Of a DNA stretch of 51,679 nt, positions 1 through 51,679 are shown in pieces. The stretch covers positions 1 to 51,679 of the forward strand of contig NZ_WSZK01000016.1 of NCBI RefSeq assembly GCF_009791395.1, in the 5' to 3' direction. Positions within the stretch are counted from its first letter, which is position 1. Every line of letters begins with the position of its first letter. The notes under the pieces are model-generated. The model was not told where the DNA came from. It saw only the letters and a program-made list of their open reading frames with translations, and made no database searches. Position numbers and translations under genes: made by a program. The stretch is from Halomarina oriensis. GTDB lineage: Archaea; Halobacteriota; Halobacteria; Halobacteriales; Haloarculaceae.

Positions 1-1454
1 GCCACCGCTCCCCGAGTCGGTCGGCGAGCCACCGGTCCATCCGGCGCGCATCTCGGCGGCCGCTCCGGCCGCTCGGCGACGAGGTTCTCGCTCCCGTGGG
101 GGTCCTCGCGGCGACGATGGAGGAGTTCGCGCCCGTCGTTCGGGAGGTCGGGGTCGTTGTACTGGCCGGGCCAGGAGAAGACGCCGGGGTGGAGCAGGCG
201 GATGTACGTCCACTCGTCGGTGTAGAGCGCCCGACCGAACGTGTAGATGCCGTGGCCACAGACAAGGGAGTCGCGGCCGTCGAACGTCTCGCGAGTGTCA
301 GCTTCGAGCGCGGCCGTGAACGGTCGGGCGTCCCACCCCGCCGGTACCGGTGCGCCGAACAGCTCACAGAGCGTCGCGACGAGGTCGAACTGGTAGATGA
401 ACCCGTCGACCGATGGGGAGAGCGCCCCGTCCGTGCCGGCCTCGGACCCCGATTGCGCCCCGTCGGTCTCGCGGTTCGTGGTATCGCCGTCGCCGTCGGT
501 TACACCCGGCCACGAGACGACCAGCGGGACGCGTTGACACGCCTGGTCGGGGAAGGCGTGTTCGGCGTAGATGCCGTGGTCGCCGAACGCCTCGCCGTGG
601 TCGGCCGTGACGACGACTGCCGTCTCCTCGCGGACGCCGGCCGCCGCCAGCGCGTCGAGCAGCGTCTCGACCTCGGCGTCGACCTTCCGAATCGCCGCGT
701 CGTAGCCGTCGAGGAACCGCTCGACGTCCGCCCGGTCCTCGATGCGGTCGGGAAACGGCCACTCCGACTGGCCACGCTCCTCGGGCGGAACGTCGTAGGA
801 GTTCGGGGTCGGCCAGCAGTCGGCCGTTCGCGGCCCGACCATCCCCTGCTGAGCGTCGATGGCGTCCTCGTCGGGCCACGGGGCGGCGTCCCCCGATTCT
901 CGGACGGCGTCGACGTACTCCGTGATGCCCTCGTATGGATGGTGGACGTCCCAGTAGTTGACGTGGAGGAGCCAGTCGTCCTCGGTCGCGTGACTGCCGA
1001 GCCACCGCAACGCGGCGTCGGTCACGTCGCTCGCGGCCTCGTCGGCACGACTGCCGGTGTTGGCCGACGGCTGTAGGTGGTCCTGGAAGCCCGCCGTGAA
1101 GTGGTAGGCGAGATGCCGCTGCGAGAAACTCGTCACCGTCGCCGTCCGAACGCCGTGTTCGAACAGATGCCGGAACGCGAGTGGTCGGTCGGGGTCCTCT
1201 GCGTGCCCATCGCCGGGGTCGTCGTACTCCTGCCCCTCGCCGAAGTGCGTGACGACGCCGGTGTCGATGCCGTGGCGACCGGTCGCCAGCGCCGTCCGCG
1301 AGGGGAGACACGGCGAGTCCGAGACGAAACAGTTCTCGAATCGGACGCCGGCGGCGGCGATACGGTCGATGGTCGGCGAGGTGTCACGGGAGTAGCCGTA
1401 ACAGCCGAGATGGTCCGGGCGCAGCGAGTCGATGTCGACGAGCAACACGCGCAT
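1..1454 (-). CDS. Sulfatase (alkaline phosphatase superfamily), partial, C-terminus probably frameshifted
   Basis: Predicted type I sulfatase that hydrolyses sulfate esters. It starts MRVLLVDIDSLRPDHLGCYG, the usual metal-binding N-terminus (D7 and D9 region), and has the CLPSR sulfatase motif at residues 49-53, whose Cys is normally converted to formylglycine. VVVTADHGEAFGDHG lies in the middle (second metal site). The start is the ATG at 1454, with a TATA-like CTATAA box about 27 bp upstream at 1479-1485, fitting a leaderless transcript. The gene runs off the left edge. The reading frame is good to about position 70 (ends ...GSENLVAERPE), then becomes RP-rich and unlike a sulfatase, while the next frame reads RRMDRWLADRLGERW at about 8-46, a typical sulfatase tail. 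A 1-nt frameshift near 50-80 is therefore likely. It lies divergent to the acetyltransferase gene. No formylglycine-generating enzyme is in the window. Confidence 0.85.
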   Translation of the reverse strand, partial: MRVLLVDIDSLRPDHLGCYGYSRDTSPTIDRIAAAGVRFENCFVSDSPCLPSRTALATGRHGIDTGVVTHFGEGQEYDDPGDGHAEDPDRPLAFRHLFEHGVRTATVTSFSQRHLAYHFTAGFQDHLQPSANTGSRADEAASDVTDAALRWLGSHATEDDWLLHVNYWDVHHPYEGITEYVDAVRESGDAAPWPDEDAIDAQQGMVGPRTADCWPTPNSYDVPPEERGQSEWPFPDRIEDRADVERFLDGYDAAIRKVDAEVETLLDALAAAGVREETAVVVTADHGEAFGDHGIYAEHAFPDQACQRVPLVVSWPGVTDGDGDTTNRETDGAQSGSEAGTDGALSPSVDGFIYQFDLVATLCELFGAPVPAGWDARPFTAALEADTRETFDGRDSLVCGHGIYTFGRALYTDEWTYIRLLHPGVFSWPGQYNDPDLPNDGRELLHRRREDPHGSENLVAERPERPPRCAPDGPVARRPTRGAV

Positions 1455-1579
1455 ACTCCCCCCTGTCGCCGAGGAGGGTTATAGCTTCCAGCGTCGCGCA
1501 GGGAGGGGGCCGACGTCACGAGCGGCGAGCGAGGGGTCGCCCCGCGAGGCTAAGTGTGTCGCCGAGAAACGGCCGAGGG

Positions 1580-2647
1580 ATGCCCGACACCGACATCCGA
1601 CCGGCCCGGACCGCCGAGGAGGTCGAACGCACGGCCGTCGCCGCCGGCCGAGCGTTCGACGACGTCCCCGAAGCGGAATTCCGCCGCCGCATCGTCGACG
1701 CACCTGCACTCCCCATCGAGAACACGCTGCTCGGGTTCGACGGCGACGAACTCGTGACCTCGCTCCAGCTCTACGAGCGCCAGTGCTGGCTCCACGGCGC
1801 TCCCGTCCCCGTCGCGGGCGTCGGGAACGTCCAGACCGCCCCTGACCGACGCGGCGAGGGCCACGCCAGCGCGCTGCTCGACCACGCCAGGACGGTCGCC
1901 GTCGAGAAGGGGTACCCGCTGGTCGCGCTCGTCGGCGACCCGACGTTCTACGCTCGTCTGGGGTGGCACCCGTTGGATACTGCTGCGACGCTTGTCGGCA
2001 ACCCGGAGCCGGTTGCGGACGGCGAGGGGGGGACACGAGGGCGGTGGAAGCCGTTCGACGCGACAGACCCACACGCCGTCGACGCGCTCGCCGCCGTCCA
2101 CCGGGCGGAACGACGCGGCGTCGACGGGGCGCTCAACCGCTACCCGGCGCTGTGGCACGACTGGGTGTTCGAGGTGCTCGTCGCCCCCACGGACGTTCTG
2201 TGGTACTACGAGGGCGAGGCCCGTACCGGCTATCTCGTTCGGAAGCGGTCTCACGACGAGGTCGTCTGCCTCGAAGCGGGGTACCGGGGTGAGGACCGCC
2301 GCTCGTTCCTGACGGCCGCGTGGAACCGACTGTGTGCCACGCCGACCGACGGCGACGAACGGGACGCGGACGCACCGACGGCGGCGGTGACGGACGATCC
2401 GTCGTCCGACCCGCCGGCCCGCGTTCGTTGGGACCCGCCGCTCGACACGCTGGCGGCGGTGCTCGACGACGCGGGCCACGACCGCCGGACGGAGACGGTA
2501 CGCGAACGAACCGGCGAGACGCCGATGGTGTGGGCCGATGCCGACCTCCTCGCCGCGGCGACCGGCGGCGCGTTCGACGACGCCGCGACGGTCGCCGACC
2601 GGATGGTCGGTGCCGAACGGTGGTTCCCCGCGCTCGACAAGTTCTGA
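1580..2647 (+). CDS. GNAT-family N-acetyltransferase (Eis-like, two-domain)
   Basis: Predicted 355-aa GNAT acetyltransferase that would transfer an acetyl group from acetyl-CoA to an amine. The N-terminal GNAT fold shows the acetyl-CoA loop (APDRRGEGHASALLDHA, about residues 92-108) followed by FYARLGWHP, the common C-terminal GNAT motif. The rest resembles the second GNAT-like half of enhanced-intracellular-survival (Eis)-type enzymes. I chose ATG 1580 rather than the upstream in-frame GTG at 1556, because a TATA-like CTAAGTG lies at about 1550, 28 bp before the ATG. It is divergent from the first sulfatase and 72 bp upstream of the second. The acceptor substrate is unknown, and a link to the sugar genes is only positional. 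Confidence 0.8.
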   Translation: MPDTDIRPARTAEEVERTAVAAGRAFDDVPEAEFRRRIVDAPALPIENTLLGFDGDELVTSLQLYERQCWLHGAPVPVAGVGNVQTAPDRRGEGHASALLDHARTVAVEKGYPLVALVGDPTFYARLGWHPLDTAATLVGNPEPVADGEGGTRGRWKPFDATDPHAVDALAAVHRAERRGVDGALNRYPALWHDWVFEVLVAPTDVLWYYEGEARTGYLVRKRSHDEVVCLEAGYRGEDRRSFLTAAWNRLCATPTDGDERDADAPTAAVTDDPSSDPPARVRWDPPLDTLAAVLDDAGHDRRTETVRERTGETPMVWADADLLAAATGGAFDDAATVADRMVGAERWFPALDKF

Positions 2648-2719
2648 CCGTCACAGGCCCCGCGTGGTCGGGTCGGGTAGCGGCCGTAGCTATTTCACGA
2701 CGACCGCCGCACTCGTGGT

Positions 2720-4210
2720 ATGGCCGACCGACCGAACGTCCTGTTCGTCACGACCGACCAGCACCGCGGGGACTGCCTCGGCGCCGACCCGCGCTGTCCG
2801 ACCGACGCCGACGGCCGCCCGCTGCTCCACACACCGAACCTCGACAGCCTCGTCGGTGAGGGGGCGTTGTTCTCCAGCGCGTACACCCCCGTTCCGTCGT
2901 GTATCCCCGCCCGGCGCTGTCTGATGACGGGCCAGACACCCTACACGAACGACTGTACTGGCTGGAAGGCCGACGAACCCTGGCAGTTCGACCACACGCT
3001 CCCCGGCGAGCTCGCGGCCGCGGGCTACCAGACCATGCTGGCCGGCAAACTCCACTCCATTCCGAACCGCACCCATTTGGGATTCGAACGGATGGAACAG
3101 CACGAGGCGCTCAACGGCGTTCCCGACGACTACACCGCGTGGCTCGACGACCACGAAGAAGGAGTTGACGAACTCGCGCACGGACTGGGGCGCAACTCTT
3201 GGGACCCTCGCCCGTGGCATCTCCCCGAACGCTACCACCCCACGAACTGGACGACCGAGCGCGCGCTCGACTTCCTCGACGAGCGCGACCCGACCCGACC
3301 GTTCTTCCTCAACGTCTCGTACGTCCGGCCGCACACGCCGCTCGACCCGCCACAGCCATACTGGGACATGTACGCCGACCGCGACCTGCCGGCCCCGGCG
3401 ATGGGCGACTGGGTCGAGGAACTGTACGGCGGGAAGCTGCCCGAGTATCCCGCCGTCGACGCGTGGCTCGCGGATCTCCCGCCGACGGTCGTCCACCGGG
3501 CGCGGGCGGGGTACTACGGACTCATCACGCAGATCGACCACCAGTTCAAGCGGATCGTCGACCGCCTGCGGGTCGCCGGTGAGTGGGAGAACACGGTCGT
3601 TCTGTTCTGCTCTGACCACGGCGAGATGCTCGGCGACCACTACCACTGGCGCAAGACCTACCCGTTCGAGGGGTCGGCCCGCGTCCCGTTCGTCCTCCGG
3701 TTTCCCGATGGGTGGCAGCCCGGACTCCCTCGCGGGCGGCTCGTCGACGCGCCAGTCGGCCTCGAAGACGTCATGCCGACGCTGCTCAACGTCGCCGGCG
3801 TCGACGTCCCCGACACTGTCGAGGGACGGTCGGTCCTCCCGCTGGTGGCGGCGGCCGACCCGGACACCGTCGCCGCGCCGGACGAGGGGTGGCGCGAGTT
3901 CTACCACGGCGAGAACACCCCCGGCTCCTACCACCCGGAGAACGCCCAGCAGTACGCCGTCGACGGTCGCTGGAAGTACGTCTACTTCCCCGTCACCGGC
4001 GACGACTTGTTGTTCGACCTCGAATCGGACCCCTTGGAGACGACTGACCTGAGCGACGACCCCGAGTTCGTCGACGAGTACGAGCGCTGTCGGTCGTGGC
4101 TGACCGATCGCCTCGCCGACCGGCCCGAAGGGTTCGTCGTCGACGGCGAGTTGACGACCGTCGACGACGAAACGCTCACGCCCGACGGCGTCTCGCTCGA
4201 ATCGGACTAA
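2720..4210 (+). CDS. Sulfatase
   Basis: Predicted 496-aa sulfatase. The N-terminus NVLFVTTDQHRGDC is the metal-binding strand. The catalytic signature is CIPAR at residues 61-65 (Cys-type, needing oxidation to formylglycine). SDHGEMLGDH near residue 300 is the second metal site, and the tail LLFDLESDPLETTDLSDDPE is the classic sulfatase/phosphonate monoester hydrolase ending. The protein is full length for the family and has no signal peptide, so it probably acts in the cytoplasm on imported sulfated sugars or small aromatic sulfates. A TATA-like AGCTATTTC lies about 27 bp before the ATG. It is one of three unrelated-looking sulfatases in the first 22.3 kb. Confidence 0.92.
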   Translation: MADRPNVLFVTTDQHRGDCLGADPRCPTDADGRPLLHTPNLDSLVGEGALFSSAYTPVPSCIPARRCLMTGQTPYTNDCTGWKADEPWQFDHTLPGELAAAGYQTMLAGKLHSIPNRTHLGFERMEQHEALNGVPDDYTAWLDDHEEGVDELAHGLGRNSWDPRPWHLPERYHPTNWTTERALDFLDERDPTRPFFLNVSYVRPHTPLDPPQPYWDMYADRDLPAPAMGDWVEELYGGKLPEYPAVDAWLADLPPTVVHRARAGYYGLITQIDHQFKRIVDRLRVAGEWENTVVLFCSDHGEMLGDHYHWRKTYPFEGSARVPFVLRFPDGWQPGLPRGRLVDAPVGLEDVMPTLLNVAGVDVPDTVEGRSVLPLVAAADPDTVAAPDEGWREFYHGENTPGSYHPENAQQYAVDGRWKYVYFPVTGDDLLFDLESDPLETTDLSDDPEFVDEYERCRSWLTDRLADRPEGFVVDGELTTVDDETLTPDGVSLESD

Positions 4211-4254
4211 CGTCGGGAGACGGCCGGACGCGTCGTCCTGAACGGAGGGAACTA

Positions 4255-5109
4255 CTACCCGCCGTTCGGGAGAAACGGGAACAGCGCGTCGCGGTTCGCC
4301 TCGGTGAGCGGGCCGCCGAACTCACAGTGTTCGAACGCCTCGGCGAACTCAACGCTCTCGCCGTGTGCCTCGCCGTACGTCTCGACGAGTTCGTCGCGGA
4401 ACCGGTCGGCGAGGTCACGGTTACGCGGCGCGTACCGTTTCGGCAGCCACTCGCGGCGTTCCTCCTCGTCGTCGGGCACCTCGTCGAGCATGTCGATGTT
4501 GTACGGCAGCCACTCGTACATCTGTGAGGTGTGGTTGTGGAGCATGTCGAGTTTCGTCGCCATCGTCTCGTCGATGTCGACGACGACCGCCGGATCGAGG
4601 GGGTATGGTTTCTCGAACGAATCCGGCAGGTAACAGATGACGGGGTTGTACGTGAGGTGTGGCGTCTGCGGGCAGATGTTCGGCACGGTCACCATGTACG
4701 CGGCGTCCTGCACCAGCCGCGAGGTGTAGCGGTGGTCAGGGTGGTAGTCGTTCGGGCGATGGGTGAACACGAGGTCCGGTTCGACTACACGGATGAGTTC
4801 GATGACGTCACGTCGGTTGTCGACCGACGGTTCGAGTTCGCCCTCCGGGTTGTCGAAGGCAACGTACTCCGCACCGATGACGGCGGCCGAGTCGTCGGCC
4901 TCGGCGCGCCGACGCTGGCCGAGCGTCGCTCCACCCTGTTCGTGGTGGCCGGCCTCGCCATTGGTCATGCAAACGAACGTCACGTCGTGGCCCAACTCGC
5001 GGTATTTCGTCGCAGTCCCACCGAAGCGGACCTCACAGTCGTCGAAGTGCGCCCCGACGACGAGCACCGACAGCGGTGTCTCGGGGACGCGAACGTCGAA
5101 TCGTGGCAT
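4255..5109 (-). CDS. PIG-L/LmbE-family zinc-dependent deacetylase
   Basis: Predicted 284-aa LmbE-like protein, a family that removes N-acetyl groups from amino sugars and conjugates using zinc. The first zinc motif appears as AHFDDCE (residues 20-26; the family consensus is AHPDDE, so Pro is replaced by Phe and an extra Cys precedes the Glu). The second site is HRPNDYHPDH (residues 117-126). ATG 5109 is preferred over the in-frame upstream ATG at 5169, which would add 20 residues without family character. It is convergent with the second sulfatase (44 bp) and divergent from the MFS gene. With sulfatases and a hexosaminidase nearby, an N-acetylated sugar or its derivative is a reasonable but unproven substrate. 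Confidence 0.85.
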   Translation of the reverse strand: MPRFDVRVPETPLSVLVVGAHFDDCEVRFGGTATKYRELGHDVTFVCMTNGEAGHHEQGGATLGQRRRAEADDSAAVIGAEYVAFDNPEGELEPSVDNRRDVIELIRVVEPDLVFTHRPNDYHPDHRYTSRLVQDAAYMVTVPNICPQTPHLTYNPVICYLPDSFEKPYPLDPAVVVDIDETMATKLDMLHNHTSQMYEWLPYNIDMLDEVPDDEEERREWLPKRYAPRNRDLADRFRDELVETYGEAHGESVEFAEAFEHCEFGGPLTEANRDALFPFLPNGG

Positions 5110-5204
5110 ATGGTCACGTGACTCGTCACGACACGGCGACAAAGCCCTTGCCATTCGACCGGTCGGCACCGGGACCGATGCGTGTCGGTGGCCGAACCCG
5201 GTAT

Positions 5205-5214
5205 CGTTATCACG
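5205..5214 (+). promoter_or_regulatory. TATA-region 10-mer CGTTATCACG before the MFS gene
   Basis: CGTTATCACG lies 22-32 bp upstream of the MFS start, where a haloarchaeal TATA box is expected. The identical 10-mer recurs at 6573-6582 at the same distance from the next gene, where it is embedded in a palindrome. This suggests the two genes have related promoters. Confidence 0.45.
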
Positions 5215-5236
5215 CGGTGTCGTGACCCGGCTATCG

Positions 5237-6484
5237 ATGAGGTTGACCGGCGGACGCGCCCGTGCGGCGGCGAGTCAATACGACGTCCTCCTCGCCGTCT
5301 CGGGGCTGTGGTTTGTCGTGCAGTTCCTCCGATATCTTCTGCCGCCGCTGTTCCCGACCTTCCGGGTGGTCTTCGGCGTCGGCCCGACGGCGACGGGGGC
5401 GCTGTTCTCGGCGTTGATGGTCGGCTACGCCGCCGTCCAGTTCCCGGCCGGCACGGTCGCCGACCGGGTCGGTGGCCCGTCGGTTCTCGCTGCCGCGGGC
5501 GTGGCGTTCGGCGGGGCGGCCGTCCTCGCCGCCGCCGCCCCGACGTTCGCCGTCCTGTTCGTCGCCGCCGTCCTCGTCGGTGTGACGACGGGACCGCACA
5601 AGACCGTCGCCGTCCCGCTGCTGTCCCGGCGATACCCGGACCGGCCGGCCACCGCGCTCGGGGTCATGGACACCATCGGACAGGCGGGTGGGGCGGTCGC
5701 GCCGTTGGTGGTCGCGGCCAGCCTCTCGCTCGCGCTCGGCTGGCGGGCGGCGTTCGTCGTCGGTGCGGGCGTCGCCCTCGTGACGACGGTGGCGTTCGTC
5801 CGATGTGTCGGCAGTGACGGTGAACTGTCGCTCCGGTCGACGATCGAGACGACCACGGACGAGCAGTCGCTTGACAGCGAGGCGAGGGGGCGCGACACCG
5901 AGGACACCGACGCCCCGACCGGGTGGGCGGGCTACCGTGCCCCGTTCGCCGACCGGCGACTGGTCGGGTTTCTGCTCGTGACGATGCTGTTCTCGTTCGC
6001 GTGGAACGCTGTCTCGGCGTTCTTACCGCTGTATCTCGTCGACGCGAAGGGCGTGCCACCGGCAATGGCCGGCCTGCTCTACGGCGGCTTTTTCGCGGTG
6101 AGCGTCACGCAGGCGGCCGCCGGGCCGGTCGGGGACCGCGTCGGTCCCTTCCGAACGCTCGTCGTCCTCCTCGGGGTAGCCGTCGTAGCGACGGCCGTGC
6201 TCGTCACGACGACCGACACGGTCGTCTTGGTCGTCGTCGTCGTCGTCGCCGGCTTGGGATTCCACGGGTTCCGACCGGTCCGTGACGCTCATCTGATGAC
6301 GCTCGTGCCGTCGTCGGGCGACGCGGGCGTCCTCGGCATCGTTCGCACGCTGATGCTCGGGGCGGGTGCGCTCTCGCCGGTGGCCGTCGGCTACGTCGCC
6401 TCGATCGCGTCCTACGACCTCGCGTTCGGCGGTGTCGTCGCCGTGCTCGCGGCGGCGGTTGGACTCGCACTGCTCACCCGGTGA
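5237..6484 (+). CDS. MFS transporter
   Basis: Predicted 415-aa major facilitator carrier in the cytoplasmic membrane. About 12 hydrophobic segments are visible in two halves, separated by a charged cytoplasmic loop (about residues 195-235, rich in Asp/Glu/Thr). The loop after TM2 contains ADRVGGPSVL, the family's motif-A position (GxxaDRxGrr), and a second copy GDRVGPFRTL follows the eighth helix. ATG 5237 is chosen; the upstream open frame is antisense to the deacetylase gene. A C45-like hydrolase follows 120 bp downstream. Substrate is unknown; import or export of a sugar-derived or organic acid compound would fit the context. Confidence 0.88.
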   Translation: MRLTGGRARAAASQYDVLLAVSGLWFVVQFLRYLLPPLFPTFRVVFGVGPTATGALFSALMVGYAAVQFPAGTVADRVGGPSVLAAAGVAFGGAAVLAAAAPTFAVLFVAAVLVGVTTGPHKTVAVPLLSRRYPDRPATALGVMDTIGQAGGAVAPLVVAASLSLALGWRAAFVVGAGVALVTTVAFVRCVGSDGELSLRSTIETTTDEQSLDSEARGRDTEDTDAPTGWAGYRAPFADRRLVGFLLVTMLFSFAWNAVSAFLPLYLVDAKGVPPAMAGLLYGGFFAVSVTQAAAGPVGDRVGPFRTLVVLLGVAVVATAVLVTTTDTVVLVVVVVVAGLGFHGFRPVRDAHLMTLVPSSGDAGVLGIVRTLMLGAGALSPVAVGYVASIASYDLAFGGVVAVLAAAVGLALLTR

Positions 6485-6568
6485 ACCCGAACCATCGTCA
6501 CCCGGGCCGCCACGGTCGGCCTCGACTCCACGGACCGCCCCGACGGGCGCTGAGTATCGGTGCGGTGC

Positions 6569-6586
6569 GTACCGTTATCACGGTAC
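6569..6586. promoter_or_regulatory. Palindrome over the promoter of the C45-like hydrolase gene
   Basis: GTACCGT-TATC-ACGGTAC is a perfect 7+7 bp inverted repeat centred 28 bp before the ATG at 6605, exactly over the TATA-like TTATC. This geometry suits a repressor operator. The regulator is not known. Confidence 0.5.
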
Positions 6587-6604
6587 CGTCCGTCGTCGTC
6601 GACG

Positions 6605-7843
6605 ATGCCGAGTGAGCGTCACACCGAAGCCGACCGAGACGAGCAAGCCAGTCCGGGGACCGAGCGGTCCCGACTGCGACGGCTCGGTCCGGCGGTTCGA
6701 CACAACCTCCGTGGCTTCCGGGCCGCCCTCGATTGCCGTGGTCTCAACCGCGAGCGAGTCTGCCGAATCGCTGCCGAGCGGGTGTCGGAGCTTCCGGCCA
6801 CGACACGCACCGAACTCCAGGCGACGGCACGGGCTGCTGGAGTACCGTACCGTGACCTGCTCGCGTTCACCCTGTTCGACGAATCGGTCTCGCCCGACGG
6901 CTGTACGGTAGCGGCCGCGACCGGAGCCGCGACCGCTGGCGGCGGCACCGTCTTTTTCAAACAAAGCGACAAGGACGGCGCGGCGTCGTTCGAGGGGCAG
7001 GGCTACCACCGTCACCGGCAGGTGAACGTCGTCCGCACGGAACGTCCGACCGGGAGGAACCACGTGGTCGGCGTAACGGCGGCCGGGTCAACGGCGCTCA
7101 AGATGGGAATGAACGACCGCGGGGTCGCGGTCGGGAGCAACTTCGCCGCGACGGCGGCGTTCGACGCGGACGAGGCCGACCTCGATGCCCGGATGGCCGT
7201 GTCTCGGGGTGAGTACCTTCGACAGGGCCTGCTGCACGGCGACACGGCCGTCGAGGTGGCACAGCACGTCGCGGCGCGGCTGCTGGAGTCGCCGATGGCG
7301 TCGCCGGGTATCATCGAAGTGGCCGACGCCGACCGCGTCGTCGTTCTCGAAGGTGCTCAGACCAGCCTGGCGGGCGAGTGGACCGATGACGGCGTCGTCG
7401 TCCGAGCCAACGCGTTCGGCCTGCTCGACGACCGCTCGCCGCTCGTGTCCGAACTCGCGTCGAGCCGTCGCCGCGCCGACCGCGCCGAGACGCTGCTCGC
7501 CGCCGCCGACGGCGCGGTGGCCGTCGGAACGATGCGCGACCTCTCGGTCGACCACGCGAACGGTCCCGGCGACGACTCAATCTGCCGCCACGAGACCGAC
7601 GACTACACCGACGCCGCCTCGCTCTCGGCGGCCGTCTTCGACATCGACGGCGAGCGCCCGGCGGCGAGCGACTGCTATCTCGCGCTCGGCACACCGTGTC
7701 ACGCGTGGCGGAGCGACGAGGGCGACGGCTGGCTCCGACTCTCACCGACGGCCACCGCCGACGACGTCCCCGAACGGTTCCTGACGGGCGAAGCGTGGCT
7801 CGACTACTACTCAACGGCGGCGAACGACGGTCCCGTCGACTGA
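6605..7843 (+). CDS. C45-like Ntn hydrolase (acyl-CoA:6-APA acyltransferase family)
   Basis: Predicted 412-aa N-terminal-nucleophile hydrolase of the peptidase C45/acyltransferase type. In this family a Cys exposed by autocleavage attacks an amide bond. The candidate nucleophile is C100 in SPDGCTVAAA, the usual DGCT cleavage context. GMNDRGVAVGSNF (near residue 160) is the conserved segment that follows the nucleophile in choloylglycine hydrolase-like folds. The N-terminal 99 residues would be the removed or alpha-chain part. Start ATG 6605 sits behind a TATA-like box inside a palindrome. No signal peptide is seen. It may remove an acyl group from a modified amine, consistent with the neighbouring deacetylase, creatininase and nitrilase genes. 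Confidence 0.78.
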   Translation: MPSERHTEADRDEQASPGTERSRLRRLGPAVRHNLRGFRAALDCRGLNRERVCRIAAERVSELPATTRTELQATARAAGVPYRDLLAFTLFDESVSPDGCTVAAATGAATAGGGTVFFKQSDKDGAASFEGQGYHRHRQVNVVRTERPTGRNHVVGVTAAGSTALKMGMNDRGVAVGSNFAATAAFDADEADLDARMAVSRGEYLRQGLLHGDTAVEVAQHVAARLLESPMASPGIIEVADADRVVVLEGAQTSLAGEWTDDGVVVRANAFGLLDDRSPLVSELASSRRRADRAETLLAAADGAVAVGTMRDLSVDHANGPGDDSICRHETDDYTDAASLSAAVFDIDGERPAASDCYLALGTPCHAWRSDEGDGWLRLSPTATADDVPERFLTGEAWLDYYSTAANDGPVD

Positions 7844-7886
7844 GACACGACTCGTGCCGCCCGGTGCTCCGGTGCCGTCCGTCCGG

Positions 7887-9056
7887 TCACGCCTTGGGGT
7901 CGTAGAGCCGCCCGTTCATGAGCACCCGTGCAGTCCTGTCGACGGTCGTGGCGGCTATCGCCTCGCCATCGCGGTTGACGCCGACACGGAGCGTCCCCTT
8001 CGGATGTGCGATGGTGACCGCGTCGGTCGCCCCCTCCGCGAGGAACTCGCTCGGTATCGTCCCGTCGAGCACCGCGGCGGCGGCGGTACACATCGCGCCG
8101 GTGACGGCGTAGGCGTGGTGAGCCGTCCCCATCGACAGGATACGCGCGAGCAGGTCGTACTCGTCGGGCGTGATTCGGTCGCCGTCGACCGTCTCGTAGG
8201 TGCGACGCTCCCCGACCACCGCCAGCTTCGGGACCCCCGGACTCTCCGCGGTCGCGTCGGCCGCGTCGGCGACGATCCCGAGGCGTTCACACGCGGCGCT
8301 TCGGATCCGCTCCAGTCGCGCCAAGAGGTCGGCGTCGGCGTCGATCTCCGTCGGTCGTTCGGCGGCTGTGCAACCGACGTCGCTCGCCCGAACGAACACA
8401 CAGGGGTTCGACACGTCGACGAGCGAGACCTCGACCGCGCCGAAGTCGGGGACGTCGAGCACGTCGGTCCGGTGGCCGGTCGGAAAGAGGGCGTCGGTCA
8501 TCGCCCCGGCGGGATCGAGAAACCGCGACCGGATGCGCGCGCCGGAGCGCGGGAGGCCCGCGACGTCGAACGTGCCGGCGTACTCGGGCTGCCCGCTCGG
8601 GCCGAGCGGTACCGACTGCTCGACGCGGGTGCCGGTGTTCGTGTTCTCCAGTCGGAGCGTGACGCGTCGCTCGTCCGCGCTCGCTTGCTCGTCGACCGCC
8701 TTCGGCGTCACGAGACCGCGCTCTAGCGCGAACGGGCCGACACCGAAGGTGAGGTTGCCGCAGTTGCCGCCCCAGTCGACGACCGGCCGCTCGATGCCGA
8801 CCTGCGCGAACGTGTACTCGACGTCCGTCGCTCCCTCGCCCGCCGCGACGACCATCGCCTTGCTCGTCGTCGAGTGTGAGCCGCCGACGCCGTCGAGTTG
8901 CATCGGGTCCGGGCTGCCGAACAGCCGTGACAGGAGCGAACCACACCGCTTCCGGTCGTCGGGGAGGTCGTCGCGTTCGAAGTAGCCACCCTTACTCGTC
9001 CCGCCCCGGACGAGTGCGGCGGGGACGCCCGGTCGTCGGGAGTCGTCGGCCGTCAT
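7887..9056 (-). CDS. PrpF-like isomerase/tautomerase (4-oxalomesaconate or methylaconitate type)
   Basis: Predicted 389-aa member of the PrpF family (diaminopimelate-epimerase fold), which catalyses cis-trans isomerisation or tautomerisation of unsaturated tricarboxylates and related acids. The N-terminus VRGGTSKGGYF and the motif DWGGNCGN (catalytic Cys at residue 99) are characteristic. The tail GVNRDGEAIAATTVDRTARVLMNGRLY is also typical. Its start codon overlaps the stop of the propeller gene by 4 bp (tcat at 9053-9056), with this gene upstream, so the two are translationally coupled. In a sugar-acid or aromatic breakdown route it would act on an unsaturated acid intermediate. I cannot tell which acid. 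Confidence 0.85.
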   Translation of the reverse strand: MTADDSRRPGVPAALVRGGTSKGGYFERDDLPDDRKRCGSLLSRLFGSPDPMQLDGVGGSHSTTSKAMVVAAGEGATDVEYTFAQVGIERPVVDWGGNCGNLTFGVGPFALERGLVTPKAVDEQASADERRVTLRLENTNTGTRVEQSVPLGPSGQPEYAGTFDVAGLPRSGARIRSRFLDPAGAMTDALFPTGHRTDVLDVPDFGAVEVSLVDVSNPCVFVRASDVGCTAAERPTEIDADADLLARLERIRSAACERLGIVADAADATAESPGVPKLAVVGERRTYETVDGDRITPDEYDLLARILSMGTAHHAYAVTGAMCTAAAAVLDGTIPSEFLAEGATDAVTIAHPKGTLRVGVNRDGEAIAATTVDRTARVLMNGRLYDPKA

Positions 9057-10147
9057 TCGCCCGCCGAGAGCAGCGGCGCGACGTACTCCGGGGGGTAGCG
9101 CGTCGCCCGGTAGACGCTTCCGAGGCTAGCCTCCTCATCGAACGGGCTGACGAAGTCCCAGACCACCTCGCCGTCGGGCGTCACCTCGAAGACGTGGCCC
9201 GACCCGCCCTCACAGACGAGGGTGTTCCCGTTCGGCAGGCGCTGTGCCCCCGAGATGTACTCGCTGAAAAAGGACTCCGTCGGGGAGCCGGTGAACGCCC
9301 ACTCGATGGTCTCTGTCAGCGGGTCGAGTTCGAGGACGCGCGAGTAGCCCCGCCGCGTGCCGTTGTCGAACAGCAGGACGTTCCCGTTCGGCAGGACGTG
9401 AGGGAGGTGCTGGCCGTCCAGTTCGCCCGGCCCCCACGCCCAGACGATATCGCCCGTTTCGCGGTCGATGACGCCGATGACGTCGAGACTCCGGTACGAG
9501 AACACGACGTTCCCCGGCGCGAACCGAGGGTGGTCGACGCCCCGGTCCACTTCGGCCTCGTAGCTCTCGTTGTGTGGGATCACCTGCGCGGTGTTGTTGT
9601 GCGCCCAGTCGAACGGGTACTCCTCGTCGATGCGCTCGCGGACGTACCGCCACGCGTCGGCGTCGAGACACGCTTCGAGGTCGTCGAAGTGATCGCCCCC
9701 GCGCCACTCCCAGACGAGCTCCCCATCGGGGGTGACTTCGAGCAGATACGGGTCGCGCTTGAGCCCCGGCCCGATGGCGGGGATCATCCGGTCGGTGATG
9801 GTGTGGACGAGCAGGTTGTCGTTGGCCAGCACGCTCAGGTCGTGGTCGACACGGCAGTGGTAGTGCCGGACGACCTCGCTGTCGGGCGTCAGTTCGCGGA
9901 CGCCCGCCTCGTCGATGGACGAACGGTCCCGCGTCGGATACAGCAGGTTGCCGTCGGGCAGGAGCTGACAGAACGACTGGAGTGCCGTCTCGACGGACCA
10001 GGTGTGGACCGGCTCGCCGGCCATATCGACGAGGTGTATCTTCCCGGTGCCGTCCGGGTTCGCCGACGGGTCCTCGTAGGACTCACAGAGGAGCGTGTAC
10101 CCCTCGAAACACGTCTCGGGGCGGTGGACGGAGACGGCGTCGGTCAT
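9053..10147 (-). CDS. Arylsulfotransferase (ASST)-like beta-propeller protein
   Basis: Predicted 364-aa protein of the arylsulfotransferase/PQQ-like propeller group. Repeated blade motifs of the form (L/V)xPDGxxV(W)xW are visible: ELTPDSEVV, EVTPDGELVWEW, GDIVWAWGPGELDGQHLPH, LPNGNVLLFDNG, LPNGNTLVCEGG and EVTPDGEVVWDF. Asp-Asn-Gly and His-rich loops (WAHNNTAQVIPHNE, DGQHLPH) match the ASST region where a His carries sulfate. There is no signal peptide from ATG 10147, unlike periplasmic ASSTs; the 18 residues upstream are basic but not export-like. Coupling to the PrpF-like gene by a 4-bp overlap suggests one pathway. Family assignment is good, enzymatic role uncertain. Confidence 0.75.
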   Translation of the reverse strand: MTDAVSVHRPETCFEGYTLLCESYEDPSANPDGTGKIHLVDMAGEPVHTWSVETALQSFCQLLPDGNLLYPTRDRSSIDEAGVRELTPDSEVVRHYHCRVDHDLSVLANDNLLVHTITDRMIPAIGPGLKRDPYLLEVTPDGELVWEWRGGDHFDDLEACLDADAWRYVRERIDEEYPFDWAHNNTAQVIPHNESYEAEVDRGVDHPRFAPGNVVFSYRSLDVIGVIDRETGDIVWAWGPGELDGQHLPHVLPNGNVLLFDNGTRRGYSRVLELDPLTETIEWAFTGSPTESFFSEYISGAQRLPNGNTLVCEGGSGHVFEVTPDGEVVWDFVSPFDEEASLGSVYRATRYPPEYVAPLLSAGE

Positions 10148-10327
10148 CGGCCGTCGCCTCGGAACGGCCGGTCGTGTCGGTCGTCGTTTCGGTCGGTACA
10201 CGCACGGACCGCGATCGCTGTCGGGACTCGAACGGGTCGCATGAGACTCGATACCGGGAGGAGTGGTATCACGCTTTCGGCGCGCGACGGGTCACAGCTG
10301 CGCCCAGAGCTCGTCGGTCCGGTGGCG

Positions 10328-11191
10328 TCACTCGCGGGTCGGTGGGTCGTCGACGTCGTACACTCGCGTCTGGAGGCCCTGATCGAGACCCGCCGTGAGC
10401 CCGCCGTCGACGACGAGGTTCGCCCCCGTGACGAACGACGAGCGTTCGGAGGCCAGAAACAGCGTCGCCTCGGCGACCTCTTCGGGTCGGCCGAACCGAC
10501 CCAGCGGGTACTGGTCGAGCCACTCCTCGCGGGCTGACCGGTCGCCCTCGTCGGTTTCGTTGCCGTGTCGTCCCTCCGACGCGCCCATCTCCGCTTCACG
10601 CGCCCCCGTCTCGATGGTACCCGGTGAGACGACGTTCGACCGAACGCCGTGACGGCCGTACTGGACCGCGAGCAGTCGGGAGAGCGAGAGGATGCCCCCT
10701 TTCGCGGCCGAGTAGCCGGTGAGACCGATGCCGGTCAGGGCGTTGACCGTCCCCATGAAGACGACCGCACCGCCCCCACCGTCGACCATCGCGGGCAGCG
10801 CCGCCTTCACCAGCCGGAACTGGCCGGTGAGGTTGACGTCGAGGTTCGCCTCGAAGGTGGTCTCGTCGATGCGGTGGAGGTTGTCGTCGTCGATCATCCC
10901 GCCCGCATTCGGGACGACGACGTCCACTCCCCCGAACGTGTCGACGGCGGTGTGGACGAGCGCCCGAACCTCGTCGGCTTCGGTCACGTCACAGGCGACA
11001 CCGCGTATCCCGCCTGGGCCGACGGAGGCGAGGTCGGCCGCCACCGCCTCGATCTCCTCTCGCGAGCGCGAACAGATGATCTGGTTCGCCCCCGCCTCGG
11101 CGAACCGCTCGGCAATAGCTCGGCCGATGCCCGACGACGCACCTGTGACGATGGCCGTGTCGTCGGCTAACGGCAACTTCTGGTGATTCAT
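10328..11191 (-). CDS. Short-chain dehydrogenase/reductase
   Basis: Predicted 287-aa classical SDR using NAD(P). The Rossmann motif TGASSGIG is at residues 16-23, NAG at 95-97 and the catalytic Tyr/Lys in YSAAK at 160-164. The position where the catalytic Ser is expected, about 12-13 residues before the Tyr, reads Gly-Thr (MGTVNAL), so Thr may replace Ser. The tail ends in LFLASERSSFVTGANLVVDGG, the normal SDR cofactor-cap ending. ATG 11191 is preferred over an upstream start at 11263, because a TATA-like GTATAAC lies about 30 bp before it. Two enzymes of the same strand lie upstream. A role in oxidising a sugar or sugar acid is plausible. Confidence 0.9.
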   Translation of the reverse strand: MNHQKLPLADDTAIVTGASSGIGRAIAERFAEAGANQIICSRSREEIEAVAADLASVGPGGIRGVACDVTEADEVRALVHTAVDTFGGVDVVVPNAGGMIDDDNLHRIDETTFEANLDVNLTGQFRLVKAALPAMVDGGGGAVVFMGTVNALTGIGLTGYSAAKGGILSLSRLLAVQYGRHGVRSNVVSPGTIETGAREAEMGASEGRHGNETDEGDRSAREEWLDQYPLGRFGRPEEVAEATLFLASERSSFVTGANLVVDGGLTAGLDQGLQTRVYDVDDPPTRE

Positions 11192-11269
11192 GTGGACGCC
11201 GTAGAACGGTCGCCGAACGGGTATAACTGTTCGGTCGGTGCGAGGCCGGTGCGAGGCCGGCACGGACGG

Positions 11270-12439
11270 TCAGTCCGTGCGATACCGCTCGACGACGCCC
11301 ATGTCGACGTCAACACCCAGCCCCGGCCCCTCGGGAACACGCATCGTCCCCGCCTCGACCTCGAACGGGTCGGTAATGACGTCGCGCTCCCAGCCGTAGT
11401 AGACGGTGTCGGGAGGGAGCGCGAACCCCGGAATCCCCGTCACGGCGTGGAGGACGGCGGCGGTCCGAACCCCGAGGTCGAACGCGCAGTGATGCGCCGT
11501 CGGTACGCCCGCGTCGTCGGCGACGGCCGCGACCTGCCGAAGCCCGGTGATACCTCCGGCCGGTGTGAGGTCCAGTACGGCGACGTCGACCGCACCCGCC
11601 TCGACGAGCGACCGGAGGTTGTGTGCGACGTACGTGTCCTCGTTCGGACCGATGGGCTGGCGTGTCCGGGTGGCGAGACGTGCCAGCGCACGGTGTGAGT
11701 CGACCCGAATCGGCTGCTCCATATACTGGAGGTAGACGCCTTCGTCCTCCAGCGCCGCTCCGACGCGCACCGCCTGGTCGAGCGTCCACCCCTGGTTCGG
11801 GTCCAGGCGGAACTCGAGCTCGCCGTTAGTCGCCTCGTGCATCGCCACGACGCGCTCGACGTCCTCGCGCCAGTCCCGACCGGCTTTCGTCTTCAGTACC
11901 GAGTAGCCGGCGTCCCGGACCTCGACGGCGCGCTCGGCCGACCGTTCGGGGTCGAGGATGCCGAGACAGTACGCCACCTCGCAGCGCTCGCTGGTTTCGG
12001 TCTCGTCGACGTGCTCGCGATGTCGGCGGGCGGTCTGCTCGGGCGCACCGTGCCCGCCGAGCAGCTCGTAGACGGGACGATCCAGCACCTTCCCGACGAT
12101 GTCCCAACACGCGGTCTCGACGGGCGCGAAGAACGTATCGACGTTGGTGTACTCGATGAACAGCAGTCGTCGCAGACTCTCGGTCTCGAACGGAGAGTGC
12201 CCCTCGACGATGGGCGCGATACCCTCTTCGATGACCGACACCGTGGCGGCGGGCGAGAGGAACGCTCTGACCTCACCCCATCCCGAGACCCCCTCGTTGG
12301 TGTCGACGCGTACCAGCACGCGGTCCATCGCGGTCAGTTCGTTGTGGTTCGTGACGTACGGCGCGATGCCGCCCTCTTCGAACGGGACGAGCGGCACCCT
12401 GACGGGAATCGCCTCGACGGCGGTGATCTCCATACCCAT
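11270..12439 (-). CDS. Enolase-superfamily enzyme (mandelate racemase/muconate lactonizing type)
   Basis: Predicted 389-aa enolase-superfamily member, likely a sugar-acid dehydratase or epimerase. The N-terminal capping domain ends near residue 125. In the barrel, KTK at 183-185 supplies the base, and D213 (DPNQGW), E241 (EQP) and E267 (NED) sit in the three metal-ligand positions. A His in AHHCAFDLG near residue 321 could be the second base. An in-frame ATG at 12433 is an equally good start. It is 78 bp upstream of the SDR gene on the same strand, so dehydration of an acid plus an oxidation step may be paired. Substrate specificity cannot be read from the sequence. Confidence 0.88.
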   Translation of the reverse strand: MGMEITAVEAIPVRVPLVPFEEGGIAPYVTNHNELTAMDRVLVRVDTNEGVSGWGEVRAFLSPAATVSVIEEGIAPIVEGHSPFETESLRRLLFIEYTNVDTFFAPVETACWDIVGKVLDRPVYELLGGHGAPEQTARRHREHVDETETSERCEVAYCLGILDPERSAERAVEVRDAGYSVLKTKAGRDWREDVERVVAMHEATNGELEFRLDPNQGWTLDQAVRVGAALEDEGVYLQYMEQPIRVDSHRALARLATRTRQPIGPNEDTYVAHNLRSLVEAGAVDVAVLDLTPAGGITGLRQVAAVADDAGVPTAHHCAFDLGVRTAAVLHAVTGIPGFALPPDTVYYGWERDVITDPFEVEAGTMRVPEGPGLGVDVDMGVVERYRTD

Positions 12440-12520
12440 CGGTCGACGAAGGGGAGCATAAACCTCGGGGCCACAATGCTGTGGCGAGTCGGCGTCGGAG
12501 GCCCCAGACCGGTCGACCGG

Positions 12521-13321
12521 TCAGCGGACCCGCTCGTGGGCCTCGCGAAGGACGAGTTCGAGTTCGTCACCGAGGCGTTCGAACAGTCGCTCGCCCTGTT
12601 CGGCGGTCGCCAGTTCGGGCGCGCCGATGGCCCCGCTGGCGGAGTACTCACGGAACTCCCGATACACGGTAAGCGGGCCGGCGTCGAACATGTCGTGCAG
12701 ACCGTGGCTGTACTCGCTCTCCAGCTCCTCGGCTTCCATGCGGTCGGTGTCGACGAGTTCCGGCCGGAGATGCAGCATGAGCGCCGTCTCGAACTCCCCG
12801 GCGTGGGCCATCCCGCCGACGTCGCTCTCGCGGAGGTCGTCGATGAACGACGACGCGAGGTGGAAGTACGTCACTCCGAGGACCTCGACGTCGGGGTGGT
12901 CGACGCCGACCGTGCCGGTGACGCTCGACACCAGCGACGCGTTCCCACCGTGGCCGTTGCAGAACAGCAGGGCATCGAACCCGTTTTCGAGGGCTGTCTC
13001 GGCGACTCCTTCGAGCGCACCGAGCAGGTCCTCGTGGCCGAGCGACAGCGTCCCGCCGAGCGAGCGGTGGTGTGGGGAATGGCCGGTCCAGACCGGGGGC
13101 GTCACGAGCACCGGAAGGTCGTCGACGACGCGGGTAGCCCCGAGGTGCGCGACGGCGTCGACGAGTATCGTGTCCGTCGCCACCGGGAGGTGGTGACCGT
13201 GCTGTTCGACACTCCCGACGGGGACGACGAGTATCGACCCGTCTCGACCTGCGAGGTCGGTTATCTCGCTGTACGTCTTCCCGGCCCATTCGGTCGGCCT
13301 GCTCCCGAGCGGTTCGGTCAT
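12521..13321 (-). CDS. Creatininase-family metal-dependent amidohydrolase
   Basis: Predicted 266-aa creatininase-family protein, a family that hydrolyses cyclic or linear amides with a binuclear metal site. The signature EQHGHHLPVATDT (residues 39-51) carries metal ligands, NGHGGN lies near residue 126, and the late motif AGEFETALML contains the catalytic Glu. Family length is about 250 aa. The upstream extension beyond ATG 13321 lacks family character and was excluded. It is divergent from the barrel protein at 13437 and 82 bp upstream of the enolase-like gene on the same strand. The substrate could be a lactam, formamide or lactone-like compound. Confidence 0.88.
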   Translation of the reverse strand: MTEPLGSRPTEWAGKTYSEITDLAGRDGSILVVPVGSVEQHGHHLPVATDTILVDAVAHLGATRVVDDLPVLVTPPVWTGHSPHHRSLGGTLSLGHEDLLGALEGVAETALENGFDALLFCNGHGGNASLVSSVTGTVGVDHPDVEVLGVTYFHLASSFIDDLRESDVGGMAHAGEFETALMLHLRPELVDTDRMEAEELESEYSHGLHDMFDAGPLTVYREFREYSASGAIGAPELATAEQGERLFERLGDELELVLREAHERVR

Positions 13322-13436
13322 ACGCTGGCGTCGGCGTGCTCCCTCTTGAGCGTTCGTGATGGCCCGTGGCCGCGTTCGACACGCTCGCGCCGTGGCGAGC
13401 AGGAGGATTTTAGTCGCGACCGCCGTACCCCTATCC

Positions 13437-14615
13437 ATGCCCGCAGTGTGGACCTACCCGTGGAACCTCACGAGCGACGGACTCGCGGAGACGTGTGAGG
13501 GCCTCGCCGCCCGTGGCGTCGACGCCCTGACCCTCGCGAGCCACTACCACTCGATTCGCTCGCTCGACCCTCGCCACCCCGACGAGCTGTTCACCGCCTA
13601 TCCGGGCGGGTGTTACTTCGACCCGGACCCGGGCCGGTTCGCCGACATGCCCATCGACCCCCTCCCTAACGAGGTGTCCGGGCTCGACGATCCGGTGGCC
13701 GAGACCGTCGAGGCGGCCGCCGACCACGGCCTCGGCGTGAACGCCTGGACAGTCTGTCTCCACAACTCGCGGTTGGGGGCGGCCAACCCGTCGTATCGCG
13801 TCGAGAGCGCGTTCGGCGACGCTCACGACCACGCTCTCTGCCCGTCGAACCCCGAGGTCCGCGAGTACTTCGCCGCCGTCGTCGAGGCGCTCGTCGACCG
13901 AGGTGTCGCGGAGGTCCACCTCGAATCGGTCGGGTTCGGGAGCCCGTTCCACGAACACGGCTGGCGGTGGGGCCACCCGAAGCGTCAGGCGCTCACGGGG
14001 ACCACCGAGGAGGTCCTGCTGGCCCAGTGTTTCTGCGAGGGGTGTCGAACCGCCGCCACGGACCACCCCATCGATCTCGGCCGGGCACAGCGCGTCGTCC
14101 GGGATCTGGTCCGCGAGTGGCTCGCGGTCCCCGCTGCCGACGCCCCGCCGTTGGACGCGGTCGTCGCCGACGAACCGGTGCTCGACGACCTGTTCGCGTT
14201 CCGGAGCGCGGTCGTCGAGTCGTTCGTCGCTCGGCTGGCCGAAGCGGCGGGGTCAGTCCCGCTGTCGTACTACGTGATGGAGGGCCACCTCGGCGCGGAC
14301 CCGACGGGGCTGTGGCCCGCCGGGGTTCGACCGGACCGCCTCGCCGACCACCTCGACCGGGCGATGGCGATCTGTTACGTCTCGGCCCCCGACCGAGCGC
14401 GCGACCGGATTCGCTCGCTCCGCGAGACGGTCGACGGTGACGTCACCGTCGACGCGGGCGTGACGCTCGACCCGAACGTCGTCCCGGACGAGGCGACGTT
14501 CGACTCGCTCGTCGAGGCGGTTCGGAGCGACGTCGACGGAGCGGTGTCGGTCTACCACCACGGCCTGATGACCGACACGCACCTCGACTGGCTCGCGAGC
14601 ACGTTCGGCCGCTGA
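13437..14615 (+). CDS. Putative TIM-barrel protein, function unknown (glycoside-hydrolase-like)
   Basis: 392-aa cytoplasmic protein that I do not recognise as a named family. It looks like an alpha/beta barrel: short hydrophobic strands followed by helices (GVDALTLASHYHS, GLGVNAWTVCLHN, VAEVHLESVGFGS, PLSYYVMEGHLG, VDGAVSVYHHGLM). Acidic residues at strand ends (EVHLESVGF near 160, VVADEP near 243) sit where retaining glycosidases place catalytic carboxylates. CFCEGC near residue 200 could bind a metal or form a disulfide. The start ATG 13437 is divergent from the creatininase gene. Context among sulfatases and a GH3 enzyme supports sugar metabolism, but this is inference. Confidence 0.6.
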   Translation: MPAVWTYPWNLTSDGLAETCEGLAARGVDALTLASHYHSIRSLDPRHPDELFTAYPGGCYFDPDPGRFADMPIDPLPNEVSGLDDPVAETVEAAADHGLGVNAWTVCLHNSRLGAANPSYRVESAFGDAHDHALCPSNPEVREYFAAVVEALVDRGVAEVHLESVGFGSPFHEHGWRWGHPKRQALTGTTEEVLLAQCFCEGCRTAATDHPIDLGRAQRVVRDLVREWLAVPAADAPPLDAVVADEPVLDDLFAFRSAVVESFVARLAEAAGSVPLSYYVMEGHLGADPTGLWPAGVRPDRLADHLDRAMAICYVSAPDRARDRIRSLRETVDGDVTVDAGVTLDPNVVPDEATFDSLVEAVRSDVDGAVSVYHHGLMTDTHLDWLASTFGR

Positions 14616-14712
14616 CCACGGGCGACGCGGACGTCGCTCGACCGACGAGGACCAACCAGCCGTCGCTCTCGATGAGGTACTCGAAAAAAGCGGTGCGATA
14701 TGGGTCGTCAGT

Positions 14713-16686
14713 TCACTTGCCGTCGACGATGCCGAGCTGGAAGATCATCGGGTGCGTCGGCCGTGCGGTGAGAGACTGCGCGCCTTCCGGCGGGTACTTG
14801 AATTTGCTCGGATTGATCAACGCGGTGTAGACGTTCTCCGCACAGGAGATTTTCGGCACCCACCAGTTGGTCGCCCAGGCGATCTCGTCGAGGAGTTCCT
14901 GTTTCTCCTCGTCGCTGGTGCTGTTCAGTGCGAGCGCACGAATCGTCTCGTGGGGGTTGACCTCGATGCGCTCGTCGCTGTCGGGCTGCCCGATCGGCGG
15001 CACCTCGAGCACCTCCTCTTCGTGGCTCATGCCGGGCAGGTAGTCGTTGAGCCCGTCGCCACCGCCGACGGCGCTCCGTGGGCGCTGGTACATGAACGTC
15101 TCGGTGTTCGCCGGGCCGGGGCCGGCCCCACCGAACGACCAGCCGGGGGTCATCTGGTAGCCACGCTCTGCGGGGTCGGCGCTGAAGAACTCCGAGCCGG
15201 ACGCGGTCGCGGTCTGCGTCGCGATGCCGAACTGGTTGAGGTTCGACGTGGCGACGTCGGTGGCCTTGACGTAGGTGTTGACGCTCGACGCAGTTCTGAA
15301 GCGGATGCTGAACTGATCGCCGTCGGGCGTTATCCAGTTTCCACCCTCTTTAGAGAACCCGGCGGATTCGAGCAATTGGGTCGCTTTCTCGGTGCTCTGC
15401 TCGTACGGGTTCAGCTGGTCCATTACCTCCTGGCTGACGTACTGTTCTTCCTGACTGGCGTTCATGCCCGTCATCACGTCGTCTTTGACCGAATCCGGCG
15501 ACGGCATGAGCTGCCGGCCGACCGCCTTTCGGTCGATGACGTGGGCGAGCGCCTGTCGCACTTCGGGGATCTTGAACCACTCCAGACCCGCGTTGTCGCC
15601 CGCGACCTCCTCGGACCAGAAGTTGAACCAGAGCCCCTGGCCGAACCCGGTTGAGTAGGCGACGACCCGATAGTCATCAGAGATCGGTGGATTCTCCCGG
15701 CTGAACGGGCCAATACCGTACCCGCCATCTACGTTTCCGGCTTTGGACTCCTGCAACACTTTGTTGCTGTCGGGGGCGAACTTGAAGTTCACCTGGTCGA
15801 GGTTCGGCGTCCCCCAGTCGGTGATGTCGTCGTCGGTCGCGTCGGAGTACTGCTGTTGGACCTCCTCGAAGGGGTAGTTCTGGTGAACCTCCAGCACCAT
15901 CCGCTGGGGGTTCGAACTGACGTACTGCAGCGCACCGGGGTAGATCGGATCCTCCCAGCGGAAGTCGTTCAGCGCGTTTCGAGCCTCCTGAATCTCCGAA
16001 TCGCCCGAAGCGCTCGTAAACTGGTCGTGGTACTCCTGGAACGTCGGTGGGTGCGCCCAGAGGAACTCATAGAGGATTTCGTCGGCTGCGAACTCCGGTG
16101 CCAGCGGGGCGTTCAGCTCGAACGTGAGTTCGTGTTCGCCCGTCGCCTCGATGTTCTCGGTCCACTCGTACTTCGCGGCGACGTTTCTGCCGCCTTCGGC
16201 CACGAACTGTTCGAGTTCGTACTGGAAGATCCAGTCGTCGGCGGTGACGCTCTTTCCGTCCTGCCACTGGTGGTTCTCGTTGAGCGAGACGGTGAGCGTC
16301 TGCCCGTCGACCGTCCAGTCTCTGGCACCGATGCCGAAGACAGTCCCGGTGGAGTCGACCGCGTTCGTCATCCACAGAAACATCGACGAGTGAATCGGCC
16401 AGTCGCCGAGTGCCTCCGACAGCCGGTTGAACTGCACGTCCTGCGGGTTCGCGTCGGTGTAGGTGTTGTACGTCCCGCCACCGCCGCTGGTTCCGGTGTT
16501 GGTCCCGTCGTTCGTACCGGTTCCATCACCCGTATCGGTGCCCCCTGGACCGTCCGTGTTGGTTCCCGAGTTGCCGCTACATCCAGCGAGTGCGACTGCC
16601 GTCCCCCCTGCCGTGAGTTCGAGCACTCGCCGCCGAGAGAGCGGACCGTCTGTTCGGGAACCGGAATCTGTGTTATCTTTTGCCAT
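14713..16686 (-). CDS. ABC transporter solute-binding lipoprotein (family 5, peptide/oligosaccharide type), orphan
   Basis: Predicted 657-aa extracellular solute-binding protein. A Tat signal with RRR at 18-20 and the lipobox LAGC (Cys at 36) mark it as a membrane-anchored lipoprotein exported folded. A Gly/Thr/Asp-rich linker (about 38-75) follows, typical of haloarchaea. The mature part shows family-5 features such as DWTVDGQTLTVSLNENHQWQDGKSVTADDWIF and QALAHVIDRKAV. Start ATG 16686 is preferred over 16701 because the TATA box at 16719-16727 would place transcription start near 16696. No permease or ATPase genes lie nearby, which is unusual because this family normally heads a five-gene operon. 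Confidence 0.88.
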   Translation of the reverse strand: MAKDNTDSGSRTDGPLSRRRVLELTAGGTAVALAGCSGNSGTNTDGPGGTDTGDGTGTNDGTNTGTSGGGGTYNTYTDANPQDVQFNRLSEALGDWPIHSSMFLWMTNAVDSTGTVFGIGARDWTVDGQTLTVSLNENHQWQDGKSVTADDWIFQYELEQFVAEGGRNVAAKYEWTENIEATGEHELTFELNAPLAPEFAADEILYEFLWAHPPTFQEYHDQFTSASGDSEIQEARNALNDFRWEDPIYPGALQYVSSNPQRMVLEVHQNYPFEEVQQQYSDATDDDITDWGTPNLDQVNFKFAPDSNKVLQESKAGNVDGGYGIGPFSRENPPISDDYRVVAYSTGFGQGLWFNFWSEEVAGDNAGLEWFKIPEVRQALAHVIDRKAVGRQLMPSPDSVKDDVMTGMNASQEEQYVSQEVMDQLNPYEQSTEKATQLLESAGFSKEGGNWITPDGDQFSIRFRTASSVNTYVKATDVATSNLNQFGIATQTATASGSEFFSADPAERGYQMTPGWSFGGAGPGPANTETFMYQRPRSAVGGGDGLNDYLPGMSHEEEVLEVPPIGQPDSDERIEVNPHETIRALALNSTSDEEKQELLDEIAWATNWWVPKISCAENVYTALINPSKFKYPPEGAQSLTARPTHPMIFQLGIVDGK

Positions 16687-16718
16687 GACTCTGGCCTGCA
16701 TACGGCCATGCTCTACGG

Positions 16719-16727
16719 ATATATAAA
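16719..16727 (-). promoter_or_regulatory. TATA box of the solute-binding lipoprotein gene
   Basis: The minus strand reads CTTTATATAT in an AT-rich patch (about 16715-16745) inside otherwise GC-rich DNA, 33-41 bp upstream of the ATG at 16686. This is the clearest TATA element in the catabolic region and suggests strong expression. Confidence 0.6.
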
Positions 16728-16837
16728 GTTAATCGAATAATTTTACCGGTCAGTGTGACGATTCCGACTTCACACCGGTCGAACCGGCCGTAGAACGGCT
16801 ACGGACACCGTACGACCGTTCGAACGGGACGGGCGGG

Positions 16838-18574
16838 TTATCGGTCGGTTCGGTGACCGACCGGGTACTCGCCAACCGTCACGGGGAGTCGACCGCCAGG
16901 GGTCGCGCCGAAAACCGCTTCGACGGCCGCTTCGAGGTGGGTCAGACCGGTCGGCGTGTCGCTGCCGTACGCGGCCACTCCCGCATCAGTCTCGCGGATC
17001 GCCAGGTCGTACGGGAGTTCCTGGGCGACGGTTGCGACCGGCACGGACGACACGGCGAGTCGCTCGACCAGACGAAGCTGTCCGTCCGAGCGCCGCGGTC
17101 TCCCGCGCCCGGAGTGTGTCACGACCACGACACGGTCGACGTCGTCCGCGAGCGTCCCCGCCGCCGCGACCTCCGACTCTCCCGGGTCGCGCGAGGCCGC
17201 ACGCCACGTGACGACGTCACCGTTGGCCCGGTCCCGAACCGCCTCCGCCACCCGCGTCACGGCGTCGGTGACGCCCGCGACGAGCGTCGTCGCGGCCGCG
17301 TCGGGGTCGAACGGCAGAACGCCGTCGTCGTGGACGACGGTCACGCCCTCCCTCGCGATGCGCGCGGCAGTTTCGCGGTGTGCCGGGGCACCGACGGTCG
17401 CCGTCGCGGCGAGCGGGTCGCGTCGCCGGCCGGCCGGCTTCCCCTGGCGGTCGAGCAGTCCGACGCGACGCTTCGCGTCCAGAACCCGCCGAAGAGCCGC
17501 TTCGACGCGCTCGGCAGGGAGGTCACCTGACCAGATCGCCTCGGCGATCGCCTCGACCGTTCGGACCTGCTCCTCGAAGGCGTTCTCGCCCTTCGAGACG
17601 GCGATCAGGACGTCGGCCCCCGCCGCGATGGCACGGACGGCAGCCTCCTCGCGGCCCCAGCCGTCCTTGACGCCCGCCATGTCCATCGAGTCAGTGACGA
17701 TCAGTCCGTCGTACCCCAACTCCTCGCGGAGCAGCCCGGTCAGCACGGCCGGTGAGAGCGTGGCGGGGCGCTCGTCGTCGAGCGCCTCGGTGACGACGTG
17801 TGCGGTCATGATACTGTCGACGCCCGCCTCGATGGCTCGCTCGAACGGTGGGAGGTGAACCTCGTCGAGCGTCTCCCGGTCGGCGTCGACGACCGGCAGG
17901 CCGCTGTGTGAGTCGACGGTCGTGTCGCCGTGTCCGGGGAAGTGCTTGGCCGTCGCGAGCACGCGGTCGTCGGCCCCACCACCGCGGTAGCCCTCGACGG
18001 CGGCCGTGACGAACGCCCCCACTCGCTCCGGCCGTTCGCCGAACGACCGGACGCCGATGACGGGGTTCTCGGGCGTGGTGTTCACGTCGGCGACCGGCGC
18101 GAAGTTCCAGTGAACGCCCATCGCTCGCAGTTCGCGGGCGGTGACGGCCGCGGCGGTTCGGGCGTTCGCCGGATCGCCGGTCGCTCCAAGCGCCATCGCC
18201 GTGGGGAACGCGGTTCCACCCTGACTCCCGTCGCGTGCGGTCGGTGGGAGGTCGCCGGTCTGCAGGGGCATGCTGCTGGCCGACCCGTCGGCGAAGTCGC
18301 CGGTGACGAGCAGTGGTAGGCCCGCACTCGACGCCGCGGCGTACTCCTGAAGACGGTTCGTGAACGCCGCCATGTACGCCGGGTTGTTCGGCGTGCGGAC
18401 GATGGCCGCTCCGACGCCGTACTCGGCGAAAATTCGGCGCTGCTCGGATTCGCTCAGGAACTGCGGGAGCGACACGACGAGTTGGCCGGCGAGTTCGCGG
18501 GGCGAGAGCTCGTCGACGAGACGGTCGACGGCGTCCCCGCTGCCGGTGTCCTCCGTGGTCTCGCGGTCGCTCAT
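16838..18574 (-). CDS. GH3 beta-N-acetylhexosaminidase (NagZ-like)
   Basis: Predicted 578-aa glycoside hydrolase family 3 enzyme. KHFPGHGDT (residues 210-218) with DSH at 221-223 is the hallmark of the NagZ-type subgroup, where the loop His replaces the usual acid/base Glu and the enzyme removes N-acetylglucosamine-type residues. The nucleophile is D295 in VTDSMDMAG. The C-terminal 220 residues form the GH3 C domain (VVVVTHSGRG, ELPYDLA). There is no signal peptide, so it acts in the cytoplasm. The start overlaps the aminotransferase stop by 4 bp (18571-18574), so the two are coupled. The residues upstream in this frame belong to the shadow of the aminotransferase. Confidence 0.92.
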   Translation of the reverse strand: MSDRETTEDTGSGDAVDRLVDELSPRELAGQLVVSLPQFLSESEQRRIFAEYGVGAAIVRTPNNPAYMAAFTNRLQEYAAASSAGLPLLVTGDFADGSASSMPLQTGDLPPTARDGSQGGTAFPTAMALGATGDPANARTAAAVTARELRAMGVHWNFAPVADVNTTPENPVIGVRSFGERPERVGAFVTAAVEGYRGGGADDRVLATAKHFPGHGDTTVDSHSGLPVVDADRETLDEVHLPPFERAIEAGVDSIMTAHVVTEALDDERPATLSPAVLTGLLREELGYDGLIVTDSMDMAGVKDGWGREEAAVRAIAAGADVLIAVSKGENAFEEQVRTVEAIAEAIWSGDLPAERVEAALRRVLDAKRRVGLLDRQGKPAGRRRDPLAATATVGAPAHRETAARIAREGVTVVHDDGVLPFDPDAAATTLVAGVTDAVTRVAEAVRDRANGDVVTWRAASRDPGESEVAAAGTLADDVDRVVVVTHSGRGRPRRSDGQLRLVERLAVSSVPVATVAQELPYDLAIRETDAGVAAYGSDTPTGLTHLEAAVEAVFGATPGGRLPVTVGEYPVGHRTDR

Positions 18575-19920
18575 CGGTCGCCACCCGCTTCGCCCGTCCG
18601 CTCCCGAAGCGTCGCACCGACCGGCTCGCCCCGCAATCGGTCGGTCACCGCCCCGTCTTCGATGGCGGCCGCGAGGACCCCGAGGGCCTCGTCGTAGACG
18701 GTGAGCGTTCGCGCTACGTCCGCGTCGGTGTGGGAGTAGTTCGGGAGGTGTGTCCCCGCGAACAGCACGCCGCGGTCGAGACACTCCTGTAAAAAGAGGC
18801 TCTTGCAGTGTCGTGCGGACGCGCCGCCGGCGCTCTCGAACGAGACGGCCGACCGTGGAGCGTAGCCGCGAGCGGTCGTCACCTTGCCCAACCCGTGGGC
18901 CGCCGCGCGCTCGGTGTAGCCGTCGCGGAGTGCCTCCCCTTGCTCGTGGAGGTGCTCGACGACCGGCACCTCCCTCAGAACCGAGAGCGTCGCGTTTGCG
19001 GCCGCGAGTGAGACGGCGTCGCCAGCGTACGTCGACGAGAAGAAGAACCCCTCGCCGTCGATGGTTCGCATCACGTCCGCGCGACCGGCGAGCGCGGCGA
19101 GCGGATAGCCGTTGGCCATCGCCTTCGCGAAACACGCGAGGTCCGGCTGGACGCCGAAGAACTCCCCCGCCCCGCCGAGCGCGAACCGGAAGCCCGTGAG
19201 CACCTCATCGTAGACGAGTAGCGCGTCGTGTTCGTCGCACAGTTCGCGCAGTCGGGTGAGAAACTCGTCTTCGGGCGGGTCGAGGTTGACCGGTGTCGTG
19301 ACGACCGCCGCGACGTCGTCGGGGTGGTCGTCGAAGATGGCCTCGACACGCTCGATGTCGTTGTAGTCGAAGGGCTCGGTCAGGCCGCCGACCGCCGCAG
19401 GGATCCCTGCGTCCATCGCGGTCGCCGCCATCCAGACGTCGCCCCACCCGTGATAGCCCTGCGTGGCGACGACGTCCCGGCCGGTGTGCGCGCGGGCGAG
19501 TTTCGCGGCCGCCGTCGTCACGTCGTTGCCGTTCTTGGCGAACCGGACCATCTCCGCACACGGCACCACGTCGACGATTCGCTCGGCGACCTCGACCTGC
19601 AACGGATGTGGGAGCGAGAACAGCGAGCCGTCGCCGACCTGCGCCTCGACCGCCTCCGTGACGGCCGGGTAGTCGTGGCCGAGCACGATCGGTCCCAGCG
19701 AACTCACGTGGTCGATATACTCGTTGCCGTCGACGTCCCAGACGTGACTTCCCTGGCCGCGTTCGAGATGGGTCGGCGCGACACCTTGCACCCACCGCGT
19801 CGGTCCCTTGCTGTTCGTCTGTGCTGCCCCCGGAATCACCTGCCGTGCCCGGTCGAGCAGTGCGCGAGAGCGGTCGAGGGATCGGTCAGTGTCGACCGAC
19901 CCGGTCGAGTCCTGCGACAT
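18571..19920 (-). CDS. Class III PLP-dependent aminotransferase (glutamate-1-semialdehyde aminomutase-like)
   Basis: Predicted 449-aa fold-type I aminotransferase. The PLP Lys is about residue 266 in CFAKAMANGYPLAAL. The ring-nitrogen Asp lies in YDEVLTGFR (about 238). The N-terminal GPTRWVQG and VWDVDGNEYIDHVSSLGPIVLGH are typical of glutamate-1-semialdehyde 2,1-aminomutase-like enzymes. The heme pathway enzyme itself normally has its own locus, so this paralogue more likely handles an amino sugar or beta-amino acid. It is the first gene of a two-gene operon with the GH3 hexosaminidase (4-bp ATGA overlap). ATG 19920 is preferred over the GTG at 19926. Confidence 0.9.
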   Translation of the reverse strand: MSQDSTGSVDTDRSLDRSRALLDRARQVIPGAAQTNSKGPTRWVQGVAPTHLERGQGSHVWDVDGNEYIDHVSSLGPIVLGHDYPAVTEAVEAQVGDGSLFSLPHPLQVEVAERIVDVVPCAEMVRFAKNGNDVTTAAAKLARAHTGRDVVATQGYHGWGDVWMAATAMDAGIPAAVGGLTEPFDYNDIERVEAIFDDHPDDVAAVVTTPVNLDPPEDEFLTRLRELCDEHDALLVYDEVLTGFRFALGGAGEFFGVQPDLACFAKAMANGYPLAALAGRADVMRTIDGEGFFFSSTYAGDAVSLAAANATLSVLREVPVVEHLHEQGEALRDGYTERAAAHGLGKVTTARGYAPRSAVSFESAGGASARHCKSLFLQECLDRGVLFAGTHLPNYSHTDADVARTLTVYDEALGVLAAAIEDGAVTDRLRGEPVGATLRERTGEAGGDR

Positions 19921-20019
19921 TGCCACCGGGTGAGAGGCGGCCGGGGTTAAGTGTTCGTGACGTGGTGACTGCCCACACGGACGGAACGCTTTAGCGCCCC
20001 CTCACCGTCGGTGGCGACG

Positions 20020-20886
20020 ATGACGATGCAACCGGCCCTATACAGCAGAGTGCTCGGCAACCACACGGTCGAGGACGCCATCTCGACTGCCGCCAGCCTG
20101 GGCTATCCGGGGTTCGATCTGATGGCACGCGCACCGCACCTGCCACCCGACGCCGACGACGCGACCGTCGACTCGCTCAAGCGAGCGCTCGACGACCAAG
20201 ACCTCGGACTCGCCTGCGTGACGACGTACACCGGGGGCTACGTCGGTCGAACCGACGAGGAGTGCGAAGCCGACCTCGCCGCGCTCGAACCGTACCTCGA
20301 GTTCGCGGACGCGCTGGGCTGTGACCTGCTTCGCCACGGTCCGAACGGGCCGCCGCCGTACGAGGCGACCGACGACGAGTTCGAGCAGGCCGCTCGCTGG
20401 ATGCGTCGGGCTGCGGACCTCGCCGCGGAGTACGACAAGCGACTCGGCATCGAGATCCACGCCGGAAAGCTCTGTGAGACGACCGACTCGACGCTCGACC
20501 TGCTGGCGCGCATCGACCGCGAGAACGTCGGCGCGCTCCACGACGCGGGCAACCTCTACATCGCCGACGCCCCCTACGGCGCGGAGAGCATCGACGCGCT
20601 CGGCGACCGCCTGTTTCACGTCCACGTCAAGGACCTCGAACGGGTCGATGACACCTCACATCCCGATATCTCGACGATCGGGACCCGGCACGGCGACGAA
20701 CCGTTCCGCTCGACGCTGCTCGGCGAGGGGGCCGTCGAGTTCGACCGCGTGTTCGATGCCCTCGCCGACGCGGGCTACGACGGGTACGTCACCGCCGAGC
20801 GACCGCCACTGGCGGACACTTCGGGCGAGGCGGTGGCCGAACACGAACTGGCGGCGCTGAACCGACTCATCGAGCGGGTAGAGTGA
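20020..20886 (+). CDS. Sugar phosphate isomerase/epimerase (xylose isomerase-like barrel)
   Basis: Predicted 288-aa AP-endonuclease-2-type TIM barrel. Metal-ligand residues are visible in GIEIHAG (Glu and His), HDAGN (His, Asp), FHVHVKDLE (His) and YVTAERPP (Glu), in the order expected for IolE/DTE-type isomerases and epimerases. The protein would interconvert a keto-sugar or keto-inositol. ATG 20020 is chosen; a GTG at 20011 and an ATG at 20026 are alternatives. It is divergent from the aminotransferase operon (99 bp) and convergent with the third sulfatase (36 bp). Confidence 0.85.
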   Translation: MTMQPALYSRVLGNHTVEDAISTAASLGYPGFDLMARAPHLPPDADDATVDSLKRALDDQDLGLACVTTYTGGYVGRTDEECEADLAALEPYLEFADALGCDLLRHGPNGPPPYEATDDEFEQAARWMRRAADLAAEYDKRLGIEIHAGKLCETTDSTLDLLARIDRENVGALHDAGNLYIADAPYGAESIDALGDRLFHVHVKDLERVDDTSHPDISTIGTRHGDEPFRSTLLGEGAVEFDRVFDALADAGYDGYVTAERPPLADTSGEAVAEHELAALNRLIERVE

Positions 20887-20922
20887 GGCGAATCGTCCCG
20901 ACCATCGGGCGCCCGAGCCGGG

Positions 20923-22296
20923 TCAGTACTCCCGGTAACCCGGATTCTCGAAGGGGAGTATCTCCGGGCGGTCCTCGCCCGCCGCGACCATTCGGTTGGC
21001 GAGCCGTTCCAGCAGTTCGTCCGCCACCTCGCGGTACTCGGGACGACCGACGAGATTGATTCGCTCGGCGGGGTCCGCGCGCAGGTCGTAGAGGTACCGT
21101 TCGACGTAGGTGTCGCTCGACGGCTCGTCCATTCCCCCCTGCCAGCCGTCGATGGCGGGTGCGGCGATCGCGTACGTCCAGCGGTCGGTTCTGATGGCCC
21201 GGCCGATCTCGGACTCGCTGATCTGGACGAACGCCTCGTCGCGCCAGTCGTCGGCCCCGTCGCCGCCTGGGTCGTCGGTAGTTCGGAGCAGCGACAGGAG
21301 GCTCCGGCCCTGCATCGCGTCGGGCACGTCGATGGCGGCCGCGTCGAGCAACGTCGGTGCGACATCGACCAGTTCGACCGGGTCCTCGACCACTCCACCG
21401 TTGTCGAACCCCGGTCCGCTCATCACGAACGGGACGCGGATCGACGCCTCGTGGGCGCTGCGTTTGTACTCGCCGGGGCGCGTGCGGAAGTGACAGCCGT
21501 GGTCGCTCGTAAACAGGACGACGGTGTCCTCGCGCTCGTCCAGTCGGTCGAGCGTCTTGAGCAGTCGGTCGAGGTTCTCGTCGATGCGCCGGCAGATGCC
21601 GTAGTAGTCGGGCAGTTCGGCGTACCAGTCGCCCGGTCGTTCGCGGAGGTCCGGGGGAACCCACGGGGCGTCGTCGCGCTCGGCGTACCCCTCGGGGGCG
21701 ACGAACGTCTCCATGTCGTTCTGGTGATGCGGTTCGAGATACGAGAGAAAGCAGAAGAAGGGGTCGTCGCTCGTGCTGACGGTTTCGAGTGTCTCGACGG
21801 CGTGGTCGGTGTAGGCGTCGACGCGGTAGCGGTCCTCGAAGGTGACGCGCTCGCCGTCGGCGTCGAACAGGTGGCCCTCGTACGGGTGTGAGGTGAACTC
21901 CGGAACGTCGGCGGCGACCCAATGGTCGTAGCCGCCACGCTCGCCGGGCGGGACGGGGTCGTCCTGTGTCCCCGCGAGGTGCCACTTGCCGACGTAGGCG
22001 GTCTCGTAGCCCGCCCCGTCGAACTGCCGGGCGAGTAGGTGGTCGGCGTCGTGGGGGAGCGGGACGCCGTTCTTCCAGCAGCCGTTCGTCGTCGCGTACT
22101 GACCGGTCTGCAGACAGGCCCGCGAGGGACCACAGAGCGGCTGGCTGGCGACGGCGTGTTCGACACGCGTGCCGCGGTCGGCCATCGCGTCGAGCGTCGG
22201 GGTCAGGTCCATCGGGCTGTCGTACGCACCGACCGTGTCGTGGCGCTGCTGGTCGGTCAGCACGACGAGGACGTTGGGTCGTTCGCTAGCTGTCAT
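20923..22296 (-). CDS. Sulfatase
   Basis: Predicted 457-aa sulfatase. NVLVVLTDQQRHDTVGAY is the metal-binding start, CGPSR at residues 55-59 is the formylglycine motif, GKWHLAG near 102 is the second conserved sulfatase signature, and TSDHGCHF provides further metal ligands. The tail LYDLRADPAERINLVGRPEY is canonical. It lacks a signal peptide. The ATG at 22296 is preferred, since the frame upstream is antisense to the promoter and start of the nitrilase gene. It is divergent from that gene by about 97 bp. Different CxPxR contexts in the three sulfatases suggest three separate sulfate positions or substrates. Confidence 0.92.
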   Translation of the reverse strand: MTASERPNVLVVLTDQQRHDTVGAYDSPMDLTPTLDAMADRGTRVEHAVASQPLCGPSRACLQTGQYATTNGCWKNGVPLPHDADHLLARQFDGAGYETAYVGKWHLAGTQDDPVPPGERGGYDHWVAADVPEFTSHPYEGHLFDADGERVTFEDRYRVDAYTDHAVETLETVSTSDDPFFCFLSYLEPHHQNDMETFVAPEGYAERDDAPWVPPDLRERPGDWYAELPDYYGICRRIDENLDRLLKTLDRLDEREDTVVLFTSDHGCHFRTRPGEYKRSAHEASIRVPFVMSGPGFDNGGVVEDPVELVDVAPTLLDAAAIDVPDAMQGRSLLSLLRTTDDPGGDGADDWRDEAFVQISESEIGRAIRTDRWTYAIAAPAIDGWQGGMDEPSSDTYVERYLYDLRADPAERINLVGRPEYREVADELLERLANRMVAAGEDRPEILPFENPGYREY

Positions 22297-22393
22297 GCCA
22301 CGAGCGTGGCCACGGGACCGTATAAATCCCGTCGCCAGGTCGCTCGTTCCCACCGGCGACAGAGCTTTGTCGCCGCTCACCGACCGCCCGACC

Positions 22394-23395
22394 ATGCGCC
22401 CCACGCGCGTCCTCTCGATAGCGCTCCACAACCCGACCGACAGCGACGACCCCGCAGAGCGGGTTCGCATCAACCTCGACAACATTACCGCGCTGCTGGA
22501 GCGCGCGGCGACGTTCGACCCGGACTTCGTCTGTCTGCCCGAGGCGGCGCTCCAGCACGCCTCGAACCACCTGCTCGATGACGTTGCCCAGCCGATACCG
22601 GGACCGGCGACCGAGGTCATCGGCGAACACGCCCGCGCGCTCGACAGCTACGTCCTCCTGCCGATGTACGAGCGCGACGGCGACAGCTTCTACAATGCGA
22701 CGGCGCTCGTCGACCCGAGCGGGGAGGTGATCGGAACCTATCGAAAACTCGCCCCGACGCTCGGCGAGATGGCGGCGGGTATCACCCCTGGCGAGGAGGT
22801 TCCGGTCTGGGACACGCCGTTCGGTCGCGTCGGAATCCTCATCTGCTGGGACGCCCGATACGCCGAGGTCGGCACGGAGCTCGGCGCGAAGGGGGCGAAC
22901 CTCGTCTTCTTCCCGACCCACGGCACCACCCACAACCAGCTGCGGACGTGGGCGCAGTACCACGGCTACCACGTCGTCTCCTGTGACAAGAACGACGCGA
23001 AGGTGTACACGCCACGCCGCGAGGTCACCGCCGAAGTCGGTGACAACTGGAAGAACCCCGAGGTCGAGGACATCGACCTCCACGGCGGCCGCGCGTGGCT
23101 CTCCTTTGCCGAACTCAACACCGACATGAAATCGTACGCGAAGGCTTCCGACACCGTCTGGACCTGGGGCAAGGAGGTCCAGCGCAAGTACGGCGGCAGC
23201 GTCGTCCTCGACGTCGCCCCCGGCGACGGCGTGTTCGTCCTCGAATCCATCGACGAGGACGTCTCGCTGGCCGACATCGAGGCGGACCTGGAGATGGAGA
23301 CCACTCGCGGCTACGAGGACCGGACACGGGCGCGCATCCACGAGACCATCGAGGACTCCCCGTTGCGGCGACTCGACGAATGGCCCGACGTATGA
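22394..23395 (+). CDS. Carbon-nitrogen hydrolase (nitrilase superfamily amidase)
   Basis: Predicted 333-aa nitrilase-fold amidase. The catalytic triad is E50 (FVCLPEAAL), K119 (TYRKLAP) and C152 (GILICWDARY). It likely hydrolyses an amide or carbamoyl group. The C-terminal 60 residues are an acidic extension beyond the usual 270-aa core. Start ATG 22394 follows from the family N-terminus. The stop is 63 bp before the Gfo/Idh gene, so the two may be co-transcribed together with the flippase gene. Context with a deacetylase, creatininase and C45-like enzyme points to handling of N-linked groups. Confidence 0.88.
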   Translation: MRPTRVLSIALHNPTDSDDPAERVRINLDNITALLERAATFDPDFVCLPEAALQHASNHLLDDVAQPIPGPATEVIGEHARALDSYVLLPMYERDGDSFYNATALVDPSGEVIGTYRKLAPTLGEMAAGITPGEEVPVWDTPFGRVGILICWDARYAEVGTELGAKGANLVFFPTHGTTHNQLRTWAQYHGYHVVSCDKNDAKVYTPRREVTAEVGDNWKNPEVEDIDLHGGRAWLSFAELNTDMKSYAKASDTVWTWGKEVQRKYGGSVVLDVAPGDGVFVLESIDEDVSLADIEADLEMETTRGYEDRTRARIHETIEDSPLRRLDEWPDV

Positions 23396-23458
23396 CGGTT
23401 GCGAGGAGAGCGGGCGAGCGAGCGGGGAGTTAAGAGGCCCGGCGCGGAACGCCGGAGT

Positions 23459-24469
23459 ATGTGTACGAACGCGAACACGAGCGACGACACCCTGCGCGCC
23501 GCCATCGTCGGCGCGGGGCGTGTCGCCGAGCGACACGCCCGAAGCATCGATGACGACCCGCGTGCAGCGGTCACGGCGGTCTGTGACACCGATCACGAGA
23601 ACGCGGCGGCCGTGGCCGACCCGCGAGACGCCGCGGTCTACACCGACTACGGGGCGCTGTTCGAGACCAAGGAGGTCGACGTCTGCTATCTGCTGACGCC
23701 GCCGTTCGTCCGGGCTGGCCCGGCCGTCGCGGCGGCCGAACACGGTATCGACCTGTTCGTCGAGAAGCCGGCGGCCGTTCGCCTCGACGAGGCCCACGAG
23801 GTGCTTCGAGCGGTCGAGGCGAACGGCATCGTCACCCACAGCGGCTACGACCTCCGGTACGCTCGCACGGTCGAGGCGGCCCACGAGCTCGTCGGCGACC
23901 GGACGCTCGGACTGGTCGACGCCCGCCAGTGGGCCGGCCTCCCGCCGGAGGGCTGGAAGTGGAAGCGCGAGACCGCGACGAGCTACCCCGTCCACATCGC
24001 CACCCACGCCTACGACATCGTCCGGTCGTTCGCGGGGGAGGTCGAGCGCGTCGCCGCCGTCGGCGACCACCAAATCGCCCCCGACGACTTAGAGTACGAG
24101 GACGCCGGATCGGCGTCGCTCCACCACCGCGACGGCACCGTCGGGCACGTCTCGCACGTCGCCTTCCGCCACGCCGGGAACACGCTCGACCTGCTCGGCG
24201 AGGGCTTTCACCTCCACGTCCACCGCAACGACAACGTCCTCACCGGCGAGGTCGACGGCGAGCCCGTCGAGGTACGCGGGGCCGATACGTTCCACGACCG
24301 CGAGCGGTGGGGTAAGATGACGCGGACGTTCCTCGACGCGGTCGAGACGCGCGACACGAGCGCGATCCGCTCGGACTACGCCGACGCGACCCGGACGCTC
24401 GAACTGACGGTCGCGGCGACCGAGGCGATGCGCGGGGACGGGGTGGTCGACCTCTCAAGCCGTCGGTGA
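23459..24469 (+). CDS. Gfo/Idh/MocA-family oxidoreductase
   Basis: Predicted 336-aa NAD(P)-dependent oxidoreductase. The Rossmann motif AAIVGAGRVAERHARS is near the N-terminus, the conserved EKPAA at about residues 102-106 carries the catalytic Lys, and the substrate domain contains HIATHAYDIVRSF, in which the His aligns with the active-site HxxD/His motif of the family. It would oxidise a sugar or inositol hydroxyl. The start ATG 23459 is the first one giving the family N-terminus. This is one of three family members in 6 kb. Confidence 0.88.
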   Translation: MCTNANTSDDTLRAAIVGAGRVAERHARSIDDDPRAAVTAVCDTDHENAAAVADPRDAAVYTDYGALFETKEVDVCYLLTPPFVRAGPAVAAAEHGIDLFVEKPAAVRLDEAHEVLRAVEANGIVTHSGYDLRYARTVEAAHELVGDRTLGLVDARQWAGLPPEGWKWKRETATSYPVHIATHAYDIVRSFAGEVERVAAVGDHQIAPDDLEYEDAGSASLHHRDGTVGHVSHVAFRHAGNTLDLLGEGFHLHVHRNDNVLTGEVDGEPVEVRGADTFHDRERWGKMTRTFLDAVETRDTSAIRSDYADATRTLELTVAATEAMRGDGVVDLSSRR

Positions 24470-24574
24470 CCGCGCGTCCGGCGAACGTTCGACGGCGACG
24501 GCTACCGTTGCCGTCACCAGCAGGTTGAAACGACTCGCTGTTCCACAGCGAGCAATCGACGGTGCCCCAACGAC

Positions 24575-26135
24575 GTGTCCGCTGACTCGACGAACGACTC
24601 TGCCGGTCACCCGAGTGACGACACGGCCGAGTCCGACCTGCTGCTCGGGGCGCTCCGGTCAGTCGCCCACGGCGCAGTCGTCGCTATCGTCGGCATCGGC
24701 CTGCAGAAACTGCTGCTGTTCGCGACCACCCTGTTGCTCACCAACGGGCTCGGTGTCGGTGTCTACGGCGTCTACGCCTTCGCCAACCGGCTCGTCACCT
24801 CGCTCGGGAGCTTCGCACTGCTGGGTGCGGAGGTGGCGCTGTTACGGTACATCCCGGAGGCCGACGGCGACCCCGCACGACGCGACCGCGTGTTCGGACT
24901 CGCGGTCGGCACCGTCGTTCTCGCCGGTCTCGGGGTCGCGGTCGTGCTGTACGTCCTCGCGCCCTGGCTCGGTAGACGGACCATCGACCACCCGCTGTTC
25001 GTCCCCGTCTTTCGGACGCTCGTCCTCGCGCTCCCGCTGCTCGGCCTCGTTCGGTTGACGGGGGACCTCCTGCGAAGCCTCGAGCTGATCGTCGACCAGA
25101 CCGTCGTCGTCCGGGTCGCGCTTCCGGGGCTCCAGCTCTGTGCGGTCGCGCTCGCACTCGTCGTCGGGTTCGACGTCGTCGGACTAGCCGGAGCGCTCGT
25201 CGGAGCCGCGGCGCTCACGCTGGTGGTCGCGGTCGCGCTGGCCGCTCGCCACACGACCGTCCGACCCGCCGGCGGACAGTCCGTCGACGAGGTCGCACGC
25301 TTCGCCAACTACGCCGGCCCCGTCACGCTGGGGAAGGTCGGTGGAATCCTCCGCAACCGCGTTGACGTCCTTCTCGTCGGGGCGTTGCTGTCGGCGACAG
25401 CCGCGGGCATCTACAACGTCGCGCTGTTCCTGACGGGGTTCGTCTCGCTGTCGCTACTCGCGTTCAACCAACTGTTCCCACCGGTCGCCGCGAAGCTGTA
25501 CGCTACCGACCGGCGCGAGGAACTCGATGCCCTCTACAGTGTGGCGACACGCTGGATATTCACCGGCGGGGTCGCCGTCGCGGTCGTCGAGTTCGTCTTT
25601 CGAAGCGAACTGCTGGCGCTGTTCGGAACCGCGTACACCGACGGTCGCGTCGTGCTGAGCGTCTTCGTCGTCGGCCAGGTTGTCAACTGTAGCGTCGGAT
25701 CGGCCGGGTGGCTGCTCCAGATGACCGACCACCAGTATCTCAACGCGGCGAACAACTGGCTGCTCGCAGTGCTCAACGTCGGCGTCAGCTACCTGCTCGT
25801 GCTGGAGGTCGGCCTCGTCGGTGCGGCCGTCGGCACGGCGGGGTCGCTCGCGCTCGTCAACCTCCTCAGAGTCGCCGAGCTGTGGTATCTCGAAGGCCTC
25901 CAGCCCTACACGCGGCGGTTCGTCTTCCCGCTCGCGGCCGGGGGGGGTTACGGCCGCCGCGATGGCGGCGCTGAAGTGGGTGGTTGCCGGACGCCTGCTT
26001 CTCGTCGTGGGGGTCCCGGCAGGCCTCCTTACGTTCGCGGTCGTGCTGTGGGCGCTCGGTATCGAGGACCGCGACCGGCGGCTGTTCGCGGCACTCGCCA
26101 CACAGTACCGACGGGCCGCGACCGACGACGAGTGA
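24575..26135 (+). CDS. Polysaccharide flippase (Wzx/MATE-like), frameshifted in a G8 tract
   Basis: Predicted oligosaccharide flippase of the polysaccharide biosynthesis (MOP) superfamily with about 12-14 transmembrane segments, moving a lipid-linked sugar across the membrane. The start is GTG at 24575. The frame is normal up to RRFVFPLAAGG and then runs into eight G at 25940-25947. Reading on in the same frame gives a basic, non-membrane tail ending at 26167. Dropping one G restores a final TM helix (MAALKWVVAGRLLLVVGVPA) and a natural C-terminus RDRRLFAALATQYRRAATDDE, with stop at 26135, for 519 aa. Either a sequencing error or slippage is likely. It is the only surface-polysaccharide gene here. 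Confidence 0.85.
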
Positions 26136-26237
26136 CGGCCAGACGACGCGGCCGGTGCCGACCGTGACGGCAGCGACCGGTCACGATGGTGTCGACGACC
26201 CTGGTAGTTATAGGCACGCACGTCAAGACACGGACGA

Positions 26238-27065
26238 ATGCACGTTTGCCAATTCAGCCACGCGACGGGCGACGGCTCCAGTCTCGGCGTCGTCGACGAC
26301 GGCCAGGTGACGACTATCGACGCCGATGCGAGCAGTCTCGACGCCGCGCTCGTCGACCACGACTGGTCGTCGTTGCGGACGGCGGCGACCGGGTCGTCGT
26401 TCCCCGTCGACGACGTGACGCTACACGCGCCCGTCGACCGGCCGAGGAACCTCCTCGGCGTCGGGCTCAACTACGCCGGGCACGCCGAGGAGGGAGGGTA
26501 CGACGTTCCCGAGGAGCCGGTGTTCTTCGCGAAGTCGCCGTCGAGCATCACCGACCCCGACGGGGCCGTGACGAAACACGACCTCGTCACCGACCTCCAC
26601 TATGAGGGAGAGTTCGGGTTCGTCGTCGGCGAGACGGCCCGACGGGTCGATGCGGCCGACGCGCTCGACCACGTCTTCGGCTTCGTCGCGGGCAACGACG
26701 TGACCGCCCGCGACATGCAGCTCCGCGACCTCAATGCCGCCAACCCGTGGTACCGCTCGAAGAGCATGGACACGTTCACGCCGCTCGGCCCGTGGGTAAC
26801 GCCCGTCGGGGAGGATGTCGACCCCGCGAGCGTGGCCATCGAGACGCGGCTGAACGACGAGGTCGTCCAGTCGTCGAACACCGACGACCTCGTGTTCGAC
26901 GTTCCCACCGTGCTCGCATACATCACCGACCACGTCACGCTCCATCCGGGCGACATCGTCCTGACGGGTACACCCTCCGGTGTCGGGAGCATGGAAGCGG
27001 GCGACGAGGTGGTCGTCGAAATCGAGGGCGTCGGTGCCCTCCGCAACGAGGTGCGTACCCCGTGA
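26238..27065 (+). CDS. Fumarylacetoacetate hydrolase-family enzyme (2,4-diketo-acid hydrolase-like)
   Basis: Predicted 275-aa FAH-family protein that cleaves C-C bonds in diketo acids or tautomerises/decarboxylates oxo acids using a divalent metal. Metal ligands are E123 and E125 in HYEGEFGFVVG and the Asp of GNDVTARD. KSMDTFTPLGPW and LTGTPSGVG complete the active site. A TATA-like AGTTATAGG lies 27-34 bp before ATG 26238, so a leaderless transcript is likely. In haloarchaeal diketo-hydrolase routes (for example L-rhamnose) this enzyme follows a dehydratase and an SDR, both present in this window, so it could be the last step giving pyruvate and a second fragment. Confidence 0.9.
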   Translation: MHVCQFSHATGDGSSLGVVDDGQVTTIDADASSLDAALVDHDWSSLRTAATGSSFPVDDVTLHAPVDRPRNLLGVGLNYAGHAEEGGYDVPEEPVFFAKSPSSITDPDGAVTKHDLVTDLHYEGEFGFVVGETARRVDAADALDHVFGFVAGNDVTARDMQLRDLNAANPWYRSKSMDTFTPLGPWVTPVGEDVDPASVAIETRLNDEVVQSSNTDDLVFDVPTVLAYITDHVTLHPGDIVLTGTPSGVGSMEAGDEVVVEIEGVGALRNEVRTP

Positions 27066-27128
27066 ATACGGCGTTCGGCGTCTCCCTCGCCGAGAACCGA
27101 CGGGAGCTGCGCAGACGAGGTGAAACCG

Positions 27129-27296
27129 ATGGGTGACCGCGTCGTCGACACACCCCAGTCGGACGTCGAGCGAGTGCGCGTCCACGGGAATCTCGGGGGC
27201 GAACGGGGGTCGTCGTGGGTGCAGTTCTCCGGCCGACCCCGGCCACCGACGTGTCTCGACCGTCTCGGCAAAGAGGTCGTCCCGGAGTTCACATGA
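27129..27296 (+). CDS. Small protein of unknown function (55 aa)
   Basis: A 55-codon reading frame starting at ATG 27129, with GAGGTG 6 bp before the ATG, a good ribosome binding site. Its TGA overlaps the ATG of the next Gfo/Idh gene (ACATGA at 27291-27296), so the two are translationally coupled. The product is basic-acidic mixed with one Cys (PPTCLDRLGKEV) and a central SSWVQFSGRP. I recognise no family. It may be a genuine small protein or the remnant tail of a lost gene kept as a translational leader. Confidence 0.45.
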   Translation: MGDRVVDTPQSDVERVRVHGNLGGERGSSWVQFSGRPRPPTCLDRLGKEVVPEFT

Positions 27297-28411
27297 CGAC
27301 GCCCACGACCCGAGTCGGGTACGTCGGACTCGACCACCATCACTGCCGGCCGTATCTCCGGAGTCTCGCCGAGACCGCCGCGACGGTGACCGCTGCGTGC
27401 GAGCCGTCGACGACGTTCGACTCGACGAGCGTCGAGGGACTGGGTGACGTTCCGGTCTACGACGACCCGGTCGAGCTGCTCGACGCCGAGGACATCGACG
27501 CGCTCTGGGTGACGCTGTCGAACGACGCGACGCCGGCGGTCGTCGAGGCGGCCCTCGACCGCGACGTCGACGTGTTCACCGAGAAGCCAGCTGCACGAAC
27601 CGCGACCGACCTGGAGCCGTTGCTCGCGGCGGAGGCCGACAGCGACGCGACGGTTTGCGTCTCGTACCCATGGCGGGCGCACCCGCTCGCGGACGAACTC
27701 CGTCGGCGAATCGACGCCGGGGAGCTCGGCGACCTCCGCTCGTTCGACGCGCGGTTTTTCGCCTCGAAGGTCGCTCACCGGGACGCCGGCCACTACCTGT
27801 TCGACCGGGCGGCGAGTCGTGGGGGCATCCTCCAGTGGCTCGGCATCCACTGGCTCGACCTCTTCGGCTGGCTGTTCGAGGACCCGGTGACACGGGTCAG
27901 CGCGACGACCACGTACGGTACCACCGCCGCCGACGTCGAGGACGGCGGTACCGTCGTGTTCGAGACTCGCTCCGGGGCGATAGGGTCGCTCCGGGCGGGC
28001 TACTACCTCGGGCCGGACCGCTATGACACCCACGTCGGCGTCGTCGGCACCGACGCGACGGCGTCGTGGGACCCCATCGGCAGCGAGTTCGGGTTCGATG
28101 GCGAGGCGGCACTCGTCGTCGAACGGACGGACGGGACAGACGATACCCCTCGACGGACGGTTACCCACGAGTACACACCGACGCCGGGCTATGGCGGGGA
28201 GTGGGGCCTGGCCTTCATCGAACGGTTCCTCGACGCGCGTCGCAGTGGGGGCGAGGTGCCCGTCGACCTCTCGGACGCGCTGGCCGTCCTCCGCCTCCTC
28301 GACGCCGTATACGACGCCGCCGAGAGCGGCCGGTGGGTCGCCGTCGATGGAGTCTCCGACCACACCGCTCCCGCCTCGACACCGTTGGACGCGCGGAGAG
28401 ACACGATGTAA
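27293..28411 (+). CDS. Gfo/Idh/MocA-family oxidoreductase
   Basis: Predicted 372-aa member of the family. The Rossmann motif is atypical, VGYVGLDHHHCRPYL: the usual GxGxxG is replaced by GLDHHH, a variant shared in part with the family member at 28436 (GLDTSHSAAF). TEKPAA carries the catalytic Lys (about residue 97-102), and GIHWLDLFGWLF supplies the active-site His/Asp. The altered glycine loop may mean a different cofactor use. It is co-transcribed with the FAH-family gene and the 55-aa protein, suggesting an oxidation step before C-C cleavage. It is convergent with the next family member (24 bp). Confidence 0.85.
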   Translation: MTTPTTRVGYVGLDHHHCRPYLRSLAETAATVTAACEPSTTFDSTSVEGLGDVPVYDDPVELLDAEDIDALWVTLSNDATPAVVEAALDRDVDVFTEKPAARTATDLEPLLAAEADSDATVCVSYPWRAHPLADELRRRIDAGELGDLRSFDARFFASKVAHRDAGHYLFDRAASRGGILQWLGIHWLDLFGWLFEDPVTRVSATTTYGTTAADVEDGGTVVFETRSGAIGSLRAGYYLGPDRYDTHVGVVGTDATASWDPIGSEFGFDGEAALVVERTDGTDDTPRRTVTHEYTPTPGYGGEWGLAFIERFLDARRSGGEVPVDLSDALAVLRLLDAVYDAAESGRWVAVDGVSDHTAPASTPLDARRDTM

Positions 28412-28435
28412 CCGGGCGGCGCGATTCGGCCCGTG

Positions 28436-29320
28436 TCAGTAGTACGGTTCGTAGTCGGCGAGGAACGCACCACCGTCGATGCGGACGTCGTCGAGGGGGT
28501 CGTCTCGCGTGCGCTCGGTACCGTCGTCGAGCACGGCGGCGAGTGCGAGGAGGAGTCGCCCCCCGTTGAGCAGTCGGTCGGTGTCGTCGACGGTGCCACG
28601 AACCGAGTCGAGAAACCGGTCGAGAAACCGCTTGTACATGGTGTCGTACCCGTCGCTCCCCTCGACGGCTCGTGTGCGTGTCCGGTCGCTGACGTCGAGA
28701 AACCCGAACGTCGCGCCGTCAGCGGGGCCGTCGAGACGGAGGGTCGCGACGGTTCCGCCGTCGAACACGACGTTCACGACGCTCCCAGGGCCGTCGATAG
28801 GGCGGACCGCGCGCCAGTCGCTGCCGGCGAGCAGTCGGGCGGTGTCGACGAGATGGCAACCGTAGTAGAACGGGTCGTCGTAGCCGGCGCAGTAGAGCGT
28901 CCGTCCCGGCCGGTCGGTCGGAAACACGGCGAGTTCGGGGTGGAACGGGAGCGCCGAGCCCCCCGACAGCGGCGTCCCCTCGGCGGCTCGCTCGATGGCG
29001 TCGACGTCCTCGACTCGGCCGGCGAGCGGTTTGTCGACGAACGTCGGCACGCCGGCGTCGAGAAACGGCACCGCGAGCCGCCGGTGGGTGTCCCAGTCGG
29101 CGGTGAGGACCATCGCGGCGTCGACCGTCTCGACCATCGCGGCGGGGTCGTCGTAGGCGGTCGCGCCGTAATCGGCACGGAACGCGTCGCGATACGCCCG
29201 GTCCCTGACCGCACCGCCGTCCCAGACGGCCGCGACGGTCGCGTCGTCACCCGCCGCCAAGTGGTCCGCGAACGCGGCGGAGTGACTCGTATCGAGTCCG
29301 ACGATGCCGATATGTATCAC
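28436..29320 (-). CDS. Gfo/Idh/MocA-family oxidoreductase, GTG start
   Basis: Predicted 294-aa oxidoreductase, shorter than most of the family. It starts VIHIGIVGLDTSHSAAF from a GTG at 29320. An in-frame ATG at 29362 is possible but would cover the shared promoter region. The catalytic Lys lies in FVDKPLAG, and YYGCHLVDTARLL carries the active-site His. The glycine loop GLDTSHS is degenerate like that of its convergent neighbour. The gene is divergent from the IclR regulator, with three palindromes between them, so IclR control is likely. Confidence 0.82.
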   Translation of the reverse strand: MIHIGIVGLDTSHSAAFADHLAAGDDATVAAVWDGGAVRDRAYRDAFRADYGATAYDDPAAMVETVDAAMVLTADWDTHRRLAVPFLDAGVPTFVDKPLAGRVEDVDAIERAAEGTPLSGGSALPFHPELAVFPTDRPGRTLYCAGYDDPFYYGCHLVDTARLLAGSDWRAVRPIDGPGSVVNVVFDGGTVATLRLDGPADGATFGFLDVSDRTRTRAVEGSDGYDTMYKRFLDRFLDSVRGTVDDTDRLLNGGRLLLALAAVLDDGTERTRDDPLDDVRIDGGAFLADYEPYY

Positions 29321-29333
29321 GACTGGACCAGTC
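29321..29333. promoter_or_regulatory. Palindrome in the Gfo/Idh-IclR divergent region
   Basis: GACTGG-A-CCAGTC, a perfect 6+6 bp dyad, directly adjacent to the GTG start of the oxidoreductase gene. It would sit near that gene's transcription start and could block it when bound. Confidence 0.35.
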
Positions 29334-29360
29334 GGACCCGGCCAGCATGAACGTTGTCCC

Positions 29361-29373
29361 ACGGTCTGACCGT
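29361..29373. promoter_or_regulatory. Second palindrome in the Gfo/Idh-IclR divergent region
   Basis: ACGGT-CTG-ACCGT, a perfect 5+5 bp dyad roughly midway between the two divergent genes. Confidence 0.3.
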
Positions 29374-29399
29374 CGGTGGTTCGGCGATGGCCGACAGAT

Positions 29400-29416
29400 G
29401 TTCACGAGAGGTGAAC
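29400..29416. promoter_or_regulatory. Palindrome abutting the IclR TATA box, likely operator
   Basis: GTTCAC-GAGAG-GTGAAC, a perfect 6+6 bp dyad ending where the TATA-like CTTAAG (29415-29420) begins. The TATA lies 25-30 bp before ATG 29445. Position and symmetry suit autoregulation by the IclR protein. Confidence 0.55.
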
Positions 29417-29444
29417 TTAAGAGCCTGCGCCACCCAGTGCCGGT

Positions 29445-30210
29445 ATGTCCGCACCAAAAAAAGACCATCGACGCGGTGCAACGAACGCTGCGGATTCTGG
29501 AGACGCTTCGCGAGACGGGCGGGGCAGGAGTGACGACCGTCGCGAAGGAGACCGGGTACTCGAAGGCCACGGTCCACAACCATCTCGCGACGCTGGAACA
29601 CGAGGAGTACGTCGTGAGAACCGGTGACGGAACGTACGAACTCGGCTTCCGGTTCCTCGACCTCGCACACCACGCCCGCCGTCGTATCGGTATTTACGAC
29701 CTGGTCCGCCGGGAGGTCGACAAGCTGGCAGCGGAGAGCGGCGAGATGGCCCTCTATACGGTCGAAGAGCACGGCTGGGGAGTGTGCATCTACCGCGAAC
29801 TCGGCGAGAACGCCGTACAGACGCCACTGTACGTCGGGTACCGTTCGGCACTCCACCACACAGCCGTGGGGAAAGCCATCCTCGCATACCTTCCTCGAAG
29901 TCGGGTCGAAGCCATCATCAAACGGCGGGGGCTCACCGTCCAGACCGAGGACACCATCACCGACCCGGACCAGCTGTTCGACGAACTCGACGCCATCCGC
30001 GACCGGGGGTTCGCCTTCAACCGAGAGGAGACGATTCCGGGGCTGGTCGGGGTCGGAGCTCCCATCATCGGCCAAGGTGGGACCGTCGAGGGGGCGATTA
30101 GTATCATCGGCCCGGCCAGCCGGATGGACGAGGAGCGCTTCTACGGGGAGATACCGGACATGATAACCCGAAGCGTCAACATCATCGAAATCAACGCGAC
30201 CTCGATCTGA
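29445..30210 (+). CDS. IclR-family transcription regulator, frameshift in A7 tract at the start
   Basis: Predicted 254-aa IclR regulator: N-terminal winged helix (TIDAVQRTLRILETL ... GYSKATVHNHLATL) and a C-terminal ligand-binding GAF-like domain (LHHTAVGKAILAYLP, EETIPGLVGVGAPI). The leaderless promoter (CTTAAG at 29415-29420) points to ATG 29445 (MSAPKK...). That frame is broken after the seven A at 29456-29462; with six A it would continue directly into the HTH. The HTH frame itself has only a GTG at 29437 or ATG at 29347 as starts. So the gene either uses the GTG, slips on the A tract, or carries a sequencing error. It likely controls the adjacent oxidoreductase and perhaps the catabolic island. 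Confidence 0.85.
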
Positions 30211-30300
30211 ACCGGCCGCAAGCGGACGACGTCCTCCCGAGCGGGTTCGTTCTCTGCCGAGGGGCTCGGAATCCAAGCTGTTTTGCAGTGTTAAATCGTT

Positions 30301-30316
30301 GTGGTTCTATAACCAC
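30301..30316. promoter_or_regulatory. Inverted repeat between IclR and the enolase-like gene
   Basis: GTGGTT-CTAT-AACCAC is a perfect 6-bp stem with a 4-nt loop, in the 356-bp gap between two convergent genes. It may terminate the IclR transcript. A second dyad, CCCGTTA at 30419-30425 paired with TAACGGG at 30437-30443, lies downstream. The gap holds no credible gene. Confidence 0.4.
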
Positions 30317-30566
30317 CACAGGTCACGTCGGTTCGGCCAAAGTGAACGGTGTGTTCGTCGTGTCGGTGAGTAACAGACGTAGTACTGTGAAGACTGAGGC
30401 CACTTCACGGCCGAACGACCCGTTACCAATCGCCACTAACGGGCGTTTCGACGTGAACGTGTGTTTCTTACGGGTGAACAGGTAATCAAGGGGCCCGTCC
30501 GGTCAGCCGAGGCGCAGCGGCAAGCGAGGAGCGTCGCTGGAGAGACCGAGGGCCGAAGCAGCCCGT

Positions 30567-32012
30567 TCAGGCCCGCACCGAGGCCGGGTCCCACTCGTCG
30601 AGTGGGACGAACGCCTCGTCGTCGAACGGTGGCGTGACTCGTCGACCGAACGGCGCGTCGGTGACCGAACCGAACGCGATGCGACCCTCCTCGACGGCGA
30701 GTGCCGTGAACCCGTCGTCGTGTCGGCGGTAGAGGTCGCCGTGTTCCGAACCGACCGCTCCTTGGAGTGACTCGGGGAACATACTTAGCCCCCGGTAGTA
30801 GTGGTGGCCGTTGCGCTCGACGTCGTCGGCACCGATGGTGGCCATCACGGCGAGGTCCTCGACGAGTTCGACCGGCCCGAGCGTGGTCAGGTCTTCGCCG
30901 CTGATAACGAACTCGCCGTCGGCGTGCTGACGGCGGTATTCGACGAGACAACGGTTCGCGACGCCGACGAACACGCCCTTGCAGTTCTTGTGACTCGTGC
31001 CCGCGTACCCGCAGTCGAGTGCGCGGCCGAGGCTGTCGGGGCGGGCGTCGGACTCGTCGATGATGACCGGTGGGCCCTCCCAGTCGGTCAGGACGCGACG
31101 AGCTTCGTCGGTGAACGCTTCGTCGCGAGAGAGGGGTTGCTCGACGTATCGGAGCCGGTCGAAAAAGCCGTCGAGACCGGGCGCGTCGACGAGCGTCGCC
31201 CACTGCTCGGCGAACGTCCCGGCGCTCCCGTACTGTTCGTTTGCGTCGAGGGTGAACGCGTAGTCGTCGAGTCGGTCCTCGACGACCGCGCGGATTTCGC
31301 GCAGTCGTGTCGCGTCGCGGTCGACGTCGGCCGAGAGCTTGATTTTGAAGTGATCGATGCCGTCGCGCTCGATGTAGTCGGCGAGCGTCTGTGGAAGCCC
31401 GTCGTCGAGTCGGTCGCCGGCCGCGAGATCGGCGTCGACCAGCGGGTCGTCCAGCCCGACCGTGTGCCGAAGCGCGGTAGATCGGCACGGGTCGTCGGGG
31501 AGCAGGTCTGCGGGCGTTTCTCCGGCGAGGTCGTCGTAGATGAGACCGGGGTCGAACCCGAGCGTCCCATCACGGACGGCGGCGGCGAACGTCGTCTCGT
31601 TCGCGCGACAGACCGCGTCGACGACCGCCTGTTCGACGAGGCTCACTCCGTAGTTCCAGAACAGCGGCGGGTAGTCGGTGTCGGCCGCCCACTCGCGTTG
31701 GTGGTCGTACAGTGCCTGCCAGAAGCCGAACGCGGTGTTGGCCTCGACGTCGAGGGCCGCCTCCCACGCGGTACCGAACACGTCCAGCAGTGACTCGATA
31801 CCCTCGACGAGGGAGAGGTCGGGGTCTTTCAGGAACCACATCGGGGCGAGTCCGGCCTGTGCGATGCCGTCGGTCGCCCGGCCGTCCACGTCAACAGAGA
31901 GCTCGAGGAAGAGGTGCGCTCCCTCGTCCACGACGACGTTGCCGAAGTGAAACGGCATCCGCTTCCGGAGATTGACGACGTACTGGTCCGCCGACTCGAC
32001 ACGAATGGTCAT
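30567..32012 (-). CDS. Enolase-superfamily enzyme (mandelate racemase/muconate lactonizing-like)
   Basis: Predicted 481-aa enolase-superfamily protein, longer than the usual 370-400 aa because of an enlarged N-terminal half (to about residue 230). Barrel residues are visible: KIK in HFKIKLSADV, the first metal ligand in TLDANEQYG, EQP, DESD and HKNCKGV. These match acid-sugar dehydratases loosely, with Asn and Lys at the last strand instead of a plain His base. ATG 32012 is used; the upstream in-frame start at 32039 adds nine unlikely residues. The first 30 residues (VRKRMPFHFGN) resemble the family's substrate loop. Likely a sugar-acid dehydratase of the island. Confidence 0.8.
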   Translation of the reverse strand: MTIRVESADQYVVNLRKRMPFHFGNVVVDEGAHLFLELSVDVDGRATDGIAQAGLAPMWFLKDPDLSLVEGIESLLDVFGTAWEAALDVEANTAFGFWQALYDHQREWAADTDYPPLFWNYGVSLVEQAVVDAVCRANETTFAAAVRDGTLGFDPGLIYDDLAGETPADLLPDDPCRSTALRHTVGLDDPLVDADLAAGDRLDDGLPQTLADYIERDGIDHFKIKLSADVDRDATRLREIRAVVEDRLDDYAFTLDANEQYGSAGTFAEQWATLVDAPGLDGFFDRLRYVEQPLSRDEAFTDEARRVLTDWEGPPVIIDESDARPDSLGRALDCGYAGTSHKNCKGVFVGVANRCLVEYRRQHADGEFVISGEDLTTLGPVELVEDLAVMATIGADDVERNGHHYYRGLSMFPESLQGAVGSEHGDLYRRHDDGFTALAVEEGRIAFGSVTDAPFGRRVTPPFDDEAFVPLDEWDPASVRA

Positions 32013-32189
32013 ATCACACCACTGCTGGCGCTCACACATAAGCGTACGTCACACGGCCATCGACGCCTCGTTTCGTCGACTACCACGGACCGGGGGGGCA
32101 GGTGGACGGAGGAGTCGAACCGCTGGAACGGCTCGTTGTGGTCGTTGAGCCAGTAGCTATTCGGCGCTTGCTCCCGTCGAACGCGACGT

Positions 32190-33071
32190 ATGGAGCACCT
32201 CACGGACGTCGTCGTCGAGCGGTTCGCGACGAACCCGCTGGTCACTCCCGAGAGCGACGACCGGATCGGGGCGAACGTCGACGGGCCGTCGGTCGTCGGG
32301 ATTCCCGACTGGGTTGCGGACCCCCTCGGGCGGTACTACTGCTACTTCGCACATCACGAGAGTACGCATCAGACTCGCGTACGCGGACGACCCGCGCGGC
32401 CCGTGGCGGGTCTACACGCCCGGCATGCTGCCCCTCGACGCGGCCCGGTTCGCGGATCACGTCGCCTCGCCGGACGTGCACGTCAACCACGACGAACGGC
32501 GATTCAGGCTCTACTTCTACGGCTGCCCGGCGGCAAGCAGGAGACAGACGTGGCAGTGTCCGACGACGGCCTGGAGTTCGCTCCACTCGACCGCATCCTC
32601 GGCGAGACGTACTTTCAGGGGTAGGAACACGACGGCACCCACTACGCGCTCGCGAACGACAGCCACCTGTGGCATGGGCGTCACCCCCTCGAACCGTTTG
32701 AGTAGTGCCAGGAGTTGTTCCCGACGAACCGCCACTACGGGCTCCAGCGGCTCGACGACGACCTGCTCAGGGTGTTGTTGACGCGGCGGTTCGACCGGCC
32801 CGAGCGGGTCATGGTCGTGATACTCGACCTCTCGAACCCGGACGACGAGTGGCGCGCGAACCCACACTCGCCGGAGACCGTTCTCTGGTCTGACCGCGAC
32901 TACGGGGGTGGCGACCTGCCGCTTGAAACGTCGGGGGACGGGGCGGCGTACGAACCGATGCGGGCACTGCGCGATTCGGCGGTGGTTGAGGGGAACGGCC
33001 GAACGTACCCCTACTACGCCGTCGCGGGCGAGCAGGGCATGGCCGGCGCGGAGATATACGAGCGTCGCTAG
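32190..33071 (+). pseudogene. Broken glycosidase-like gene (several frameshifts and stops)
   Basis: A degraded gene. Frame 0 reads MEHLTDVVVERFATNPLVTP and on to YCYFAHHE. Near 32370 the reading moves to another frame (RLAYADDPRGPWRVYTPGML ... HDERRFRLYFYG). Near 32525 it returns (KQETDVAVSDDGLEFAPLD), then meets TAG at 32622 and TAG at 32703, and ends with a conserved-looking tail (RTYPYYAVAGEQGMAGAEIY) at 33071. The parts, with repeated strand motifs and WRVYTPG and RPERV segments, resemble a beta-propeller glycosidase-like protein, but I cannot name the family securely. It is divergent from the enolase-like gene. At least two indels and two stops make it a true pseudogene. Confidence 0.75.
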
Positions 33072-33424
33072 CGAGACGGGAGCGCCGAGCATCGAGAGGG
33101 ACGACTCGCACTCCTTCCCGCTTCCGAATCCGTTCGGGAGGGGGTGTTCCCCTACATCGCGGAGTGCGCCGGAATCAATTCATCACTGGTGAACGATCTG
33201 ATGTCGTATGTTAGCACTCGATTTCGGTTCTTCCGACAGGAGCCAATCAGTCCGGCTACGTCCTCCGTTCAGGCGCGTCGTCTGTCGATTCTGCTGGCGG
33301 ACGTCGCCGATCGGAGTCGGGTCGACGACCGAGGGGTCCGGCCCAGCTGTTCCTCAGGAGTGAACACGCCGGTGAGGCGGGACCACATCACCGATACTAC
33401 GGAGAGCATACGCAGGGTGTACGA

Positions 33425-34075
33425 ATGACCGACGAAAGCCACCATCTGACCGGTGATAGACCGATCGACGACGGACGGCCGTCGAGTAAGGTCGCACGGC
33501 TCATCGACGAGTACGACCTCGGAGCGGCGTTCGGAGCAGATCTCGAAGCCCGGTGGACTGCCGACGGTGACGACCGGATGAGCCTTCGTGACCTCGCGGA
33601 CCTGTTCAATCGGCACTTGCTCGCCGCCGCCACGGACGAGGCAGGTTAGACCACGGTCGACGGCGAAGTCGAGAACCTCTACCGACTGTTGACCGACGAC
33701 GACGTGAGTAGCGGGGTGCGAACCGAAGCACATACACGCCTCGAACGGCCCGGCATCGACATCGACGCGCTCGGACGCGACTTCGTGACCTACCAAGCGA
33801 TCCGGTCGTACCTGAAGAACGACCGGGAGGCGAGGTACGACCCGACTCCCGCCGACCGGGTGGAGACCGTCGAGCGGACGATTCGACGACTCCAGGCACG
33901 GACACGGTCGGTCACCGAACACAGCCTCGACCAGCTACAGGATACCGGTCGACTCGAGTTGGGGTCGTTCCGCCTCTTCGTGGAGATCGACGTGCTCTGT
34001 GAGGACTGTGGTGCGCAGTTCGGTGTCGTCGAACTGTTGGAGCGGGGCGGCTGTGCGTGCGGCCGAAAAGAATAA
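33425..34075 (+). pseudogene. rdfA: RdfA (rod-determining factor), interrupted by one amber codon
   Basis: Two same-frame pieces form one RdfA-like protein of 216 residues, the family's normal length. The first reads SSKVARLIDEYDLG ... RMSLRDLADLFNRHLL. The second reads VDGEVENLYRLLTDDDVSSG ... FVTYQAIRSYL and ends with a cysteine cluster (VLCEDCG ... GGCACG), probably a zinc site. They are separated only by TAG at 33647-33649. RdfA is known from Haloferax volcanii as a factor needed for rod shape. No frameshift is involved, so the damage is a single nonsense codon. The 353 bp upstream (33072-33424) contain no gene I can support. It is convergent with the SMC-like gene. Confidence 0.85.
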
Positions 34076-34126
34076 CAAACGTAGTTTTGTTATAGAGTCG
34101 GTGCTGGGATTCGACGTCGCCTTCGG

Positions 34127-35781
34127 TTAGAGCTCGGTGATACGAGTGTAGTCGTCGTCCAGCGCTTGCGCGTCCTCTTCGAGGAGGGCGACGACGAGAT
34201 ACGGTGCGTAGTCGGCGACGTACTCGACGAGATCGGCGAGGCGGTCGGCATCGATCGCTTCCAGCGAGTCGAGGAGAACGAACGGGAGCGTCTCGTGAGC
34301 TTCGTGGACGAGGTAGCCGGCCAGCGCGAACACGAGACCCGTCACCTCACGCTCGCTCTCCGAGAGGTGGCCGACGGTGTCTTCGTAGGTGCTCCCCGAC
34401 GCGGTTGACCGGACGACGTGGAGCTCAAACGCTCGCTTGTCCACCTTGCGACGGCCCTCGCGGACGGTTCGCTCAACTCGCTCGATCCAGATGCGTTCGA
34501 GATTGTCATACCCCAAGATGTCGAGGACCGCATCCATGTGATCGTTGAACTCCTCGATGGCCCGCTCCTCGATGCGGTCGATACGGGTTCGAAGTTCGGT
34601 CAACTGCTCGGAAAGCTCCTCACGCTGTGCGGTGAGCTGATCGACCGTCGCCAACCGGTCCTCGATGGCTCGGACGCGGTCGGTGGTGTCATCGCCGCCA
34701 GTTTCTCGCGGCGTGCGTCACGCAACTGAGCAAGGGTCTGCTCGATGCGCTCGGCGGCGACCTCGGAACCACAGGTCCAACAGACGACCGACCCGTCGTC
34801 GACCAGCTGGTCGGTCACTGAGCCCTCCGACGACACCCCGCCGTCGAGGGCGTCGCCGACCGTCCCCTCCACACCCTCCAGCAGCTCTTCGTTGAACGAT
34901 ATGACGTTCTGCAGGTCGCTCACCTGCGTTTCGAGCCGCTCCTTCCGGTCACGGAGCTGCGCGAGCGCCGTCTCCAGGTCTTCCGAGTCCTCGTCCTCCG
35001 GGTCGGGGAGGTCGTCGAGCGTCTCTTCGAGGTCGCTGTGCTCGGCGGTCAGCGAGTCGAGGCTCCCCCGTTGCAGGTCGATCTCCGAACGGACCTCCTC
35101 AACGTCGTCCCGACGCTCGCGGAGTTCGTCGAGGTGGGCCTCGAGTTCGGCCTTCTCGTCTCGTTCGTCCTCAACGGTCGTGTCGTGGGCCTCGATGGCC
35201 GACTCCTTGGCATCGAGGGCAGCACGTGCTTCCTCGATTTCGGATTCGAGGCTCCCTCGACGCTGTTCGAGAGCGGGAAGCTCGTCTTTCAGCGCGTCTA
35301 TTTCGTCGAGTTCGTCGTCGATGCGGTCGCGTTCGGCTTCCAGGTGTTCGATGTCCGCCTGGATGGCTTCAGTGTCGACCGGCCGCATAATGAGGCCACG
35401 GAGGTCGGCTCCTCGCTCGACGGCACGCCGTGCGTCGTTGGATTCGAGGAGGAACGCGAACAGATCGGCGACCGTCGGGTCGTCGAGGTACGGGTCACCG
35501 CCGACGACGACATCACCGTTCTGTCTGGTGAGCGTTCTCGTATAGCGTTCGTCGCCGATTAGGAGCTCGACCGACCCGTCGGACGAATCGCCTTTGAGCG
35601 ACGCCGCGTCGTCGCTCCCCAGTGCCAGCATGAGTCCCTTGAGAAACGATGTCCGATTGGTCGCGTTCCGACCGGCGAGAACCGTCACACCTGGGTCGAA
35701 CGAAACCTCAGTGTCGTCAATTCCCCCGATGTTAGTCGCGCGGACGACGACCGACCCGTCGGTCACGCTTTCTGTACTCAT
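34127..35781 (-). pseudogene. Archaea-specific SMC-related protein (Sph3-like), frameshifted near 34690
   Basis: Haloarchaeal SMC-like ATPase. The N-terminal ATP-binding segment has AGRNATNRTSFLKGL, a divergent Walker A in which the GK pair is not conserved, as I recall for this group. A long acidic coiled coil (about residues 125-330) follows, with a CWTCGSE zinc-hook-like CxxC at its tip. The first frame continues to REKLAAM and then becomes nonsense, stopping at 34600. The next frame carries the rest from DTTDRVRAIEDRLATVDQL through LSESEREVTGLVFALAGYL (signature) and LPFVLLDSLEAID (Walker B). Restoring one nucleotide at about 34685-34697 gives about 551 aa. ATG 35781 is supported by a TATA-like TTACTAAAT about 30 bp upstream. 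The rdfA neighbour is also broken. Confidence 0.82.
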
Positions 35782-35835
35782 ACCAGCATTCGGAGCGGCG
35801 TCCATTTAGTAATACTGTTTTCGACGCCGTTCGCC

Positions 35836-37227
35836 CTATTCGTCGACGGAGCAGTCCCCGTCGGCGGCTTCGACGACGATAGCACGGAAGTCGTTGACGT
35901 TGGTGCCTGTCGGCCCCGTCGAGACGAGCGCCGATGCCTCGCTCAGGGCGGACAACGCGTCGTTGTTCGCCAGCGCCGCCCGGCTGGTCTGCAGGTCAGA
36001 GAGCGTTCCCGGACCCACGAGCCCACCGGCAGCGTCGGTGCTTCCGTCGTTTCCGTCGGTGTCGGCCGCGAGAAACGCGACCCGGCCCGTGACGGGCGCC
36101 GTCGTCTCGGCTAACTCGATTCCCACCGCCAGCGCACACTCCAAGTTCGGTCCCCCCTCACCGGTCCCCTGGACCGTCACGGTCGTCTCCCCACCCGACA
36201 GCACGACCGCTGGCGGCGTGACCGGGTCGCCTGTCGTTACGAGCTCCTCGGCGATGGCCGCCTGCGTGGACGCCGCTTCGCGAGCCTCGCCTCGAACGCT
36301 ACCAGAGAGGACCAGCGGCTCGTACCCCCGGTCGCGCGCGACGGCTGCAGCCGCGTCCAAGCCCGTCCGCCCCGTCACCAGCACGTGCGTCTGGGCGGTC
36401 TCGAACGCCGGGGCGTCGGCCGTCGGCGTCTCGGGGCGGTCACCGGTTGCTCCCGCCGACAGAACGGCCTGCACGCTCGACGGCACTGCGAGGTCGTAGC
36501 GGTCGAGAACGTCGAGCGCGTCTCCGTACGTCGATGCGTCCGGAGCCGTCGGGCCGCTCCCGATGACGCTGGGGTCGTCGCCAACGACGTCGCTGAACAC
36601 GATGCCGACGAGCGTCGCCGGACTGGCAGCCCGCGCCAGCCACCCGCCTTTGACCAGCGAGAGGTGCTTCCGAACGACGTTTATTTCGGTGACTGTCGCA
36701 CCGCTCCGAAGTAACAGGTCGGTCGTCTCCCGGAGCGCGTCGAGGTCGACGTCCGGCGGCGGTGCGACGAGGAGCGCGCTCGCACCGCCCGTGATCACCG
36801 CGAGGACGAGCGTCTCCTCGTCGGCCGCGGACACCAGCTCGTGAATCCGTCGACCGGCGTCGAGTCCCGCCTCGTTCGGGACGGGATGTTCCCCGATGAC
36901 GTACTCGATGCGGTCGCTCTCACCTCCGATAGACCCGACGACCAGCCCGCGACTGAGGCGGTCGCCGAGACGGTCGGCCAGCGCGTCGGCGACTCCTGGT
37001 GTCGCCTTCCCACTCCCGACCACGACGATTTCATCGTACTCCGAGAGGTCATAGCGGCTCTCATCGACTGATAATACGTCCCCATCCATCGAGAGACACT
37101 CAGCGACGACGTTTACCGGGAGGGTTTCGGCCACCGCTGCCTGGAAACACTCCACTGCAGTTTCTTGAGGTGAACCCATGGCAACGTCGGCCCGAACGTC
37201 TAGGTGAGATAGCACGTCACGTGTCAT
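35836..37227 (-). CDS. Glycerate 2-kinase (MOFRL family)
   Basis: Predicted 463-aa glycerate kinase that phosphorylates D-glycerate at C2, feeding glycolysis. The N-terminal DUF4147 domain contains VVGSGKATPGVADAL and ITGGASALLVAPP. The C-terminal MOFRL domain shows GGETTVTVQGTGEGGPNLE and AADTDGNDGSTDAAGG. Start ATG 37227 is chosen because a CTTATG box lies 25-31 bp upstream; ATG 37179 is an alternative. It appears intact in a zone of broken genes. Glycerate is a product of several sugar-acid cleavage routes, so it may complete the island's pathway, although it could equally be the general cellular enzyme. Confidence 0.9.
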   Translation of the reverse strand: MTRDVLSHLDVRADVAMGSPQETAVECFQAAVAETLPVNVVAECLSMDGDVLSVDESRYDLSEYDEIVVVGSGKATPGVADALADRLGDRLSRGLVVGSIGGESDRIEYVIGEHPVPNEAGLDAGRRIHELVSAADEETLVLAVITGGASALLVAPPPDVDLDALRETTDLLLRSGATVTEINVVRKHLSLVKGGWLARAASPATLVGIVFSDVVGDDPSVIGSGPTAPDASTYGDALDVLDRYDLAVPSSVQAVLSAGATGDRPETPTADAPAFETAQTHVLVTGRTGLDAAAAVARDRGYEPLVLSGSVRGEAREAASTQAAIAEELVTTGDPVTPPAVVLSGGETTVTVQGTGEGGPNLECALAVGIELAETTAPVTGRVAFLAADTDGNDGSTDAAGGLVGPGTLSDLQTSRAALANNDALSALSEASALVSTGPTGTNVNDFRAIVVEAADGDCSVDE

Positions 37228-37337
37228 TTGGCCACACGACACAGTACTAGAGCATAAGAACGTCGAAGGAGTCACAAAAAGGGGGACTGGGCTATCGGAA
37301 GGCTCTGGAACGGTGGCGTGCGTTTGAGAGTGTCCAC

Positions 37338-37399
37338 TATATAAAGCAGATGTAGCAGCAGCTGTATGTCTCTATTTTTATGTTTTAGTATATAAACCT
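37338..37399. promoter_or_regulatory. AT-rich patch with two TATA-like boxes
   Basis: CTATATAAAG (37338-37347) and AGTATATAAACC (37388-37399) lie in a very AT-rich stretch that interrupts the DNA polymerase B fragment. This is probably an insertion scar or foreign promoter DNA. Confidence 0.35.
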
Positions 37400-37400
37400 T

Positions 37401-37484
37401 GTTATCTCGTTCGACGGTCGCCCCATCAGGGGTTTTCGACCACGCGAGGACATCACCATCCTCGAAGTCGAATTTGAATGGCAC
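37401..37484 (-). pseudogene. N-terminal fragment resembling haloarchaeal type B DNA polymerase
   Basis: From GTG 37484 the sequence reads PFKFDFEDGDVLAWS followed by DGATVERD, which resembles the start of haloarchaeal B-family DNA polymerases found in mobile elements. After about 28 residues it turns into AT-rich DNA with no homology. The gene is therefore a stub. It follows the broken upstream gene by 3 bp, the same order as I recall in intact cassettes. The identification rests on memory of the N-terminus only. Confidence 0.35.
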
Positions 37485-37487
37485 GAT

Positions 37488-37787
37488 TTACTCCATCGAC
37501 CCCTCGGGCGACGCTGATTGGTCGTTCGCTCTTCCCGTTTCGACGGCCTGAAGTCGCTCGTCGAGGTCGTCGAGCCGCGCTCCTGTTCGAGTGCAAACGG
37601 CGATTATCACCGGGAACAATGGCGTCTCGTGGTTGAGATGGCCCCCCGCATCGGCGTACTCGCGAGCGTAGGTGAACAGCCGGTCGAATCACGGTTGGTC
37701 TCGGCGACGGAGAGCCCGCCGGTAGTCGCCCCAGCGCTCTTCGATAGCCCGCAGGACATCGCGGAACGTCGCGTTGGTACGACCCAT
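37488..37787 (-). pseudogene. DUF8156-like gene upstream of the polB stub, with internal stop
   Basis: A 99-codon frame from ATG 37787 to TAA 37488. It reads MGRTNATFRDVLRAIEERWG, then YRRALRRRDQP, then TGA at 37689-37691, then FDRLFTYAREYADAGGHLNH and on to the end. The TGA most simply derives from a CGA Arg codon by one C-to-T change. The family is a small helical protein usually found just before a DNA polymerase B gene in haloarchaeal elements (the DUF number is from memory). Function is unknown. Confidence 0.6.
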
Positions 37788-37924
37788 CAGTCCAGCACCG
37801 CCTGTCGGAGTCGGACCCGTGCGTGCTGGCGTTCGTCGACGATACGCGCCCAGAACGCGAGCGTTGTCTGGACGTAGCTTTGCTCACGGTAGACGAGTGT
37901 CTCGAACCCGTCACCGACGAACCG
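37787..37924 (-). pseudogene. C-terminal fragment of an unknown gene
   Basis: The frame reads FVGDGFETLVYREQSYVQTT, then LAFWARIVDERQHARVRLRQ, then AVLD, with its TGA overlapping the ATG of the next gene (37787-37789). The ending looks like a genuine helical C-terminus from the same polymerase cassette, but the upstream part is missing: the sequence switches near 37924 to a gene fragment on the other strand. Confidence 0.4.
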
Positions 37925-38070
37925 AGGGCCTCCGCGCGCTGGCTACTTCTGGTTTGCTCCAGCAGAACGAGAACGACCTCTACGATCTCTCGAACATCGG
38001 TCGGGAGTTCCTCGTTGACGACCTGGACACCGACGAGGTCGAGGCCCTGGACCCGTCGGCAGACTCCTAA
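37924..38070 (+). pseudogene. C-terminal fragment of a PhiH1-repressor-like winged-helix protein
   Basis: The frame reads EGLRALATSGLLQQNENDLY, then DLSNIGREFLVDDLDTDEVE, ending at TAA 38068-38070. This is the wing and C-terminal tail of haloarchaeal phage-repressor-like HTH proteins (L-x-x-x-GLL-x-Y-x-L-T-x-x-G-x-x-FL). No upstream half is present, so it is a truncated remnant. The next 294 bp (38071-38364) contain only a 38-codon frame from 38132 that I cannot support. Confidence 0.45.
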
Positions 38071-38364
38071 TCGCCGGTCGGACTGTGCAACTGGAGTGAC
38101 CATCCTGCCTGATAGACGGAGGGAGCGCCATATGAGCGGCGGGGAGGGCGTGCCAGATGAGCCAGAAAGCGTGACACACCAACGCCGACGTGAACTACAC
38201 CGGGTGAGCCAGTCGATTCATCCTGGCAGGTGGGTTCGCCAGAAGTGATGCCAGAATGCGGTTCGGAGTCTAACCAATGCGTTGTACTGAATCGCGGCAG
38301 TCTTGGTTAGGGAATTGGGATGGGAATCCGCCCCGACCCAGCGTCGACGGTGATGCGTCATACC

Positions 38365-38853
38365 TCAGATCGAGTCGGGTTTCTCGGCGTCTCGCACGTC
38401 GGCTACGACCTCTTCGTTCAGTCCCAAATCGTCAGCATACTCGGGGAGACCGATGTCCAATTGCGACTTTGAGAGACCACAGCCATAGAACGTACTGAGG
38501 AGATACTGCGTCTCCCACTGGAAGTCGACGCCCCGGCGTTCAGCTGCGTCGTGCATAGCGCGGTCGTTCGTGACGACACAGCAGTTGGTCGCCTCCGCCA
38601 AGATGATACACGCCCAATCAGCGACTGCAAGGCGCATCGGTGCTTCGACCTCGACGGTTTCGAGATTTACCGATTGGAGCGTCAGCCACTCCGGTTGGGT
38701 CGTATCATGGTATGCTGAAAACTCATCCCACACCCGCGTTGGTGCGTACAGGTCGTGCGTGGGGTCCCAGAACAAGAGCGCTTCAAGCCAGTCAACAGCA
38801 AAGAACGACGAGATGACATTCGTATCTAAGACGAATCCCGCCGGCTCACTCAT
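38365..38853 (-). CDS. PIN-domain nuclease, second gene of a two-gene module
   Basis: Predicted 162-aa PIN-domain protein, a Mg-dependent RNase fold typical of VapC toxins. The acidic residues expected for the active site are D10 (VLDTNVISSF), E44 (VWDEFSA), D79 (VADWACI) and D97 (VVTNDRAMH). It is longer than VapC (about 130 aa), with a C-terminal extension WETQYLLSTFYG onward. It overlaps the upstream 277-aa gene by 8 bp (38846-38853), so the two must be co-translated. No VapB-like antitoxin is seen, so the partner may take that role, or the pair may be an unrelated RNA-processing or defence module. Confidence 0.8.
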   Translation of the reverse strand: MSEPAGFVLDTNVISSFFAVDWLEALLFWDPTHDLYAPTRVWDEFSAYHDTTQPEWLTLQSVNLETVEVEAPMRLAVADWACIILAEATNCCVVTNDRAMHDAAERRGVDFQWETQYLLSTFYGCGLSKSQLDIGLPEYADDLGLNEEVVADVRDAEKPDSI

Positions 38854-39679
38854 TCACGAGCCCGACACCATCGTTGTGCAGCTCATCGACCGACGACGGC
38901 CCGCTTCGCAGTTCAACGTCGTAGGCGTCAAGCGACTCCTCAAACTCGAATCGGGAAGTATCAGCCAACTCAGCCCCCCTCCCGAGTGAGATTGGCATAT
39001 TGGAATATACCGCTACAGCACCGAATTCGAGTACTGCCCGGCGGATAGTGGCATACTCGGCGCTAGCCGGGTCCGGAAAGTTAGATTCGCCGTCCAGTCC
39101 TTCATCGATGTAGTATATTGCGACACCGACATCTCGGGTGAGTGCCCGAATATCGCTCTCGTCCGGTTCGTCCTGCTCAAGAAGGGTCTGGAGTCGGATT
39201 AAGAAGGCGAGAATCGACGAGATAATCTGGCGTTTGCGTTCATCAGATAGGCCATCGCTGTCGAGCTCTCTCACTCCTGCCTGGACTCCAAGCACTCCTG
39301 CGACCAAGACAACGAGAGTCTCGGCGCTTCGCTTGCGATTGACGTGGCTGAACAGCCTTTCCAGCATGTCCTCGAACATCGAATCGAACAGTAGCAACAC
39401 GCGGTCACCATCGACATTCGGGGCGAGCGCTTGCAGCGCTTCGATGTCACCAACTGCCTCGGCAAACCGGTCTTCGAACACCTCTATTGAGGTGGTGAAA
39501 CGCTCGTGTTCGTCCATCGAGAGAATCTCCTGAGAGATTTCTCGTACGGCCACTTCGGGGTCCTCGAATATGAGGCCGAAGAACAGGTTGAGCTTCTTGA
39601 ATTCGTTTTGAATCGGGCCGAGTGGTCCTTGTGGGCCACCGAACTGGTCCGGCGAGCCGCCTGGGTCGATACGAGACAT
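38846..39679 (-). CDS. Unknown 277-aa acidic helical protein coupled to the PIN nuclease
   Basis: No family recognised. The protein begins MSRIDPGGSPDQFGGPQGPL with a Gly/Pro-rich leader. It continues mostly helical: NEFKKLNLFFGLIFEDPE, then a segment with a hydrophobic stretch (AETLVVLVAGVLGVQAGVRE, about residues 120-140) that could be one membrane segment or a buried helix, then KRQIISSILAFLIRLQTLLEQ. The last 60 residues are acidic. ATG 39679 gives the natural start. The gap upstream to the Tat-protein gene (39680-40010) has no gene I can support. Tight overlap with the PIN gene suggests it binds or inhibits the nuclease. Confidence 0.7.
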   Translation of the reverse strand: MSRIDPGGSPDQFGGPQGPLGPIQNEFKKLNLFFGLIFEDPEVAVREISQEILSMDEHERFTTSIEVFEDRFAEAVGDIEALQALAPNVDGDRVLLLFDSMFEDMLERLFSHVNRKRSAETLVVLVAGVLGVQAGVRELDSDGLSDERKRQIISSILAFLIRLQTLLEQDEPDESDIRALTRDVGVAIYYIDEGLDGESNFPDPASAEYATIRRAVLEFGAVAVYSNMPISLGRGAELADTSRFEFEESLDAYDVELRSGPSSVDELHNDGVGLVNE

Positions 39680-40010
39680 ACGTGAGTGGTGGTGTGGAGC
39701 GGTTGGTGTTTCGGGACAGCTCAGCTTCTTGTACCACAATATTCGCTGTCGGGGTTGATACTCCTTTGGTTCGTCTGAGTCAACGAGCTATGGCAAGTAC
39801 AACCGTCGGGTGGCCATCCACTCAGACAGGGGTTTGAGCCGCTCAACCCTGCCGGAGAGTAGGTCGCTGTTCAGTCATCCCTGAGTAACGATTGCACCAG
39901 ACGGTTGGGCATCAGCGACGAAGAGTGGGCAAATCGTTGCCACTCCCGAATATCCAGATTCCGAACACCGTGGAAACAATCGCAGTGTAGCGGAGGGAAT
40001 CGTCAGCCTG

Positions 40011-40790
40011 TTAGATGCCGGTGTACCGACGAAGGCTGATGTCGCCACCGTGGTAGTCGACGTACAGGGTGTGTTCCAGCGAGATATGCGTGTCGCTGAA
40101 GTAGTCTCCTCCCTCGAGACGGAGGGTGACTGGGATACGCCCCGAGTCGCCGTCGTTCGTGTAGAATTTGAACTCTCCAGAGTGCTTTGCTTCGCTTCGA
40201 TCCCCGGAGCCCGACCCTCGGTAGTACGACCACGTTCGGTATCGGTCGCTGTTATCGAGGTCGCCGATATCGAGTGCTGCTTGCACCAAATTGTTGGCAT
40301 CGGAGACCGCCCCGGCGAATGGTAGCTGCTCGACCATCGTCATGAAGAATTCTCTGTAGAATTCGTCGACGTCGCTCCGTCCTGCTGGGTACATCCCGAT
40401 GTCCTGCCGGTCGAAATTGAACTCGACCATCGGTTCATACCGAGCATCGATTTCCATGTATTGGTCACTGACAGTCAGCCCCGGAGATTTCTCTCCGTTG
40501 TGTAGAAGGCCGCCGACCGCTGTGAATCGGATTCTATGTTCGTGATCAGCGCCGTAGTCGACGTCGTAGCCATTGTAGTGGGCATACTCGAGTCCGAACG
40601 TGACCCCCAGGTCCGTGAATCCATCAGAGCCATCCAAAGCGATACTCGTCCTGTCTCCCTCTTGGTAGTTGTACGCCGCAGCCGTTCCAGAAGCGATCAA
40701 GGGGATACCAACAGCGGAGGCTCCGATTCCCTTCAGCAATCTCCGCCGTGTGCTACTCGACTTTCGCTTGTCACCGTTTCTTCCATCCAT
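40011..40790 (-). CDS. Tat-exported protein of unknown function
   Basis: 259-aa secreted protein. The signal has the twin-arginine motif TRRRLLKGIGAS followed by a hydrophobic stretch and AXA-type end (GTAAAYN, cleavage near residue 39). No lipobox Cys follows, so it is released or held otherwise. The mature part is rich in Tyr, Asp and Gly, with beta-strand patterns (TLRLEGGDYFSDTHISLEHT) and no recognisable enzyme motif. A TATA-like TTTAAAT (40829-40835) lies about 40 bp before ATG 40790, in an AT-rich region (40791-41019) that otherwise holds nothing I can name. It could be a surface or halocin-like protein; this is not established. Confidence 0.7.
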   Translation of the reverse strand: MDGRNGDKRKSSSTRRRLLKGIGASAVGIPLIASGTAAAYNYQEGDRTSIALDGSDGFTDLGVTFGLEYAHYNGYDVDYGADHEHRIRFTAVGGLLHNGEKSPGLTVSDQYMEIDARYEPMVEFNFDRQDIGMYPAGRSDVDEFYREFFMTMVEQLPFAGAVSDANNLVQAALDIGDLDNSDRYRTWSYYRGSGSGDRSEAKHSGEFKFYTNDGDSGRIPVTLRLEGGDYFSDTHISLEHTLYVDYHGGDISLRRYTGI

Positions 40791-41019
40791 GTCTGGATGC
40801 TAACGGCTTGTCTTGTAGATTTAAATGTTTTTTCTAGATAAAAAATTCAATCACAAATTCATATATGTGTTAATACAAACGCTCCAATGTGGCTGGGGAA
40901 GCAGGCACAGGAGGAATCATTCTCCCTTCTGATGACCGTTCAGCTGAGGCGAGCAGCAAGCTGGTTAGACTGAACGGCTTCGTGAGTTCTCCAAGGCGAA
41001 CGAACGCGGTGGGTGTAAC

Positions 41020-41220
41020 TCAAAAACTGGATAGGGGGACTGTAGAGTGATTGGCGAGGTATGTGCAGATGTCCTCCCTCCGCCACTCAAGAGGTGACAA
41101 GAGGCTTTCTGTCGCCCGAATCGTCAGGTCGGTGTAGTAGCCTGGGTCATATTCACAGCTTGAAGCCTCGTTGACGAGACGAACACGTTCTCGTCCATGT
41201 CGGTCGTCGTTGACAACGAC
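41020..41220 (-). pseudogene. Gene fragment, 66 codons, no start
   Basis: An open frame reads DDRHGRERVRLVNEASSCEY, then DPGYYTDLTIRATESLLSPL, then EWRREDICTYLANHSTVPLS and ends at TGA 41020. It has sensible amino-acid composition but begins right after a TAG (41221-41223) with no start codon. It is probably the C-terminal part of a gene from the plasmid-type cassette. A second stretch further upstream (about 41222-41270, PALITAGIVTILVNRLVRSL in another frame) may belong to the same lost gene. Confidence 0.4.
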
Positions 41221-41330
41221 CTAACCAATCGATTGACCAGGATCGTCACGATACCAGCCGTGATGAGTGCCGGCTCAGCGGGGCCGAGTCGCTGTTCGGG
41301 GGCAGCCCGCCGAATTCGCTCGCGGACCGC

Positions 41331-41711
41331 TCAGTCACCGGCCCTCACCTCCCCGCTGTTGTGTCGGGGGACACCACCGTGTCCGCTGTTCTCGCGCGCG
41401 TCCTCAACCCCGAGGTGGTCGACGAGCAGCGGGTCAACAGCGTCAAGGTTTACCCACGCGGGGATTTGTTCGTCACCACGCCACAGCGCCACGCGCCGGG
41501 CATGCTTGCACCCGCCCTCGGGGTCGTTGTACTGGGCGTCCGGGCACGTGCAGGCCCTCGTCTCGGCATCGACGGTGTACTCGCGTCCTTCCTCGCTGTA
41601 CACCCAGTACAGCCCTGGCGCGAACTCGTACACCGCCAGTAACTCGCTCAACGCCCGGCAGTCTCGCGGGGCGGTCATCGCCAGCGGCGACGCCGAGCTG
41701 TCGACGCTCAT
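41331..41711 (-). CDS. SWIM zinc-finger protein
   Basis: Predicted 126-aa protein with a SWIM zinc finger, CTCPDAQYNDPEGGCKHARRV (CxCx(n)CxH, about residues 52-72), a fold that binds DNA or protein. YWVYSEEGREYTVDAETR precedes it, as in the haloarchaeal plasmid-borne family. Start ATG 41711 overlaps the stop of the zinc-ribbon gene by 4 bp (ATGA at 41708-41711). The C-terminus is Gly/His-rich. Likely part of a plasmid or virus-derived gene set. Confidence 0.8.
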   Translation of the reverse strand: MSVDSSASPLAMTAPRDCRALSELLAVYEFAPGLYWVYSEEGREYTVDAETRACTCPDAQYNDPEGGCKHARRVALWRGDEQIPAWVNLDAVDPLLVDHLGVEDARENSGHGGVPRHNSGEVRAGD

Positions 41712-41890
41712 CGCCGCTCCCCACACTGGCAGTGCGTTTGGACGTCCACCCGGCGGAGTGCCTCAACCCTACACCCCGAGCAATGATAGTAGCACACTCC
41801 CGTCGACTGCCTATAGCGGTCATATTCAGGGATCGGGCCAGTGATACTCGCTTCCCGATTCGACTCTCGGTCGCTTGTTAACTCGGTCAT
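41708..41890 (-). CDS. Small zinc-ribbon protein
   Basis: 60-aa protein from ATG 41890 (a GTG 3 bp upstream is possible). The second half has CYYHCSGC and, 16 residues on, CQCG: enough Cys/His for one zinc ribbon. It is translationally coupled to the SWIM-finger gene. The 28-bp element at 41920-41947 lies 30-57 bp before its start and is shared with the TFB gene upstream region. Confidence 0.7.
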   Translation of the reverse strand: MTELTSDRESNREASITGPIPEYDRYRQSTGVCYYHCSGCRVEALRRVDVQTHCQCGERR

Positions 41891-41919
41891 CACACGCGAG
41901 AATGATCATGAACACCCCC

Positions 41920-41947
41920 GCACCTCTCAGGGGGTGATACACGCCAC
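41920..41947 (-). promoter_or_regulatory. 28-bp shared upstream element, copy 1
   Basis: 24 of 28 positions match the element at 47749-47776. On the minus strand it reads GTGGCGTGTATCACCCCCTG and then AGAGGTGC. It contains a short dyad (ACC-rich left arm, GGGGG/GGT right arm around CTGA). It sits 30-57 bp before the zinc-ribbon gene, at the same distance as copy 2 from the TFB gene, so both may be controlled together. Confidence 0.55.
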
Positions 41948-41966
41948 CAGAGCCGCGAGGGCAGAT

Positions 41967-42208
41967 TTACTCCTCGATAGGTTGGATGGCCCGAACGTCG
42001 TCGGCGAGCGCACGGACGTACGCTCGGAGGTCGTCCATGTCCTCGCGCGCCTCGTCGAGGGTGGTCGACTTCACCTTCGCCGTGATGGTGTCCTGATCGC
42101 GCGCGTTCCAGTCCCCCGCTTCAACTTCACCGTGAGCGAGACACCCACGTCGGTTCGTTCGATACGGTCGGTCAGCTGTGCGTCTGGCTGCGTTGGTTCC
42201 TCAGTCAT
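41967..42208 (-). pseudogene. DUF7389-like small protein, frameshifted in a CG repeat
   Basis: From ATG 42208 the frame reads EPTQPDAQLTDRIERTDVGV and SLTVKLKRGTGTR, then leaves the family in a GCGCGC stretch (about 42103-42110). Removing two bases gives RDQDTITAKVKSTTLDEARE, then DMDDLRAYVRALADDVRAIQ and PIEE ending at TAA 41967, for 79 aa. The 242-bp span equals 80 codons plus two, consistent with a 2-bp insertion. RGTGTRDQD is the conserved core of this haloarchaeal family as I recall it. An inverted repeat GCACCC/GGGTGC (42228-42250) lies just upstream. Function is unknown. Confidence 0.65.
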
Positions 42209-42288
42209 AGTGCGAGGATGCCTTCCAGCACCCTCACCGCCCGTGGGTGCGACAGACACCACCGAGCGGTCACACCCCAACCACCTAC

Positions 42289-42780
42289 TCAGAAGAGGAC
42301 GTCGGCGGGGACGATCCACAGCGGGCCTTTTCCTTCGGCGTCGAGAATCCGGTCGAGGGCCTCGCGATGGCGAATCCCCTGGCCGTACTCGTCGTACAGA
42401 TAGACCGACGGCCCGCGATACGCGCCGAGCGTTCGGCAGGCATGGCGGACCATGGCGTCACCCATCAGCTCCTCGTCAGAACACTCGGCCAGCGCCTCCT
42501 GGACACGCCCGAGCGTCCGGTGGAACTCCCGTTCGGTCGCTTCCCACCCGCTGTCGAGGAGCCGTTGCCCAGCGGGCGAGTCGATTCGAGCGACCGTCGG
42601 CCGGTCGCCCCACCGGGCTGGTCCGGCCACGCTTGACGAGTCGTCGAAGGTCACGTAGTAGTCGAACACTGGGGCCTCAGAGATGTCACGGCCAGTCAGT
42701 CCGTCGAAGACGCTCTGTGCTCTACTCAGTGCCTGCTCTGCAGTCGGTGCGCTCACGAGCGCGTAGATGAGTTGGTGCAT
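42289..42780 (-). CDS. DUF7995-like accessory protein of haloarchaeal plasmids/viruses
   Basis: 163-aa protein beginning MHQLIYALVSAPTAEQALSR. The segments VFDYYVTFDDS, ARWGD, REFHRTLGRVQEALAECSDE and GAYRGPSVYLYDEYGQGIR form a conserved pattern I recall from haloarchaeal mobile elements (the number is from memory). The function is unknown. The start at 42780 is preferred over 42885 because the upstream part is basic and covers a palindrome (GTCGGCG-CTCAT-CGCCGAC, 42841-42859). The 280 bp between this start and 43060 contain that palindrome and an AT-rich promoter, no further gene. Confidence 0.6.
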   Translation of the reverse strand: MHQLIYALVSAPTAEQALSRAQSVFDGLTGRDISEAPVFDYYVTFDDSSSVAGPARWGDRPTVARIDSPAGQRLLDSGWEATEREFHRTLGRVQEALAECSDEELMGDAMVRHACRTLGAYRGPSVYLYDEYGQGIRHREALDRILDAEGKGPLWIVPADVLF

Positions 42781-43014
42781 CTTGGTTTCCGCCGACGCTC
42801 GACCCACACACAATCGACCATGTCTCTTCGTCCGACTCGCGTCGGCGCTCATCGCCGACGCCGATAGACACCAGCACAGTATCATCGTATCTCATCTCCA
42901 CCCTGCGACCACCCCCCGATTGAAGCGACACACGACCCCGTGATCAGGGCCAAATACCTACTGCCACGAGAGTTGCTACAGAACCTGAGAGTATTTTCCA
43001 TTTAATTACTGTCC

Positions 43015-43025
43015 TATTTATTTAG
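43015..43025 (+). promoter_or_regulatory. TATA-like box of the 44-aa gene
   Basis: TATTTATTTAG in an AT-rich run, about 36-46 bp before ATG 43061; transcription would start near 43045, leaving a short leader. Confidence 0.45.
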
Positions 43026-43060
43026 AAAAATTTACATTCAGACGCGCGAACGTGTCGTGT

Positions 43061-43195
43061 ATGTCCGATGGACACTCGGTCAAATCGTACATCGCACAGC
43101 ATCCAAAACTCATGGGCATGGCCTTCGCCGCCGTGCTTTTCGGTAGTCAGGTCGGCGCGGCCGCCGCTGAAGGCTGCACCCACGTCGGCCCGTAA
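43061..43195 (+). CDS. DUF7503-like 44-aa membrane peptide
   Basis: A short gene: MSDGHSVKSYIAQHPKLMGM, then AFAAVLFGSQVGAAAAEGCT, then HVGP. It has a polar N-terminus ending in AQHPK, a single hydrophobic segment (about residues 18-37) and the tail GP. This pattern matches a family of tiny haloarchaeal proteins I remember as DUF7503, often next to DUF7504 genes, and a DUF7504-like gene is indeed nearby. It is convergent with the CHAT gene (stop codons 17 bp apart). It may be a membrane effector or sensor of the CHAT module. Too short for ordinary gene calls. Confidence 0.65.
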   Translation: MSDGHSVKSYIAQHPKLMGMAFAAVLFGSQVGAAAAEGCTHVGP

Positions 43196-43211
43196 CGCTT
43201 CGGGAACGCGA

Positions 43212-45305
43212 TTACAAGAACGGAACGTCTTCTGCGGCAACCACATCGCTCCAGTAGAGCGTCCCCTCGAACCGGACCGGGACTGAACTCGCCCGCTGCA
43301 GCAGGTGGCGGAGGTCATCAGAGTCAGCCTCAATCGAGGCGATATGCCCGGAGTTCAGATAGAACGTCTCGTTCGACCCCAGATACGGTGTATACGTCGC
43401 CCCCAGCGGTGCCTGGCGGGACGGATAGCCGTGGTAGTGCAGCTGAAAGGTCTCTCCGTCCCGTTCGACGTCGTAGCGGAGGGCCGTTCCGTCGCTGGTC
43501 GCCGTGACGGCCGTATTCCCGTCACCGACAATCACGTACTGGCGGCCGGTCGTCGTCTCCGACCCGATCACGTCAAGGGCACCACCGAGTGAGAACCCCG
43601 CGTTCAACAACCGGGCGATCTGCCGACCGACGGTCGTCGCTGGGGCGTTCGCCACGGTCGACAGTGTGACGACCCCACCGACCGCACCGGCGTCAACGAG
43701 CGCTCGCCCTTGCCCGTACGACCGGCATGCGTTGAGGATGAACGCACGCATCCCTACGTTCGAGAGCGTTCCCGCGTCTAGGAATCCGTCCCCACACTGA
43801 AGGCCGTCCTCGGTGACGTGGCCGATGTAGTGGAGGAGGTCGTGCTCTGACCGAAGGAGGTCACGAGTCTCCGAAACCGTCTGCTCTTCGTGGATTGTGA
43901 CGTCCATCTCGATGAACTCACGAAGCCCGTAAATGTCACTCACCGACCGCTCAGAGCGCATCTCCGGGGCGTTTGCGATGACCTGCACAGAGACCGGGCC
44001 ATCACCGACCGGGTCGAGGCGGCGTTCACACGCTGCCGCCGTGGGCTTCGACGCCCCGATAGGGACACCCTCACCGATCCACGCGTGCTCAATGCTCTCG
44101 ACAGGCGGTGGACTGACGATGTGGGGCTGTGCCGCCTCGCTCGATTGAAACTCCTGGACGGTTGTCGACGGTTCGGCGCGGGTGAACTCACTGAGAGCAC
44201 TGACGGCATCCCTATCGATCGTCGTCGACGACGGCGACGACCGAGGAACGCGGATGTGTGCGAGGTCGTAGGCGGCGAACGGGAGGAACGCAGCGTGTCG
44301 TGCCTTCGGTTGGACATCTGCCGTGAGCTTCCATCCCGGTCGAACGTCGGCGATGTCGTCCCATGGAACGGAGAGGTACGTGTTGACCTGCGTGGCGAGG
44401 TCGGCGTCGTAGAGCCTCGAAAAGTCGAAACCGACCCGACGTTCGATGACCGAACGTTCATACAGATCGAGCGGGTAGAGCCCTTCAGTTCGCGTTACGC
44501 AGTCGAGGGTGAACAACTGTTCGAGCGTCCGGCGGACGGTCTCCTCGTAGTCATCTGTTTTCGTAAGCGAGTGTTCGACACCATCGGCAACGAGCAGAGG
44601 TGTGTCACCAGGTACGACTGTGGCGTTGAGGTAGTACGCCAGCGATACAATTGGATAGATGTGGTCGAGCGTCGGAGGAACCTCGATGTGGACAGGCGTG
44701 TCTGTCCGCTCTAAGCCACTGGGAGCTTCGAACGAATCTCCATCAACTGTGATGAGCGGCGGGCATCCACGAAGTGACGGCCACGACCGTTCCGGAGAGT
44801 TCGTCTTGAGCGCCGATCCCAGACACGAGATCGCCCGCATGATATCGCGTGGCTGTTCGGTCGTCTGAATCGTTGCTTCGGGATGGCGTTGGAACGACCG
44901 GACACCGAGGGCCGCCGAATCGCTATCGAACTGGATGACACGCTCGCCACCGTCGACGAACGTTTCGATGGAGCCGTCGACACGAAGATAGCAGATAATC
45001 CCGAGTGAAAGGATCTGAACCAAGTATTCGCCATCTACGACCTGCGCGGACGCTTCGTTGACTGCCTCTGCAACCGACGCCCCCGTAGTAGTCATGATGA
45101 AAACGCCAGCACTTTTCGGCGCGCGAAGCTCGTCAACAGTGATGCGAGCGGCCGTATCCACTGGAAATCGGAATCCCTCAGTCGAAACGGAGGCTGGCGG
45201 AGACTCGAGAGTGGTGTCGAACGTAATTCTGAGTCCTTCGATCGGGTCGGTCACCAGAAGGTGGCCGTCGTCAGTCTGACCGATCGAGGGACTCGTTTCC
45301 GTCAT
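43212..45305 (-). CDS. CHAT-domain caspase-like protease
   Basis: Predicted 697-aa protein. The C-terminal CHAT domain (clan CD cysteine peptidase) has the catalytic dyad H496 in LLHYIGHVTEDG and C527 in ILNACRSYGQG, followed by GAVGGVVTLSTV. The N-terminal 420 residues are a beta-rich region of unknown fold (GLRITFDTT, FRFPVDTAAR, LTKTDDYEETVRRTLEQL) probably sensing a ligand or partner. After the protease come about 140 residues of beta strands. ATG 45305 is used. It is 31 bp downstream of the DUF7504-like gene on the same strand, so they form an operon. CHAT proteases in bacteria act in defence (for example Craspase-like and gasdermin-cleaving systems); whether this one does is unknown. 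Confidence 0.85.
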   Translation of the reverse strand: MTETSPSIGQTDDGHLLVTDPIEGLRITFDTTLESPPASVSTEGFRFPVDTAARITVDELRAPKSAGVFIMTTTGASVAEAVNEASAQVVDGEYLVQILSLGIICYLRVDGSIETFVDGGERVIQFDSDSAALGVRSFQRHPEATIQTTEQPRDIMRAISCLGSALKTNSPERSWPSLRGCPPLITVDGDSFEAPSGLERTDTPVHIEVPPTLDHIYPIVSLAYYLNATVVPGDTPLLVADGVEHSLTKTDDYEETVRRTLEQLFTLDCVTRTEGLYPLDLYERSVIERRVGFDFSRLYDADLATQVNTYLSVPWDDIADVRPGWKLTADVQPKARHAAFLPFAAYDLAHIRVPRSSPSSTTIDRDAVSALSEFTRAEPSTTVQEFQSSEAAQPHIVSPPPVESIEHAWIGEGVPIGASKPTAAACERRLDPVGDGPVSVQVIANAPEMRSERSVSDIYGLREFIEMDVTIHEEQTVSETRDLLRSEHDLLHYIGHVTEDGLQCGDGFLDAGTLSNVGMRAFILNACRSYGQGRALVDAGAVGGVVTLSTVANAPATTVGRQIARLLNAGFSLGGALDVIGSETTTGRQYVIVGDGNTAVTATSDGTALRYDVERDGETFQLHYHGYPSRQAPLGATYTPYLGSNETFYLNSGHIASIEADSDDLRHLLQRASSVPVRFEGTLYWSDVVAAEDVPFL

Positions 45306-45336
45306 CGATGTCTACTATCCGTTGGTGAGGCCATCG

Positions 45337-46038
45337 TCATTCCTCCATCGGCAGCCACCCGGTTCGTTCGCCGTAATTGAGCAACGTCCAGCGGTGTTCC
45401 GGACCACTGTCGTCGGTGTGCCTGAGTTCGATATGGATGTCGACGACACGAAGGAGCGCGTCGGTCGCCTCGCTATTAGCCGACAGACCGAGATGGAAAT
45501 GAGCCATGCCCCGAGAGCGGACCGTCTCGTCACCGATGACGCGAACGAACCGCCGAGTGGATGCAATGCCGTCGTCGTCGAGGAGCGGCCGGAGCGTCGC
45601 AACCCCGACCCGGAGTTCCGCAGGGTCGGGCGAGCGCCCGGCACGGTGTTGGGCGATGGCGTCGACGAGATGGCGTCTGAACGGTCGGGTTCGGGTGGCT
45701 GGTGAGGAAGCCTGTGTCGAGACGCTAGCGCCACTGCTGCGCGTCTCAGTCTGTCGAATCAGGTCGAGACCGGAGCTGCCGGGCGAACAGCCCTCCGGAA
45801 GGTGTTCGACAACCGCATCGTGACCGAGGTCCGTCACCCCAAAGACCCGATGGCGGTCCGGGGCTCGGCCGAACAACGACCGGGATTCGTGTGCTCGAAC
45901 AGCAGTCTCGACGTCACCCGTTACGAGGAGTCGACAGCCGGATTGCTTCAGCTCGGCCAGGACCTCCCGGAACCGATGCGGATCGTCTCCAATGCGACGA
46001 TCAGCGCCCGACCGTGCTGTCATTAGATAATCACTCAT
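45337..46038 (-). CDS. DUF7504-like protein (degenerate KaiC/RecA-like), CHAT operon
   Basis: 233-aa protein from ATG 46038, starting MSDYLMTARSGADRRIGDDP. CRLLVTGDVETAVRAHESRS looks like a RecA/KaiC-like first strand without a Walker A lysine. HRVFGVTDL and RVGVATLRPLLDDDG continue that fold, followed by RGMAHFHLGL and HRWTLLNYGERTGW at the end. This matches haloarchaeal DUF7504 as I remember it. The absent P-loop suggests a regulatory, not ATPase, role. The upstream frame to 46386 is not conserved-looking and crosses a 41-bp dyad. It is followed by the CHAT gene after 31 bp. Confidence 0.7.
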   Translation of the reverse strand: MSDYLMTARSGADRRIGDDPHRFREVLAELKQSGCRLLVTGDVETAVRAHESRSLFGRAPDRHRVFGVTDLGHDAVVEHLPEGCSPGSSGLDLIRQTETRSSGASVSTQASSPATRTRPFRRHLVDAIAQHRAGRSPDPAELRVGVATLRPLLDDDGIASTRRFVRVIGDETVRSRGMAHFHLGLSANSEATDALLRVVDIHIELRHTDDSGPEHRWTLLNYGERTGWLPMEE

Positions 46039-46290
46039 GACAAACGACGATAAATCACTCGGTTTTATTTCTCGATAGTAGACAGGTTCGTCGGTTGAGG
46101 ACTCCGGGGCGGCGGCTATCTGAACACAAGTAGGGCGGGGTGGGCTGTTGATGATGGGACGGTGGCACGTGAGTGCCCGTGTTTCAGTGGCTACTGTCGC
46201 GATATCGGTGGATAAGCGAGAATCACGAGTATTCGGGAATTCAGGGTCACGGACATGCATACTAGCAGCAACGAGCATCCAGAACGACGC

Positions 46291-46331
46291 GTTACCCCAC
46301 GTTTTCACCGAGTACTGACTCGTGGGGTAAC
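46291..46331. promoter_or_regulatory. Long inverted repeat upstream of the CHAT operon
   Basis: GTTACCCCACG (46291-46301) and CGTGGGGTAAC (46321-46331) form a perfect 11-bp stem around a 19-nt centre, in which CGAGT-ACTG-ACTCG forms a smaller dyad. It lies in the 417-bp gap between the small winged-helix gene and the DUF7504-like gene, about 255 bp from the latter's start. It may be a terminator for the winged-helix transcript or a protein-binding site. Nothing else I can support is in this gap. Confidence 0.55.
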
Positions 46332-46455
46332 CAAGCGATACTGTGAGTTCCGGTCGACAACAGTCATAGCAGAGACGAGCTATCAAGCGTCGACAACACG
46401 TGTAGTGTGTATCGGGTGTCAGCGGCCCCGATGGTCCCCCGCTTCTCGCCGTGGT

Positions 46456-46674
46456 TCAGGTTGGTGTCACGTACAGTTCGTCATTGACAGCGTAGAGATA
46501 GCCCTTCGACAGTAGCTCGTCGAGGAGGGTGTCAGCGTCAGCCGGGTCGATTCCGTCGTCGGTGAGCACCGTCGTGGCCTCCTCACGAGAGAGCCCCTCA
46601 TTTCGCTCGACGGGCTCTCGGAGGGTGTCGAGGGCATCGGTCGCAGAAGAACTCAACTGTGTCCGGTCGGGCAT
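46456..46674 (-). CDS. Small winged-helix-like protein
   Basis: 72-aa protein (MPDRTQLSSSATDALDTLRE) with a short HTH/wing pattern: EGLSREEATTVLTDDGIDPA, then DADTLLDELLSKGYLYAVND, then ELYVTPT. The LLSKGYLY-x-x-x-x-x-LYVTP strand pair is the typical wing of archaeal winged-helix proteins. ATG 46680 is an alternative start. It lies 98 bp downstream of the TFB gene on the same strand and upstream of the CHAT operon, so it may regulate one of them. Confidence 0.65.
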   Translation of the reverse strand: MPDRTQLSSSATDALDTLREPVERNEGLSREEATTVLTDDGIDPADADTLLDELLSKGYLYAVNDELYVTPT

Positions 46675-46772
46675 GATCATACCGCGTTACACCCAGTAGC
46701 GGGTCTCCGACCATTAACCCACGGCAGACACGCGACTGACCACACCGGCCGACGAAATCACAAGACTAGCAC

Positions 46773-47714
46773 TCAGACGATGTCGACCTCGATGTGTTCG
46801 CGCAACTCCGTCCAGCGCGCTCTGACCGTGGCCGTCGACACGTCCGCCGCTGCCGCTAACTCGGCCTGCGTTACGCCCTCGACACGCGCCTCGGCGACCA
46901 GATACAGCGCCGCGGCGGCCACCCCAGCGGGATGCTTCCCGTTGGTCAATCCCCGTTCTTGGGCTCGTTCGGTGACGTGCGCCGCCTGTCGGCGCGTCCC
47001 ATCTGAGAGTCCGACCGTCGACGCGAGTCCGGGGATGTACGCACTCGGTGGCACGGGCACCGAGGGCAAGGAGAGCTCGCGATTCAGCACCGAGTAGGCG
47101 TTCTCGACTCGCTCCTGAGACACGCGAGCGAGTGTTGCGACGTCACCACAGGTTCGGGGCAACCCGTTCGTCCGACAGATGGCGTAGACCGCGCCGGTGG
47201 CCATCGCTTCGACCGACCGCCCCGGAAGGAGGTTCTCGTTCTGGGCTCGCCGGAACAGCGCGCACGCTTGCTCGACGATGGCGTCTGTGAGCCCCATCCC
47301 GCCCGCGATTCGTCGTACCTCACCCAGGCCATGTGCCAAATTTCGCTCGGCCGTCGACTGCCACATCGCCCGGGAGTGCTCCCGACGAAGCCGCGAGAGC
47401 TGCCGGCGTTTCCGCCCCGAGAGCGCGTTCCCGCGCCCGTCGCGCTTCCGTCCAATCTCCGTCGACAACCCCCGGTCGTGCCGTCGCTCGGTGAGTGGGG
47501 CACCCGTTCGTTCACGCTCCGCAGAATCGAACGGCCGCCACTCCGGCCCCCGGTCGATGTGCTGCTCGTCGAGGATGAGGCCACAGTCTTCGCACACCGT
47601 CTCTTGCGTGGTCGTCCGCACCACGCCATCACACTCCGGACACCGCTTCGTCTGGTGAGTAGTCGCCTCTCGATGCTCGTCGAAGCCCGTCTCGTAGATC
47701 TCTCGAATCGACAT
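46773..47714 (-). CDS. tfb: Transcription initiation factor TFB (TFIIB paralogue)
   Basis: Predicted 313-aa TFB. The N-terminal zinc ribbon has C25, C28, C41 and C44 (CPECDG, CEDCGLILDE). The B-reader segment EWRPFDSAERERTGAPLT follows, then two cyclin-like repeats from about residue 110 (ERNLAHGLGEVRRIAGGMGL) and 210 (PSAYIPGLASTVGLSDGTR). The last part, VTQAELAAAADVSTATVRARW, is the normal BRE-recognition helix-turn-helix. ATG 47714 is the first with family sequence. Haloarchaea carry many TFBs; one sitting in an accessory region may direct expression of that region. The 28-bp element at 47749-47776 lies 35-62 bp upstream. Confidence 0.92.
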   Translation of the reverse strand: MSIREIYETGFDEHREATTHQTKRCPECDGVVRTTTQETVCEDCGLILDEQHIDRGPEWRPFDSAERERTGAPLTERRHDRGLSTEIGRKRDGRGNALSGRKRRQLSRLRREHSRAMWQSTAERNLAHGLGEVRRIAGGMGLTDAIVEQACALFRRAQNENLLPGRSVEAMATGAVYAICRTNGLPRTCGDVATLARVSQERVENAYSVLNRELSLPSVPVPPSAYIPGLASTVGLSDGTRRQAAHVTERAQERGLTNGKHPAGVAAAALYLVAEARVEGVTQAELAAAADVSTATVRARWTELREHIEVDIV

Positions 47715-47748
47715 AGTTGACCTCGCGAGGCACTGTTCAGAACGCCCC

Positions 47749-47776
47749 GCACCCTTCAGGGGGCGATACACCCCAC
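47749..47776 (-). promoter_or_regulatory. 28-bp shared upstream element, copy 2
   Basis: Matches copy 1 (41920-41947) at 24 of 28 positions and sits at about the same distance from a start codon (TFB, 47714). The conserved core on the plus strand is TCAGGGGG followed by GATACAC. Confidence 0.55.
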
Positions 47777-47853
47777 TGGCGGGCGCGGTGAGCGGTGCAG
47801 TTCGAGCTGGTGACTAAATCAACTGAAAATCGCCACTGACGAGGCTGAACGTC

Positions 47854-47893
47854 GTTTGCCGGTTTTGTTAGACGCAGAGCGTGGGTCTATCAC
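47854..47893 (+). repeat. 40-bp direct repeat, left copy
   Basis: Starts GTTTGCCGGTTTTGTTAGAC and ends GCAGAGCGTGGGTCTATCAC. It matches 51638-51677 at 35 of 40 positions, in the same orientation, 3.78 kb apart. Its internal GTTAGA and TCTATC nearly pair (one mismatch); the right copy pairs perfectly. The two copies bracket the redox cassette. Confidence 0.65.
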
Positions 47894-48019
47894 TGAGGGT
47901 TTGGTCACTCAAGGAATGCCCAGAGCATTCTCTTGTGCCTATCCACCGGCTGTCCCCAAAGAATCATCTCTACCAAAATATCCTGGGTGTTAACTACCAA
48001 CGAAGCATAGCCATCCCCC

Positions 48020-48697
48020 ATGACGATTACTACTGAGTTTCGCCTCAGTTCTCCGTCTCTCCCGCTCGTGAGCCTCACTGAGGCACTTCCGCCTGACAAC
48101 GTCGAGTGCGTTCATGGGCTCTGTTTCGAACAGGACGCCCGAATGTTCATCGTCAAAATCGATTCTGGGCTCGAGATAGCAGAAGCAGACCTGGAGGCTC
48201 TGGACGAGGTTTCAGCGGCGACAACGATCGGCTACGCGGGTGAGCAAACAGTCCACAACCTCACCGTCGAACTCGACGACTCGATCTCGCAGGTGTTCAA
48301 CACGGGCAGTTCTGTCGCAGCAAAACTCGAACCGACCATCGTCACACCGGACGGGTGGTACGAGAAGAAGGTGTACAAAGACCGTGATTCGTTCGCCGAA
48401 TCTCGGACCCGCTGTGAGAACCACGGTATCTCGCTGGACCTCATCTCCATGACCACCACGTCCTCCGCATCGGACGACGCGTTCCCATTTGGATTGACCG
48501 AACGGCAGTACGAGGCGTTGACGCTCGCGCTCTCTCGTGGCTACTACGAGAGCCCACGTCAGACCTCAACTGAGGACCTCGCTGCGGAGCTCGGTATCTC
48601 ACAGCCCTCGCTATCGAGACTCCTCAGGCGGGGTGAGCGCCAGCTTCTCTCGTCCGCTCTCCAGTCACAGGAGCACTTAAACACGGTTTCCAGTTAG
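48020..48697 (+). CDS. Bat-type HTH transcription regulator
   Basis: Predicted 225-aa regulator of the haloarchaeal Bat family. The C-terminal HTH_10 domain is clear: FGLTERQYEALTLALSRGYY, then ESPRQTSTEDLAAELGISQP, then SLSRLLRRGERQLL. The N-terminal 150 residues form the usual uncharacterised sensor half, with two Cys (C30, C35) that could respond to redox state. It is 52 bp upstream of the first aldo/keto reductase gene on the same strand. The 29-bp element shared by both reductase promoters overlaps its last codons, so it probably controls them and possibly itself. Confidence 0.88.
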   Translation: MTITTEFRLSSPSLPLVSLTEALPPDNVECVHGLCFEQDARMFIVKIDSGLEIAEADLEALDEVSAATTIGYAGEQTVHNLTVELDDSISQVFNTGSSVAAKLEPTIVTPDGWYEKKVYKDRDSFAESRTRCENHGISLDLISMTTTSSASDDAFPFGLTERQYEALTLALSRGYYESPRQTSTEDLAAELGISQPSLSRLLRRGERQLLSSALQSQEHLNTVSS

Positions 48698-48703
48698 CGC
48701 CGT
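48675..48703 (+). promoter_or_regulatory. 29-bp promoter element, copy 1 (first aldo/keto reductase)
   Basis: ACTTAAACACGG plus 17 further bases match copy 2 at 25 of 29 positions. The TTAAA part can serve as a TATA box. It overlaps the end of the Bat-type regulator gene (stop at 48697). Confidence 0.65.
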
Positions 48704-48749
48704 CACTATCTGCCCGTAGTCCCTCGTCTCTGGTAGACAGCGAACTCCC

Positions 48750-49601
48750 ATGAAATCAGTCGAACTCAACAACGGCGTCGAGATGCCCATCCTCGGCTTT
48801 GGAACGTACCAAATCGAGGACCACGAAGCGTGTGAGCGAAGCGTCACTGAAGCACTCCGCACAGGGTATCGTCTCATCGATACTGCGGCGGCGTACGGGA
48901 ACGAGGAGGCAGTCGGGAGGGCGATCGAAACGAGCGACGTGCCGAGAGACGAGGTGTTCGTCACGTCGAAACTCTGGGTACAGGACGCTGGCTACGAGAG
49001 CACCAAAGACGCGTTCGAACGGTCGCTAGACCGATTGGGCCTGGACTACCTGGACCTATATCTGATTCATCAGCCCTACGGCGACGTCCACTGCTCGTGG
49101 CAGGCGATGGAGGACCTCTACGAGGAGGGCAAGATCAGAGCGATCGGGGTCAGCAACTTCCATCCCGACCGCGTGATGGACCTGATGGTCCACAACGACG
49201 TCGTCCCCGCCGTCAATCAGATCGAGACCCACCCCTTCTACCAGCGAACCGACGACGCGGCGTTCCTCGAAGACCACGGCATTCGACACGAGTCGTGGGG
49301 GCCGTTCGCCGAAGGACAGAACGACATCTTCGAACACGACGTGTTGACCACGATTGGAGACCGATACGGCAAATCCGCCGCGCAGGTGGTGCTTCGATGG
49401 CTCGTTCAGCGCGAGATCGTCGCCATCCCGAAGTCGGTCCACGACGAGCGAATCACCGAGAACTTCGACGTATTCGACTTCGAACTCACCGCCGAGGAGA
49501 TGGAGACGATTGCGGGACTGAACGAAGGCGAAAGTCTGTTCTTCGACCACCGAGACCCCGACATGGTAAAACGACTGGGAGAAGCCGAGCGCGAGACGTA
49601 A
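48750..49601 (+). CDS. Aldo/keto reductase (2,5-diketo-D-gluconate reductase-like)
   Basis: Predicted 283-aa NADPH-dependent AKR. The catalytic tetrad is D44, Y49, K74 and H107 ([24 protein letters not shown]). The C-terminal half carries the phosphate-binding [13 protein letters not shown]. It reduces aldehydes or ketones, with the prokaryotic diketogluconate reductase group as nearest. It follows the Bat-type regulator and precedes a second AKR and a flavodoxin, suggesting a stress-responsive redox cassette. Confidence 0.92.
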
Positions 49602-49671
49602 TCCTCGAGTTCTGAAGCTACCCTCCGGGCCAGAATCCTACGTGGTTATGGTACGCACCAGCTCCGACCCT

Positions 49672-49700
49672 ACTTAAACACGGTATCCCGTTAGCATCGT
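49672..49700 (+). promoter_or_regulatory. 29-bp promoter element, copy 2 (second aldo/keto reductase)
   Basis: Same element as at 48675-48703, 40 bp before the second reductase start (copy 1 is 47 bp before the first). The conserved part is ACTTAAACACGG, then TCC, then GTTAGC and CGT. Confidence 0.65.
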
Positions 49701-49739
49701 ACCCAAGCGGTTCACACCCTTGTTCAGACTAGAGCGACG

Positions 49740-50753
49740 ATGGAATACACGACACTCGGTTCGACCGGCATGGAGGTCAGCCGTCTCTGTCTCGGCGGGA
49801 TGAGCTTCGGTGTGAGCGACCTCCACGACTGGACACTCAACGAGGCGGGGTCGCGCGAGATTATCGAACGCGCGATCGACCTCGGCATCACCTTCTTCGA
49901 CACGGCGAATGCGTACTCGAACGGTGAGTCCGAGGAGATCATTGGTGACGTTCTCGGAGAGTACGAGCGCGACGAGCAGGTCGTTGCGACGAAATGCTAC
50001 TTCCCTACGAACCTCTTCTCCGGCGAGGACGAACCCCATCCGAACGCGTCCGGGCTCTCACGGAAGACCATCGAGCAAGAACTGGAGAGTTCGCTGGACC
50101 GACTGGAGATGGACACTATCGACCTCTATCAGATCCACCGGTGGGACTACGACACACCCATCGAACAGACGCTCCGCGCACTCGACGACGTAGTCCGCCG
50201 CGGAAACGTGCGATACATCGGCGCATCTTCGATGTGGACCCACCAGTTCGCCGAGGCGCTCTACACCAGCGAACACCGTGGCCTCGAACGGTTCGTTACG
50301 ATGCAAGACCACTACAACCTCGTCTACCGCGAAAGTGAACGCGAAATGTTCCCTTTCTGTGAGAAGGAGGATATCGGCGTCATCCCGTGGAGCCCGCTCG
50401 CCCAAGGGTATCTCACTCGCCCATACAACGAGCTGACGGCGACGACTCGCGGTGAGGAGCTGACCGACACGCACGAGGAGTATCGGATGGGTGGTGGCCC
50501 AGCCGTCAACGGGCGGGTCGAGGACCTCGCAGCGGAGAAGGGCGTGACGATGGCACAACTCTCACTGGCGTGGCTGCTCCACCAGGACGTCGTTGATGCA
50601 CCGATCATCGGCACCACGAGTGTCGAACACCTCGATCAAGCCGTCGAAGCACTCGATATCGACTTATCTGATTCAGACCTTGAATATTTGGAAGAGCCAT
50701 ACGAGCCCCTGCCGATTGCCGGGACTCCGGTTCCTGGGTCGGAAGCCAATTAG
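49740..50753 (+). CDS. Aldo/keto reductase (general stress/YajO-like type)
   Basis: Predicted 337-aa AKR of the larger, prokaryotic type. The tetrad is D54, Y59, K85 and H133 (TFFDTANAYSNGESEEIIG, VVATKCYFP, YQIHRWD). MEYTTLGSTGMEVSRLCLGG is the family start. It has its own copy of the 29-bp promoter element, so it is co-regulated with the first AKR rather than strictly in one operon. The flavodoxin gene follows 17 bp downstream. Confidence 0.92.
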   Translation: MEYTTLGSTGMEVSRLCLGGMSFGVSDLHDWTLNEAGSREIIERAIDLGITFFDTANAYSNGESEEIIGDVLGEYERDEQVVATKCYFPTNLFSGEDEPHPNASGLSRKTIEQELESSLDRLEMDTIDLYQIHRWDYDTPIEQTLRALDDVVRRGNVRYIGASSMWTHQFAEALYTSEHRGLERFVTMQDHYNLVYRESEREMFPFCEKEDIGVIPWSPLAQGYLTRPYNELTATTRGEELTDTHEEYRMGGGPAVNGRVEDLAAEKGVTMAQLSLAWLLHQDVVDAPIIGTTSVEHLDQAVEALDIDLSDSDLEYLEEPYEPLPIAGTPVPGSEAN

Positions 50754-50770
50754 AGTCACCCCGATGCAGG

Positions 50771-51466
50771 ATGCCACATAGATTTCAGATGAGACAGAAC
50801 ACGCTGTTCGACTCAGAGGCGGCAGATACTGATGGAACAAGCCGGCGTAGGTTGCTCGAGGCAGGCGTCTTGGCCGGAGGCGGGTTCCTCGCGGGATGCT
50901 TGCACGGGGGCACCTCTGAGACGGACGAGCAGAATGACTCTTCCCAAACTGCGGATGAGAGTCGCGTATTGATCGTATTCTTCTCTCGTACGGAGAACAC
51001 CCAGGCTGTCGCTGAGATCATTCAGCAGGAAGTGGGTGGAGACCTGTTCGAGGTCCATCCAGCAGAACCGTATCCCGTAGAGTATGACACGCTCGTCGCC
51101 CAGGTAGACGAAGAAAACGAGGCCGGCTATACACCGCCCCTCCAGTGCAGAGCTGAGGACATCCAGTCGTATGACACCGTGTTTATCGGCTTTCCAACGT
51201 GGGATATGCAACTGCCGCCACCGATGAAGACCTTTCTGAGGGAGCACGACCTGAGCGAGAAAGCTGTGGTCCCATTCAATACGAATGGAGGGTATGGTAC
51301 TGGGAGTAGCTTTCAGACGATTGAAGATCGCTGTCCCGATGCTGACGTACTGGAGGGATTCTCCACGAGAGGCGGATTGGAGAGAGATGGGATCTACCTC
51401 GCAATCAAGGGGGAACGGAGAGGCAAGGTCAAAGCAGAAGTGGCCGACTGGTTGCAAAATATTTAG
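50771..51466 (+). CDS. Tat-exported flavodoxin-family lipoprotein
   Basis: Predicted 231-aa protein with a Tat signal (RRR at 25-27 in SRRRLLEAG) and lipobox LAGC (Cys 43), so it is anchored on the outer face of the membrane. The mature part is a flavodoxin: VLIVFFSRTENTQAVAEI is the FMN phosphate loop, YDTVFIGFPTWDMQLPPPM the isoalloxazine loop and FNTNGGYGTG the third FMN loop. Start could be ATG 50789. It lies 17 bp after the AKR gene. An extracellular flavodoxin-like lipoprotein next to reductases points to surface electron transfer or reduction of external compounds. Confidence 0.88.
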   Translation: MPHRFQMRQNTLFDSEAADTDGTSRRRLLEAGVLAGGGFLAGCLHGGTSETDEQNDSSQTADESRVLIVFFSRTENTQAVAEIIQQEVGGDLFEVHPAEPYPVEYDTLVAQVDEENEAGYTPPLQCRAEDIQSYDTVFIGFPTWDMQLPPPMKTFLREHDLSEKAVVPFNTNGGYGTGSSFQTIEDRCPDADVLEGFSTRGGLERDGIYLAIKGERRGKVKAEVADWLQNI

Positions 51467-51637
51467 GCTGCACCGGACGGAGTATGCCGGGAGTGTGAGT
51501 AAGAGCCAGTCGAGGAGGTTCGTAGTGAAGCCGCCGACGAATTGTCGGGGGTTGAAGACTGACCCGGCTGATACACACGCGGCACGGGTCTAACAGCTGA
51601 GTCACTCGATTCCGGTCCGAAAATAACCCAACTCACA

Positions 51638-51677
51638 GTTTGCCGGTATTGTTAGATAGAGAGCGTGGGTCTAACAC
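51638..51677 (+). repeat. 40-bp direct repeat, right copy
   Basis: Right copy of the 47854-47893 repeat (35 of 40 identical). It contains the perfect inverted pair GTTAGA (51651-51656) and TCTAAC (51670-51675), a 6-bp stem with a 13-nt loop. The sequence between the flavodoxin gene and this copy (51467-51637) contains no gene I can support. The window ends 2 bp after it. Confidence 0.65.
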
Positions 51678-51679
51678 AA

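Follow-up and report, generated by a model that had tools for sequence, protein, structure and literature searches.

A pair of overlapping genes in Halomarina oriensis very probably encodes a type II toxin–antitoxin system of the UPF0175 (COG2886)–PIN class. The system would be a haloarchaeal form of that class, distinguished by an additional helical domain of ~180 aa in the antitoxin. The genes lie within the window, by which we mean the whole 51,679-nucleotide stretch of DNA that was analysed, one contig of a 4.07-Mb assembly; their features are listed in Table 1. A sequence-only reading of this DNA had described a PIN gene that overlaps by 8 bp with a gene for a 277-aa helical protein, and this description held up: the two open reading frames are present with their overlap, and the AlphaFold2 model of the partner contains no strand. 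The length of 277 aa is counted from an ATG that is supported by the relatives, the frame itself extending upstream to a TTG.

Table 1. Features of the gene pair, in positions of the window
Feature	Position	Strand	Basis
PIN-domain protein, 162 aa, predicted ribonuclease toxin; D10, E44, D79, D97	38365..38853	-	ORF; AlphaFold2 model; Foldseek; invariant acids
Antitoxin, 277 aa: disordered start, helical N-domain, UPF0175 helix-turn-helix, short C-terminal tail	38846..39679	-	ORF; PF03683 E=7.4e-7; AlphaFold2 pLDDT 80.6
All-helical N-terminal domain, residues about 21-192	39104..39619	-	Helices H21-37 to H174-192 in AlphaFold2 model
UPF0175 (COG2886) helix-turn-helix domain, residues 210-258, motif ISxxRGAELA	38906..39052	-	Pfam match; 9/9 relatives
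C-terminal tail, residues 259-277 (GPxSxEEL...), probable toxin-binding segment (contact with PIN predicted)	38849..38905	-	Distribution
Gene overlap, 8 bp, ATGAGTGA	38846..38853	-	Sequence

The partner had been said to match nothing known, and this did not survive a profile search: in hmmscan its C-terminal quarter (residues 210-258) matched Pfam UPF0175 (PF03683) with an E-value of 7.4e-7 and a score of 29.2 bits, above the curated cut-off of 27.9. The match recurs in all nine relatives of the partner, and 'UPF0175 family protein' is the RefSeq label for the copies in Halobacterium hubeiense, Halorussus aquaticus and Halorussus limi. UPF0175/COG2886 has been predicted to be a helix-turn-helix (HTH) antitoxin of PIN toxins (Makarova 2009, PMC2701414). 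A transport protein or an enzyme was ruled out for the partner, which had no such Pfam or NCBIfam match. When a profile of the long antitoxin was searched across the phylum, many short proteins matched its last ~70 positions only, often including the tail, while the full-length matches in this phylum-wide sample came from haloarchaea only. At 277 aa, the partner also departs from the small build (an HTH with or without a ribbon-helix-helix, RHH) that is typical, though not strictly defining, of such antitoxins. A known antitoxin family is therefore present in the partner, but only in its C-terminal quarter, and the pair is new only in part: the N-terminal ~180 aa have no known relative outside the family.

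The distribution of the C-terminal tail was informative about the division of labor in the antitoxin. The GPxSxEEL tail is present in 12/12 PIN-linked copies and in 0/10 of the PIN-less relatives described below, and it is found in short UPF0175 antitoxins as well. The tail thus appears to track the toxin and not the N-domain, which would make the tail the likeliest toxin-binding part (probably so, in our view) and the N-domain an exchangeable module, seemingly in the position that the RHH occupies in other UPF0175 antitoxins.

The novelty of the pair is this ~180-aa all-helical N-domain, which replaces the RHH, or nothing, of short UPF0175 antitoxins. In the AlphaFold2 model, which is of fair quality and was built from six sequences (pLDDT 80.6, pTM 0.79), it consists of eight helices. 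It had no match in Pfam or NCBIfam, nor in the PDB by sequence or by fold; assignment to a known fold was dropped (best Foldseek E 0.88, TM about 0.2), as were sequence matches to GvpK, Exo70, Csa5 and others, all single-member and sub-threshold. Among the relatives the N-domain is less conserved than the C-domain (mean identity 26% versus 42%).

The N-domain has no known relatives save a group of PIN-less chromosomal proteins found here. A profile of the N-domain alone retrieved the toxin-linked copies and ten further proteins of 272-330 aa from three genera, Haloarchaeobius and two other haloarchaeal ones (L129:1303-2145 and L114-L122). All ten occupy one fixed chromosomal slot, in which a UPF0179 gene is followed by the relative and then by an oppositely oriented gene whose product resembles, as judged from its sequence, the succinylglutamate desuccinylase/aspartoacylase (AstE) family; no PIN of the pair's family was found in these ~3.4-kb loci. 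Like the long antitoxin, they consist of the helical N-domain and a C-terminal HTH, here degenerate (hhalign E 1.8e-9 for the N-domain alone), whereas unlike the pair they keep to a fixed slot, have no PIN partner and lack both the ISxxRGAELA motif and the GPxSxEEL tail. A branch with 100/100 support parts the toxin-linked from the PIN-less group in a tree that is unrooted and has long branches.

The second gene keeps all four acidic positions that the sequence-only reading had pointed out: D10, E44, D79 and D97 do not vary among the eight PIN sequences of the first alignment, nor among the six behind the structure model. The best AlphaFold2 model, from these six sequences, has a pLDDT of 74 (the other four models are below 54) and shows the PIN order of strands and helices, with Foldseek matches to VapC4, PRORP/HARP and other PIN proteins. 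By sequence, the window PIN matches Pfam PIN models only below the cut-off and the DUF3368 model not at all. Compared with the PINs encoded beside short haloarchaeal UPF0175 genes, the profile of its subfamily showed remote homology over 137 columns (probability 91.6, E 8.2e-7; a single hhalign comparison); against other VapC-type PINs from neighboring loci, represented by a thin profile of two sequences, no match was detectable. Thus the UPF0175 domain of the partner and the homology of the PIN to those of short pairs, that is, both halves, indicate the same known pair class. Among PADLOC models, the partner had no match and the PIN matched only PDC-S70, at E=0.02.

Set against known systems, the pair shares with UPF0175/COG2886–PIN (COG2405/DUF3368-like) pairs the gene order (antitoxin first, PIN second, overlapping), the UPF0175 HTH, a GPxSxEEL-type tail and a homologous PIN profile. 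It differs from them in the length of the antitoxin (270-295 aa versus about 70-150), in its N-terminus (a helical domain versus nothing or an RHH), in the overlap (8 bp versus 4 bp) and in the PIN, where D79 lies in an A/PDW motif and many tryptophans are invariant, the short-pair PINs having GEAEA instead. Both forms can occur in one genome, as an ordinary short UPF0175–PIN pair with a 4-bp overlap (G000, L031, C2:637-1478) is found in a genome that also has a long pair. With VapBC the pair has in common a PIN ribonuclease toxin and a DNA-binding antitoxin encoded upstream; in contrast to VapBC, the antitoxin is not of the RHH, AbrB or PHD type, and the PIN profile did not match the two other VapC-type PINs of the thin profile. 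Taken by its sequence features, we regard the pair as a clade-restricted variant of UPF0175–PIN pairs that is marked by the helical N-domain. A published description of the long-antitoxin pair was not found in the open-access literature, to which the search was confined (subscription papers lay outside its scope).

The two genes are conserved as a unit. Across 391 genomes of the class, nine contain the long antitoxin, and there are exactly eight strong PIN matches (E 7e-65 or better; the next match is at 7e-8), each of which directly follows a long antitoxin, so that the gene pair passes the conservation check in 8/8 cases. Behind the ninth long antitoxin, on a plasmid of Halobacterium hubeiense (L007/L085), only the first ~30 PIN codons remain. 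Plasmid and genome records added loci from Halorussus aquaticus, Halorussus limi and Natrinema thermotolerans, for a total of twelve, and the named relatives are haloarchaea without exception. The pair is kept across several haloarchaeal families. It is intact in 10 of the 12 loci; in H. limi, as in H. hubeiense, the PIN is broken (in-frame stop about one quarter in; L082:7995-8465) and the long antitoxin intact, and the reverse was seen at none of the 12. Such toxin-only decay is what a toxin–antitoxin pair predicts, although two cases are few.

The overlap is part of what is conserved. In ATGAGTGA the PIN start ATG falls within the final codons of the partner, GAG TGA, and the same register is found in 8 of the 11 loci with a readable PIN start, so it is not due to chance; because the overlap is kept, a C-terminal N/D-E is common to the antitoxins. 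Of the remaining three loci, one has a short gap and two, both from Halorussus, are off the 8-bp register, the PIN starting either with an ATG just past the stop or with a GTG that gives a 4-bp overlap. Both genes are under purifying selection in every part: dN/dS between closely related pairs was 0.07-0.14 for the PIN, 0.11-0.17 for the N-domain and 0-0.10 for the tail (three comparisons, in one of which one PIN has a stop). The identities of antitoxin and PIN correlate with r 0.93, or 0.67 without close pairs, as expected of partners inherited together. A viral origin was dropped, as relatives of neither gene were found in IMG/VR by the patterns used. The suggestion of a new toxin–antitoxin pair is thus supported with regard to toxin–antitoxin, by the UPF0175 domain in 9/9 relatives, the PIN acids, the conservation of the pair, the selection on it and the toxin-only loss.

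The loci of the pair look mobile, judging by their gene content: they lie on large plasmids in Halobacterium, Halorussus and Natrinema, and integrase-like neighbors were read from the sequence at others. In genome G050 (L074:3017-10537) and on the Natrinema thermotolerans plasmid CP031304.1 (L083:7308-14321) the pair sits between brxC and pglX of a type 5 BREX system, on the opposite strand. The G050 locus contains the brxC 3' end in duplicate (8556-8878 versus 6537-6859, 76%) and the interval also holds an OLD-type nuclease; therefore the brxC–pglX interval of BREX-5 seems to acquire accessory genes. In H. hubeiense, ~2.5 kb separates the copy from Hachiman genes (HamAB), and the Natronobiforma copy adjoins a PADLOC PDC-S11 match. 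On a Haloarchaeobius contig (L072:1374-1966, 6165-6988) two more toxin–antitoxin pairs, of the RHH–PIN type, were observed not more than 3 kb from the long UPF0175 pair. No defence genes adjoin the pair in the window, where its neighbors are small hypothetical genes, an SMC-like ATPase and genes that resemble those of sugar metabolism. At 34127-35805 (minus strand) the ATPase, of the SMC/RecF-like AAA_23 type with a coiled coil, is followed by a 136-aa protein, and the two together resemble the haloarchaeal SMC-related/RdfA-type pair.

Upstream of the antitoxin start, an 11-bp element, GCGATAGATAT, occurs at a distance of 30-45 bp in five loci (L037:7950, L075:7670, L074:8308, L038:1467, L083:9066), Halorubrum and Natrinema loci included, and nowhere else among the 129 loci compared; the window's locus lacks it. 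The element may serve as a TATA-like promoter or as an operator. An upstream search for an inverted-repeat operator gave none beyond those in shuffled sequences.

As a toxin–antitoxin module, the pair could work as follows. One transcript would carry the antitoxin ahead of the toxin, an order that is seen in the sequence, and the 8-bp overlap would couple translation of the toxin to that of the antitoxin. The PIN, given its fold and residues, would be a metal-dependent endoribonuclease in which the four acids bind metal. By analogy with the family, the UPF0175 HTH would bind the promoter of its own operon and repress it, and the short tail would fill the active-site groove of the PIN and neutralize the toxin, a role that its absence from the PIN-less relatives would also fit. 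The N-domain, in place of the RHH, would most likely join antitoxin subunits and time the release of the toxin, the role being a guess. Where the loci lie suggests that the module may stabilize plasmids and defence islands, halt growth under stress or infection, or both.

We also considered that the pair is a dedicated antiviral module, in which the N-domain senses a phage protein, DNA damage or the failure of BREX or Hachiman and frees the PIN upon infection, leading to abortive infection or guarding a host defence system. The two loci inside BREX-5, those by HamAB and by the PDC-S11 candidate defence genes, and the one amid a cluster of other toxin–antitoxin pairs fit this idea, as does the fast divergence of the N-domain; however, such genes are frequent on haloarchaeal plasmids and islands anyway, other loci, the window's included, adjoin no defence gene, and a structural scaffold would diverge fast too. 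We consider a dedicated antiviral module unlikely. The support for the earlier suggestion of a defence pair is circumstantial, coming from neighbors at the relatives' loci, and a defence function is possible. A related and similarly doubtful idea, to which we give a shade less weight, is that the N-domain is a sensor module common to the fixed chromosomal protein beside UPF0179 and the mobile UPF0175–PIN pair, so that a sensor-antitoxin would monitor a host or viral process (e.g. BREX-5) and free the RNase when it fails.

It is less likely still that the pair is a regulated RNase rather than a toxin pair, in which the N-domain–HTH protein would regulate transcription or RNA and the PIN would process particular RNAs. 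The constant position of the ten PIN-less relatives by UPF0179 does suggest that the wider family has a PIN-independent role, and protein-only RNase P (PRORP/HARP) is among the best structural matches of the PIN; but the pair is sporadic and in many cases carried by plasmids, neither the HTH motif nor the tail is present in the PIN-less relatives, and the nearest sequence relatives of both halves are UPF0175–PIN pairs. Decay or inactivity of the pair in H. oriensis is very improbable. The window copy stands on a long branch as one of the more divergent, and it has DTN at the first active-site motif, which is DNS in most relatives; yet DTN is a usual PIN motif, neither frame is interrupted, and the copy retains the four acids as well as the 8-bp overlap.

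Antitoxins are mostly small proteins, and how the release of the toxin is controlled is poorly understood. Read as a UPF0175–PIN toxin–antitoxin pair, the haloarchaeal form offers a natural experiment, in which one and the same HTH and tail module is found by itself, joined to an RHH, or joined to a large helical domain. The helical domain, for its part, occurs in a fixed chromosomal slot with neither the HTH motif nor the tail nor the toxin, so the parts can be told apart. As a result, the role of the extra domain can be tested directly in an archaeal group amenable to genetics, and a concrete hypothesis on defence follows from the location of the pair within BREX-5 loci.
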